Source of the DNA: Pseudomonadota bacterium | GTDB lineage: Bacteria; Pseudomonadota; Alphaproteobacteria; Rhizobiales; Beijerinckiaceae | DNA: 39,997 bases | Assembly: GCA_021777915.1 (NCBI GenBank) | Contig: JAJYCZ010000008.1 | Location: 1-39,997, forward strand | Reading direction: 5' to 3' | Shown here: positions 1-39,997 of the stretch, piece by piece | Layout of the letters: each line of letters opens with the position of its first letter | Numbering within the stretch: position 1 is the first letter of the stretch | Program-made: the position numbers and the translations under genes | Notes under the pieces: model-generated | What the model saw: the letters and a program-made list of their open reading frames with translations, nothing else | Database searches by the model: none | What the model was told of the DNA's origin: nothing

Positions 1-146
1 AGGAAGACGAAAAGGAAATTCTCGAAGACCTGATCGTCGCCGCCCATGCCGACGCCAAGCGCAAGGCCGAAAGCCTGCTCGAAGAAAAGATGAAGGCCAT
101 GACGGCGGGCCTCGGCCTGCCGGCCGGGATGAAACTGCCGTTCTGA
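1..146 (+). CDS. ybaB: YbaB/EbfC nucleoid-associated protein, C-terminal end (partial)
   Basis: The window opens inside this gene; the frame read from base 3 ends at a TGA at 144-146. The 47 visible residues ([20 protein letters not shown], later [10 protein letters not shown]) are the charged C-terminal helix typical of YbaB/EbfC, followed by a short Gly/Met tail. The family is a small homodimeric DNA-binding protein normally encoded between dnaX and recR. Here recR starts one base after the stop, which supports the call and implies dnaX lies upstream, outside the window. The N-terminal half is not visible. Confidence 0.85.
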
Positions 147-147
147 C

Positions 148-753
148 ATGGCGGAACGCATCGCCGGGCCCGAGATCGAGCGGCTGATCCAATTGCTCGC
201 CCGCCTGCCGGGCCTGGGTCCGCGTTCGGCCCGCCGCGCCGCCCTGCATCTCATCCGCAAGCGCGAGGAGCTGCTCGGGCCATTGGCCGAAGCGATGCGG
301 GTCGCGAAAGACCGAATCGTGACCTGTCCGGTCTGCGGCAATATCGACACCGCCGATCCGTGCAGCATTTGCGCCGATCCGCGCCGCGATCAAAGCGTCA
401 TCGTGGTGGTGGAGACGGTCGGCGATCTCTGGGCTCTGGAGCGCGCCGGCGTGCTGAGCGCGCGCTATCATGTGCTCGGCGGCGCGCTGTCGCCGCTCGA
501 CGGGATCGGCCCCGACGATCTCAACATCGCAAGACTTGTGGGGCGGGTCGCCGAGGGCGGGGTGAAAGAGGTGATCCTCGCCGTCAACGCCACGGTCGAT
601 GGGCAGACCACCGCCCATTACATCACCGAACTGCTCGCTCCCTATGCGGCGAAATGCACCCGCCTCGCCCATGGCGTGCCAGTCGGCGGCGAACTGGATT
701 ATCTCGACGAAGGCACGCTGGCGGCGGCGCTGCGCAGCCGCACGGATTTGTGA
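148..753 (+). CDS. recR: Recombination mediator protein RecR
   Basis: RecR works with RecO (and RecF) to load RecA at gaps in the RecFOR pathway. The 201-aa product has the usual family length and order: a helix-hairpin-helix near residues 17-36 ([11 protein letters not shown]), a zinc finger with Cys at 60, 63, 72 and 75 ([16 protein letters not shown]), and a Toprim fold starting near residue 84 ([18 protein letters not shown]). The ATG follows the ybaB stop by one base, so the two are probably translationally coupled. recF and recQ are also in this window but about 26 kb away. Downstream is a dispersed palindromic repeat, then convergent yidC. Confidence 0.97.
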
Positions 754-782
754 GGCGAGGCCTGTCTTCGCCGAGCGCGCGT

Positions 783-872
783 TCGAAAATCAAAGACTCG
801 AACGCGCTCTGTTATTTCGTTGTTTTCACGCATATTCTTGTCCAAAAAGTCTGCAACTTTTTGGGAATATGC
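783..872. repeat. Dispersed intergenic palindromic repeat between recR and yidC
   Basis: Outer arms GCATATTC (830-837) and GAATATGC (865-872) enclose inner arms CCAAAAAGT (842-850) and ACTTTTTGG (856-864), separated by CTGCA, with a TTGT bulge on one side. The preceding 783-829 looks like the companion half of the same element type. From memory, similar elements (a long hairpin followed by GCTCTAG) are scattered between genes in Beijerinckiaceae and other Rhizobiales; this is recollection, not a search. It sits between convergent recR and yidC, with the yidC stop codon directly at its edge, so it may act as a bidirectional terminator. Confidence 0.6.
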
Positions 873-873
873 T

Positions 874-2655
874 CTAGCGCGAAAAAGTCTTGCGCAGATT
901 GTCGAACAATTCGAACTTCACGCCGGCCTGTTTCATGATCAGGGCCTGCTGGGCGACGGAAAGCACATTGTTCCAGGTCCAGTAGATCACCAGGCCCGCC
1001 GGGAACGAGCCGAGCATGAAGGTGAAGATCACCGGCATCCAGGCGAACATCGTCTTCTGCACGGGGTCCGTCGGCTCGGGGTTCATCTTCATCTGAACCC
1101 ACATCGACACGCCCATGATCAGCGGCCAAACGCCGAGATGCAGCAGATGGCCGAAAGCCGGCATCGCGGTCGGGTCGAAGGGCAGCAGGCCGAAGAGATT
1201 GAAGACATTGGTCGGATCGGGCGCGGACAGGTCCTTGATCCAGCCAAAAAAGTGCGCCTGACGCATTTCAATGGCGACGAACAGAACCTTGTAGAGCGAG
1301 AAGAACACCGGGATCTGGATCACCATCGGCAGGCAGCCCGACACCGGATTGATCTTCTCCCGCTTGTAAAGCTCCATCATCTCCTGCTGCTGCTTCATCT
1401 TGTCGTCGGGATAAAGCTCCTGCAGGGCCTTGATCTTGGGCTGGACTTCCTTCATCCGCGCCATCGACAGATAGGAGCGGTTGGCGAGCGGGAAGAACAG
1501 ACCCTTGACGATCAACGTGATGGCGATGATGGCGACGCCGAAATTGCCGAAGAATCTGTATAGCGTTTCCAGAAGCCAGAACATCGGCCGGGTAATGAAG
1601 AAGAAATAGCCCCAGTCGATCAGCAGATCGAGCTTTTTGACGCCCTGCTGCTTTTCGTAATATTCGAGTAGGCTGGATTTCTTAGCGCCGGCGAACAGGC
1701 GCGTCGAAAGGACCATCTGAGCGCCGGGCGCCAGGGTCTTGGCTTCACCGAAAGCGTCGGACTGATATTGCGGCAGCACGCCGGGGAATTCGCGGAACCA
1801 GCCCTTGTATTTCTCGGTCGCGTCGGGAATGATCGCGGTCGCCCAATATTTGTCGGTGAAGCCGAGCCAGCCGCCGGTTGCGTAAGAGTCGGTCGGCAGA
1901 ACCTTGGCGCTGTTGTTTTCCTTCGAAATCGCCTTGTAGGTGATTTCCGTGGAGGGCTGGTCGGCGCCGATCACGCCGATGAAGCCTTCATGCAGCACGC
2001 TGTAGCCCGACGTCTTGGGCTCGCCCTGCCGGGTCACGCTGGCGTCGGGGAAGAAGGAGACCGGCGCCTTGCCCTGGTTCGCGATCGTGTCGGTCACCGT
2101 GAACAGGTAATGGTCGTCCACCGAGATCTTGCGCTTGAACAGAAGGCCCGAGCCGTTGTCGAAGGTGAGGGTGAGCGGCGTCGACGGCGTGAGCTTGTCG
2201 CCCTCGGCGCTCCACAGCGTTTCGGAACCGGGCAGTTTCAGCGTTTCGCCGGCCTGCCCGACATAATGGAAATCGACGAAATAGGCGTCCGGCGCCCCGG
2301 CGGGCGAGAGCAGGACGATGTTTGGGCTCTTGGGGTCGGTCGTCTCGCGGTAATCGCGCAGCGACAGGTCGTCGAGCCGCGCCCCTTTCAGGGCGATCGA
2401 GCCGAACAGGCTCGGCGTGTCGATGGCGACGCGCTTGCTCTGGGCGAGCGCCTCGGCGCGGCTCAGCGGTTGCGGGATGGGCGCGAGGCCCGGCGCGGCG
2501 GCCGGATTGGGGTTGGCGGCCTCCATCTGCTTAAGCTGGGCCGTGGTCTGGCGGGCCTCGTGGATTTTGGGCGAGCCATAGAAATGGTTCCAGCCGAGGA
2601 TGACCAGGAGCGACAAGGCCATGGCGAGGAGAAGATTGCGGGTGTCCTGCTGCAT
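874..2655 (-). CDS. yidC: Membrane protein insertase YidC
   Basis: YidC (Oxa1/Alb3 family) inserts proteins into the inner membrane, alone or with SecYEG. I start it at the ATG at 2655, giving 593 aa beginning [20 protein letters not shown], the usual Gram-negative N-terminal transmembrane helix; the longer ORF-track version reads back into rnpA. A large periplasmic beta domain follows, then the conserved C-terminal membrane core, including [20 protein letters not shown] and the [20 protein letters not shown] segment. It starts two bases after the rnpA stop, so the rpmH-rnpA-yidC operon is tightly packed. The small yidD gene that often lies between rnpA and yidC is absent. Confidence 0.96.
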
Positions 2656-2657
2656 GT

Positions 2658-3107
2658 CTACTTGTCTTGCTTGCGGCCGCCGGCCGGCAGGTTGGAAGGC
2701 CGGCTCTCGCCCGCCCGATTGATTTTCTTGAGCGCGCGCAGAAATTCGCCGCGCAGGTCGTCGAAGGGGGCGGTCAAGGCTTCGCGCCGGGCCGCCACGA
2801 CATAGTCGCAAACGGGCGCGAAGGCCGAGGCCTCGGTCAGCCGCGCCACCTCCCGCAGACGGCGGCGGATGCGGTTGCGCACGACCGACTTGCCGACCTT
2901 TTTGGTCACGGTGAAGCCGACGCGAGCCGTTTCGCCCTCGAACGCCGGATCGCGTTCGCGCGCCTGCAGCACGAAATTACGCTGGTGCAGGCGGCGCCCC
3001 TTGGCGGTCGCGACGAAATCGGCGCGTTTTTTGAGCCGCAAGACACCAGGACGCACGCCGGGACTGGCGTGCGCGGAAATGTTCTGGCCGTCCGGCTGAC
3101 GGGTCAT
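2658..3107 (-). CDS. rnpA: Ribonuclease P protein component
   Basis: RnpA is the basic protein cofactor of the RNase P ribozyme that trims tRNA 5' leaders. From the ATG at 3107 the product is 149 aa. It carries the diagnostic block [20 protein letters not shown] with the RNR signature and a preceding [20 protein letters not shown] segment typical of the family. The longer ORF-track start would read through rpmH and is rejected. rpmH ends 31 bases upstream and yidC begins two bases downstream, so all three should share the rpmH promoter. The C-terminal tail is short, basic and Gly-rich. Confidence 0.94.
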
Positions 3108-3138
3108 GGCGAAGGCCGGTCGGGCCGGCGGCGGCGCG

Positions 3139-3273
3139 TCAGGCCGAAAGGCGCTTGCGGCCGCGCGCGCGACGGGCGTTGAGAACCTTGCGGCCGCCGA
3201 CGGTGGCCATGCGGGCGCGGAAGCCATGGCGGCGCTTGCGCACGAGTTTGGAGGGCTGAAAAGTCCGCTTCAC
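3139..3273 (-). CDS. rpmH: 50S ribosomal protein L34
   Basis: This 44-aa product is too short for the ORF track. It begins [20 protein letters not shown] and ends in a basic ARGRKRLSA tail, a full-length L34. The start codon is GTG at 3273, not ATG, with a GGAG Shine-Dalgarno seven bases upstream; no ATG is available in register upstream. It is the first gene of rpmH-rnpA-yidC and lies about 130 bases downstream of a strong sigma-70-type promoter. L34 is a bacterial large-subunit protein; linkage to rnpA and yidC is nearly universal. Confidence 0.97.
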
Positions 3274-3407
3274 GGGAATGCTCCGGTTCTTCTTGGCGTG
3301 TGGCCGCTGGGCCAAACGCCACCGTATGGTAAAAGCTCGCGCGCGCTGTTCCTGCCGGTCGCAACGGCAAAAACGACCCCGGCGCGAGGCCGAAAATCGC
3401 GAGCGGC

Positions 3408-3437
3408 CTTATAGGGGCAGGGGCTCGGAAAAGTCAA
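3408..3437 (-). promoter_or_regulatory. Sigma-70-type promoter of rpmH-rnpA-yidC
   Basis: On the minus strand TTGACT (3437-3432) is followed after 18 bases by TATAAG (3413-3408). Each hexamer is a near-consensus match and the orientation points to rpmH, leaving a leader of about 125 bases. This is one of the best promoter matches in the window, as expected for a ribosomal protein operon. Confidence 0.75.
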
Positions 3438-3472
3438 CGCAACCGACCGGCGAATCTCGATCGCGCGCGCTC

Positions 3473-3501
3473 TTGCATTCCGGTCAAGAACAAAGTAAGA
3501 A
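3473..3501 (+). promoter_or_regulatory. Probable promoter of the small ORF/methyltransferase unit
   Basis: TTGCAT (3473-3478), a 17-base spacer and TAAGAA (3496-3501) form a plausible promoter about 35 bases before the ATG at 3533. The LexA box overlaps its spacer and -10, the geometry expected for repression by blocking RNA polymerase. The -10 match is weak, so an alternative -10 slightly downstream is possible. Confidence 0.45.
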
Positions 3502-3502
3502 C
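3488..3502 (+). promoter_or_regulatory. LexA (SOS) box, alphaproteobacterial type
   Basis: The sequence GAAC-AAAGTAA-GAAC is an exact match to the direct-repeat LexA motif GTTC-N7-GTTC (read here as GAAC-N7-GAAC) known from Alphaproteobacteria. It lies 30 bases upstream of the ATG of the 86-aa ORF and overlaps the candidate promoter. It is an intergenic site in the right place, so a chance match is possible but unlikely. It implies SOS induction of the downstream genes. Confidence 0.75.
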
Positions 3503-3532
3503 AATATTGACGATGCTTTTTCGGAGGCGCCC

Positions 3533-3793
3533 ATGGCGCGAAGCCTGTCTCTCGCTCTTCATTCCGGCGGCGCGCGGCCGCTGCCCGCCGACTGGCGCGA
3601 TCTGCTCGACCTGCTTTCCGAGGACCTGCGCGAGATTTACGAAGAACGCGCCGCGCTGATCGAATATGACGGCGGCGAAAAGCGCGCCACCGCCGAGCGC
3701 CGCGCCTTCGAATGCGTGATGGATCGGGCGGGAAGCGCTTTCTGGGGACGGTTGGTCGCGGGCGCTGGCGAAAAGCGCGCCGCTGTGACCTGA
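3533..3793 (+). CDS. Small acidic helical protein of unknown function, SOS-boxed
   Basis: I do not recognise a named family. The start is the ATG at 3533, with a strong GGAGG six bases upstream, giving 86 aa; the ORF-track start further up is unlikely because it runs through promoter and LexA box. The protein is mostly helical and charged, with a central DWRDLLDLLSEDLREIYEER stretch followed by AALIEYDGGEKRATAERRAF. From memory the ERAA..EYDGG..R..AE..AF pattern also occurs in phage and plasmid proteins; this was not checked. No membrane segment or signal peptide is visible. The methyltransferase starts 33 bases downstream on the same strand, so they probably form one unit under the LexA box. 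Function unknown. Confidence 0.7.
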   Translation: MARSLSLALHSGGARPLPADWRDLLDLLSEDLREIYEERAALIEYDGGEKRATAERRAFECVMDRAGSAFWGRLVAGAGEKRAAVT

Positions 3794-3826
3794 TGGAAGC
3801 GTGATTCGATCCGGCCTTCGCGCGCA

Positions 3827-5035
3827 ATGCCCCAAAATCTGACTTTCTATGAATTCTTCGCCGGAGGCGGCATGGCCCGCCTTGGGCTTGGAAATGAGTG
3901 GACCTGTCTGTTCGCCAATGACATCGACGCCGACAAGGCCGCGGCCTATCGCGCCAATTGGGGCGGCGCGGAATTTGCCGAAGGCGACCTTGCCGCCATT
4001 GAGGCGCGCGCGATTCCCGGCCGGGCCGATCTCGCCTGGGCGTCCTTTCCGTGTCAGGACCTGTCGCTCGCCGGCGGCGGCAAGGGCATGGGGGCGGCCG
4101 ACGACGCGGTGAAAACCCGCAGCGGCGCCTTCTGGCTGTTCCATGAAAAAATGCGGGCGCTTGGCGCCGAAGGCCGCGGCCCGCGCGCCATCGTGCTGGA
4201 AAATGTGGCCGGCGTGCTCAGCTCCCATGGCAAGCGCGATTTCTGCGCGCTGGTAGAAGCTCTTGACGGCCTTGGCTACCGCGTCGGCGCGCTCACGCTC
4301 GACGCGCGCTGGTTCACCCCGCAGTCCCGCCCGCGCGTCTTTTTCGTCGCCGTGCGGAAATCCCTGTCTGGCCCATTGGCCCATGGGGATGACGGCCTGA
4401 TCGCGGGGACTCCTCATCCGCTCTGGACCTCCGCCTCGCTGCGCGCCGCTCATGGCGCCCTTCCGAACGGTTTGGCCGAAAACTGGATCTGGTGGCGCCT
4501 GCCGGAGCCGGCGCGCCGCAACGCCGATCTCGCCGATCTGCTCGAAGACGCGCCCGCCGAGGCGCCGTGGCGCGCGCCCGCCGCGACCGAGCGCCTGCTG
4601 GCGCTGATGGCGCCATCCCATCGCCGGAAAATCGAGGAGATTCAGGAAAGCGGCGCGCGTGTCGTCGGCGCCGTCTATCGCCGCACCCGCGTCGACGAAG
4701 GCGGCGCGAAACGGCAAAGGGCGGAAGTTCGCTTCGACGGTCTCGCCGGCTGCCTGCGCACTCCGCGTGGCGGCAGTTCGCGCCAGACGATTCTGGAAGT
4801 CCATCAAGACAGCATCCGCGCCCGCCTGCTCTCGCCGCGCGAGGCCGCGCGGCTCATGGGCTTGCCCGACTCTTATATGCTGCCCCCGAACCCCGGCGCG
4901 GCATACGAATTATGTGGCGACGGGCTATGCGTCCCGGTCGTCCGCCATCTCGCCCAACATCTCCTTCAGCCGCTGCTGCGGCCTGAAGCGTCCCGTCTGC
5001 GCCCGCCGGAGGAAAGACCCTTCGCGGCTGCGTAG
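3827..5035 (+). CDS. Orphan DNA (cytosine-5-)-methyltransferase
   Basis: The 402-aa protein has the ordered motifs of C5-cytosine DNA methyltransferases: motif I FYEFFAGGGMARLGL (residues 7-21), catalytic motif IV SFPCQDLSLAGGG with the nucleophile Cys76, motif VI ENVAG (125-129), motif VIII QSRPR (166-170), a variable target-recognition stretch of about residues 180-300, and C-terminal motifs IX-X (LLSPREAARLMGLPDSY and CGDGLCVPVV). It should transfer a methyl group from S-adenosylmethionine to a specific cytosine. No restriction endonuclease, vsr nuclease or specificity subunit lies beside it, so it looks like an orphan enzyme. It follows the LexA-boxed small ORF, suggesting damage-linked expression. 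The target sequence cannot be read from the protein. Confidence 0.93.
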   Translation: MPQNLTFYEFFAGGGMARLGLGNEWTCLFANDIDADKAAAYRANWGGAEFAEGDLAAIEARAIPGRADLAWASFPCQDLSLAGGGKGMGAADDAVKTRSGAFWLFHEKMRALGAEGRGPRAIVLENVAGVLSSHGKRDFCALVEALDGLGYRVGALTLDARWFTPQSRPRVFFVAVRKSLSGPLAHGDDGLIAGTPHPLWTSASLRAAHGALPNGLAENWIWWRLPEPARRNADLADLLEDAPAEAPWRAPAATERLLALMAPSHRRKIEEIQESGARVVGAVYRRTRVDEGGAKRQRAEVRFDGLAGCLRTPRGGSSRQTILEVHQDSIRARLLSPREAARLMGLPDSYMLPPNPGAAYELCGDGLCVPVVRHLAQHLLQPLLRPEASRLRPPEERPFAAA

Positions 5036-5276
5036 GAAATTTGCCGTGTCGCCATCAAATCAAGTCTTCTTCGAAGACATGAATATGCAATCTTTTTTCC
5101 GATTCGATTATTGACGCGGTAATTCGGCTCGATTAAAGGCCTCGTAAACCGTGGGCGCGATAAGAGTTCAAAACTCCAGGCCCGGAACATTTTTCGGTCT
5201 CCAGCATAATCTGGCCGTCATATTGTTTTGCTATGAGCGCCAGCGTCGCGAAACGACTGGCGCAAAAGAGACCCGC

Positions 5277-5498
5277 ATGCAGCTTTATCATTTCCAGACG
5301 ATCGATCCGGCCGGCGCCCGGCACGATGTCAAATCGCTGCGGCTCGCCGATCTCGCCGCCGTCTGGCGGGAGATCGACGTTCTGGCCGCCAGCCAGTCCC
5401 GCGGCGGCCAGATTCGCGTGACCAACGAGGCCGGCGGCATCGTCGTGCTGGTCGGGGTCTCGACCGCCCGCAGGCTTCAGGCGCGCCCCGCCGCCTGA
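5277..5498 (+). CDS. DUF6894-like small protein
   Basis: Taking the ATG at 5277 gives 73 aa beginning MQLYHFQTIDPAG. The layout (YHF near the start, an acidic loop, LADLAAVWREIDVLAA helix, then a two-strand end IRVTNEAGGIVVLVGV) resembles the DUF6894 family, small uncharacterised proteins abundant in Rhizobiales. The family match is by eye. The longer ORF-track start is less likely because the added residues look like intergenic translation. About 240 bases without a gene precede it; I see no clear promoter there. apaG begins 52 bases downstream on the same strand. Confidence 0.6.
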   Translation: MQLYHFQTIDPAGARHDVKSLRLADLAAVWREIDVLAASQSRGGQIRVTNEAGGIVVLVGVSTARRLQARPAA

Positions 5499-5550
5499 GC
5501 GGGTCAAAATTTCGCTCGACGCCGCGCCGCCGCCAAGGCAAATTCGCCTC

Positions 5551-5943
5551 ATGTACCGCGCGACCACTTTCAGCATCCGGGTCACAGCCACCCCGCATTT
5601 CGCCCCCGAACGCAGCGAGCCGGGGATGGGCCGCTATTTCTGGACCTATACGATCGAGATCGCCAATCAGGGCGACATCCAGGTCCAGTTGCTCGAACGA
5701 TTCTGGCGCATCACCGACGCCAACGGCGGGGTCGAGACGGTGCGCGGGCCCGGCGTCGTCGGCGAGACGCCGATCATCGAGCCAGGCGACAAATTCAGCT
5801 ATACGTCGGGCTGCGCTCTCACCACCGCCTCCGGGCTGATGTCGGGCAGCTACCGCATGGTGGACGCCAACGGCCGCGCCTTCGATGTCGAAATTCCGGC
5901 CTTCTCTCTCGACAGCCCGATGGAGCGGCGCATCCTGAACTGA
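5551..5943 (+). CDS. apaG: ApaG domain protein
   Basis: The 130-aa product matches ApaG across its length: FSIRVTATPHFAPERS, then YFWTYTIEIANQGDIQVQLL and RFWRITDANGGVETVRGPGV, ending in the YTSGCALTTASGLMSGSYRM block. ApaG has a fibronectin-III-like fold; it was linked genetically to diadenosine tetraphosphate and Co2+ resistance, but its molecular role is unsettled. The start ATG at 5551 fits the family length. argE follows 45 bases downstream on the same strand. Confidence 0.95.
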   Translation: MYRATTFSIRVTATPHFAPERSEPGMGRYFWTYTIEIANQGDIQVQLLERFWRITDANGGVETVRGPGVVGETPIIEPGDKFSYTSGCALTTASGLMSGSYRMVDANGRAFDVEIPAFSLDSPMERRILN

Positions 5944-5988
5944 TCCGGCCGCGGGCATCCGCCGGCCCGGAGGCGAGAACCGATCCGC

Positions 5989-7164
5989 ATGACCTTTGAC
6001 GCCGCCGATTCCACGCTCGAACGGGCCATTGCGCTGCTTGGCCGGCTGATCGCCTTCGACACGGAATCCTCGCGCAGCAATCTCGAACTGATCGATTTCG
6101 TCGAGGATTATCTTCTCGGGCTCGGCGCCCGCGTCGTCCGCGTTCCCAACGTGGAAGGCGACAAGGCCGCGCTCTTCGCCACATTTGGCCCGGCGATCGA
6201 CGGCGGCGTGGTGCTCTCCGGCCATACCGACGTGGTGCCGGTGGCCGGCCAGCCATGGACCTCGCCGCCCTTCGTGCTGCGCCGCGACGGCGACCGCCTC
6301 TATGGCCGGGGAACCTGCGACATGAAGGGTTTCGACGCCCTCTGCCTGGCCATGGCGCCGGAATTCATGGCCGCGCCGCTCAAAAAACCGATCCATATCC
6401 TTTTGAGCTATGACGAGGAGACGACCTGCGCCGGCTGCCTCGATGCGCTTCGCCGCTTCGGCCACGATTTGCCGCGCCCCGCCTTCGCCGTGATCGGCGA
6501 GCCGACGATGATGCAGGTCGCCGACGCCCACAAGAGCGTCGCCACCTATCGCACCCGCGTCACCGGCCACGAGGCCCATTCCTCAAAACCCTGGCTCGGA
6601 ATCAGCGCCGTCCATGTCGCTTGCGAACTCGTCGGCGCGCTGGAGCGGATCGGGCGCGAACTCGAAGCCGAGCGTGATCCGCGCGGGCGGTTCGAGCCGG
6701 CTTTTTCCACCGTCCATGTCGGACTGATCCAGGGCGGCACGGCGCGCAACATCATGGCCCGGACTTGCGAGCTGTTCTGGGAGTTCCGCGGCCTGCCCGA
6801 GACGCCGCGCCATCGCGCGCTGGAGAAATTCGAGGCTTTTTGCGCCGCACTCGCAGCAGAGCGCTTCAAAAATTTTCCCGACTGCCGGATCGAAACCTTC
6901 GTCGAAACCGAGGCGCCGGGCCTGAGCGCGGAGAGCCAATCCGACGCCGCGACTCTGGCGATGGCGCTGGCCAAGGCCAACCACACCATCGCCGTGCCCT
7001 ACGCCACCGAAGCCGGACAATTCCAGGCGATCGGCCTGCCGGCGGTGATCTGCGGCCCCGGCAGCATCGATCAGGCCCATCAGCCCGACGAATATATCGA
7101 CATCGCCCAGCTCGAAGAAGGCGTCGCCTTCCTGCGCCGCCTCGCGGGCAGAATGTCGGCGTGA
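5989..7164 (+). CDS. argE: Acetylornithine deacetylase (M20 family)
   Basis: This 391-aa protein is a dinuclear-metal M20 peptidase-family enzyme, predicted to hydrolyse N-acetylornithine to ornithine in arginine synthesis. Visible metal and catalytic motifs are SGHTDVVPV (His and Asp), YGRGTCDMKGFDA (bridging Asp), DEETTCAG (catalytic Glu pair), GEPT, and a C-terminal GPGSIDQAHQPDEY with the last metal-binding His. The GEPTMMQVADAHKS stretch favours ArgE over DapE. It is convergent with pyk, separated by three bases. Substrate is assigned by family resemblance; other M20 deacylases cannot be fully excluded. Confidence 0.9.
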   Translation: MTFDAADSTLERAIALLGRLIAFDTESSRSNLELIDFVEDYLLGLGARVVRVPNVEGDKAALFATFGPAIDGGVVLSGHTDVVPVAGQPWTSPPFVLRRDGDRLYGRGTCDMKGFDALCLAMAPEFMAAPLKKPIHILLSYDEETTCAGCLDALRRFGHDLPRPAFAVIGEPTMMQVADAHKSVATYRTRVTGHEAHSSKPWLGISAVHVACELVGALERIGRELEAERDPRGRFEPAFSTVHVGLIQGGTARNIMARTCELFWEFRGLPETPRHRALEKFEAFCAALAAERFKNFPDCRIETFVETEAPGLSAESQSDAATLAMALAKANHTIAVPYATEAGQFQAIGLPAVICGPGSIDQAHQPDEYIDIAQLEEGVAFLRRLAGRMSA

Positions 7165-7167
7165 CGA

Positions 7168-8607
7168 TTACTCCGCCCGCTTGCCGTCGTCGGCGATGAA
7201 GGCGAGGCGCAGCATGTTGGTCGCGCCGGGGGTTCCGAACGGCACGCCGGCGATGATCAGGATGCGGTCGCCGGGCGAGGCGAGGCCTTGGCGCACCGCG
7301 AATTTGCAGGCGCGGTCGGCCATGTCGTCCAGATCGTCGGCGTCCTTGGTGACCACCGATTCGACGCCCCAGACGGCGGTGAGCCGCCGCGCCGTGTCGC
7401 GATTGGGCGTCAGCGCCAGGACCGGCGCGAAAGGCCGCTCGCGGGCGACGCGATAAGCCGTCGCGCCCGACGCGGTCCAGGCGACGATCGCCTTGAGGTC
7501 GAGAGTCTGCGCCATGTCGCGCGCCGCCACCGCCACGGCGTCGGCGCCGGTGCGCTCGGGCGCCGAACGCTGGGCGGAGACGATCGCGCGATAGACGGGG
7601 TCCCGTTCGATCTCCTCGGCGATGCGGTTCATCATCGTCACCGATTCGACCGGATATTTGCCCGAGGCGCTTTCCGCCGAGAGCATGATGGCGTCGCCAG
7701 CCTCGAACACGGCGGTCGCCACGTCGGAAACCTCGGCGCGGGTCGGGGCCGGCGCCGCGATCATGCTTTCCAGCATCTGCGTCGCCACGACCACCGGGCG
7801 GCCGAGCCTGCGGCCCTCGCGGGTGATGCGCTTCTGCAGGCCGGGCACGCGTTCGAGCGGCATTTCGACGCCGAGATCGCCGCGCGCCACCATCAGCGCG
7901 TCGGCGGCCAGCATGATCTCGTCGAGCCGCGAAATCGCCTGCGGCTTTTCGATCTTCGCCATCACCAGGGCGCGGTCGCCGGCGATGCGCTTGACCTCCA
8001 GCACGTCGGCGGCGCGCTGCACGAAGGACAAAGCGACCCAGTCCACGCCGGTCGCGACCGCCGCCTCGACATCGATCCGGTCCTTGGCGGTGAGCGCGGC
8101 GACGGCGATTTCGGTGTCGGGCAAGCTGACGCCCTTGCGGTTGGAGATGCGCCCGCCGACATCGACCCTGGCCACCGCGCTGTCGGCGGCGGCCTCGACG
8201 ATGTGCAGGCGCAACTTGCCGTCGTCGATCAGCAGGTTATGGCCAGGCGCGAGCGCCAGAAGGATTTCCGGGTGGGGCAGGCAGACGCGCGTCGAATCGC
8301 CTGGCGTGGGGTCCGAATCGAAAGTGAAATTCTGTCCGGCGATCAGGTCGGCGCCGCCGCCGGCGAAAGAGCCGACGCGCAATTTCGGACCCTGCAGATC
8401 GACCAGAATGCCGATCGGCCGGCCGACCCGCTCTTCCACCGCGCGGATCATCGCGACGGTCTCGCGCATGGCCTGCGGATCGGCGTGGCTCATATTGATG
8501 CGGAAAAGATCGGCGCCCGCGCGCCAGAGCTTTTCGATCGAAGCCTGGTCGTTCGAGGCCGGACCGAGCGTGGCCAGGATTTTACAACGGCGGCGGCGCC
8601 TGCTCAT
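7168..8607 (-). CDS. pyk: Pyruvate kinase
   Basis: Pyruvate kinase makes pyruvate and ATP from phosphoenolpyruvate and ADP. The 479-aa product starts MSRRRRRCKILATLGPASND at the ATG at 8607, which has an AGGAAG sequence five bases upstream; the ORF-track start is a GTG two codons earlier. Family motifs are FRINMSHADP, the active-site MAKIEKPQAI and MVARGDLGVEMPLERVPGLQ region, and the C-terminal regulatory-domain region ending IIAGVPFGTPGATNMLRL. Length and order are normal for the type II enzyme. It converges with argE, and the DUF1036 gene lies 27 bases upstream on the same strand. Confidence 0.96.
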   Translation of the reverse strand: MSRRRRRCKILATLGPASNDQASIEKLWRAGADLFRINMSHADPQAMRETVAMIRAVEERVGRPIGILVDLQGPKLRVGSFAGGGADLIAGQNFTFDSDPTPGDSTRVCLPHPEILLALAPGHNLLIDDGKLRLHIVEAAADSAVARVDVGGRISNRKGVSLPDTEIAVAALTAKDRIDVEAAVATGVDWVALSFVQRAADVLEVKRIAGDRALVMAKIEKPQAISRLDEIMLAADALMVARGDLGVEMPLERVPGLQKRITREGRRLGRPVVVATQMLESMIAAPAPTRAEVSDVATAVFEAGDAIMLSAESASGKYPVESVTMMNRIAEEIERDPVYRAIVSAQRSAPERTGADAVAVAARDMAQTLDLKAIVAWTASGATAYRVARERPFAPVLALTPNRDTARRLTAVWGVESVVTKDADDLDDMADRACKFAVRQGLASPGDRILIIAGVPFGTPGATNMLRLAFIADDGKRAE

Positions 8608-8634
8608 TTTCACTTCCTTTATCTTGTCGCGGGC

Positions 8635-9054
8635 TCAATGCGCCGGATTGGGATCGGTCAGCTGCACCGTCCAGTTCCGGGCGTCCTTGCCGGTGTCGAC
8701 TTCGAAAAAGCCGGTCCGGTCGAAGCCGCGCAGAAAACAGTTTTCGCGGCCCTCGATGCGGAATTCGCGGTCGCGCGTACACATGAAGGCCTTGCCTTTC
8801 CACTCGCCGCCGCGTTCGTCCATCGCATAGGCGTAGTAAAATTCGGCGGCGAGCGGGCCGCGCAGCAGAGTCTCGCAATGTTCGTTCTTGATGTTCCACC
8901 AGCCCTCGCTCACCCAATGCGATCCATTGGTGTAAGCGATGGCGACGCTGACGCGGGCGCTGGAATTGTTGCAGACGCGGAAATCGGCGCGCGCCGGGGC
9001 CGCGCCCAGGGCGAAGAGGGCGGCCAGCGCGCAAATTCCGATTGTCCTTGCCAT
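8635..9054 (-). CDS. DUF1036 secreted protein
   Basis: The 139-aa product has a clear signal peptide (MARTIGICALAALFALGAAP, cleavage likely after ARA near residue 23) and then the DUF1036 pattern FRVCNNSSARVSVAIAY, with GWWNIKNEHCETLL and FYYAYAMDERGGEW further on. Mature Cys residues could form disulfides in the periplasm. The family is widespread in Alphaproteobacteria without an assigned biochemical role. The gene ends 27 bases before pyk and could be co-transcribed with it, and its start faces away from the amidohydrolase gene. Confidence 0.85.
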   Translation of the reverse strand: MARTIGICALAALFALGAAPARADFRVCNNSSARVSVAIAYTNGSHWVSEGWWNIKNEHCETLLRGPLAAEFYYAYAMDERGGEWKGKAFMCTRDREFRIEGRENCFLRGFDRTGFFEVDTGKDARNWTVQLTDPNPAH

Positions 9055-9196
9055 GATCCCGTTCCGCCTCAGCCGAAAGTGGCGATTGACTCTTGAACGC
9101 CGCAGCTTGGGCCAAGGCCTTTTAACGATATTGCCCGACCGCGTCGATGCGAATTACATTACAAAGGCTGCAAAAATTCGAAATTCGTCGCCCGCC

Positions 9197-10027
9197 TTGA
9201 AAATCCTTTCCGACGTCGCCCCACCGGCCGCCGAGACGGCGTTCAGGCCCTTCGCTCTCGTCGAAGGCGCGGCGGACGCGCGCCTGATCGTCTTCGGCGA
9301 CCACGCCAGCAACGCCTTGCCGCCCGCCTGTGGCGATCTCGGCCTGTCGCGCGAATCGCTGCGCCGCCACATCGCCTATGACATCGGCGCCGAATCCGTC
9401 GTTCGCGGCCTCGCCGCCCTGACCGGGGCCCCGGCCGCGCTCGCCATGTTCTCGCGCCTGCTGATCGACCCGAATCGCGGCGAGGACGATCCCACTCTGG
9501 TCATGCGCATTTCCGACGGCGCGCTGATCCCGGGCAACGCGCGAATCGGCGCAAGGGAAATCGCCCGCCGGGTCGAGGCGTTCTGGCGGCCCTATCGCGA
9601 GGCCTGCGCCGGCCTGATCGACGCGGCGCTGGCCCGCGGCGCGGTTCCGGCCCTGATAGGAGTCCACACCTTCACCCCGCATTTCCAGGGCCGGGCGCGG
9701 CCCTGGCAGGTGGGCGTGCTCTGGGACAAGGATCCCCGCCTCGCCCTGCCGCTGATCGAGGCGCTGCGGCGCGAAAACCTCGTCGTCGGCGACAATGAGC
9801 CTTATGACGGGGCTTTGCGCGGCGACAGCATGTATGAACATTCGACCCGGCGCGGCCTGCCCGGCGCGCTGATCGAGATTCGCCAGGATCTGCTGCAAAC
9901 GCCGGAGCAATGCGCCGCCTGGGCGGCGCGGCTTGCCCGCATCCTGCCGCCGATCCTCGCCCGGCCAGAGACGCGGCGGGTCGAATTCCACGGCTCCCGA
10001 AGCGACGCCGAGCCGGCGCCCGCTTGA
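9197..10027 (+). CDS. N-formylglutamate amidohydrolase family protein
   Basis: The protein body matches the N-formylglutamate amidohydrolase (HutG-type, PF05013) family: RLIVFGDHASNALPPACGDL, HIAYDIGAESVV, LLIDPNRGEDDPTLV, and GVHTFTPHF. Such enzymes release formate from N-formyl-amino acids, but there is no hut operon here, so the substrate is open. The start is uncertain: the ORF track runs back over the divergent DUF1036 gene, and no in-frame ATG lies between 9053 and the conserved region. I choose the TTG at 9197 (276 aa, close to family length); a TTG at 9131 is the alternative. gapR follows 63 bases downstream. Confidence 0.82.
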   Translation: MKILSDVAPPAAETAFRPFALVEGAADARLIVFGDHASNALPPACGDLGLSRESLRRHIAYDIGAESVVRGLAALTGAPAALAMFSRLLIDPNRGEDDPTLVMRISDGALIPGNARIGAREIARRVEAFWRPYREACAGLIDAALARGAVPALIGVHTFTPHFQGRARPWQVGVLWDKDPRLALPLIEALRRENLVVGDNEPYDGALRGDSMYEHSTRRGLPGALIEIRQDLLQTPEQCAAWAARLARILPPILARPETRRVEFHGSRSDAEPAPA

Positions 10028-10090
10028 CGCCCGCGCCGCGCGACGCCTATTCAGGGGCTCCCTCACTCCTTAACATTCCGCGGGAACGAT

Positions 10091-10333
10091 ATGGGCGCGA
10101 ACACGCTGGACGGCGGCCATCTGAAAAGCTTCATCGAGCGCATCGAGCGGCTCGAAGAGGAGAAGAAGGCGCTCGCCGACGACATCAAGGACATTTACGC
10201 CGAGGCCAAGGGCAATGGCTATGACGTGAAAATCATGCGGAAAATCGTCTCGATCCGCAAACAGGACGCGACGAAAAGGCGGGAGGAGGAGGAAATCCTC
10301 GACCTCTATCTCTCGGCGCTCGGATCGGAGTGA
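10091..10333 (+). CDS. gapR: GapR-type chromosome-structuring protein (DUF2312)
   Basis: The 80-aa product contains the near-invariant DUF2312 stretch [20 protein letters not shown] followed by [20 protein letters not shown], with an N-terminal coiled-coil helix. In Caulobacter the family member GapR is an essential DNA clamp that binds overtwisted DNA ahead of moving polymerases and stimulates topoisomerases. The length is slightly shorter than the Caulobacter protein at its N-terminus. It is a core alphaproteobacterial marker. The neighbours upstream (amidohydrolase) and downstream (Old Yellow Enzyme) have no evident functional link. Confidence 0.95.
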
Positions 10334-10440
10334 CTTTCATTTTTGCATGAAGGGCCTTGCCGCGCCCAAGCGCGCGCGGGCCATTGCCGCGCTCGCCTCC
10401 CGCCCCTAAATCGGCTTCACCGGAAAACAAAGGAGCGCGC

Positions 10441-11556
10441 ATGCCATCCGAATCCAAGCTGTTCCAGCCCTACGACCTGGGCGGGCTTCGCCTCGCCAAC
10501 CGCATCGTCATGGCGCCGCTGACCCGCTCCCGCGCCACGGCGGGAACGGACGCTCCCAACGAGCTGGTGGCCGAATATTACCGCCAGCGCGCCAGCGCTG
10601 GGCTGATCATCAGCGAGGCCTCGCAGATTTCCCGCCAGGGGCAGGGCTATCTGCAGACGCCGGGCGTCCATACCGAGGAACAGGCGCGGGGCTGGCGCCT
10701 TGTCACCGACGCCGTGCATGAGGCCGGCGGCAAGATTTTCATCCAGCTCTGGCATGTCGGCCGCATTTCCCATGTCGATTTCCAGCCGGGCGGCGGCGCG
10801 CCGGTCGCGCCCTCCGCGATCCAAGCGAAATCGCGCGTGTTCACCACCGAGGGATTCGTCGAGACCTCGCCGCCGCGCGCGCTGAAAACCGAGGAAATTC
10901 CGGGAATCGTCGCCGATTACGTCCACGCCGCCGAGCTGGCCAAAAAGGCCGGCTTCGACGGGGTCGAAATCCACGCCGCCAACGGCTATCTGCTCGACCA
11001 GTTCCAGAAGGACGCGACCAATCATCGCAGCGATTCCTATGGCGGCTCGATCGAGAACCGCTGCCGGCTCACGCTCGAAGTCGTGGACGCGATCGCCAGG
11101 ATCTGGCCGTCGGACCGGATCGGCATCCGGCTTGCGCCGGTCAGCCCGGCCAATGACATCGCCGACAGCAATCCGCAGGCGCTTTTCGAATATCTGGTCC
11201 GTCAGCTCGACGCCCGTCAGCTCGTCTATATTCATGTGATCGAGGGTGCGACCCAGGGCGCGCGGGACTTTGCGCCTTTCGATTATTCCGCGCTGCGCAA
11301 GGCGTTTCGCGGCGCCTATCTCGCCAACAACGGCTACGGCCGGGAGATGGCGATCGAGGCGGTCGAGACCGGCGCCGCCGATCTCGTCGCCTTCGGACGG
11401 TCGTTCATCTCCAATCCCGATCTGGTCGAGCGCCTGCGCCGCGACGGCGCGCTCAACGCGCCGGACGGTCAGACTTTCTTTGGCGGCGGCGCCAAGGGCT
11501 ATACCGATTACCCGACGCTCGCCGCTTCAGCCGCGGCGCCGGTAAGGCTCCATTAA
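10441..11556 (+). CDS. nemA: Old Yellow Enzyme family NADH:flavin oxidoreductase (NemA-like)
   Basis: The start is the ATG at 10441 with AAGGAG six bases upstream, giving 371 aa; the ORF-track start adds 28 spurious residues. It is an FMN-dependent TIM-barrel ene-reductase: FQPYDLGGLRLANRIVMAPL at the N-terminus, IFIQLWHVGRISH, the active-site VEIHAANGYLLDQF (His and Asn that bind the substrate carbonyl or nitro group), NHRSDSYGGSIENRCR, and a C-terminal FGRSFISNPDLVERLR phosphate-binding segment. It probably reduces activated C=C bonds or nitro compounds with NAD(P)H. The gene symbol is by similarity; the substrate is unknown. No TetR-type repressor gene is adjacent. Confidence 0.9.
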   Translation: MPSESKLFQPYDLGGLRLANRIVMAPLTRSRATAGTDAPNELVAEYYRQRASAGLIISEASQISRQGQGYLQTPGVHTEEQARGWRLVTDAVHEAGGKIFIQLWHVGRISHVDFQPGGGAPVAPSAIQAKSRVFTTEGFVETSPPRALKTEEIPGIVADYVHAAELAKKAGFDGVEIHAANGYLLDQFQKDATNHRSDSYGGSIENRCRLTLEVVDAIARIWPSDRIGIRLAPVSPANDIADSNPQALFEYLVRQLDARQLVYIHVIEGATQGARDFAPFDYSALRKAFRGAYLANNGYGREMAIEAVETGAADLVAFGRSFISNPDLVERLRRDGALNAPDGQTFFGGGAKGYTDYPTLAASAAAPVRLH

Positions 11557-11618
11557 CCATAAGTCCATAACGCTGGCTTCATGCGCGGCGCCTCGCCGCC
11601 GCGCCGCGAGGCCAGCAC

Positions 11619-13349
11619 TTGTCCGTCGAACCGCGTCGCGAGTCCGAATTCGCTTGCGTGCGATCGCTTCGCGATCGCACGATCTTGCGCGCGCTCGCCA
11701 CATCGGGTCTGGGCGTCTTGGCCCTGGGCGTCTTGGCCCTGGGCGTCTTGGCCCTGGGCGTCTTGGCTCTGGCGGCTCCGGCCCTCGCCCAGGACGCGGG
11801 CCTGCGCGCCTCGGACGACGCCGGCCTCGCTGGCGCGGCTCCGGCGATGGCGTCCGGCGCGGACGCGCCGCCCGCGCCGGAAGGGGCGCCAGCGCCCATG
11901 ACGCGCCTGTCCGACGCCATCGATCCCGACGCCACCGCCCTGTCGCCAGAAGCCGCCGCCGCCAATTACGGCAAGCCGCGGCCCTTCAAGCCGAAGCCCA
12001 AATCCAACCGCAAAAGCCCGGCTCATCCGCTGCCGGACCTCGCGCCCTATCCGACCTCCGCCGAGGCGCGGCGCGCCCGCCGGCTGGGCCTGCGCGCCGA
12101 CGCGGTCGATCCCGCCCTTCTGGTTCCGTCTCCGATGGCCGCCTTGCCCGCGACCGTTTCCGCCAAGCCAAAGCCCAAGCTCGACCTCGATCCCTTCGCG
12201 CCTCCAGGACTGGACGCCGGGCCTTTGCGCGCCCATGCCTATTCCGAAACCGATTTTGGATATAATTCCAATCCTTTGGAGGCCTCGCCGGGAGCAAGCT
12301 TTCTGCGCGGATCGAGCTTCCTGCGGGAGGAGGTCGGTCTGTCCGCCGTCTCCGACTGGTCGAGCCACTCCTTCACCGGCGACATGCGGCTCGGCTATGA
12401 CGATTTTTTACAGCTTCCCGCCGCCAACGCCCCGGACGGCGCCGGCAAGTTTCTCGCGCGCATCGACGTCGCGCGCGACACCAAGGTCAATGTTGACGGC
12501 AATTACGGGCTTTCGACGCAGTTTCAGACCTCGCCCAACCTGTACAACAATGGCGCCTCGACCCAGCTCGCCTCGCGGCCGCTCATCGCGACCTATGGCG
12601 GCGGCCTGGGGCTGAGCCAGGATTTCAACCGGCTCGAACTGACCCTGCGCGGCGCCTATGAGCGCACTTACTGGGCCGACGCTCATTTCGCCGACGGCTC
12701 GACGCAAGCTCTGTCGCAGGATTCCTACGATGATTATGGCGCGACCCTCAAGGCGGCCTATGCGCTGACGCCCGAGGTCCAGCCCTTCCTCGCCGGCGGC
12801 GTGGACCAGCGCATTCACGACGCGACCGTGGCCACCGATGGCTATGAACGCAATTCGGTTGGCGCCTCGATCGTCGGCGGCTCGACTTTCCTGTTCAGCC
12901 AGTTGCTGACCGGCTCGGCCTCGGCCGGCTATGAAGACCGCCATTACCAGGACCCGCGCCTCACCGATCTGCGCGGCCCGATCTACGACCTTTCGCTGAT
13001 CTGGACGCCGACGCCGCTGACCAAGGTGACTTTGCGCGGCCAGGGTTCGATGGACGAAGCCCTCCTCTACAACGCCTCGGGCGTACTGAACCGCAGCTTC
13101 AGCCTTGAGGTCGCCCACGCCCTGCGGCGCGATCTCACGGTGACGGGGACCGCCGGGGTGCTCTATTCAACTTATCCTGGCAACCCGCTGGTCCAAACCT
13201 ACTACACCGCCGGACTGAAGGCGGAATATCATCTCACCCGCCACATCGTGGCCACGGCCGCCTATGCGCTCCAGAAGATGGCCGCCAATCAGACCGGGTC
13301 GGATTTCACCGCCAATATCATGACCGTCGGCCTGAAGCTCCAGGAATAG
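11619..13349 (+). CDS. Outer-membrane beta-barrel protein (BBP2-like)
   Basis: The 576-aa ORF starts at a TTG (11619); an in-frame GTG at 11658 would give a more compact signal peptide (MRSLRDRTILRALATSG) and may be the true start. The hydrophobic core is built from a repeated GVLAL pentapeptide and ends in a cleavage-like APALAQ. A Pro/Ala-rich periplasmic stretch of about 170 residues follows. The rest has alternating aromatic/polar beta strands, for example YSETDFGYNSNPLEASPGAS and, at the C-terminus, TAAYALQKMAANQTGSDFTA. This resembles the putative beta-barrel porin 2 family; cargo or role is unknown. It converges with galU, with four bases between the stops. Confidence 0.8.
   Translation: MSVEPRRESEFACVRSLRDRTILRALATSGLGVLALGVLALGVLALGVLALAAPALAQDAGLRASDDAGLAGAAPAMASGADAPPAPEGAPAPMTRLSDAIDPDATALSPEAAAANYGKPRPFKPKPKSNRKSPAHPLPDLAPYPTSAEARRARRLGLRADAVDPALLVPSPMAALPATVSAKPKPKLDLDPFAPPGLDAGPLRAHAYSETDFGYNSNPLEASPGASFLRGSSFLREEVGLSAVSDWSSHSFTGDMRLGYDDFLQLPAANAPDGAGKFLARIDVARDTKVNVDGNYGLSTQFQTSPNLYNNGASTQLASRPLIATYGGGLGLSQDFNRLELTLRGAYERTYWADAHFADGSTQALSQDSYDDYGATLKAAYALTPEVQPFLAGGVDQRIHDATVATDGYERNSVGASIVGGSTFLFSQLLTGSASAGYEDRHYQDPRLTDLRGPIYDLSLIWTPTPLTKVTLRGQGSMDEALLYNASGVLNRSFSLEVAHALRRDLTVTGTAGVLYSTYPGNPLVQTYYTAGLKAEYHLTRHIVATAAYALQKMAANQTGSDFTANIMTVGLKLQE
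11657..11681. other. Perfect 11-bp stem hairpin at the alternative GTG start
   Basis: CGTGCGATCGC (11657-11667) and GCGATCGCACG (11671-11681) pair perfectly around a TTC loop. The stem contains the alternative GTG start codon at 11658 and two GCGATCGC octamers. It lies within the translated 5' region of the beta-barrel gene. In mRNA it would be a very stable hairpin able to affect initiation. Confidence 0.7.
11711..11770 (+). repeat. Four 15-bp tandem repeats inside a signal peptide
   Basis: The unit GGGCGTCTTGGCCCT occurs four times head to tail (11711-11725, 11726-11740, 11741-11755 and 11756-11770); only the last differs, at one base (C to T). Because 15 is a multiple of three, each unit encodes Gly-Val-Leu-Ala-Leu, so copy-number change lengthens or shortens the signal peptide's hydrophobic core without a frameshift. 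Near-identity of the units suggests recent expansion. Confidence 0.9.
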
Positions 13350-13353
13350 GAGC

Positions 13354-14244
13354 TCACAGACTGCCGACGATCCGCTTCAGTTCGGCGCGGAATCCCGGCT
13401 CGATGTCGGGCCGCGCCAGAGCGAAGGCGACATTGGCGGCGAGAAAGCCGATTTTCGAGCCGGTGTCATAGGTCTTGCCGTCGAAATGCCGGGCGAAGAA
13501 TCTCTGCGTCGTCTTCAGTTCGCGCATGGAATCGGTCAGCTGGATTTCGCCGCCGGCGCCCTTCTCGCCCTTGCGCAGGAAGTCGAAGATCTCCGGCTGG
13601 AGGATATAGCGGCCGGAGATGATGTAATTCGATGGCGCGGTTCCCTTGGCCGGTTTTTCCACCATGCCCATGATCTCGAAGGAGGGGCCGAATTCGCGGC
13701 CCTTGGCGACCACGCCATATTGCGAGGTCTCCTCCATCGCCACTTCCTCGACGGCGATGACATTGCCGCCGAGCTCCTCATAGGTGTCGATGCACTGGCG
13801 CAGGCAGCGCTTTCCGTCCGAGCCCGGCAAGGTGATCATGTCGGGAAGCACGACGGCGAAGGGCTCGTCGTCGATGACTTCGCGCGCGCACCAGATGGCG
13901 TGGCCGAGGCCGAGCGGCTCCTGCTGGCGGGTGAAGCTGGTCGCCCCGGCGGCGGGAAGCGAGCTTTGCAGCTCCTCCAGCTCCTTCAGCTTGCCCCGGC
14001 GGCGCAGCGTTTCCTCAAGCTCGTAGGCGACGTCGAAATGATCTTCGATCACCGCCTTGTTGCGCCCGGTGACGAAAATGAAATGTTCGATGCCGGCTTC
14101 GCGCGCCTCTTCGACGCAATGCTGCAGCACCGGGCGATCGACCACGGTCAGCATTTCCTTGGGCACGGTTTTCGTGGCCGGAAGCACACGGGTGCCGAGG
14201 CCGGCGACAGGGAAAACGGCTTTGCGAACGGGCTTCTTGGCCAT
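13354..14244 (-). CDS. galU: UTP--glucose-1-phosphate uridylyltransferase
   Basis: GalU makes UDP-glucose for polysaccharide synthesis. From the ATG at 14244 the product is 296 aa, starting [20 protein letters not shown]; the ORF-track start adds 19 upstream residues. Diagnostic features are the nucleotide-binding [18 protein letters not shown], the [15 protein letters not shown] segment, [21 protein letters not shown], and the C-terminal [20 protein letters not shown]. galE diverges across a 200-bp intergenic region, so supply and interconversion of UDP-glucose and UDP-galactose are encoded side by side. Start-proximal promoters for both should lie in 14245-14444; I see only weak candidates. 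Confidence 0.97.
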
Positions 14245-14444
14245 GGAATATCCGTCTTGGACGATGTGCGACTGGGTGAACGGGACGGCGCCTTTTAGCA
14301 CCTGCGAAATGCTTGCGCCAAGACCCGTTAAAATTCGCTCGTCAAAATCCGCCCTTTCGACTTTCGCCGCTTCGCCTCAAGCTTTTTATGGTTTACAAGG
14401 CGCCGCGCCCGCAAGGGCGGCGAATCGACAAGGGCTGAAGAGAC

Positions 14445-15443
14445 ATGACCGTTCTCGTGACAGGCGGCGCCGGCTATATCGGCTCCCACATGGCCTATGA
14501 GCTGACCGACGCCGGCGAGGACGTGGTCGTGCTCGACAATCTCTCGACCGGACGGCGCGCCTCCGTGCCGCCGCAAGCGGAACTGGTGGTGGGAGATTTC
14601 GGCGACGAGGCTTTGGTCGGGGACTTGCTGAAAAGCCGGAACATCGACTCGATCATCCATTTCGCCGCGAAAATCGTGGTGCCGGAATCGGTCTCCGATC
14701 CCCTGGGCTATTACCGGAACAACACCGCCTCGGCCCGCAGCCTGCTCGCCAACGCCGTCGAGGCCGGGGTGAAGAATTTCATCTTTTCCTCCACGGCGGC
14801 TGTCTATGGCGAGCCCGAACGCAATCCGGTCACCGAGGACGAGACGCTGAAACCCGTCTCGCCCTACGGCCGTTCAAAACTGATGGTCGAATGGATGCTG
14901 GAGGATGTCGCCCACGCCCATGGCCTGCGCTATGTCGCCCTGCGCTATTTCAATGTCGCCGGCGCCGATCCGAAGGGCCGCACCGGCCAGTCCACCCCCA
15001 ACGCCACCCATCTGATCAAGGTCGCGGTCCAGGCGGCGCTCGGCCTGCGCCCCGGCATGGAAGTGTTCGGAACCGATTACCCGACGCCCGACGGCTCCTG
15101 CCTGCGCGACTACATCCAGGTCACCGACCTGGTGCGCGCCCATAGCGACGCCCTGCGCCATCTGCGGGCGGGGGGCGAGAATCTCAAGTGCAATTGCGGC
15201 TACAAGCGCGGCTATTCGGTGCTGGAAGTGGTCGAGACGGTGAAAAAAGTCTCGGGCGTCGATTTCCCGGTCAAAATCTCGGGCCGCCGCCCCGGCGACC
15301 CGGCGGCCATCGTCGCCGCCAACGAGCGCATCCGCGAAAAACTGGGCTGGACCCCGATCCACGACGATCTGGAAGAGATCGTGCGGCAGGCGCTTCGCTG
15401 GGAGAAGAAGCTGGCGGAAGAAAAGGCGGAAGCCGAAGCCTAG
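14445..15443 (+). CDS. galE: UDP-glucose 4-epimerase
   Basis: GalE interconverts UDP-glucose and UDP-galactose through a bound NAD+. The 332-aa extended short-chain dehydrogenase fold is complete: VTGGAGYIGSHMAYEL (Rossmann motif, residues 5-20), SSTAAVYG near residue 115, and the catalytic pair in SPYGRSK (Tyr141, Lys145), followed by LRYFNVAGADPKGRTGQSTP and SCLRDYIQVTDLVRAH, which are characteristic of GalE. The C-terminus is Lys/Glu-rich. It diverges from galU, its pathway partner. Confidence 0.95.
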   Translation: MTVLVTGGAGYIGSHMAYELTDAGEDVVVLDNLSTGRRASVPPQAELVVGDFGDEALVGDLLKSRNIDSIIHFAAKIVVPESVSDPLGYYRNNTASARSLLANAVEAGVKNFIFSSTAAVYGEPERNPVTEDETLKPVSPYGRSKLMVEWMLEDVAHAHGLRYVALRYFNVAGADPKGRTGQSTPNATHLIKVAVQAALGLRPGMEVFGTDYPTPDGSCLRDYIQVTDLVRAHSDALRHLRAGGENLKCNCGYKRGYSVLEVVETVKKVSGVDFPVKISGRRPGDPAAIVAANERIREKLGWTPIHDDLEEIVRQALRWEKKLAEEKAEAEA

Positions 15444-15738
15444 CGGTCGAAATCTGACGTTTGTTTCGCGTTCGCGAATGACCGCGAATGGCGGAGAGCG
15501 GACCGCCGCCGATGTCGCCGGCAGGGTCCCTGCCGGGCGGGGAGCGGACCTACTGGGGTTGCGCTGGGAAGGACCGGAGTTCGCGCGATAGCCGTCATTC
15601 CGTTGCGAGCAACGAAAACGCCCTGACCGCCCACAACCACCATCGGTGGGACGGGTGCAGTCGACACAAACCGGACGCACAGGCTCTCTCAGGACTGCAC
15701 GGCGTCCAGCATCCTGTTGAGGCAGTGCGCGGCTCCCT
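15444..15738. other. Gene-free stretch after galE with a hairpin and repeat-like remnant
   Basis: No ORF here has protein-like composition or a ribosome binding site. A palindrome CCGGCAGGG-T-CCCTGCCGG lies at 15518-15536, without a T-tract, about 75 bases after galE. The beginning (GCGAATGGCGGAGAGCGGACC) resembles degenerate intergenic sequence often mis-annotated as short ORFs in Rhizobiales; that is recollection. Confidence 0.4.
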
Positions 15739-16263
15739 TCAACCACGCGGTTTCAGCAGCCACCAAATCCAGCCGGCGAAGGTGACGACCAGAAACGGAT
15801 AGCCGAGCGTCGGCAGGGGGGCGGAAGTCGGCAGCAACGGCTCGCCCCAAGCGATCAGGCCGGCCGTGAGCGCGAACAGAACAGCCGCGACCGCGCCAGT
15901 CAGACGCGTCCACATTGAGAATGTCGAAGGGATGCTCGTCATCAGAAGCGACGCCGACCACAGAGCCACGCCGCCGCCGAATGACGGAACGCTGTCTCTC
16001 AGGCCGGCCGCGTTACCCGCCAATAGCAGGCTCTCCCCGGCGACGAACACAAGGAAGCCCGCCGCGACACAATCGCGCCCTTGCCGTCCGAACCTGACCG
16101 TCAGAAGCGCGGTCGCGACCACGAGCGCCACGCCGTCGATTGCCCAAAGCGTCTGCCGAACCGCGTCTTGAGCCACAAACGTGCCGGCTACGCCGAACAA
16201 TCCCCCGATCGCAAGACCGATTGCCGCAATCACGTCGAGGGGCGATCGCACACCTTCAGCCAT
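15739..16263 (-). CDS. Conserved hypothetical membrane protein
   Basis: From the ATG at 16263 (GGAAGG Shine-Dalgarno directly upstream) the product is 174 aa with about five or six hydrophobic segments, for example IAAIGLAIGGLFGVAGTFVA, GVALVVATALLTVRF, AAGFLVFVAGESLLLAGNAA, LTGAVAAVLFALTAGLIAW and YPFLVVTFAGWIWWLL. Short charged loops such as RFGRQGRDC separate them. It looks like a small integral membrane protein of a type I have seen as hypothetical in Rhizobiales; no function is known to me. It is isolated, with gene-poor DNA on both sides. Confidence 0.7.
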   Translation of the reverse strand: MAEGVRSPLDVIAAIGLAIGGLFGVAGTFVAQDAVRQTLWAIDGVALVVATALLTVRFGRQGRDCVAAGFLVFVAGESLLLAGNAAGLRDSVPSFGGGVALWSASLLMTSIPSTFSMWTRLTGAVAAVLFALTAGLIAWGEPLLPTSAPLPTLGYPFLVVTFAGWIWWLLKPRG

Positions 16264-16776
16264 GCTTTCCTTCCCGGAACTGTTTCGCTGTAAACCGATT
16301 GTAGCCGACAACGCCAGCAGAACGGATGGCCGCAAGCTTCCGCGTCTCGCTCAAGACAACACCCTCACGCCTCTCAAGACCGGATCGCTTATGCGTCTGG
16401 AACGGGAATAAGAGCATCGGAGCGGCGCGAAATCAACAGGGTGCTGTTCAGCCCAGGAAGGTCCGATTGTGGCGCAATCGACGCCTTCAGCCGAAGGCAG
16501 CTTTCTTGCGCTTCCCGACCATTCATAGGGACGATCTTGAAGCGCAGCAATGGGTCGACATGAAGCGCCAGCATGCGACGCCGGGAAGGTCTCTTCAGAG
16601 CCGAACACGGCCGTTGTTAGAAGCGCCGTTGACGGTCGCCAAGCGCCCGAGCCTCATCGCCGGCTATCGTTCTCGCGGGTGGAAAGCCCGACGGGCGCGG
16701 CCAAAGCTCCGCCTCTCTTCGAACGCGACGCGCGTTCGGCGGCGAGCATCCTTGCCCGGTTTTCGCGCCTGACCGA
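16264..16776. other. Gene-poor 0.5-kb stretch, nothing supported
   Basis: Several ORFs of 60-150 codons overlap here on both strands, but none has a convincing Shine-Dalgarno, recognisable family motif or coherent protein composition. The sequence may be degraded coding DNA or repeat remnants. I see no tRNA, clear terminator or insertion sequence end. Confidence 0.4.
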
Positions 16777-16923
16777 TCAGGCCTTTTTCGCGAATGGCGA
16801 GGCGGTTGGGCCGCCCTTGCCTTGCGCGTTCTGATAGGCCGTGCCGGCGGCTTTTTTGGGCGTGTTCTTGTCCGCCTTCGGTTTCTTCGCCTCTTTGTTG
16901 CCCCTGATCTGACCTTTGGCCAT
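16777..16923 (-). CDS. 48-aa basic Lys-rich conserved small protein
   Basis: The ATG at 16923, with GGGAGG six bases upstream, gives a 48-aa protein starting MAKGQIRGNKEAKKPKADKN and ending SPFAKKA; the ORF-track start adds 15 residues. From memory the MAKGQxRxNKExKKPK opening recurs in small Proteobacterial proteins of unknown function. It is strongly basic and probably disordered, so nucleic-acid or ribosome association is a guess. It lies 41 bases downstream of the GcrA-like gene on the same strand and may be co-transcribed with it. Confidence 0.75.
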   Translation of the reverse strand: MAKGQIRGNKEAKKPKADKNTPKKAAGTAYQNAQGKGGPTASPFAKKA

Positions 16924-16964
16924 GATGTCCTCCCACGGTGAAAGCGAAAAAGCGTCCTGTCGAA

Positions 16965-17363
16965 TCATTTGGCGGGCAGGGGCCGCGCGGCGTCGAACTG
17001 GAGGTCAGGCTTGGCGCGGGGGGCCTTGTCGGGCCGGCGGGCTGGCGAACCCTCGGCGACCCGGATCGCCCTGGCGGCTTTGGCCGGCGCAAAGGCCATC
17101 TTTTTGTGGGCGGCGCAATAGCTGTCTCCCAGCAGGCGCCGGCAGCCGCAAAAGCGGAAGGCCTCAAAATGCTGGGGATCGCCGATCGGCCAGCGGCACA
17201 TGTCGCCCCGCAGTTCCGCGAGGCGGACCGGCCGGCAGCCGGGCAGCGTCGTCCATTTCGTGCTGACCGCCTGTGCGCCGATGAATTTCGAAGCCGCGTC
17301 CTGGCGCTGCGCCAGGACGTTCTTGAAACTGGACTGTTCCGGCGAATTGCCGATTTTGTGCAT
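16965..17363 (-). CDS. GcrA-family C-terminal domain protein lacking the HTH
   Basis: The segment MCRWPIGDPQHFEAFRFCGC, continuing to RLLGDSYCAAHKKMAFAP, matches the conserved C-terminal block of GcrA, the cell-cycle regulator that in Caulobacter contacts sigma-70 through this part and binds methylated DNA with an N-terminal helix-turn-helix. I see no WTDERVE-type helix-turn-helix upstream in any frame. I start at the ATG at 17363 (132 aa); an ATG at 17441 is an alternative. The four Cys/His positions could bind zinc. The tail is basic and Pro-rich. It may be a paralogue that keeps only the polymerase-contact domain; the canonical gcrA presumably lies elsewhere. It is followed by the 48-aa basic protein gene. 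Confidence 0.7.
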   Translation of the reverse strand: MHKIGNSPEQSSFKNVLAQRQDAASKFIGAQAVSTKWTTLPGCRPVRLAELRGDMCRWPIGDPQHFEAFRFCGCRRLLGDSYCAAHKKMAFAPAKAARAIRVAEGSPARRPDKAPRAKPDLQFDAARPLPAK

Positions 17364-17825
17364 TTTGATTTCGCTTCCCGCGAGAAGAGGGCGTTCCGAC
17401 GAAAACGCACGAATCTCTGATTGTTGAAAATAGCCGGACATCTTGCAAAAAAGCCGGATCGCGCCTTTCGCATCCCGCCTGCGGGGCTGGCGGAGAAAAC
17501 ATTTCGGGCCGGACAGGAAACCGGCGCGAATTGCCCCGCGGTCGAAAGGCACTATAGGGCTTCGCCGCAACTTTTGCGAGGCAATTCAGCGTCGCCGCGA
17601 CGCCGGCGGGCGAAAAGCGCACGAACGGCAGTCAATTAGGCGGGCCCCGAGGTTCGAATCTGATTTTTTGGACCCATTCGACAGGCTCGCCGCTTTCGAC
17701 GCCGAAACGACCGGCAAGCAGGCGAACAAGCGTTTCGGGGCGACGATGAAACGGTCATATATGGATCGCGACGGACGGCTTCGAGCCGAACGCGGTCATC
17801 GCTCAGGGCGACGCGCCCATGATTT
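17364..17825. other. Gene-poor stretch between the GcrA-like gene and cutA
   Basis: No supported gene. A GANTC site (GAATC at 17411), the CcrM methylation motif, lies about 50 bases upstream of the chosen start of the GcrA-like gene, as expected by chance or for methylation-linked control. The sequence GGTTCGAATC near 17650 looks like a tRNA T-loop but has no matching stem. Confidence 0.4.
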
Positions 17826-18158
17826 TCATCGCGAGCCCTCCTCCCGCTCCGTCGCCCGCAACGCCCATTCGAGATAAGCGTCATCGTCGATCAGGATCGG
17901 CAAGGCGATGATTTCGGGCAGTTCGTAGCTGTGCAATTCCCTGATCGCGGCGGCAAGCGCGGAAAAATCCTTCTGGCGCGCCTTGGCCGAGATCAGGAAT
18001 TCCTTTTCCATTGTCGGCGCGCCTTTCCAGATATAATTGCTGGTCACCGGCGCGATCTGGACGCAGGCGGCAAGTTTCCTCTCGGTCAAGGCGTCGGCGA
18101 TCTCCTCGGCGCGAAGCTCGTCGTCGATCGTGGTCTGCACGATGCAAAAAGCGCTCAT
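17826..18158 (-). CDS. cutA: Divalent-cation tolerance protein CutA
   Basis: The 110-aa product (from the ATG at 18158) is a full CutA: FCIVQTTIDDELRAEEIADA, KLAACVQIAPVTSNYIWKGA, EKEFLISAKAR, and HSYELPEIIALPI, a trimeric ferredoxin-like fold. CutA is associated with copper tolerance in Escherichia coli, but its biochemical role is unsettled. Its ATG overlaps the hemH stop by four bases (ATGA), so translation is probably coupled; another ATG two codons earlier (18164) is possible. The C-terminus ends after a short REEGSR tail. Confidence 0.94.
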   Translation of the reverse strand: MSAFCIVQTTIDDELRAEEIADALTERKLAACVQIAPVTSNYIWKGAPTMEKEFLISAKARQKDFSALAAAIRELHSYELPEIIALPILIDDDAYLEWALRATEREEGSR

Positions 18159-19192
18159 ATCCATCCCGAGACCTCCGTCCGGACCACATCGGCAATCACG
18201 TCCATGCCCGCGCTACTATGGTTCAGACAGGGCAATAAAGCAAAATCCTCGCCGCCGGCTTCGAGAAAGGCGCGGCGGTTCTCGACGCCCAGCTCCTCCA
18301 GCGTTTCCAGGCAATCGGCGAAAAAGCCCGGCGCGATCACGACGATCTTTTTCACGCCCCTGGCCGGCAGTTCCTTCACCGTGTCGATCGTATAGGGCTT
18401 GAGCCATTCCTTGGGCCCGAAGCGCGACTGGAAGGTCATCAAAAATTTTTCACTTAAACCCGTCGCCTCGCCGAGCAGCCGGGTGGTCTTGGCGCAATGG
18501 CAATAATAGGGGTCGCCCTTGTCGAAATAGTCCTGGGGGATGCCGTGCCAGGACACGACCACTTTGTCCGGCTTGAAATCGAGGTTTTGAAGCCCTTGTT
18601 GCAACAAAACCGCGAGCGCCTTGATATAGGCGGGGCGGTCGTAGAAGGGCGCCGCGATACGCAAAGCCGGCTGCCAGCGCATGGCCTTGAGAACGTCGAA
18701 GGCGCGGTCGGCGACCGTGGCGCTGGTCGCGGCGCAATATTGCGGATAGAGCGGGACGACCAGCAGCCGATCGCAGCCCTGGGCCTGAAGCGCGGCGATG
18801 CGCGCGGCCATGGAGGGCTGGCCATAGCGCATCGCCCAGTCCACGACGATTTTTTTCCCCTCCGGCCCGAATTCGCCCGCCGCGAGGCGTTCGCCGAGTT
18901 TTTCGGCCTGGGACCGCGTGATGGTTTTCAGCGGCCCCTCGTCGCGCTCCCTGTTCCAGATCGCCGCATAATCCTTGCCTTTTCGCGCGGGGCGAGTCAT
19001 CAGAATGACCAGATGCAGCAAAGGCAGCCAGAACAGGCGCGGCGCCTCGATCACCCGCCGGTCGGACAGGAATTCGGCAAGATAACGGCGCATCGGCCAA
19101 TAGCTCGTCCCCTCCGGCGTGCCGAGATTGACGAGCAGAACGCCGATCCTGCCATGGGCGACCGGCGGATGATGGGAAGGCGTGGAAGACAT
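18155..19192 (-). CDS. hemH: Ferrochelatase
   Basis: HemH inserts Fe2+ into protoporphyrin IX, the last step of protohaem synthesis. The 345-aa product (ATG at 19192, with GAGG five bases upstream; the ORF-track start is a TTG one codon before) has IGVLLVNLGTPEGTSYWPMR, a central LLVVPLYPQYCAATSATVAD, the active-site VSWHGIPQDYFDKGDPYYCH, and VIAPGFFADCLETLEELGVE with the conserved acidic cluster. It is the first gene of a hemH-cutA unit and diverges from hemN across 62 bases that carry an FNR/FixK-type site. Confidence 0.97.
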   Translation of the reverse strand: MSSTPSHHPPVAHGRIGVLLVNLGTPEGTSYWPMRRYLAEFLSDRRVIEAPRLFWLPLLHLVILMTRPARKGKDYAAIWNRERDEGPLKTITRSQAEKLGERLAAGEFGPEGKKIVVDWAMRYGQPSMAARIAALQAQGCDRLLVVPLYPQYCAATSATVADRAFDVLKAMRWQPALRIAAPFYDRPAYIKALAVLLQQGLQNLDFKPDKVVVSWHGIPQDYFDKGDPYYCHCAKTTRLLGEATGLSEKFLMTFQSRFGPKEWLKPYTIDTVKELPARGVKKIVVIAPGFFADCLETLEELGVENRRAFLEAGGEDFALLPCLNHSSAGMDVIADVVRTEVSGWI

Positions 19193-19206
19193 CAAAACCT
19201 CGGAAC

Positions 19207-19220
19207 TTGATCGGCGTCAA
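19207..19220 (+). promoter_or_regulatory. FNR/FixK-type binding site between hemH and hemN
   Basis: TTGAT-CGGC-GTCAA fits the FNR/FixK/FnrL consensus TTGAT-N4-ATCAA with one difference. It lies in the 62-base divergent region. hemN homologues in Rhodobacter and rhizobia are known FnrL/FixK targets, which supports function. Its centre is 41 bases from the hemN ATG, so the exact start site and spacing are unclear; a TTATAC at 19233-19238 is a possible -10. Confidence 0.7.
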
Positions 19221-19254
19221 AGTAGCCGGTTCTTATACGTGTCAGAAGGCCCAC

Positions 19255-20625
19255 ATGAGCGCACTTTCGTCACATCTGGTTCTCGCGTCACATCTGGTTC
19301 TCGCCGAAAAGGCGGTGCCGCGCTACACTAGCTATCCGACCGCGCCCCATTTTTCCGACGCCGTCGGGCCGGAACAATATGCCGCGTGGCTCGCCGACCT
19401 GCCTGTCGAGACGCGCCTTTCGCTCTATCTCCATGTGCCGTTCTGCCGCGAGCTTTGCACCTATTGCGGGTGCCACACCCGCGCGACCAAGCGCAACGAA
19501 CCGCTGGACGCCTATGCCGGGACTCTGGAGCGCGAGATCGACCTCGTTGGCAAGAGCTCGCCGGCGCGCAAGGTGATCCACGTCCATTGGGGCGGCGGCA
19601 CGCCGGGCCTGCTCGGGGGCGCGCGGCTCCGCGCCCTGACCGACAGTTTGCGGGGCCATTTCGATTTCGCGCCCGACGCCGAAATCTCGATCGAACTCGA
19701 CCCGCGTTACGTCGATGACAGCCTCGCCCGCCCCCTGTTCGAAGCCGGCTTCAACCGCGTCAGCCTGGGCGTGCAGGATCTCAACCCGCATGTGCAGAAA
19801 GCCATTGGACGCGTCCAGCCCTTCGAGGTCGTCGAGCGCGCGGTCCATGCTTTGCGCGCCGCCGGGTTCCGCGCCATCAATCTCGACCTGATGTACGGCC
19901 TGCCGCACCAGAGCGACGAAGATGTCGTGCGGAGCGCGGAGCTTGCCGCATCGCTCGAGCCAACCCGCTTCGCGCTGTTCGGCTATGCCCACGCGCCCTG
20001 GTTCGCCAAGAGGCAGCAATTGATCGACGCGGCCGCCCTGCCTGGCGCGGCGGCGCGCATACGTCAGGCGGCGGCGGCTCGGCAGGCGCTGATCGGCATG
20101 GGCTATGTCGCGATCGGCCTCGACCATTTCGCGCGTCCGGACGACCCGATGGCCGTCGCCCAGCGCGAGGGCAAGCTGCGCCGCAATTTTCAGGGCTATA
20201 CGGTCGATCAGGCCGACGCGCTTCTGCCCTTCGGCGCCTCTTCCATCGGCCGCCTGCCGCAGGGCTATGTCCAGAACGCGTCTGACGTCGGGGGCTGGCG
20301 CCGGGCGGTCGAATCGGATCGTTTCGCCATCGTGAAAGGCGTCGCCTTCACCCGCGACGATCTCGCCCGCGCCGCGGTGATCGAGCGGCTGATGTGCGAT
20401 TTTTCGGTCGATTACGGCGAAATCGCCCAAAACATGCTGGGCGACGCCGCCGCGCTCGACGGGGCGCGGGACCAGTTGGCGCAACTGTCAAGGGAGGGCG
20501 TTGCGACACAGGAGGGGCGGCGTGTCTCGATCACCGAGGCGGGGCGCCCCTTCATGCGTCTGGTCGCCTCGGCCTTCGACGCCTATCTGGCCGCCCGCGC
20601 CGCCCGCCACAGCGTCGCGGTCTGA
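19255..20625 (+). CDS. hemN: Oxygen-independent coproporphyrinogen III oxidase
   Basis: HemN is a radical-SAM enzyme that oxidatively decarboxylates coproporphyrinogen III without oxygen. The ATG at 19255, with AGAAGG five bases upstream, gives 456 aa; the ORF-track TTG at 19207 falls inside the FNR-type box and is rejected. Visible features are VPRYTSYPTAPHFSDAV, the [4Fe-4S] cluster motif CRELCTYCGC (Cys64, 68, 71), HWGGGTPGLL, and INLDLMYGLPHQSDEDV. The PRYTSYPT region marks true HemN rather than HemW. An in-frame 18-bp duplication lies in the first 20 codons. It diverges from hemH, another haem gene. Confidence 0.96.
   Translation: MSALSSHLVLASHLVLAEKAVPRYTSYPTAPHFSDAVGPEQYAAWLADLPVETRLSLYLHVPFCRELCTYCGCHTRATKRNEPLDAYAGTLEREIDLVGKSSPARKVIHVHWGGGTPGLLGGARLRALTDSLRGHFDFAPDAEISIELDPRYVDDSLARPLFEAGFNRVSLGVQDLNPHVQKAIGRVQPFEVVERAVHALRAAGFRAINLDLMYGLPHQSDEDVVRSAELAASLEPTRFALFGYAHAPWFAKRQQLIDAAALPGAAARIRQAAAARQALIGMGYVAIGLDHFARPDDPMAVAQREGKLRRNFQGYTVDQADALLPFGASSIGRLPQGYVQNASDVGGWRRAVESDRFAIVKGVAFTRDDLARAAVIERLMCDFSVDYGEIAQNMLGDAAALDGARDQLAQLSREGVATQEGRRVSITEAGRPFMRLVASAFDAYLAARAARHSVAV
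19269..19304 (+). repeat. 18-bp exact tandem duplication at the hemN N-terminus
   Basis: GTCACATCTGGTTCTCGC occurs twice without spacing (19269-19286 and 19287-19304), giving the repeated peptide SHLVLA-SHLVLA just before the conserved core. It is in frame and exact, which suggests recent slippage. Confidence 0.9.
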
Positions 20626-20626
20626 G

Positions 20627-20652
20627 GCGACGGAGCGAAAGCTCTCCGTCGC
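20627..20652. terminator. Hairpin between convergent hemN and the GMC gene
   Basis: GCGACGGAG (20627-20635) and CTCCGTCGC (20644-20652) form a 9-bp stem with an 8-base loop just after the hemN stop. There is no T-tract on either side, so it may be a Rho-aided or mRNA-stabilising structure used by both convergent genes. Confidence 0.5.
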
Positions 20653-20661
20653 GCCCAAGCA

Positions 20662-22233
20662 TCAGATCGCGCGCGCCTTCATCCGCGAGGCGATATATTC
20701 CGCCTGACGGATCGCCAGGGTCACGATGGTCAAGGTCGGGTTTTCCGCGCCGCCGGTGGTGAACTGGCTGCCGTCGGAGACGAACAGATTCCCGATGTCG
20801 TGGGTCTGGCCCCATTTGTTGACCACGCCGTCGCCCGGCTTCTCGCTCATCCGGTTGGTGCCGAGATTATGGGTCGAAGGGTAGGGGGGCGTCGGGAACG
20901 TGCGGATCGCGCCCACCGCGTCATAGAGCCTCTGGCCCTGGGCATAGGCGTGGTTGCGCATGGCGGCGTCGTTCGGATGGTCGTCGAAATGGACGTCGGC
21001 GACCGGCAGGCCGAAGGCGTCCTTGACCGTCGGGCTGAGGGTGATCCGGTTGTTTTCCTGCGGCATGTCCTCGCCGACGATCCACAGGCCGGCCATATTG
21101 GGATAATCGTCCATGGCGCTGGTGAAGGAGCGTCCCCACGCGCCCGGATCGAGGAAGGCCGCCATGAAGGGAATGCCAAGCGACAAAGTCTCGAACTCAT
21201 AGCCGCCGACAAAGCCGCGGCTCGGATCGTGGCGCGCCTCGTCCTGAATGACGCCCGCCATGGTGGTGCCGCGATACATGTGCACCGGCTTCTCGAACAC
21301 CGCATAGACGGAACCCGTGGTGTGGCGCATGTAATTGCGCCCGACCTGGCCGGAGGAATTGGCGAGGCCGTCCGGGAATTTCGACGAGGCGGAATTGAGA
21401 AGAATCCGCGGGCTTTCGATTGAATTGCCAGCGACGCAGACGACTCGCGCCTTCTGCCGCTGCTGCTTGCCGTCCTTGTCGGCGTAAACGACGGCGGTCA
21501 CCTTCCCATGATCGTCATGCTCGATGCGCAGCACGCGCGATTCAGGCCGAACCTCCATGTTGCCGGTCGCTTCGCCCTTGGGGATTTCCGTGTAGAGCGT
21601 CGACCATTTGGCGCCCCATTTGCAGCCCTGGAAGCAGAAGCCGGTCTGATGGCAGAAGGTTCGGTCGTCCCGCTCGACCGAATTGATCGCCATATGGCCG
21701 GTGTTGCATTCCTTGTAGCCGAGCTTCTCGGCGCCGGCGTGGAACACCTTGAAATTATTGTTGCCGGGCAGGCCGGGCAGACCGTTGGTGCGGGTCACGC
21801 CCATCCTGTCCTCGGCGCGGGCGTAATAGGGCTCAAGCTCTTCGAGCGTCAGCGGCCAGTCGAGCAGATTGGCGCCGGCGACCTTGCCGTAAGTCGTCAG
21901 GGCCTTGAATTCATGCGGCTGGAAGCGCAAGGACGCGCCCGCCCAATGGGTGGTGGTCCCGCCGACCGACTTGACGATCCAGGCTGGCAGATTGGGGAAA
22001 TTCTTCGCCACCCGCCATGTGCCCGAGGTCGTGCGGGCGTCCGTCCACGCGAGCTGGGCGAAGCTTGCCCATTCGTCGTTGATGAAGTCGGAAACTTCGT
22101 AACGCTTGCCCGCTTCGAGAATGACGACCTTGACGCCCTTGTGCGCCAGTTCGTTGCCGAGCGTGCCGCCGCCGGCGCCGGAGCCGATGATGACGACCAC
22201 ATTGCCGTCGTTGAGGTCGAATTTCGCAGTCAT
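20662..22233 (-). CDS. GMC-family FAD dehydrogenase, large subunit
   Basis: The 523-aa protein has the FAD-binding Rossmann motif VVVIIGSGAGGGTLGNELAH (residues 12-31), a GMC motif VGGTTTHWAGASLRF, and a C-terminal block with STHNLGTNRMSEKPGD carrying the catalytic His. Such proteins oxidise polyols, sugars or alcohols. The gene directly after a Tat-type subunit 3 gene, with a 27-base gap, matches the gluconate-2-dehydrogenase arrangement, but the usual cytochrome c subunit is not adjacent, so electrons may pass to another carrier. Substrate is unknown; gluconate is only one possibility. Internal Cys residues (GFCFQGCKWGAKW) may bind a cluster or disulfide. Confidence 0.9.
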   Translation of the reverse strand: MTAKFDLNDGNVVVIIGSGAGGGTLGNELAHKGVKVVILEAGKRYEVSDFINDEWASFAQLAWTDARTTSGTWRVAKNFPNLPAWIVKSVGGTTTHWAGASLRFQPHEFKALTTYGKVAGANLLDWPLTLEELEPYYARAEDRMGVTRTNGLPGLPGNNNFKVFHAGAEKLGYKECNTGHMAINSVERDDRTFCHQTGFCFQGCKWGAKWSTLYTEIPKGEATGNMEVRPESRVLRIEHDDHGKVTAVVYADKDGKQQRQKARVVCVAGNSIESPRILLNSASSKFPDGLANSSGQVGRNYMRHTTGSVYAVFEKPVHMYRGTTMAGVIQDEARHDPSRGFVGGYEFETLSLGIPFMAAFLDPGAWGRSFTSAMDDYPNMAGLWIVGEDMPQENNRITLSPTVKDAFGLPVADVHFDDHPNDAAMRNHAYAQGQRLYDAVGAIRTFPTPPYPSTHNLGTNRMSEKPGDGVVNKWGQTHDIGNLFVSDGSQFTTGGAENPTLTIVTLAIRQAEYIASRMKARAI

Positions 22234-22260
22234 GTTCCTCTCCTCGATCCTTGCTCTCGT

Positions 22261-22812
22261 TCACAGCCAATCGAGGTCGTCGAAGCCGCGATGGATATAG
22301 CCGCCCTTGGAGAAGGACTCGCCCTCATAGCCGAAGATCGGCCAGATCTCCTTCTGGTTGTAAAGGGAAACCACGAGGGTCGAGCGCACCGCCTCGAACA
22401 TCGGCGTGTCGGCGATTCTGTGCAGAAGCGCGACGCGATCCGCCTCCCAGCCGAGGCCGAAATAGCCGCCGGGGCCGGCGAGCGCGTCCAGTTGCGCGAC
22501 GCCTTTCTCGAACATGTCCTTCTGCTTGGGATCGGCCGCCGCCTTTTCGTCGAAAGGCTTGGCGGCGATGGCGTAGTTGCGGTCCGGGATGCGGTCGTGC
22601 GGATAGATGTCGCGTGACACAAGGATCAGGGTCTTCATGGTCTCGGGCTTGAGACCCTTGACTTCGAGGCCCCAGGCTTCGGTGGCGTTGATCAGCGCCC
22701 CGCCCGAGCCGATGGCGACCGCCGCCGCGAAAGCCATCTCCGATGACCGCCGCAGGAACAGCCGCCGGCTGGGCGAATGAGGCGCGCCGCGCGCGCCGTG
22801 ATGGTCGAGCAT
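22261..22812 (-). CDS. Gluconate 2-dehydrogenase subunit 3-like, Tat-exported
   Basis: The 183-aa protein starts with a likely twin-arginine signal: SPSRRLFLRRSSEMAFAAAV (SRRLFL resembles S-R-R-x-F-L). The mature part (LKPETMKTLILVSRDIYPHD, YFGLGWEADRVALLHRIA, VVSLYNQKEIWPIFGYEGES) is typical of subunit 3 proteins (PF13618), which pair with GMC dehydrogenases and can carry the signal-less large subunit across the membrane by hitchhiking. The ATG at 22812 has GGAGG seven bases upstream. It is immediately followed by the GMC gene and is probably its partner. Confidence 0.85.
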   Translation of the reverse strand: MLDHHGARGAPHSPSRRLFLRRSSEMAFAAAVAIGSGGALINATEAWGLEVKGLKPETMKTLILVSRDIYPHDRIPDRNYAIAAKPFDEKAAADPKQKDMFEKGVAQLDALAGPGGYFGLGWEADRVALLHRIADTPMFEAVRSTLVVSLYNQKEIWPIFGYEGESFSKGGYIHRGFDDLDWL

Positions 22813-22899
22813 TTGCTTCCTCCATTTGCGACCATTCGGTCGTCTTGTTGCGGCCCCTGGGCGGGCTTCGCATTGTTGCGGGCGCCGGCGCCCGCAAAT

Positions 22900-23295
22900 T
22901 CACTGATAATGGCCGTGCCGCTCCAAAACTTCGATCTTGTAGCCGTCCGGGTCCTGCACGAAGAAAAACCGGGCGATCAGATTGCCGTCCGGCTTGAATT
23001 CCTTGATGTCGAGCGGATCGAGCCCGAGCTTGTGGAAGCGCGCGTGCTCGGCCGCGAGATCGTCCACCACGAAGGCGATGTGGCCGTAGCCCTCGCCATG
23101 CGAATAAGGCTCCGAACGATCCTTGTTGACCGTCAGTTCGATTTCGAAATCCGCTTCCGCGTTGCGCAGATAGGTGAGGGTGAAGGTCGGAAAATCGAGG
23201 CGGCTCGAAGGTTTCAGCCCGAACGCCTTGCCATAGAAATCCACCGCCCGCTGTTCGTCGAGAACGCGGATCATCGTATGTATCGCCTTCGCCAT
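22900..23295 (-). CDS. gloA: Glyoxalase I-type protein (lactoylglutathione lyase)
   Basis: The 131-aa product (ATG at 23295, GGAGCGAG upstream) has one vicinal oxygen chelate domain with the four expected metal ligands: His in AIHTMIRVLD, Glu in DFEIELTVNKD, His in GHIAFVVDDL, and Glu near the end in DPDGYKIEVLERHG. It should isomerise the hemithioacetal of methylglyoxal and glutathione to lactoylglutathione. It is encoded upstream of the dehydrogenase pair on the same strand with an 87-base gap, so a shared transcript is possible but not shown. A dioxygenase-like alternative is less likely because length and ligands fit GloA. Confidence 0.88.
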   Translation of the reverse strand: MAKAIHTMIRVLDEQRAVDFYGKAFGLKPSSRLDFPTFTLTYLRNAEADFEIELTVNKDRSEPYSHGEGYGHIAFVVDDLAAEHARFHKLGLDPLDIKEFKPDGNLIARFFFVQDPDGYKIEVLERHGHYQ

Positions 23296-23411
23296 CTCGC
23301 TCCATTCCCGTCGGCAAGCCCGCCCCGTGGCGGCAATCAACGCGAAGGACAGATTAGCGAGGCTGAAGGCGCGCGGGTGGTATCCGGCTGTTACGAATCG
23401 TCAAAAATTTG

Positions 23412-23708
23412 TCAGGCCACCCGCCGATCGCCGATTTCCGACGCCTCGGGTCTGGTTTCGAGCGCGACGACGCAGATGCAGCGCAGATGCGAGGTGAAAT
23501 TGGCGACCTCGCCCCACAGATTGAGCACTTCGCCATGCAGCGTGGAAATGAAGCGCGGCACGCTCATGCCCTGCCGGCTGGCGATCTGTTCGAGGATACG
23601 CCAGAAGATCTTTTCCAGCCTGATGCTGGTCGATTGGCCGTTGAGCCGGATCGAACGCGTTTCGAAGGCATAGCTGTCGGGGTGCTGGTTGGCGAAAAAA
23701 TGACACAT
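23412..23708 (-). CDS. Ribbon-helix-helix domain protein
   Basis: The ATG at 23708 with GGAGGG seven bases upstream gives 98 aa; the ORF-track start adds 32 unlikely residues. The central region, TRSIRLNGQSTSIRLEKIFW followed by RILEQIASRQGMSVPRFIS, has the strand-helix-helix layout of RHH DNA-binding proteins of the type common in Rhizobiales, where they are often annotated as aryl-sulphate sulphotransferase in error. A potential promoter is found upstream at 23776-23804. Target genes are unknown; it might act on its own promoter. Confidence 0.78.
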   Translation of the reverse strand: MCHFFANQHPDSYAFETRSIRLNGQSTSIRLEKIFWRILEQIASRQGMSVPRFISTLHGEVLNLWGEVANFTSHLRCICVVALETRPEASEIGDRRVA

Positions 23709-23775
23709 GTCGTCCCTCCCGCCGCGCCGTCGCTGTTTGGGGCGACGCGGTTTCTCTCGCATAACGCGCCGAAAG

Positions 23776-23804
23776 ATAATTGGTTTGATTCTTTTCCGGG
23801 TCAA
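23776..23804 (-). promoter_or_regulatory. Candidate promoter of the RHH gene
   Basis: On the minus strand TTGACC (23804-23799), 17 bases, then AATTAT (23781-23776). The leader to the ATG at 23708 is about 60 bases. A GANTC methylation site (GATTC) lies in the spacer. Confidence 0.5.
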
Positions 23805-23983
23805 TTGCGGGAGCGCGGACGCCGCCTTGCCGCGATCCGGCGTCGAGCCGATCGCCGGTGCGAGGCGCGAAAAACGCGGCCAGATCGGCGAAATGTCTTT
23901 TCAGCTTGAAGGAACCGGACGCGCGCGCCAAAGGTTGACGAAGCGCCGGAAATCGCCGTCCGGCCCTGGCGCGGGAGGCGCGC

Positions 23984-24508
23984 ATGAGATCGCTCGTGGA
24001 TGTTCTGTCGCATTATGCGGCCTATCACCGCGACCCGCGCAACATCGCCAGCCATTTCGTCGGCATTCCCCTGATCGTCGTGGCCGTGGCCGTCTTGCTG
24101 GGGCGACCGGCGCTCACCGCCGGGGGCCTTGCCCTCACCCCGGCGCTGGCGGTCGCCGTGGTCGCCGCCGCCTATTATCTGAAACTCGATGTCGTCCTCG
24201 GCGCCCTGATGGCCATTCTGCTCCTGCTGGCGGCGATTCTGGGCGAGTGGGCCGCAAGGCTGCCGACGCGCGAATGGCTGCTGGCGGGCTCCAGCGCCTT
24301 CGTGGCCGGCTGGATCATCCAGTTCATCGGCCATGCCTGGGAAGGCCGCAAGCCGGCCTTTGCCGACGATCTCATTGGCCTGGCGATCGGTCCGCTTTTT
24401 GTTCTGTGCGAACTGCTTTTTGCTCTCGGGCTGCGGCCGGAACTCAAGCGCGCCGTGGAATCGCGCGTCGGGCCGGCGCGGCGCGGGGCGGCCAGGGCGC
24501 GCGCCTGA
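23984..24508 (+). CDS. Mpo1-like (DUF962) membrane protein
   Basis: The 174-aa protein has the DUF962/YGL010w pattern: YAAYHRDPRNIASHFVGIPL near the N-terminus, multiple hydrophobic helices (LIVVAVAVLLGRPALTAGGL, LMAILLLLAAILGE), and a conserved FIGHAWEGRKPAFADDLIGL. The yeast homologue Mpo1 is a dioxygenase in phytosphingosine alpha-oxidation, and bacterial relatives are mostly uncharacterised. The HxxxDP and GHxxE/K motifs include the His residues thought to bind iron. It is transcribed opposite to the TPR gene, with which it converges. Confidence 0.82.
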   Translation: MRSLVDVLSHYAAYHRDPRNIASHFVGIPLIVVAVAVLLGRPALTAGGLALTPALAVAVVAAAYYLKLDVVLGALMAILLLLAAILGEWAARLPTREWLLAGSSAFVAGWIIQFIGHAWEGRKPAFADDLIGLAIGPLFVLCELLFALGLRPELKRAVESRVGPARRGAARARA

Positions 24509-24523
24509 ATCTTTTCGCCCGCG

Positions 24524-25111
24524 TCAGGTTTTCCGCCCGTCGATCTGTCGTTGCAATTCGTCCGCCTCGCGCCGCAGGTCCTCGTTGCGGGGATCGAAGC
24601 TCAGGGCGCGGCGCAAAAGCTCCAGCGCCGGCGCGTCGCGGCCGGCGGCGCGCATCAGATGGGCGAGGTCGGCCATGACCTCAAAATTGCGCGGGTCGAC
24701 GCTCAAGGCGTGATCGAGGTCGAGCATGGCCCCCTCGCCGTCGCCCTGCATCATGGCCGATTGCGCCCGCAGCCGCCAGCCGAGCGTCCAGTCGGGGTAG
24801 AGCTTGACGATCTCGTCGAGCAACGCCCCCGCTTGCGCCGGCATATCGGCCTTGAGCAGGCTTTCCGCGCGCGCCAACAGCAGGTCGCCGGTCGGCGAGC
24901 CCGACCGGCTCCACGCTTTCTCGATCACGGCGCGGATCAGCGCGGCCGCTTTGGCGTCGGGCGCCTCGCCGATTTCCTTGAACATCCGGTCGAGGATTTT
25001 TTGCCGCATGTGAACGGCGCTTCCCGGCCGACCGATATCCGCGGCGCGGCACGATGGCGCCTGGACAAGGGCCGCGAGGACGGAAAACAGGAAGAACAGA
25101 CGCGCCGGCAT
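24524..25111 (-). CDS. Exported tetratricopeptide repeat protein
   Basis: The 195-aa product has a signal peptide (MPARLFFLFSVLAALVQAPS, cleavage likely near residue 24) followed by at least three TPR-like helix pairs: TGDLLLARAESLLKADMPAQ, WRLRAQSAMMQGDGEGAMLD and MADLAHLMRAAGRDAPALEL. Alternating small and large residues fit TPR geometry. It is probably periplasmic and may act as a scaffold, but the partner is unknown. The DUF1810 gene lies 42 bases upstream on the same strand and may be co-transcribed. Confidence 0.8.
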   Translation of the reverse strand: MPARLFFLFSVLAALVQAPSCRAADIGRPGSAVHMRQKILDRMFKEIGEAPDAKAAALIRAVIEKAWSRSGSPTGDLLLARAESLLKADMPAQAGALLDEIVKLYPDWTLGWRLRAQSAMMQGDGEGAMLDLDHALSVDPRNFEVMADLAHLMRAAGRDAPALELLRRALSFDPRNEDLRREADELQRQIDGRKT

Positions 25112-25153
25112 GCGGCGATTAAAGCGCTTTTTCGCGCCGCCGCCAATGGCCGC

Positions 25154-25582
25154 TCACCCCTTGAGTTTCTCCAGCGTAACGGAATCGCGGACGCCGCCGC
25201 AGAATTTGTCGAGCGCGCGCGCAAAAACCGGCTCCTCGGGCGCGGCGCGCTCGAACAAGGTCATCGACGATCGAAACTTCATCTCGTCGGGATCGCCGAA
25301 AATATCGTAAAGGCTCTTGCCGTCGATCCCGTTCACCAGATCCACGCATTCCCGCAGGCGCGGCCCCAGCACGGGATGGCGGAGAAAAGCGCGGGCCTCG
25401 TCGAGCGAGGACAGGGCGTAGAATTGCGCCATGGCGCTGAAGCCGAGCCCGGCAATCTGGGGAAAGACGAACCACATCCAATGGCTGCGCTTTCGCCCGC
25501 CGCGCAATTCCGCGCAGGCCTGCCGATAGACGCCGTCCTGCGCGGCGACGAAACGCTGGAGGTTGAAAGGATCGTCGGTCAT
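25154..25582 (-). CDS. DUF1810 family protein
   Basis: The 142-aa product shows the DUF1810 hallmark order: DPFNLQRFVAAQDGVYRQAC, RKRSHWMWFVFPQIAGLGFS and AFLRHPVLGPRLRECVDLVN, then IFGDPDEMKFRSSMTLFERA. The family is cytoplasmic and has no established activity that I can state with confidence. Its ATG lies just after the terminator hairpin that follows rpmJ, so it may be weakly co-transcribed by readthrough or have its own start. It is complete. Confidence 0.9.
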   Translation of the reverse strand: MTDDPFNLQRFVAAQDGVYRQACAELRGGRKRSHWMWFVFPQIAGLGFSAMAQFYALSSLDEARAFLRHPVLGPRLRECVDLVNGIDGKSLYDIFGDPDEMKFRSSMTLFERAAPEEPVFARALDKFCGGVRDSVTLEKLKG

Positions 25583-25583
25583 G

Positions 25584-25616
25584 GCAAAACAAAACCCCGG
25601 CGCAGGCGCCGGGGTT
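25584..25616 (-). terminator. Rho-independent terminator of rpmJ
   Basis: On the minus strand a GC-rich stem (AACCCCGGCG / CGCCGGGGTT, loop CCTG) is followed by TTTTGTTTT. It lies 30 bases after the rpmJ stop and directly before the DUF1810 start, so rpmJ is largely a single-gene unit. Strong stem plus T-tract make this a confident call. Confidence 0.85.
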
Positions 25617-25646
25617 GCAAATTCGCGCGTCGAGCGCCGAAATTTC

Positions 25647-25772
25647 TCAGCCCTGGCGGGCCTTGTAGCGCTTCTGCGTCTTGTTGATGATATAGACGCG
25701 GCCCTTGCGGCGGACCAGCTGATTGTCGCGGTGGCGCGCGCGCAGGGACTTGAGAGAGTTGCGGACTTTCAT
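25647..25772 (-). CDS. rpmJ: 50S ribosomal protein L36 (41-aa C- type)
   Basis: The gene is too short for the ORF track. The 41-aa product begins [20 protein letters not shown] and continues [20 protein letters not shown], a standard alphaproteobacterial L36. It lacks the four Cys/His zinc ligands of the shorter 37-aa form, so it is the C- (zinc-free) version. It has its own promoter and terminator, and a hairpin in its leader. L36 is the smallest 50S protein and binds 23S rRNA. Confidence 0.96.
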
Positions 25773-25777
25773 GTTCT

Positions 25778-25801
25778 ACCCCGGAAAAATTTGGCCGGGG
25801 T
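25778..25801 (-). promoter_or_regulatory. Leader hairpin covering the rpmJ ribosome binding site
   Basis: ACCCCGG (minus strand, 25801-25795) and CCGGGGT (25784-25778) pair with a 10-base loop. The right arm holds the GGGG that serves as the Shine-Dalgarno, five bases before the ATG. Sequestration could tune L36 synthesis; the stem is short enough to open. This is a structural inference. Confidence 0.5.
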
Positions 25802-25829
25802 TCTCCCTCAGCCGGAAATCGGAGCCGGT

Positions 25830-25858
25830 CCTATGCCAAATTTGCGCGCCGCGATCAA
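25830..25858 (-). promoter_or_regulatory. Candidate promoter of rpmJ
   Basis: On the minus strand TTGATC (25858-25853) is followed by 17 bases and CATAGG (25835-25830). The leader is about 50 bases and includes the hairpin at 25778-25801. The -10 match is moderate. Confidence 0.5.
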
Positions 25859-25967
25859 GCCCTAAAGCTCGCATTGGCTCAGCCGCCGCCGGGATCGGAG
25901 TCGCGCCCCCGCCGCAGTTTGCCGCGCGCCTCTGGCCGCGCGGCGCCGCCGGCGCTAAAAGCGGCTC

Positions 25968-27149
25968 ATGATTCACCCCGCCGGCGATTCCAGCCTTTGC
26001 GCGCCCATGATCCGCCGGGTGGCGCTGATGGATTTCCGTTCCTACGCCTCGCTCGATCTGCGGGTTTCGAGTTCGATTGTGGCGCTTTCCGGCGAAAACG
26101 GCGCCGGCAAGACCAATCTGCTCGAAGCGATCTCCCTTTTTACCCCCGGCCGGGGTCTGAGGCGGGCGGAGGCGTCCGACCTCGCGCGCGAAGGAGGGAG
26201 CGGCGCCTACGCCATTTCGCTGGAGCTGACCGGCGAGGCGGGAGGTCCGTTGCAATTGGGAACCGGCGTCGAGGCCGCCCCGGACGGCGGCGTCCAGAAA
26301 AAATTCCGCATCGACCGCGAGCCGGTCTCCTCCTCTCGCGCCTTCGCCGACCATGTCCGCATCGTCTGGCTCACCCCCGCCATGGACGGGCTCTTTACCG
26401 GCCCCGCCGGGGAGCGGCGCCGCTTCCTCGACCGGCTGGTGCTGGCGGTGGACAGCGAACATGGCGCGCGGGTCGGCGCGCTGGAGCGGGCGCTTCGCAA
26501 TCGCAACCGCCTGCTCGAAGAGCGGCGCGGCGAAAAGATCTGGCTCGACGCCGCCGAGCGCGAAATCGCCGAACTCGGCGTCGCCGTCGCCGCCGCCCGG
26601 CGCGAAACGGTGGAAAGGCTCGCCGCGCTGATCGCGGCGGGGCGCGACGAGGATTCGCCCTTTCCCTGGGCCGATATCGCGCTCGAAGGCGAAATCGACT
26701 TTTGGGTCGCCGAACGCCCCGCGCTCGAAGCCGAAGACCTTTTCCGCGCGCTGCTGCGGGACAATCGCGCGCGCGACGCCGCCGCCGGAAGGACGCTGAT
26801 CGGGCCGCAGGCCAGCGACCTCGTCGTGCGCCACGGCCCCAAGCAATGCGACGCGCGCCGCGCCTCGACGGGGGAGCAGAAGGCGCTGCTGGTCGGACTG
26901 GCGCTCGCTCACGCGAAACTCGTCGCCGCGATGAGCGGCATCGCGCCGCTGGTTTTGCTCGACGAGATCGCCGCCCATTTCGATCCGCGCCGCCGCCGCG
27001 CTCTGTTTGATGCGCTCGGCCTCCTCGGCGGCCAGATCTGGATGACCGGGGCCGACGCCGCCTTGTTCGACGATCTTCATGGCCGCGCCGATATTTTTGC
27101 GGTAGCCTGCGGCGTTGTTTCGCCCCTTTCGCGCGCGGAGGCGCCATGA
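25968..27149 (+). CDS. recF: DNA replication and repair protein RecF
   Basis: RecF is an SMC-like ATPase that recognises gapped DNA ends and helps RecOR load RecA. The 393-aa product has Walker A GENGAGKTN (residues 42-50), the typical VALMDFRSYASLDL beginning, GERRRFLDRLVLAVDSEHGA, and the ABC-type signature STGEQKALLVGLALAHAKLV, with Walker B in PLVLLDEIAAHFD. Start ATG at 25968; an ATG at 26007 fits family length equally well. It is not beside dnaN or gyrB, its common location. recQ starts inside the recF stop (ATGA, 4-bp overlap), so the pair is probably translationally coupled. Confidence 0.96.
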   Translation: MIHPAGDSSLCAPMIRRVALMDFRSYASLDLRVSSSIVALSGENGAGKTNLLEAISLFTPGRGLRRAEASDLAREGGSGAYAISLELTGEAGGPLQLGTGVEAAPDGGVQKKFRIDREPVSSSRAFADHVRIVWLTPAMDGLFTGPAGERRRFLDRLVLAVDSEHGARVGALERALRNRNRLLEERRGEKIWLDAAEREIAELGVAVAAARRETVERLAALIAAGRDEDSPFPWADIALEGEIDFWVAERPALEAEDLFRALLRDNRARDAAAGRTLIGPQASDLVVRHGPKQCDARRASTGEQKALLVGLALAHAKLVAAMSGIAPLVLLDEIAAHFDPRRRRALFDALGLLGGQIWMTGADAALFDDLHGRADIFAVACGVVSPLSRAEAP

Positions 27150-28957
27150 CGGATCTGGCGCAGGCGAAAAGCGTTCTGAAAAAAGTCTTTGGTTTCGAGG
27201 ATTTCCGCCCCGGTCAGGAAGAGATCGTCGGCGCGATTCTTTCCGGCGGGCCGGTGCTGGCGGTGATGCCGACCGGCTCGGGCAAGAGTCTGTGCTACCA
27301 GTTGCCGGCTCTGCTCGACGATGGCCTGACCCTGGTGGTCTCGCCGCTCATCGCCCTGATGCGCGATCAGGTCGGCCAGATGCGGGCGCTTGGCGTCGCC
27401 GCCGCCACGCTCAATTCCATGACGGGCGAGGCGGAAGCCGCGCAAATCTGGCGCGACATCCGCGCCGGCGCGCTCAAACTGCTCTATGTTTCGCCCGAGC
27501 GACTCGCGCTCGACGGCCTGACGGACGCCCTTTCGCGCGTAAAAGTGCGGCGCGTCGCGGTGGACGAGGCTCATTGCATCTGCGAATGGGGCCATGATTT
27601 CCGGCCCGAATATCGGCTGATCCGCGAAAGCGTCGCAAGGATCGGCGCGGTCCAGGCCATCGCCTTCACCGCCACGGCGGATTCCGCCACGCGCGGCGAA
27701 ATCGCCGAACGGCTGTTCCCCGCCGCGCCGCAAATCTTCGTCCATTCCTTCGACCGGCCCAATATTTCGCTGAAATTCGCCGCCAAGGACCAGCCCCGCA
27801 AACAATTGCAGCGTTTTCTGAGCGCGCGCAGGGGGCAAAGCGGCATCGTCTATTGCGCCTCGCGCGCCGGGGCGGAGCGGCTCGCGGATTTTTTCGCCGG
27901 ACAGGCGTTCGAGACCGTGGTCTATCACGCCGGGCTTGACCAGGGCCGGCGCAACGCCAATCAGGACCGCTTTCTGCGCGAGGATGGCGTCATCGCCTTC
28001 GCGACCGTCGCCTTCGGCATGGGGGTCAACAAGCCGGACGTTCGTTTCGTCGCCCACGCCGACATGCCGTCGAGCATCGAGGCCTATTATCAGGAAATCG
28101 GCCGCGCCGGCCGCGACGGCCTGCCCGCCGACACGCTCACCCTTTACGGCCTGGACGACATGGCGCTGCGCCGGCGGCAGATCGACGAAAAGGACATTTC
28201 CGACGAGCGCCGCCGGTTCGAACATCAGCGGCTTTCGGCGCTGGCCGCCCTCTGCGAGGCCGCCGCCTGCCGGCGCCAGATTCTGCTCGCTCATTTCAAC
28301 GAGCAGGCCCCGCCCTGCGGCGCCTGCGACGTCTGCCGCGGCGAAATTCTCGTCCGCGACGGCTCGATCGAGGCGCAAAAGGCGCTGTCAGCCGTTTTGC
28401 GAACGGGCCAGCGCTTCGGCCTGAATTATCTTTCCGATCTTCTCGTTGGCGCCGACAGCGACGCCCTGCGCCGCAACGGCCACGACGCGCTCAAGACGTT
28501 CGGAGTCGGCGCCGACCGCGGCAAGCAGGAATGGGCCTCGACCTTTCGCCAGCTCTTCGCCGCCGGGGCCCTGCGCACGGCCAGCGTGGAACATGGCGGC
28601 TTCGCCTTGACCGAAAAGGGCGAGGCGATCCTGCGCGGACGCGAGATTTTCATGCTGCGCGCCGATGCGCCGCGCGAAAAAAGCCGGGACAAGATACAGA
28701 AGGCGCCGCGCGGCGCAACGCCGGCGCCGCAGGGCGAAAACCCGATTTTCGAGGCCTTGCGCAAGTTGCGCCGCGAAATAGCCCAGGAACAGGGCGTCGC
28801 CGCCTATATGATCTTCGCCGACCGGACACTGCTTGAAATGGCCGACCGGCGCCCGGCGACCCTCGACGAATTGCGCGACATTTACGGCGTCGGCGACCGC
28901 AAGATAGTGGCTTTTGGCGAGGTTTTCCTGGAGGCGATCGCGCAGGCCCGCGCGTGA
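27146..28957 (+). CDS. recQ: ATP-dependent DNA helicase RecQ
   Basis: RecQ is a 3'-to-5' helicase that, with RecJ, prepares substrates for RecFOR. The 603-aa product has Walker A MPTGSGKSLCYQ (residues 41-52), Walker B VDEAH (139-143), helicase C-terminal VAFGMGVNKPDVRFV and QEIGRAGRDGLPA, a four-Cys zinc region (ACRRQI to PPCGACDVCRGE), and an HRDC domain at the end (NPIFEALRKLRREIAQEQ to EVFLEAIAQ). Full length, no lesions. It overlaps recF by 4 bp. A structured repeat follows the stop at once. Confidence 0.97.
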   Translation: MTDLAQAKSVLKKVFGFEDFRPGQEEIVGAILSGGPVLAVMPTGSGKSLCYQLPALLDDGLTLVVSPLIALMRDQVGQMRALGVAAATLNSMTGEAEAAQIWRDIRAGALKLLYVSPERLALDGLTDALSRVKVRRVAVDEAHCICEWGHDFRPEYRLIRESVARIGAVQAIAFTATADSATRGEIAERLFPAAPQIFVHSFDRPNISLKFAAKDQPRKQLQRFLSARRGQSGIVYCASRAGAERLADFFAGQAFETVVYHAGLDQGRRNANQDRFLREDGVIAFATVAFGMGVNKPDVRFVAHADMPSSIEAYYQEIGRAGRDGLPADTLTLYGLDDMALRRRQIDEKDISDERRRFEHQRLSALAALCEAAACRRQILLAHFNEQAPPCGACDVCRGEILVRDGSIEAQKALSAVLRTGQRFGLNYLSDLLVGADSDALRRNGHDALKTFGVGADRGKQEWASTFRQLFAAGALRTASVEHGGFALTEKGEAILRGREIFMLRADAPREKSRDKIQKAPRGATPAPQGENPIFEALRKLRREIAQEQGVAAYMIFADRTLLEMADRRPATLDELRDIYGVGDRKIVAFGEVFLEAIAQARA

Positions 28958-28964
28958 AGGCGCG

Positions 28965-29039
28965 CCCTCATCCGTCTCGCACTACGCGCGAGCCCCTTCT
29001 CCCTTGCGGGAGAAGGTGGCGCGAAGCGCCGGATGAGGG
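28965..29039. repeat. Rhizobiales-type intergenic palindromic repeat after recQ
   Basis: Outer arms CCCTCATCC (28965-28973) and GGATGAGGG (29031-29039) flank an inner hairpin CCTTCTCCC-TTGC-GGGAGAAGG (28995-29016) and a second one GGCGC-GAA-GCGCC (29018-29030). From memory this CTTCTCCC..GGGAGAAGG type is widely dispersed in Rhizobiales genomes; not checked. It lies between convergent recQ and the DUF1150 gene, where it may end both transcripts. It is neither an IS nor a tRNA. Confidence 0.75.
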
Positions 29040-29040
29040 G

Positions 29041-29307
29041 TCAGTGCAGGCTCACCGTGGCGAGCTGGTGCTCCCAGGCGTTGGCGACGGCGGCGGCCTT
29101 GCTGTCGGCGAGCACGATGGGCTCGCCATTGGCGCGCACAAGCGCGAACAGCTGCAAGCCAGGCTGAAGGCCTTCGATCTGCGGGAACAAAGCCAGAGCC
29201 TCCTCCGATTTCATTGGCCGGACATAGGCCATGGTGGCCTCGCCCAGATGGACGAACTGATCGAGGGTGAGCGGTCCCGCTACCTGGATTTCATGGTCAT
29301 TGGTCAT
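29041..29307 (-). CDS. DUF1150 family protein
   Basis: From the ATG at 29307 the product is 88 aa (a GTG three codons earlier is the ORF-track start). The sequence matches DUF1150: LTLDQFVHLGEATMAYVRPM and GLQLFALVRANGEPIVLADS. The family is small, alphaproteobacterial and often encoded next to Hsp20 genes; its function is unknown. Here it follows hsp20 by 56 bases on the same strand and should be under the same heat-shock promoter, suggesting a stress role. Its stop lies just before the repeat after recQ. Confidence 0.85.
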   Translation of the reverse strand: MTNDHEIQVAGPLTLDQFVHLGEATMAYVRPMKSEEALALFPQIEGLQPGLQLFALVRANGEPIVLADSKAAAVANAWEHQLATVSLH

Positions 29308-29363
29308 TGTCTTCACCCTTTCCGCGCTCTCTCGGGAGACGCGCCCGGCGTGCGGACCGATTT

Positions 29364-29792
29364 TCAGCTCCGCATCGTGATCTCAATATTCTTAATGATC
29401 CGCTCCAGTTCGGGGCGCACCAGATCCACCGACAGCAGACCGTCGGCGAGGTCGGCGCCGAGGACCTGCATCCCCTCCGCGAGGAGAAAGGCGCGCTGAA
29501 ACTGGCGCGCCGCGATGCCGCGGTGGAGGTACTGGCGTTCGCGATCGTCCAGCTGGCGGCCGCGAATGACCAATTGGCCCTCTTCAAGAGTGATCGCCAG
29601 CTGGTCGCGGCTGAAGCCGGCGACCGCGAGCGTGATTCGCAAACGCTCCGGCAGGTTGCCGTCGCGGGGCAGGCGCTCGATATTGTAAGGGGGGTAGCCG
29701 TCGGAAGCCGTCCGCGTCACCCGCTCCAGCGCCTTCTCGATCTCGTCGAAGCCCAGAAGGAAGGGCGAATTCATCAAGGTCGGTCGCGACAT
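29364..29792 (-). CDS. Hsp20 family small heat-shock protein (IbpA-like)
   Basis: The 142-aa chaperone (ATG at 29792, AAGGG upstream) has the IbpA-like opening MSRPTLMNSPFLLGFDEIEK, an alpha-crystallin domain with YPPYNIERLPRDGNLPERLR, LAVAGFSRDQLAITLEEGQL, GRQLDDRERQYLHRGIAARQ, and a C-terminal strand GLLSVDLVRPELE. It binds denatured proteins to limit aggregation. The ORF-track start adds 29 residues that overlap the promoter leader. A clear sigma-32-type promoter lies upstream, and DUF1150 follows. A second Hsp20 gene is at 34068. Confidence 0.93.
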   Translation of the reverse strand: MSRPTLMNSPFLLGFDEIEKALERVTRTASDGYPPYNIERLPRDGNLPERLRITLAVAGFSRDQLAITLEEGQLVIRGRQLDDRERQYLHRGIAARQFQRAFLLAEGMQVLGADLADGLLSVDLVRPELERIIKNIEITMRS

Positions 29793-29852
29793 GTCGAAGC
29801 CCTTTCCGGCGCCTCTCGATTTCCGGGAGCCCGAAGCGCTCCCGTGATTTCG

Positions 29853-29880
29853 ATATGGCGCATTACCGCGACGTTTCAAG
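29853..29880 (-). promoter_or_regulatory. RpoH (sigma-32)-type promoter of hsp20-DUF1150
   Basis: On the minus strand CTTGAA (29880-29875), a 14-base spacer and CGCCATAT (29860-29853) match the sigma-32 consensus CTTGAA-N13-15-CCCCATNT almost exactly. The expected start is near 29846, leaving a 54-base leader that can form a CGGGAGC/GCTCCCG hairpin. The orientation and distance fit hsp20. Confidence 0.85.
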
Positions 29881-29917
29881 GGCTCGGCGCGGAAGCGCGG
29901 CCATGGTCCAAAAACAG

Positions 29918-29945
29918 GGGGCCCCCGCGATGTCGCGGGGGCCCC
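29918..29945 (-). terminator. Strong Rho-independent terminator
   Basis: The arms GGGGCCCCCGCGA and TCGCGGGGGCCCC (13 bp, two-base loop) form an almost perfect palindrome. On the minus strand it is followed by CTGTTTTT. It would stop transcription coming from 30.3 kb towards the hsp20 promoter and protects that promoter from readthrough. Confidence 0.85.
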
Positions 29946-30050
29946 GTTCGGAAACGACTTTCGCGCCGCTCAGGCGTCGCGCGATTTTTCCTCCCAAATC
30001 CGCTGCGCCGGCAAATCCGTGGCCGACGCGCTTTCAGGCGAGTCTTCGCC

Positions 30051-30143
30051 TCAGTGCGGCTCGCAGCCATCCCAGAGGCATTGAGCCACCATCCCCGCGC
30101 CCAACACCGTCAGGATCGCGGCGAGCAGTCCATAGTCCATCAT
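30051..30143 (-). CDS. Candidate 30-aa single-span membrane peptide
   Basis: The minus strand reads MMDYGLLAAILTVLGAGMVA followed by QCLWDGCEPH and a stop, one hydrophobic span with a Cys-containing polar tail. It is shorter than the ORF-track limit. A GAGAG sequence lies close upstream, and a five-codon ORF (MKESE) ends overlapping the ATG. A candidate promoter is at 30278-30306 and a strong terminator about 105 bases downstream, so a short transcript of about 350 bases is expected. Composition is that of a small membrane protein, but no family is recognised, and the unit might instead be a structured small RNA. Confidence 0.45.
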   Translation of the reverse strand: MMDYGLLAAILTVLGAGMVAQCLWDGCEPH

Positions 30144-30277
30144 TCACTCTCTTTCATTGCCAGGCCGGCGCAGGGCCAGCCCCGAGCCCGAGGGCTCGAT
30201 TCCAGAAGCCGCCGGCCCCGTTTTTCGCGGCCGGCGCGTTCAGCGGAGACCCAAAGAGAATCGCCCCCGCTGCGTTC

Positions 30278-30306
30278 AATATAGGATGTTTTGTCAAGTT
30301 TGCAAA
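30278..30306 (-). promoter_or_regulatory. Candidate promoter for the small transcript at 29.9-30.3 kb
   Basis: On the minus strand TTTGCA (30306-30301), 17 bases, TATATT (30283-30278). A TTGACA also occurs, at 30297-30292, but only eight bases from the -10, so it is not a standard -35. The leader to the ATG at 30143 is about 128 bases and holds two stable hairpins: GCCGGCC/GGCCGGC (30211-30235) and CGAGCCC/GGGCTCG (30183-30198). Confidence 0.4.
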
Positions 30307-30309
30307 TTT

Positions 30310-30718
30310 GGCTGAGTTTATGGCTCAAGAGCAGGTGGTAAAGCAGAGCGGAACCTGACAAATTTGTAACAACTTAGTGGACGCATCTTACGTCTGGGCA
30401 CGAAGAGTTTCGTCGGTTTCGGTTGCTTGTTTCAGCGACATCGTGTCGCAGGCTTTAACTGTTTATTATTTTTTTCTCATCCGTGGGGCGTGGATGTGGA
30501 TTACTGGCGGGAACGATAGGGGCGTTGTCTGCAAAAAATGCCTTGCCGCGCCGGTCGCGTGACAAAGCCGAGGCGCGAAAACGCGATGGTTCGCCGCGTC
30601 CAGAACCTTCGTCGGGGCGCATTTGACGAGCCTGTCGCCGCGGTAATCCGCGAAGGCGGAGGGTGTGCGTTTCGATCCGCTGAGGAAAACCTGCGCCGGG
30701 CTGAACCCGGCGCGCCGT
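30310..30718. other. AT-richer gene-free stretch
   Basis: This 0.4 kb is clearly richer in A+T than the rest, for example a TTTATTATTTTTTTC run near 30475. A small hairpin GCGACA-TCG-TGTCGC lies at 30435-30449, and a palindrome ACAAATTTGT at about 30358. A 61-codon GTG-started ORF (30377-30562) has no Shine-Dalgarno or family resemblance. I support no gene here. Confidence 0.4.
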
Positions 30719-31714
30719 TCAGAGCATCGACGGCAGGATGCGGTCAGGCGGGCGGTGGCCGTCCATGAAAGTCTTCACATTGATGATGACTTTTTCGCCC
30801 ATGTCGATGCGGCCTTCGATCGTTGCCGAAGCCATATGCGGCAGAAGAGTGACCTTGCCCTCCTGGGCGAGTTTCATCAGCCGCGGCGAGATCGCCGGTT
30901 CGTGTTCGAACACATCGAGCGCGGCGCCCGCCAGTTCCCCGGCCTCCAGCATCCGGATCAGGGCGTTCTGGTCGATGATGTCACCGCGCGCCGTGTTCAC
31001 GATGATCGCGCCGGAGTGGAGATATTTCAGGCGCCGCGCCGACAGGAGATGAAAGGTCCCCGGCGTCTGCGGGCAATTGACCGAGACGATGTCGACGCGC
31101 GCCAGCATCTGGTCGAGCGAGTCGAAAAAGGTCGCGCCAAGCTCCTGCTCGATCGTGGGCGCGACCGGGCGGCGGTTGTGGTAGGAAATCGACAGGCCGA
31201 AGGCCTTGGCGCGGCGGGCGAGCGCCTGGCCGATCCGGCCCATTCCGACGATGCCGAGGCGCTTGCCGGTGATCCGGCGTCCGAGCATCCAGGTCGGCGA
31301 CCAGCCCGCCCAATGGCCATCGACCAGGGCGCCGACGCCTTCCACGAGGCGCCGCGCGACGGCGACGATCAGGCCCATGGTCATGTCGGCGGTGTCCTCG
31401 GTCAGCACGCCGGGCGTGTTGGTGACCGTAATGCCGCGCCGCAGGGCCGAGGTGACGTCGATATTGTCGACGCCATTGCCGAAATTGGCGATGAGTTTGA
31501 GATTTTCGCCGGCCTGCGCGATGAGATGGGCGTCGATGCGGTCGGTGATGGTCGGGACGAGAACATCCGCCGCGCGAATCGCCTCCACCAGTTCGGCTGG
31601 AGTCATCGGCTTGTCGGTCTCGTTGAACCGGACGTCGAACAATTCGCGCATGCGCGCCTCGACGGGTTCGGGAAGCTTGCGGGTGACAATGACGAGCGGC
31701 GCGGTTTTGCCCAT
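30719..31714 (-). CDS. D-isomer-specific 2-hydroxyacid dehydrogenase (GyaR-like)
   Basis: The 331-aa enzyme has the NAD(P)-binding GIVGMGRIGQALARRAKAFG and the catalytic Arg/Glu/His triad in the usual motifs: GIVNT-type Arg in VNTARGDIIDQNALIRMLEA, Glu in AALDVFEHEPAI, and His in VTLLPHMASATIEGR. The N-terminal segment (FGNGVDNIDVTSALRRGITV) marks the glyoxylate/hydroxypyruvate reductase branch. It probably reduces glyoxylate or hydroxypyruvate; the physiological substrate is unknown. It would fit serine-cycle or photorespiratory carbon metabolism, but no other serine-cycle gene is here. It diverges from the SH3 gene. Confidence 0.9.
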   Translation of the reverse strand: MGKTAPLVIVTRKLPEPVEARMRELFDVRFNETDKPMTPAELVEAIRAADVLVPTITDRIDAHLIAQAGENLKLIANFGNGVDNIDVTSALRRGITVTNTPGVLTEDTADMTMGLIVAVARRLVEGVGALVDGHWAGWSPTWMLGRRITGKRLGIVGMGRIGQALARRAKAFGLSISYHNRRPVAPTIEQELGATFFDSLDQMLARVDIVSVNCPQTPGTFHLLSARRLKYLHSGAIIVNTARGDIIDQNALIRMLEAGELAGAALDVFEHEPAISPRLMKLAQEGKVTLLPHMASATIEGRIDMGEKVIINVKTFMDGHRPPDRILPSML

Positions 31715-31933
31715 GGAAATCCCGTTTCTCCCCGCGCCGTCAGCGTCAATTCGCGCCGCGGCGCCGGCCTAAACCTGTCATTAACGATGGCCGGGCGAGA
31801 AAGTTCGAGACAATCATTCCGCCCGGCGCCACCGCACCTGCTTCCTAGCAGATGCCTTGGCAAAAACAAGAACGGCGATCCGCCGCCCGCCTCGGCGGCA
31901 AGGCGGGCGCCGCGAGAAGGAAAAGACGGCGAC

Positions 31934-32503
31934 ATGGCGAACCCGACGCGCCCGATTCCGAGCTGTTCTTGCCTCGCATTGCCCCGTTCGCGGGCCTTAG
32001 CCGCCTTCATCGCCGCCGCTCTCCTGCTTGCGGGCGGCGGAGCGGCGCGGGCTCAGCAGGCCAGGGGCCCGGTGAGCGGTCTGCCGCTGCCGCGATACGT
32101 CAGCCTAAAGTCGGATCATGTCAATTTGCGCGAAGGCCCCTCGAAGGACCATGCCACCAAGTGGATCTACCAGCGCGCGGGCCTGCCGGTGGAGGTCACC
32201 GCCGAATTCGACACCTGGCGGCGTATCCGCGATTCGGAGGGCGCCGAAGGCTGGGTCTTCCATTCGCTGCTCTCGGGCAAGCGCACGGCTTTGGTCGCGC
32301 CCTGGAAGAAGGACGTCCCGCCCTTTCCGTTGCGCGCCGATCCCGAAAAGGATGCAAGGCCGGTCGCCAACATTGCGCCGGGCGTGATCGTCAACGTGAA
32401 ATCCTGCGACGGAAAATGGTGTCGGGTGAAGATCGACGGTTATGACGGATATCTGGTTCAGGCCGCGCTTTGGGGCGTCTATCCCGGCGAAAAGGTGGAA
32501 TGA
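31934..32503 (+). CDS. Secreted bacterial SH3-domain protein
   Basis: From the ATG at 31934 the product is 189 aa, with a signal peptide (hydrophobic ALAAFIAAALLLAGGGAARA) and two SH3-like repeats: YVSLKSDHVNLREGPSKDHA with IRDSEGAEGWVFHSLLSG, then ARPVANIAPGVIVNVKSCDG with VKIDGYDGYLVQAALWGVYP. The pattern fits the SH3_4 (DUF1058) family, thought to bind cell-wall or periplasmic targets. The ORF track begins far upstream over the convergent dehydrogenase reading and is wrong. pncB follows on the same strand with a 119-base gap. Confidence 0.85.
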   Translation: MANPTRPIPSCSCLALPRSRALAAFIAAALLLAGGGAARAQQARGPVSGLPLPRYVSLKSDHVNLREGPSKDHATKWIYQRAGLPVEVTAEFDTWRRIRDSEGAEGWVFHSLLSGKRTALVAPWKKDVPPFPLRADPEKDARPVANIAPGVIVNVKSCDGKWCRVKIDGYDGYLVQAALWGVYPGEKVE

Positions 32504-32544
32504 CGCCTGAAGGACAAGCCGGCAAGACGATCGTCGAGGAGTCT

Positions 32545-32566
32545 TGGCGTCCAACTGGCGTCCAAC
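32545..32566 (+). repeat. Two-copy 11-bp tandem repeat upstream of pncB
   Basis: TGGCGTCCAAC occurs twice in tandem (32545-32555, 32556-32566), followed by a partial TGG. It lies in the SH3-pncB intergenic region. It is short and probably a slippage product. Confidence 0.75.
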
Positions 32567-32622
32567 TGGTTGCAGCGTTCGGCAAAAGCCTTCACACTCG
32601 GGCCTTGGAGCGAGGTTCCGAC

Positions 32623-34008
32623 ATGCGCGCGCCAGACCCGCCGCCGTTCCGGGAAGGCGGCGGCCTTTTTGCCGACCTCTATGAACTGACGATGATGCGG
32701 GCCTATGCCGCGCTGGGCATGGAGGCCGAGGCGGTTTTCAGCCTGTTCGTCCGCAAGCTGCCGCAGGAGCGCAATTTTCTCGTGGCCTGCGGGCTTGACG
32801 AAGTCCTCGACGAAATCGAGCGCTTCCATCTCTCGCCGGAGGATATTCGCTATCTTCGCGGGCTGAAGCTTTTTCCCGATGATTTTCTCGAAAATCTTCG
32901 CCGGTTCCGTTTCGCCGGCGACATTTTCGCGCTGCCGGAAGGGACGCCCTTCTTCGCCAATGAACCGATTCTGGAAGTCCGTGCGCCGATCGGTCAGGCC
33001 CAGGCGCTGGAGACCCTGATTCTCAACCGCATCGGGCTGCAGACCATGCTGGCGTCGAAAGCCTGGCGGGTGGTGACGGCGGCGGGCGGGCGGCGGGTGG
33101 TGGATTTCGGCGCGCGCCGCGCTCAAGGGGCCGACGCCGCCGTTCGCGGCGCCCGCGCCTTCGCTGTCGCCGGGGTCGAGGCGACCTCGCTGCTCGCCGC
33201 CGGCGCGCGCTACAATCTTCCCGTTGCGGGAACCATGGCTCATAGTTTCGTCGAAGCTTTTTCCGGCGAGGAGGAGGCTTTCGCCGCTTTCGCCGCGCTG
33301 TTTCCGCGCACGGTTCTGCTGGTGGACACCTACGACACGCTTCAGGGCGTGCGCAACGCGATTCGCGTGGCCCGCCAACTGGGGCCGGACCGCCGGCCGA
33401 TGGGCGTCCGGCTCGATTCCGGCGACCTGCTCTCCCTGTCGCGATCGGCGCGCGCCCTGCTGGACGCCGCTGGCCTGCAAGACATGAAAATCGTCGCCAG
33501 CGGCGGCCTCGACGAGACGAAAATCGACGCCTTGGTGAAAGGGGGCGCGCCCATCGACATTTTCGGGGTCGGCACGGACATGAGCGTCTCGGGGGATGTC
33601 CCGTCGCTCGATATTTCCTACAAGCTGACGGAATATGCCGGCGTCGGACGCATGAAGCTCTCTCCGGGGAAGGCGACTTTGCCCGGCCGCAAGCAGGTTT
33701 TTCGCCGCGAAGTCGGCGGGGTGGCGACGGACGACGTCATCGCCCGCGCCGACGAAAGCCTGCCGGGAACGCCGTTGCTCGCGCCGGTCATGCGCGGCGG
33801 CAGGCGGATCGCGCCGCCGGCCGAGATTTCGATCCTGCGGGCGGCGGCGGAAAAAGCCATCGCCGCTCTGCCGGCGGAACACCGCGCCCTCGCCCCGGCG
33901 TCCAACCGGTTTCCAGTCACGGTCTCGCCACGGCTCGCAGCCGAGGCGGAGGTTCTCCGCGCCCGCCTGGCCCGCGACGAGGGGGCCGCCTCCGCGACAC
34001 CTCCGTAA
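32623..34008 (+). CDS. pncB: Nicotinate phosphoribosyltransferase
   Basis: PncB joins nicotinate to PRPP, giving NaMN in the Preiss-Handler NAD pathway. From the ATG at 32623 (GAGG about eight bases upstream) it is 461 aa. Diagnostic parts are GLFADLYELTMMRAYAALGM, FSLFVRKLPQERNFLVACGL, VVDFGARRAQGADAAVRGAR, GTMAHSFVEAFSGEEEAF (the His that is phosphorylated during the reaction) and DTYDTLQGVRNAIRVARQLG, then VRLDSGDL. The ORF-track start lies upstream in non-coding DNA. pncA, which makes its substrate, is about 3 kb downstream on the other strand, with hsp20-lon between. Confidence 0.95.
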   Translation: MRAPDPPPFREGGGLFADLYELTMMRAYAALGMEAEAVFSLFVRKLPQERNFLVACGLDEVLDEIERFHLSPEDIRYLRGLKLFPDDFLENLRRFRFAGDIFALPEGTPFFANEPILEVRAPIGQAQALETLILNRIGLQTMLASKAWRVVTAAGGRRVVDFGARRAQGADAAVRGARAFAVAGVEATSLLAAGARYNLPVAGTMAHSFVEAFSGEEEAFAAFAALFPRTVLLVDTYDTLQGVRNAIRVARQLGPDRRPMGVRLDSGDLLSLSRSARALLDAAGLQDMKIVASGGLDETKIDALVKGGAPIDIFGVGTDMSVSGDVPSLDISYKLTEYAGVGRMKLSPGKATLPGRKQVFRREVGGVATDDVIARADESLPGTPLLAPVMRGGRRIAPPAEISILRAAAEKAIAALPAEHRALAPASNRFPVTVSPRLAAEAEVLRARLARDEGAASATPP

Positions 34009-34067
34009 TTTTGCGTCTGGACCTTTTTCCGCCTTGGGCAATAATCCGCCCCACGGAGGACGCGTCC

Positions 34068-34469
34068 ATGACGACTGACGACCGGATGAACTGGATGTGG
34101 TCGGAGGCGATGGCCATTTTTTCGCGCGCCGAACGATTGCGCGAGGCGCCGCCCGCGCGGCGGACGGCGCGAAGCGCGACCTGGGAGCCCGCGGTCGATA
34201 TTTTCGAAACCGACGCCGAAGTGCTGGTTTCGGTCGCCTTGCCCGGCGTTCGCGACGAAGATGTCGAGGCCGAGATCGAAGACGACGCGCTTGTGGTGCG
34301 CGGCCGGCGCGGCTTCCCGCCGCATTTGCGCGCGGCGTTCGTTCATCGCCTGGAGCTGCCGCGCGGCGCTTTCGAACGGCGCATCGCCTTGCCCGCCGGT
34401 CGTTATGACGCCGTCGGTCGCGTCTTTCGCGACGGCTGTCTGATCGTCAACCTGCGCAAATCCGTCTGA
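34068..34469 (+). CDS. Hsp20 family small heat-shock protein
   Basis: This 133-aa protein starts at the ATG at 34068, with GGAGG nine bases upstream. It has a short N-terminus, then the alpha-crystallin core: WEPAVDIFETDAEVLVSVAL and PGVRDEDVEAEIEDDALVVR, ending in GCLIVNLRKSV. It is more divergent from IbpA than the copy at 29364. lon follows with an 11-base gap and GGAGG, so chaperone and protease form one unit: aggregation-preventing binding linked with degradation. I see no sigma-32 match upstream. Confidence 0.92.
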   Translation: MTTDDRMNWMWSEAMAIFSRAERLREAPPARRTARSATWEPAVDIFETDAEVLVSVALPGVRDEDVEAEIEDDALVVRGRRGFPPHLRAAFVHRLELPRGAFERRIALPAGRYDAVGRVFRDGCLIVNLRKSV

Positions 34470-34480
34470 GGAGGCTGAAA

Positions 34481-36889
34481 ATGGCCGCCGAATCCGAGGC
34501 TAACGGGGCCGCCGCCGAAGCCGGGTCGAAGTCCGGCCAACAGGGCGCGGCAAAGCCCGAAGAATTGATCGTCCTGCCGGTGCGCGACGTCGTCCTGATG
34601 CCGGGCGCCATCATGCCGATCGTCATCGGGCGCGAGGTTTCGATCGCCGCCGCGCAGCAGGCGGTGCGCGAGGAGCGTCAGGTCGGCCTGCTGATGCAGC
34701 GCGACCCCAAGCTGGCCGAGCCGACCGCGCTCGACCTGCATCGCACCGGGACCGTCGTCAGCATTCTGCGCTACATGACCGCCCCGGACGGCTCCCATCA
34801 TATCGTTCTGCAGGGCGAGCAACGCTTTCGGGCCATCGATTTCGTCAAGGAGCGCCCGGTCATCGTCGCGCGCGTCGAGCGATTCGCCGACCCCGATTCG
34901 CTCACGCCCGAGACCGAGGCGCGGTTCCGCTTCCTGCAACAGGAGGCGCTCGAAGCCTTCCGCCTGTCGCCGCAGACGCCGAAAGAGCTGATCGATGCGG
35001 TGGAGGCGGTTCCAGCGCCCGGCGCGCTGGCCGACATGGTCGCCATGTATCTCGACATCAGCCCCGACGCCCGCCAGGAACTTCTGGAAACCTTCGACAT
35101 CGCGGCGCGCGTCGACAAGGTGACCAGAATGCTCGACGAGCGGCTGCATGTGCTGCGGCTCACCCATGAAATCGGCCAGCAGACCAGGGCGGCCTTCGAC
35201 GAGCGCCAGCGCGAGGCGATCCTGCGCGAGCAGATGGCGGCGATCCAGCGCCAGCTCGGCGAAGGAGACGCGCGCGGCGAGGAGGCCCGCGAGATCGGCG
35301 AAAAGATCGCCAAGGCCAGCATGCCGCCGGAGGTCGAGGACCAGGCGCGCAAGGAGCTGGCGCGCTACCAGCGCATGCCCGAAGGCGCCGCCGAGGCCGG
35401 ACCGCTGCGGACTTTTCTCGACTGGCTGACCGAACTTCCCTGGGCCTTGCCCGAACCCAGGCCGATCGACATCGCCGAGGCGCGCCGCATCCTCGACGCC
35501 GATCATTTCGGGCTGAAAAAAATCAAGCAGCGCATCGTCGAATATCTCGCCGTGCGCAAGCTTGCCCCAGGCGGCAAGGCGCCGATCCTTTGCTTCGCCG
35601 GCCCGCCGGGCGTCGGCAAGACCTCGCTGGGCCAGTCGATCGCGCGGGCGCTAGGCCGGAATTTCGTGCGCGTGAGCCTGGGCGGCGTGCACGACGAGGC
35701 GGAAATTCGCGGCCATCGCCGCACCTATGTCGGGGCGATGCCGGGCAATATCATCCAGGCGATCCGCAAGGCCGGCGCGCGCGACTGCGTGATGATGCTC
35801 GACGAAATCGACAAGATGGGCGCCGGCATGCAGGGCGACCCGGCGGCGGCGATGCTCGAAGTGCTCGACCCCGAGCAGAATTTTTCGTTCCGCGACAATT
35901 ATCTGGGCCTGCCTTTCGATCTTTCTCACGTCGTGTTCATCGCCACGGCCAATATGTTGGAAAGCGTTCCCGGCCCGCTGCGCGACCGCATGGAAATCAT
36001 TACGCTGGCCGGCTATACCGAGGACGAGAAATTCGAGATCGCGCGGCGCTACCTTGTGGCGCGCCAACTCGCGGCCAATGGCCTGAAGCCCGAACAGGCG
36101 AGCATCGAGGACGAGGCGCTGAAGCGCGTCATCCGCGATTACACGCGGGAAGCCGGGGTGCGCGGGCTGGAGCGCGAGATCGGCCGGGCGTTGCGCCACG
36201 CCGCGATGAGGGTCGCCGAAGGCAGCGCCGAACGGGTCGATATTTCCGCCGCCGATCTGCCGGCGATCCTGGGGCCGGCGCTGTTCGAGAACGAGACGGC
36301 GATGCGGACCAGCGTGCCAGGCGTTGCGACCGGCCTCGCCTGGACGCCGGTCGGCGGCGACATATTGTTCATCGAGGCGGCGCGGGCGCCGGGCAAGGGC
36401 GGGCTGATCCTCACCGGCCAACTCGGCGAAGTGATGCGCGAGAGCGCCCAGGCCGCCCTGACCCTGGTCAGGAGCCAATCGCCGTCCTTCGGGGTTGCGC
36501 CCGATATTTTCGAAAAAAGCGACATCCATATCCATGTGCCGGCGGGCGCGACGCCGAAGGACGGCCCCAGCGCCGGCGTCGCCATGTTCATCGCGCTGGT
36601 GTCGCTGCTCAGCGACCGCACGGTGCGCAGCGACACCGCGATGACCGGGGAAATTTCCCTGCGGGGCCTGGTCCTGCCGGTCGGCGGCATCAAGGAGAAG
36701 GTGACCGCCGCCGCGCGCGCGGGGCTGAAAAGGGTGATGCTTCCGGCGCGCAACCGCCGGGATTATGACGATATTCCAGAAGACGCGCGGAAAAACCTCG
36801 AATTCGTCTGGCTGGAGCGGGTCGAGGACGCGGTCGCGGCGGCCTTCGAGGTGAAGGCCGCTCCGGAAGCCGCTCACGCGACGAAGTGA
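34481..36889 (+). CDS. lon: Lon ATP-dependent protease
   Basis: Lon is a homohexameric AAA+ serine protease that degrades misfolded and regulatory proteins. The 802-aa product has an N-terminal substrate domain (LIVLPVRDVVLMPGAIMPIV), Walker A GPPGVGKTSLGQSIARALG, Walker B VMMLDEIDKMGAGMQGDPAA, and the Ser-Lys dyad in GATPKDGPSAGVAMFIALVS (Ser697) and GGIKEKVTAAARAG (Lys740). The N-terminus is Ala/Gly-rich and extended. It may be one of two Lon proteins, since in many relatives lon is beside clpX, but only one is visible. Its last 16 bases overlap the convergent pncA. Confidence 0.96.
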   Translation: MAAESEANGAAAEAGSKSGQQGAAKPEELIVLPVRDVVLMPGAIMPIVIGREVSIAAAQQAVREERQVGLLMQRDPKLAEPTALDLHRTGTVVSILRYMTAPDGSHHIVLQGEQRFRAIDFVKERPVIVARVERFADPDSLTPETEARFRFLQQEALEAFRLSPQTPKELIDAVEAVPAPGALADMVAMYLDISPDARQELLETFDIAARVDKVTRMLDERLHVLRLTHEIGQQTRAAFDERQREAILREQMAAIQRQLGEGDARGEEAREIGEKIAKASMPPEVEDQARKELARYQRMPEGAAEAGPLRTFLDWLTELPWALPEPRPIDIAEARRILDADHFGLKKIKQRIVEYLAVRKLAPGGKAPILCFAGPPGVGKTSLGQSIARALGRNFVRVSLGGVHDEAEIRGHRRTYVGAMPGNIIQAIRKAGARDCVMMLDEIDKMGAGMQGDPAAAMLEVLDPEQNFSFRDNYLGLPFDLSHVVFIATANMLESVPGPLRDRMEIITLAGYTEDEKFEIARRYLVARQLAANGLKPEQASIEDEALKRVIRDYTREAGVRGLEREIGRALRHAAMRVAEGSAERVDISAADLPAILGPALFENETAMRTSVPGVATGLAWTPVGGDILFIEAARAPGKGGLILTGQLGEVMRESAQAALTLVRSQSPSFGVAPDIFEKSDIHIHVPAGATPKDGPSAGVAMFIALVSLLSDRTVRSDTAMTGEISLRGLVLPVGGIKEKVTAAARAGLKRVMLPARNRRDYDDIPEDARKNLEFVWLERVEDAVAAAFEVKAAPEAAHATK

Positions 36890-37440
36890 ACGCCCGCCCG
36901 CGCCAGTTCGTCGAGCGCGGTTGCGCCGCCTGCCGCGGTCACCGGCGCGGTCGCCGAGGTGACCAGCAAGGTCGGGAAACCGGCGGCGGCGCTGTCCAGC
37001 GCCGTCGCCTTGACGCAAAAATCGAGCGCGAGCCCGCACACCCAAATGCGCTTGACGCCGCGGTGGCGCAGGTCGTCGGCGAGGCTGCTGCGGTCGAAAG
37101 CCGAATATTGTTCCAGATCCGGTCGGTCGGCTTTGCTGACGATCAGCGCGCCGGGCGGAAGACGCAGGTCGCGATGGAACGCCGCGCCGCTTTCGTTTTG
37201 CACGCAATGGCGCGGCCACGGCCCGCCTTGCTCGACGAAACTCATGTGATTCGGCGGGTGCCAGTCGCGCTGCGCGACGATCAGGGCGCCAGCCCGCTCG
37301 GCCTCCCCGATCAACGCATTGACGCGCGGCAGGACAGCGTCGCTGCCCGCAACCGGCAAGGCGCCGTCGGGAAAGAAATCGTTCTGAACATCGACGATCA
37401 GCAGAGCATCGCCTTCGCCGATCTTTTCGCCGCCGGTCAT
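36874..37440 (-). CDS. pncA: Nicotinamidase
   Basis: PncA hydrolyses nicotinamide to nicotinate, feeding PncB. The 188-aa product (ATG at 37440, with GAGGG upstream) has the cysteine-hydrolase triad at Asp17 (LLIVDVQNDFFPDGALPVAG), Lys103 (IVSKADRPDLEQYSAFD) and Cys142 (LALDFCVKATALD), plus metal-site His61 and His65 (HPPNHMSF). The ORF track adds 10 residues. Its 3' end overlaps lon by 16 bp tail to tail, so antisense overlap of the two mRNAs is expected. Confidence 0.95.
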   Translation of the reverse strand: MTGGEKIGEGDALLIVDVQNDFFPDGALPVAGSDAVLPRVNALIGEAERAGALIVAQRDWHPPNHMSFVEQGGPWPRHCVQNESGAAFHRDLRLPPGALIVSKADRPDLEQYSAFDRSSLADDLRHRGVKRIWVCGLALDFCVKATALDSAAAGFPTLLVTSATAPVTAAGGATALDELARAGVHFVA

Positions 37441-37483
37441 GAATTCGCCCTCGGATGCTAAACGTCCCATTCGTCGTGAGGTT

Positions 37484-38350
37484 TCAATGGGCCATGAAGA
37501 CCGGAATGGGCGAGGCGGCGAGAATCGTTCGCGTCGCGCCGCCGAGGATCAGCTCGGTTACGCGCCAGTGGCCATAGCCGCCCATGACGAGGAAATCGGC
37601 GCCGAGGTCGCGGGCCAGGTCGAGGATCGTCGATCCAGCGTCTTTCGAGGTGGTGATTTCCCGCAGGCGCGCCGCGATCCCATGACGCGCCAGATGCCGC
37701 GTGATCCCGACGCCGGGCAGGTTCTTCGCGGCTTCATCGCCTCCGGTCACGCAGACCACTTCGACCTCCCTGGCCGCGGCGAGCAGCGGCAGGGATTCGG
37801 CGAGGGCGCGGGCCGCCTGCAAACCGCCGTCCCAGCACACCAGGGCCTTGTCGAGCCGCGCGGCGCCGGCCGGCGCGGGGGGAATGATGAAAAGCGGCCG
37901 GCCGGAGCCGAAAAGCGCGCTCGAGATCAGATCGGCGCGGTCCTGGCCGCCGCTCGGCTCTTCCGAAGTCCAGCCGGCGCCTGCCGCGATGACGAGAAGG
38001 TCGAAACGCCGGGCCAGCCGCGCGAAATCGTCGCGCGCCTTTTCCCGAAAAGCCTGGATCAGGACAAATTCCATCTCCGCCTGGCTCGGCGCGGACGAAG
38101 CGAGGGCTTCATAAGATTTTTCGGCGACGCGCCGGCGCATTTCGCCGATTTTCGCGAATGTTTCATAGTCGATAAAAGCCCAGTCGGCCGTTGCGCCGGT
38201 GGCGTCCGGCGCGGGATAGGGGAAGTCGATGACGACCGCCGCAGCCGTCAGGCGCGCGCCCATGCGCTCGGCAAGCCCCAAGGCGAAGACGTTGGCGGAT
38301 TCCGCGCCTCCGCCCGCGGCGAGGTGAACGAGTACGTCCCTGATCGCCAT
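37484..38350 (-). CDS. Universal stress protein family protein
   Basis: From the ATG at 38350 the product is 288 aa. It is two Usp-like halves: MAIRDVLVHLAAGGGAESAN starts the first, and the second ends with the ATP-type loop ADFLVMGGYGHWRVTELILG followed by GATRTILAASPIPVFMAH. Only the C-terminal half keeps the G-x2-G-x9-G-[ST] pattern, here G-Y-G-H..GGATRT. Usp proteins help survival in starvation or stress; partners are unknown. It diverges from the HPF-cold-shock gene over 356 bases and lies 43 bases from pncA. Confidence 0.88.
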   Translation of the reverse strand: MAIRDVLVHLAAGGGAESANVFALGLAERMGARLTAAAVVIDFPYPAPDATGATADWAFIDYETFAKIGEMRRRVAEKSYEALASSAPSQAEMEFVLIQAFREKARDDFARLARRFDLLVIAAGAGWTSEEPSGGQDRADLISSALFGSGRPLFIIPPAPAGAARLDKALVCWDGGLQAARALAESLPLLAAAREVEVVCVTGGDEAAKNLPGVGITRHLARHGIAARLREITTSKDAGSTILDLARDLGADFLVMGGYGHWRVTELILGGATRTILAASPIPVFMAH

Positions 38351-38706
38351 GATGCTTCTCCCAAAAGGCGTGTCGGGCGCGCCGGCGCCGGATCGTTCCC
38401 GCGCTTTCCTCAATGATGCACGGCGGATGCGCGGCCCACAATTGTAAAGATCGGGAGCGCCTGGGGAAACGCCTGTCGCGCGACAGGGCCGGCGCAAAGC
38501 TGCAAAAGCGCATGCCGCCGCAGCCAGAATCCGCAGTTTTACGGATCAGGGCGCGACTCGCATCGCAGCCTCCAAAGTCCAATATCGCCGTTCGACGACA
38601 CATCGGCGGCCGCGCGAAATTTCTGGTATATTGATTGCGGATTTTTCGCCGACCGCTCAAGCAGGGCGGCGCGGCCGCTCTTCGTCCGACGATAGGAGGC
38701 CAGAAC
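38351..38706. promoter_or_regulatory. Divergent usp/HPF control region with a 16-bp palindrome
   Basis: The perfect palindrome CCTGTCGCGCGACAGG lies at 38472-38487, a candidate operator. A TATATT near 38628-38635 could be the -10 of the HPF gene. Both flanking genes are stress-linked, so shared control is plausible but not shown. No ORF is supported here. Confidence 0.45.
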
Positions 38707-39270
38707 ATGCAGACGCCGCCGGAAATCGCCTTTCATCAATTCGAACCGACCGAGGCCGTTCGCGCCGAGGTCGCCAGACAGGTCGAACGGCTCGAAAGGT
38801 TCAGCGACCGGATCACCTCCTGCCGCCTGAAGGTCAGCAAGACCGCGCGGCGTCAGCAGGGCGACCTGTTTCAGGTCGCCTTGCGGGTCGCCATGCCGGG
38901 CCACAAGGATGTCGTCGTGGACAGAGCCCATGGCGACTCGCCCGAGCATGAGCACGCCGCTGTCGCCATACGCGACGCCTTCGACGCCGCGGTCCGCCAG
39001 ATCGAGGACGCCATGCGCGATCTGCGCGGCGAGGTGAAGGCGCATGGAGCGCCGGCGCATGGAAAGGTGGTCCGTTTCCTGGCCGGCGAGGATTGCGGCT
39101 TCATCGAAACCCCCGATGGCCGCGAAGTCTATTTCCACCGCAATTCCGTGGTGGACGGCGATTTCGACAAGCTCGAGACCGGCGCCGAGGTGCGTTTCGT
39201 CGAGGAGCTCGGCGAGAAAGGGGCGCAGGCGAGCGCCGTCCATGTCGTCGGCAAGCATCATATCCATTGA
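38707..39270 (+). CDS. HPF/RaiA ribosome-associated domain fused to a cold-shock domain
   Basis: The 187-aa product starts at the ATG at 38707 with GGAGG seven bases upstream. Residues 1-115 match the HPF/RaiA fold (IAFHQFEPTEAVRAEVARQV, then RITSCRLKVSKTARRQQGDL and FQVALRVAMPGHKDVVVDRA). Residues 117-182 form a cold-shock domain: HGKVVRFLAGEDCGFIETPD, with RNP1-like CGFIETPDG and RNP2-like VYFHRNSVV. It should bind ribosomes in stress and perhaps mRNA. The fusion is known in some Proteobacteria, but what each half does together is untested. The ORF-track start adds 24 residues. Confidence 0.9.
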   Translation: MQTPPEIAFHQFEPTEAVRAEVARQVERLERFSDRITSCRLKVSKTARRQQGDLFQVALRVAMPGHKDVVVDRAHGDSPEHEHAAVAIRDAFDAAVRQIEDAMRDLRGEVKAHGAPAHGKVVRFLAGEDCGFIETPDGREVYFHRNSVVDGDFDKLETGAEVRFVEELGEKGAQASAVHVVGKHHIH

Positions 39271-39297
39271 CGAAAAGCCTCAAGGCGGGAGGCGAAA

Positions 39298-39756
39298 GTG
39301 AAGCTCAGCTCAAGCGCCTTTCAAAATGGCGAAGGCATTCCGAGGCGCTTCACCTGCGACGGCGAGAACCTCTCGCCGCCGCTGGCGTGGAGCGGCGCCC
39401 CGACGGCGGCGCGCAGTTTCGCCTTGCTCTGCGACGATCCCGACGCCCCGCGCGGGGTCTGGCGGCATTGGGCGGTTTACGACCTGCCCGCCGATTGCGC
39501 GGCGCTGCCCGAGGGAGCCGGGAACGCCGGACCCCGTTCCGGACTGAGGCAAGGCGAAAATGATTTTGGCGACGAGGGCTATGGCGGTCCCTGTCCGCCG
39601 CACGGCCACGGGACGCATCATTACCGCTTCCGTTTACTGGCGCTTTCCGTCGCGGCCCTGGATCTGCGCCCCCACGCGACCTGCCGCGACGTCGAACAGG
39701 CGCTGGACGGGCTCATTCTCGCCGAAGCGACGCTGATCGGCCATTATCGGCGATGA
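39298..39756 (+). CDS. YbhB/YbcL family (PEBP-like) protein
   Basis: This 152-aa protein uses a GTG start (39298) with GGGAGG five bases upstream. It belongs to the phosphatidylethanolamine-binding-protein-like family: FTCDGENLSPPLAWSGAP, FALLCDDPDAPRGVWRHWAV, and PCPPHGHGTHHYRFRLLALS, the ligand-pocket motifs with conserved Asp/His. Bacterial members have no firm function. polX starts inside its stop (ATGA overlap), so the two are probably coupled. It lies 27 bases after the HPF-cold-shock gene. Confidence 0.93.
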   Translation: MKLSSSAFQNGEGIPRRFTCDGENLSPPLAWSGAPTAARSFALLCDDPDAPRGVWRHWAVYDLPADCAALPEGAGNAGPRSGLRQGENDFGDEGYGGPCPPHGHGTHHYRFRLLALSVAALDLRPHATCRDVEQALDGLILAEATLIGHYRR

Positions 39757-39997
39757 CTCGCGCGCCCAAAAAACTGGCTCCGCCTGAAAAGATCAGCAAC
39801 CAGGACATCGCGCGGGCTTTCGACGAGGTCGCCGACCTGCTCGATCTGGAGAACGACAATCCCTTCCGCATCCGCGCCTACCGCAATGCGGCGCGGACCT
39901 TGCGCGGCGCGCCGGAAGAGGCCGCCCACATGATCGCGCGTGGCGGCGACCCGGACGACCTCCCCGGAATCGGCAAGGATCTGGCGGCGCAGATCGC
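39753..39997 (+). CDS. polX: DNA polymerase X / 3'-5' exonuclease, N-terminus (partial)
   Basis: The ATG at 39753 overlaps the YbhB-type stop by four bases; the gene runs off the window end. The 81 visible residues match the PolX family: ISNQDIARAFDEVADLLDLE, NPFRIRAYRNAARTLRGAPE, and DLPGIGKDLAAQI, the first helix-hairpin-helix. Bacterial PolX proteins combine a gap-filling polymerase with a C-terminal PHP exonuclease and act in base-excision repair; these parts are outside the window. Confidence 0.88.
   Translation, partial: MTRAPKKLAPPEKISNQDIARAFDEVADLLDLENDNPFRIRAYRNAARTLRGAPEEAAHMIARGGDPDDLPGIGKDLAAQI

Follow-up and report, generated by a model that had tools for sequence, protein, structure and literature searches.

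The window examined here is a stretch of 39,997 nucleotides from a draft Beijerinckiaceae genome of 3.61 Mb in 275 contigs, whose nearest named relatives, judged by the locus described below, are Rhodoblastus sp. On the plus strand, a LexA operator (SOS box) with the sequence GAACAAAGTAAGAAC occupies positions 3488-3502 and is the only perfect GAAC-N7-GAAC match in the window. It overlaps a putative sigma-70 promoter at 3473-3501, recognized by eye from a -35 element TTGCAT (3473-3478), a 17-nt spacer and a -10-like TAAGAA (3496-3501), and is followed on the same strand by the ribosome-binding site GGAGGCG (3523-3529), which by eye is conserved before the small open reading frame in the promoter alignment. 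Next come the gene for an 86-aa SOS small protein with a predicted helical hairpin core (3533-3793, with its ATG at 3533) and an intact gene for a C5-cytosine DNA methyltransferase (MTase) of 402 aa (3827-5035), both on the plus strand. Divergent rpmH-rnpA-yidC genes lie upstream, and a DUF6894-like ORF, apaG and argE lie downstream of the MTase. Elsewhere in the window, a 15-bp tandem repeat of 4.3 copies at 11709-11772 encodes GVLAL repeats at the start of a predicted outer-membrane protein, in a stretch that resembles a signal peptide.

The box motif by itself proves nothing, because about one chance match (mean 0.96) is expected in any 40-kb window. The chance of a perfect box at one given 60-bp promoter is about 0.0012, and the genome as a whole contains 99 perfect matches versus 59 for a reversed control. 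Conservation rules out a chance occurrence. Each of the 11 genomes of the genus carries a perfect box, 45-48 bp ahead of the small ORF (45 bp in the window's genome), and in an anchored alignment of these genomes all eight GAAC positions and five of the seven core positions are invariant, as are five of 35 positions in the left flank and one of 22 in the right. The five conserved left-flank bases all fall within TTGnnTT, which fits a -35 element and is the sole conserved stretch outside the box. A consensus promoter scanner did not report a sigma-70 promoter at 3473-3501; the arrangement in which its -10 element overlaps the LexA box is one that we infer. The genome encodes lexA on contig C66, with a box of its own (GAACCAAGCGCGAAC) about 100 bp upstream, and the same AT-rich-core box type precedes imuA, uvrA/ssb, radA, rmuC, splB-like and uvrD-like genes, all recognized by eye. 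When a matrix was trained on seven further SOS genes from the same genome, the candidate box ranked eighth among the 99 genomic perfect matches. The locus thus displays the features expected of an alphaproteobacterial LexA regulon, namely a perfect direct-repeat operator (GAAC-N7-GAAC / GTTC-N7-GTTC) conserved in relatives, in a genome with lexA and boxed SOS genes. The box, its conservation and the occurrence of the same box type at SOS genes of this genome make it very likely that LexA controls the promoter. The first-pass annotation had placed a perfect GAAC-N7-GAAC box at this promoter, a reading that is confirmed, and had named as adverse an outcome in which the genes are conserved and the box is not; the box is kept in every one of the 11 genomes.

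The box, small gene and MTase gene occur in the same order throughout this Rhodoblastus-like genus of purple bacteria (11/11), and the linkage of the two genes is kept while the upstream neighbours vary. The proposed unit of a LexA-boxed small protein and an intact C5 MTase is accordingly upheld at the level of the genus. The spacing between the two genes ranges from 33 to 66 bp, and no plus-strand terminator-like site was found between them; for these two reasons, the MTase is probably carried on the same transcript as the small gene. The start of the MTase is without an obvious Shine-Dalgarno sequence, and its translation may be coupled or may begin elsewhere. In the window this gap, at 3794-3826, includes a TGATTCG-like stretch that is common to most of the genus. 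The idea that box, small ORF and MTase might co-occur across the Rhizobiales fared differently: it holds for the genus, but neither the box nor the small ORF accompanies MTase orthologues outside it. A general Rhizobiales unit is rejected, since among 298 genomes of the family clear homologues of the small gene were found only in the genus and in two further genomes, G150 and G211.

The small protein has a pI of 5.4 and 15 D/E versus 13 K/R residues, so that its earlier description as acidic is correct only in a weak sense, while its length of 86 aa and its lack of a recognized family both stand: it matches none of the Pfam, NCBIfam or PADLOC families. A dN/dS of 0.19-0.34 indicates purifying selection and, together with the homologues in other genera, rules out a spurious reading frame. 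The sequence follows the pattern DWR...EERAALIEYDGGEKR.TAERRAFE, with an invariant core of DWR...EERAA.I..DG.E.R.TAERRAFE. A predicted structure built from six sequences comprises helices at residues 30-47 and 51-84 arranged as a helical hairpin, with a moderate mean pLDDT of 68, and a fold search of the PDB with this model returned nothing below E=3. In other bacterial families the hits extend only over a short stretch at the EYDGG motif. An origin from phages or plasmids is rejected, since the phage collection gave hits to the small gene only at E>0.6, the plasmids gave none, and viral contigs share only the motif. The RHH ORF that precedes the MTase in restriction-modification (R-M) modules was also considered as an ancestor of the small gene and is not homologous by eye. 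The extended motif, EERAAIxEYDGG, recurs in otherwise different proteins beside primase/helicase-like genes as well as in viral contigs; at five loci (L110, L111, L113, L114 and L115) the motif-bearing protein is encoded directly after a predicted primase/helicase-like gene. The motif is widespread, no library searched gives it a family name, and the genes beside it may suggest a link to replication.

Three genomes of two other genera (G150, G684 and G211) carry the small gene unlinked to the MTase, in each case with its own perfect LexA box (GAACATAACAAGAAC, GAACATAACAGGAAC and GAACACAATAAGAAC), an independent recurrence that also speaks for a genuine box in the window. Because it is LexA-boxed even where it stands apart from the MTase, the small gene is more likely an independent SOS gene than one that encodes a subunit dedicated to the MTase. 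The MTase is present elsewhere in all three of these genomes, a co-occurrence that is only suggestive because the MTase is already found in 14 of 31 genomes of one genus having the unlinked small gene.

A full-length match to PF00145 (E=1.8e-42) and, by eye, motifs I, IV (PCQ), VI (ENV), VIII, IX and X, the last of which reads GDG, identify the MTase as a C5-cytosine DNA methyltransferase, and it is the only PF00145 protein in the window's genome. Of the PADLOC models DruM and MTase_II, to which it is akin, DruM (PDLC00028) provides its best full-length profile match (E=1.7e-147). However, no other Druantia gene was recognized among the neighbouring ORFs, which were read by eye and look like housekeeping genes, and the MTase is therefore not filed as Druantia. 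Its match to the E. coli-type subfamily model PRK10458 falls far under the cut-off. The TRD is collinear with that of R-M relatives at 44-51% identity; an Eco29kI-type GIY-YIG partner was considered as a guide to the recognition sequence and set aside, as none of the solved GIY-YIG restriction enzymes gave a match. In the loop after motif IV, at window positions 4076-4129 (MTase residues ~84-101), there is a 4-residue insert (..GAADDAVKTRSG..) that is present in all 11 MTases of the genus and absent from every other aligned relative.

Close relatives of the MTase were found in 8 of 25 other genera of the family sampled. In most of these other carriers vsr, which encodes the Vsr mismatch endonuclease, lies just downstream of the MTase gene or one gene further on, and it likewise follows the Caulobacterales relatives with one gene between. 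Four loci of one sampled genus, g53 (L257, L260, L264 and L269), have no vsr in the stretch fetched; the association of MTase and vsr outside the genus is strong, not universal. Extra MTase copies in genomes G027 and G026 and copies on plasmids have a restriction enzyme of the PADLOC REase_II, DUF4928 or GIY-YIG type beside them, frequently an RHH ORF too, and in some cases vsr. In G027, the RHH ORF of two near-identical operons of RHH ORF, MTase, restriction enzyme and GIY-YIG genes is preceded by a perfect, AT-rich box of LexA type, GAACATATATAGAAC (L239:1865-1879 on the plus strand; L238, box at 3320 on the minus strand), and in G026 (L237) a box lies at a similar place in the opposite orientation. 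MTases of this subfamily may have come under SOS control on more than one occasion.

Within the genus, vsr is unlinked to the MTase and yet is retained in 11 of 11 genomes. The genus vsr genes (11 rows from 10 genomes in the tree) form one clade (support 100/99) that is nested among MTase-linked Vsr. The MTase tree agrees with this, its genus clade being supported at 100/100. The adjacency typical of a dcm-vsr pair is thus missing while a Vsr of the same clade is retained, and the MTase and vsr of the genus can be called at most a split pair. Neighbours of vsr in the genus loci read are fumarate hydratase, polyhydroxyalkanoate-system or another housekeeping gene. None of the vsr loci of the genus has a perfect LexA box, and LexA control of vsr is rejected on that basis. 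In G001, G006 and G007 there are second vsr copies, and these are found within ~11 kb of an additional, unrelated MTase. The two vsr genes of the window's genome (G000) are very similar to one another and each lies near a contig end (L140 on C269 and L141 on C199); the gene may truly be duplicated, or the pair may stem from assembly or from mixed strains. The vsr of G009 (L248) contains an in-frame TAG shortly before its GCFWH motif and is either a pseudogene or the product of a sequencing error; because of this stop, Vsr need not be functional everywhere.

These comparisons qualify the earlier description of an orphan MTase with no nuclease nearby. No restriction gene adjoins the MTase among the neighbouring ORFs read by eye, and the enzyme is solitary with respect to its neighbourhood, the genome-wide search having covered PF00145 and Vsr. 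The absence of a nuclease is accurate for the window, where the DUF6894-like ORF, apaG and argE follow, but not for the genome, with its two vsr genes. The term orphan likewise fits the lack of an adjacent restriction gene but not the wider family, in which most relatives are followed by vsr, some accompany a restriction enzyme, and a same-clade vsr persists elsewhere in the genus.

Several known systems resemble this arrangement in part. In E. coli a C5 MTase is likewise associated with a very-short-patch repair endonuclease, but dcm and vsr form one operon there, whereas here the pair is split and the MTase lies with an SOS promoter. The Type II R-M-Vsr modules with DUF4928 or GIY-YIG enzymes, including those on plasmids NZ_CP026703.1 and NZ_CP022368.1, contain MTases of the same subfamily (~55% identity over 94-98%) and in some cases an adjacent vsr; they differ in having a restriction gene, and in several an RHH ORF, and in lacking the SOS small gene. 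The ScmA/VsrA system of Caulobacter crescentus also combines a solitary alphaproteobacterial C5 MTase, an unlinked Vsr-like gene and a link to SOS, a comparison in which the kinship of ScmA to the present MTase has no part. According to the available text of that study, loss of ScmA leads to an SOS response strictly dependent on the unlinked Vsr-like protein, vsrA is itself damage-induced, and the role of solitary cytosine methyltransferases in alphaproteobacteria is an open question (PMC12907096). That text describes no LexA box for scmA, whereas here it is the MTase, together with the small gene, that lies behind a LexA box, and the unlinked vsr loci are without a perfect one. In the open-access papers searched, a damage-induced cytosine MTase was found only within a prophage (PMC3978071), and a LexA-controlled chromosomal 5mC MTase was not found.

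On balance we lean, a little beyond even confidence, toward a split MTase-Vsr pair in which the MTase is under LexA control in a two-gene operon and, raised by damage, limits Vsr-dependent breaks. The ancestor of the MTase would have belonged to an MTase-Vsr pair with kinship to R-M-Vsr modules; in this genus the MTase would have become placed downstream of the small gene's SOS promoter, with vsr at another location. Both the split and the capture by the SOS promoter probably predate the radiation of the genus, because vsr is unlinked in all 11 genomes and the vsr and MTase genes each form a strongly supported genus clade. LexA bound over the spacer and -10 element would block the promoter and keep expression of the unit low, and damage, through LexA cleavage, would raise the MTase. 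The enzyme could then re-methylate sites at which repair synthesis and lesion bypass have left no methylation, and Vsr-dependent breaks at unmethylated or mismatched sites would become less likely. The outcome would be a negative-feedback loop in which breaks induce SOS, SOS raises the MTase, and more MTase means fewer breaks. From the sequence comparisons we infer LexA binding, co-transcription, induction, a partnership with Vsr in trans and a protective purpose. That purpose is probably the restoration of 5mC after damage and the limiting of Vsr or restriction breaks; by analogy with Caulobacter, MTase induction at the time of damage would keep new DNA methylated and so limit breaks by Vsr.

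Against the split-pair explanation stand the MTase start without an obvious Shine-Dalgarno sequence, the absence of a perfect LexA box at the vsr loci of the genus, the in-frame stop in the G009 vsr and the LexA box that the small gene has where it stands alone. Given this last point, the operator may serve the small gene, and the MTase may be carried along as a passenger or transcribed from a different promoter. In the fullest form of this alternative, the small protein alone is the functional SOS product, for example a checkpoint or replication factor acting at the time of damage, and the MTase came to lie downstream by chance rearrangement and is expressed mostly from a weak promoter of its own. 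The boxed small genes of G150, G684 and G211, with no adjoining MTase, and the resemblance of the ERAAIxEYDGG motif to proteins beside primase/helicase genes and in viral contigs speak for it. It nevertheless has to contend with a linkage that survives in 11 of 11 genomes while the upstream neighbours change and, more weakly given how common the MTase is in one of the genera, with the presence of the MTase in all three genomes with the unlinked gene; we regard it as rather unlikely. If the small protein acted directly on the MTase, by inhibiting it, by setting its specificity or by recruiting it to damaged DNA, the pair would be one enzyme complex made only under SOS. This would account for the strict linkage in the genus, the genus-specific insert after motif IV and the co-occurrence of the two genes even when unlinked. 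But MTase relatives occur without the small protein and the two genes are far apart in three genomes, and such a complex appears improbable to a marked degree.

A different role for the MTase itself is suggested by its close relatives in modules of RHH ORF, MTase, restriction enzyme and, in some, Vsr on plasmids and chromosomes, and by the collinear and similar TRDs they share. The solitary enzyme could guard against addiction, shielding the chromosome from related R-M elements with DUF4928 or GIY-YIG restriction enzymes, whose cutting would trigger SOS and induce the MTase. There is precedent in that restriction attack during post-segregational killing induces SOS and that Dcm attenuates killing by EcoRII (PMC3874152), which by analogy favours such a guard. 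However, the window yielded no restriction element of this kind, the retained vsr would be left unexplained, and we consider this role unlikely.

The split-pair explanation extends, more tentatively, to a larger proposal that is possible although we would put it below an even chance: an SOS-controlled chromosomal 5mC MTase and a new SOS small-protein family would close a feedback loop with the unlinked Vsr, in which low methylation leads to Vsr breaks, breaks to SOS, and SOS to restored methylation. The analysis defines a new LexA-boxed small-protein family, and a genus with a solitary MTase behind an invariant LexA operator, and a likely Vsr partner elsewhere, offers a direct and inexpensive test system. 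The questions it opens are whether 5mC is raised by DNA damage and whether this protects from Vsr or restriction breaks. In sum, these observations suggest that cells of this genus boost DNA methylation when their DNA is damaged and, if the proposed loop is true, the dosage of DNA methylation would be set by the DNA-damage response.
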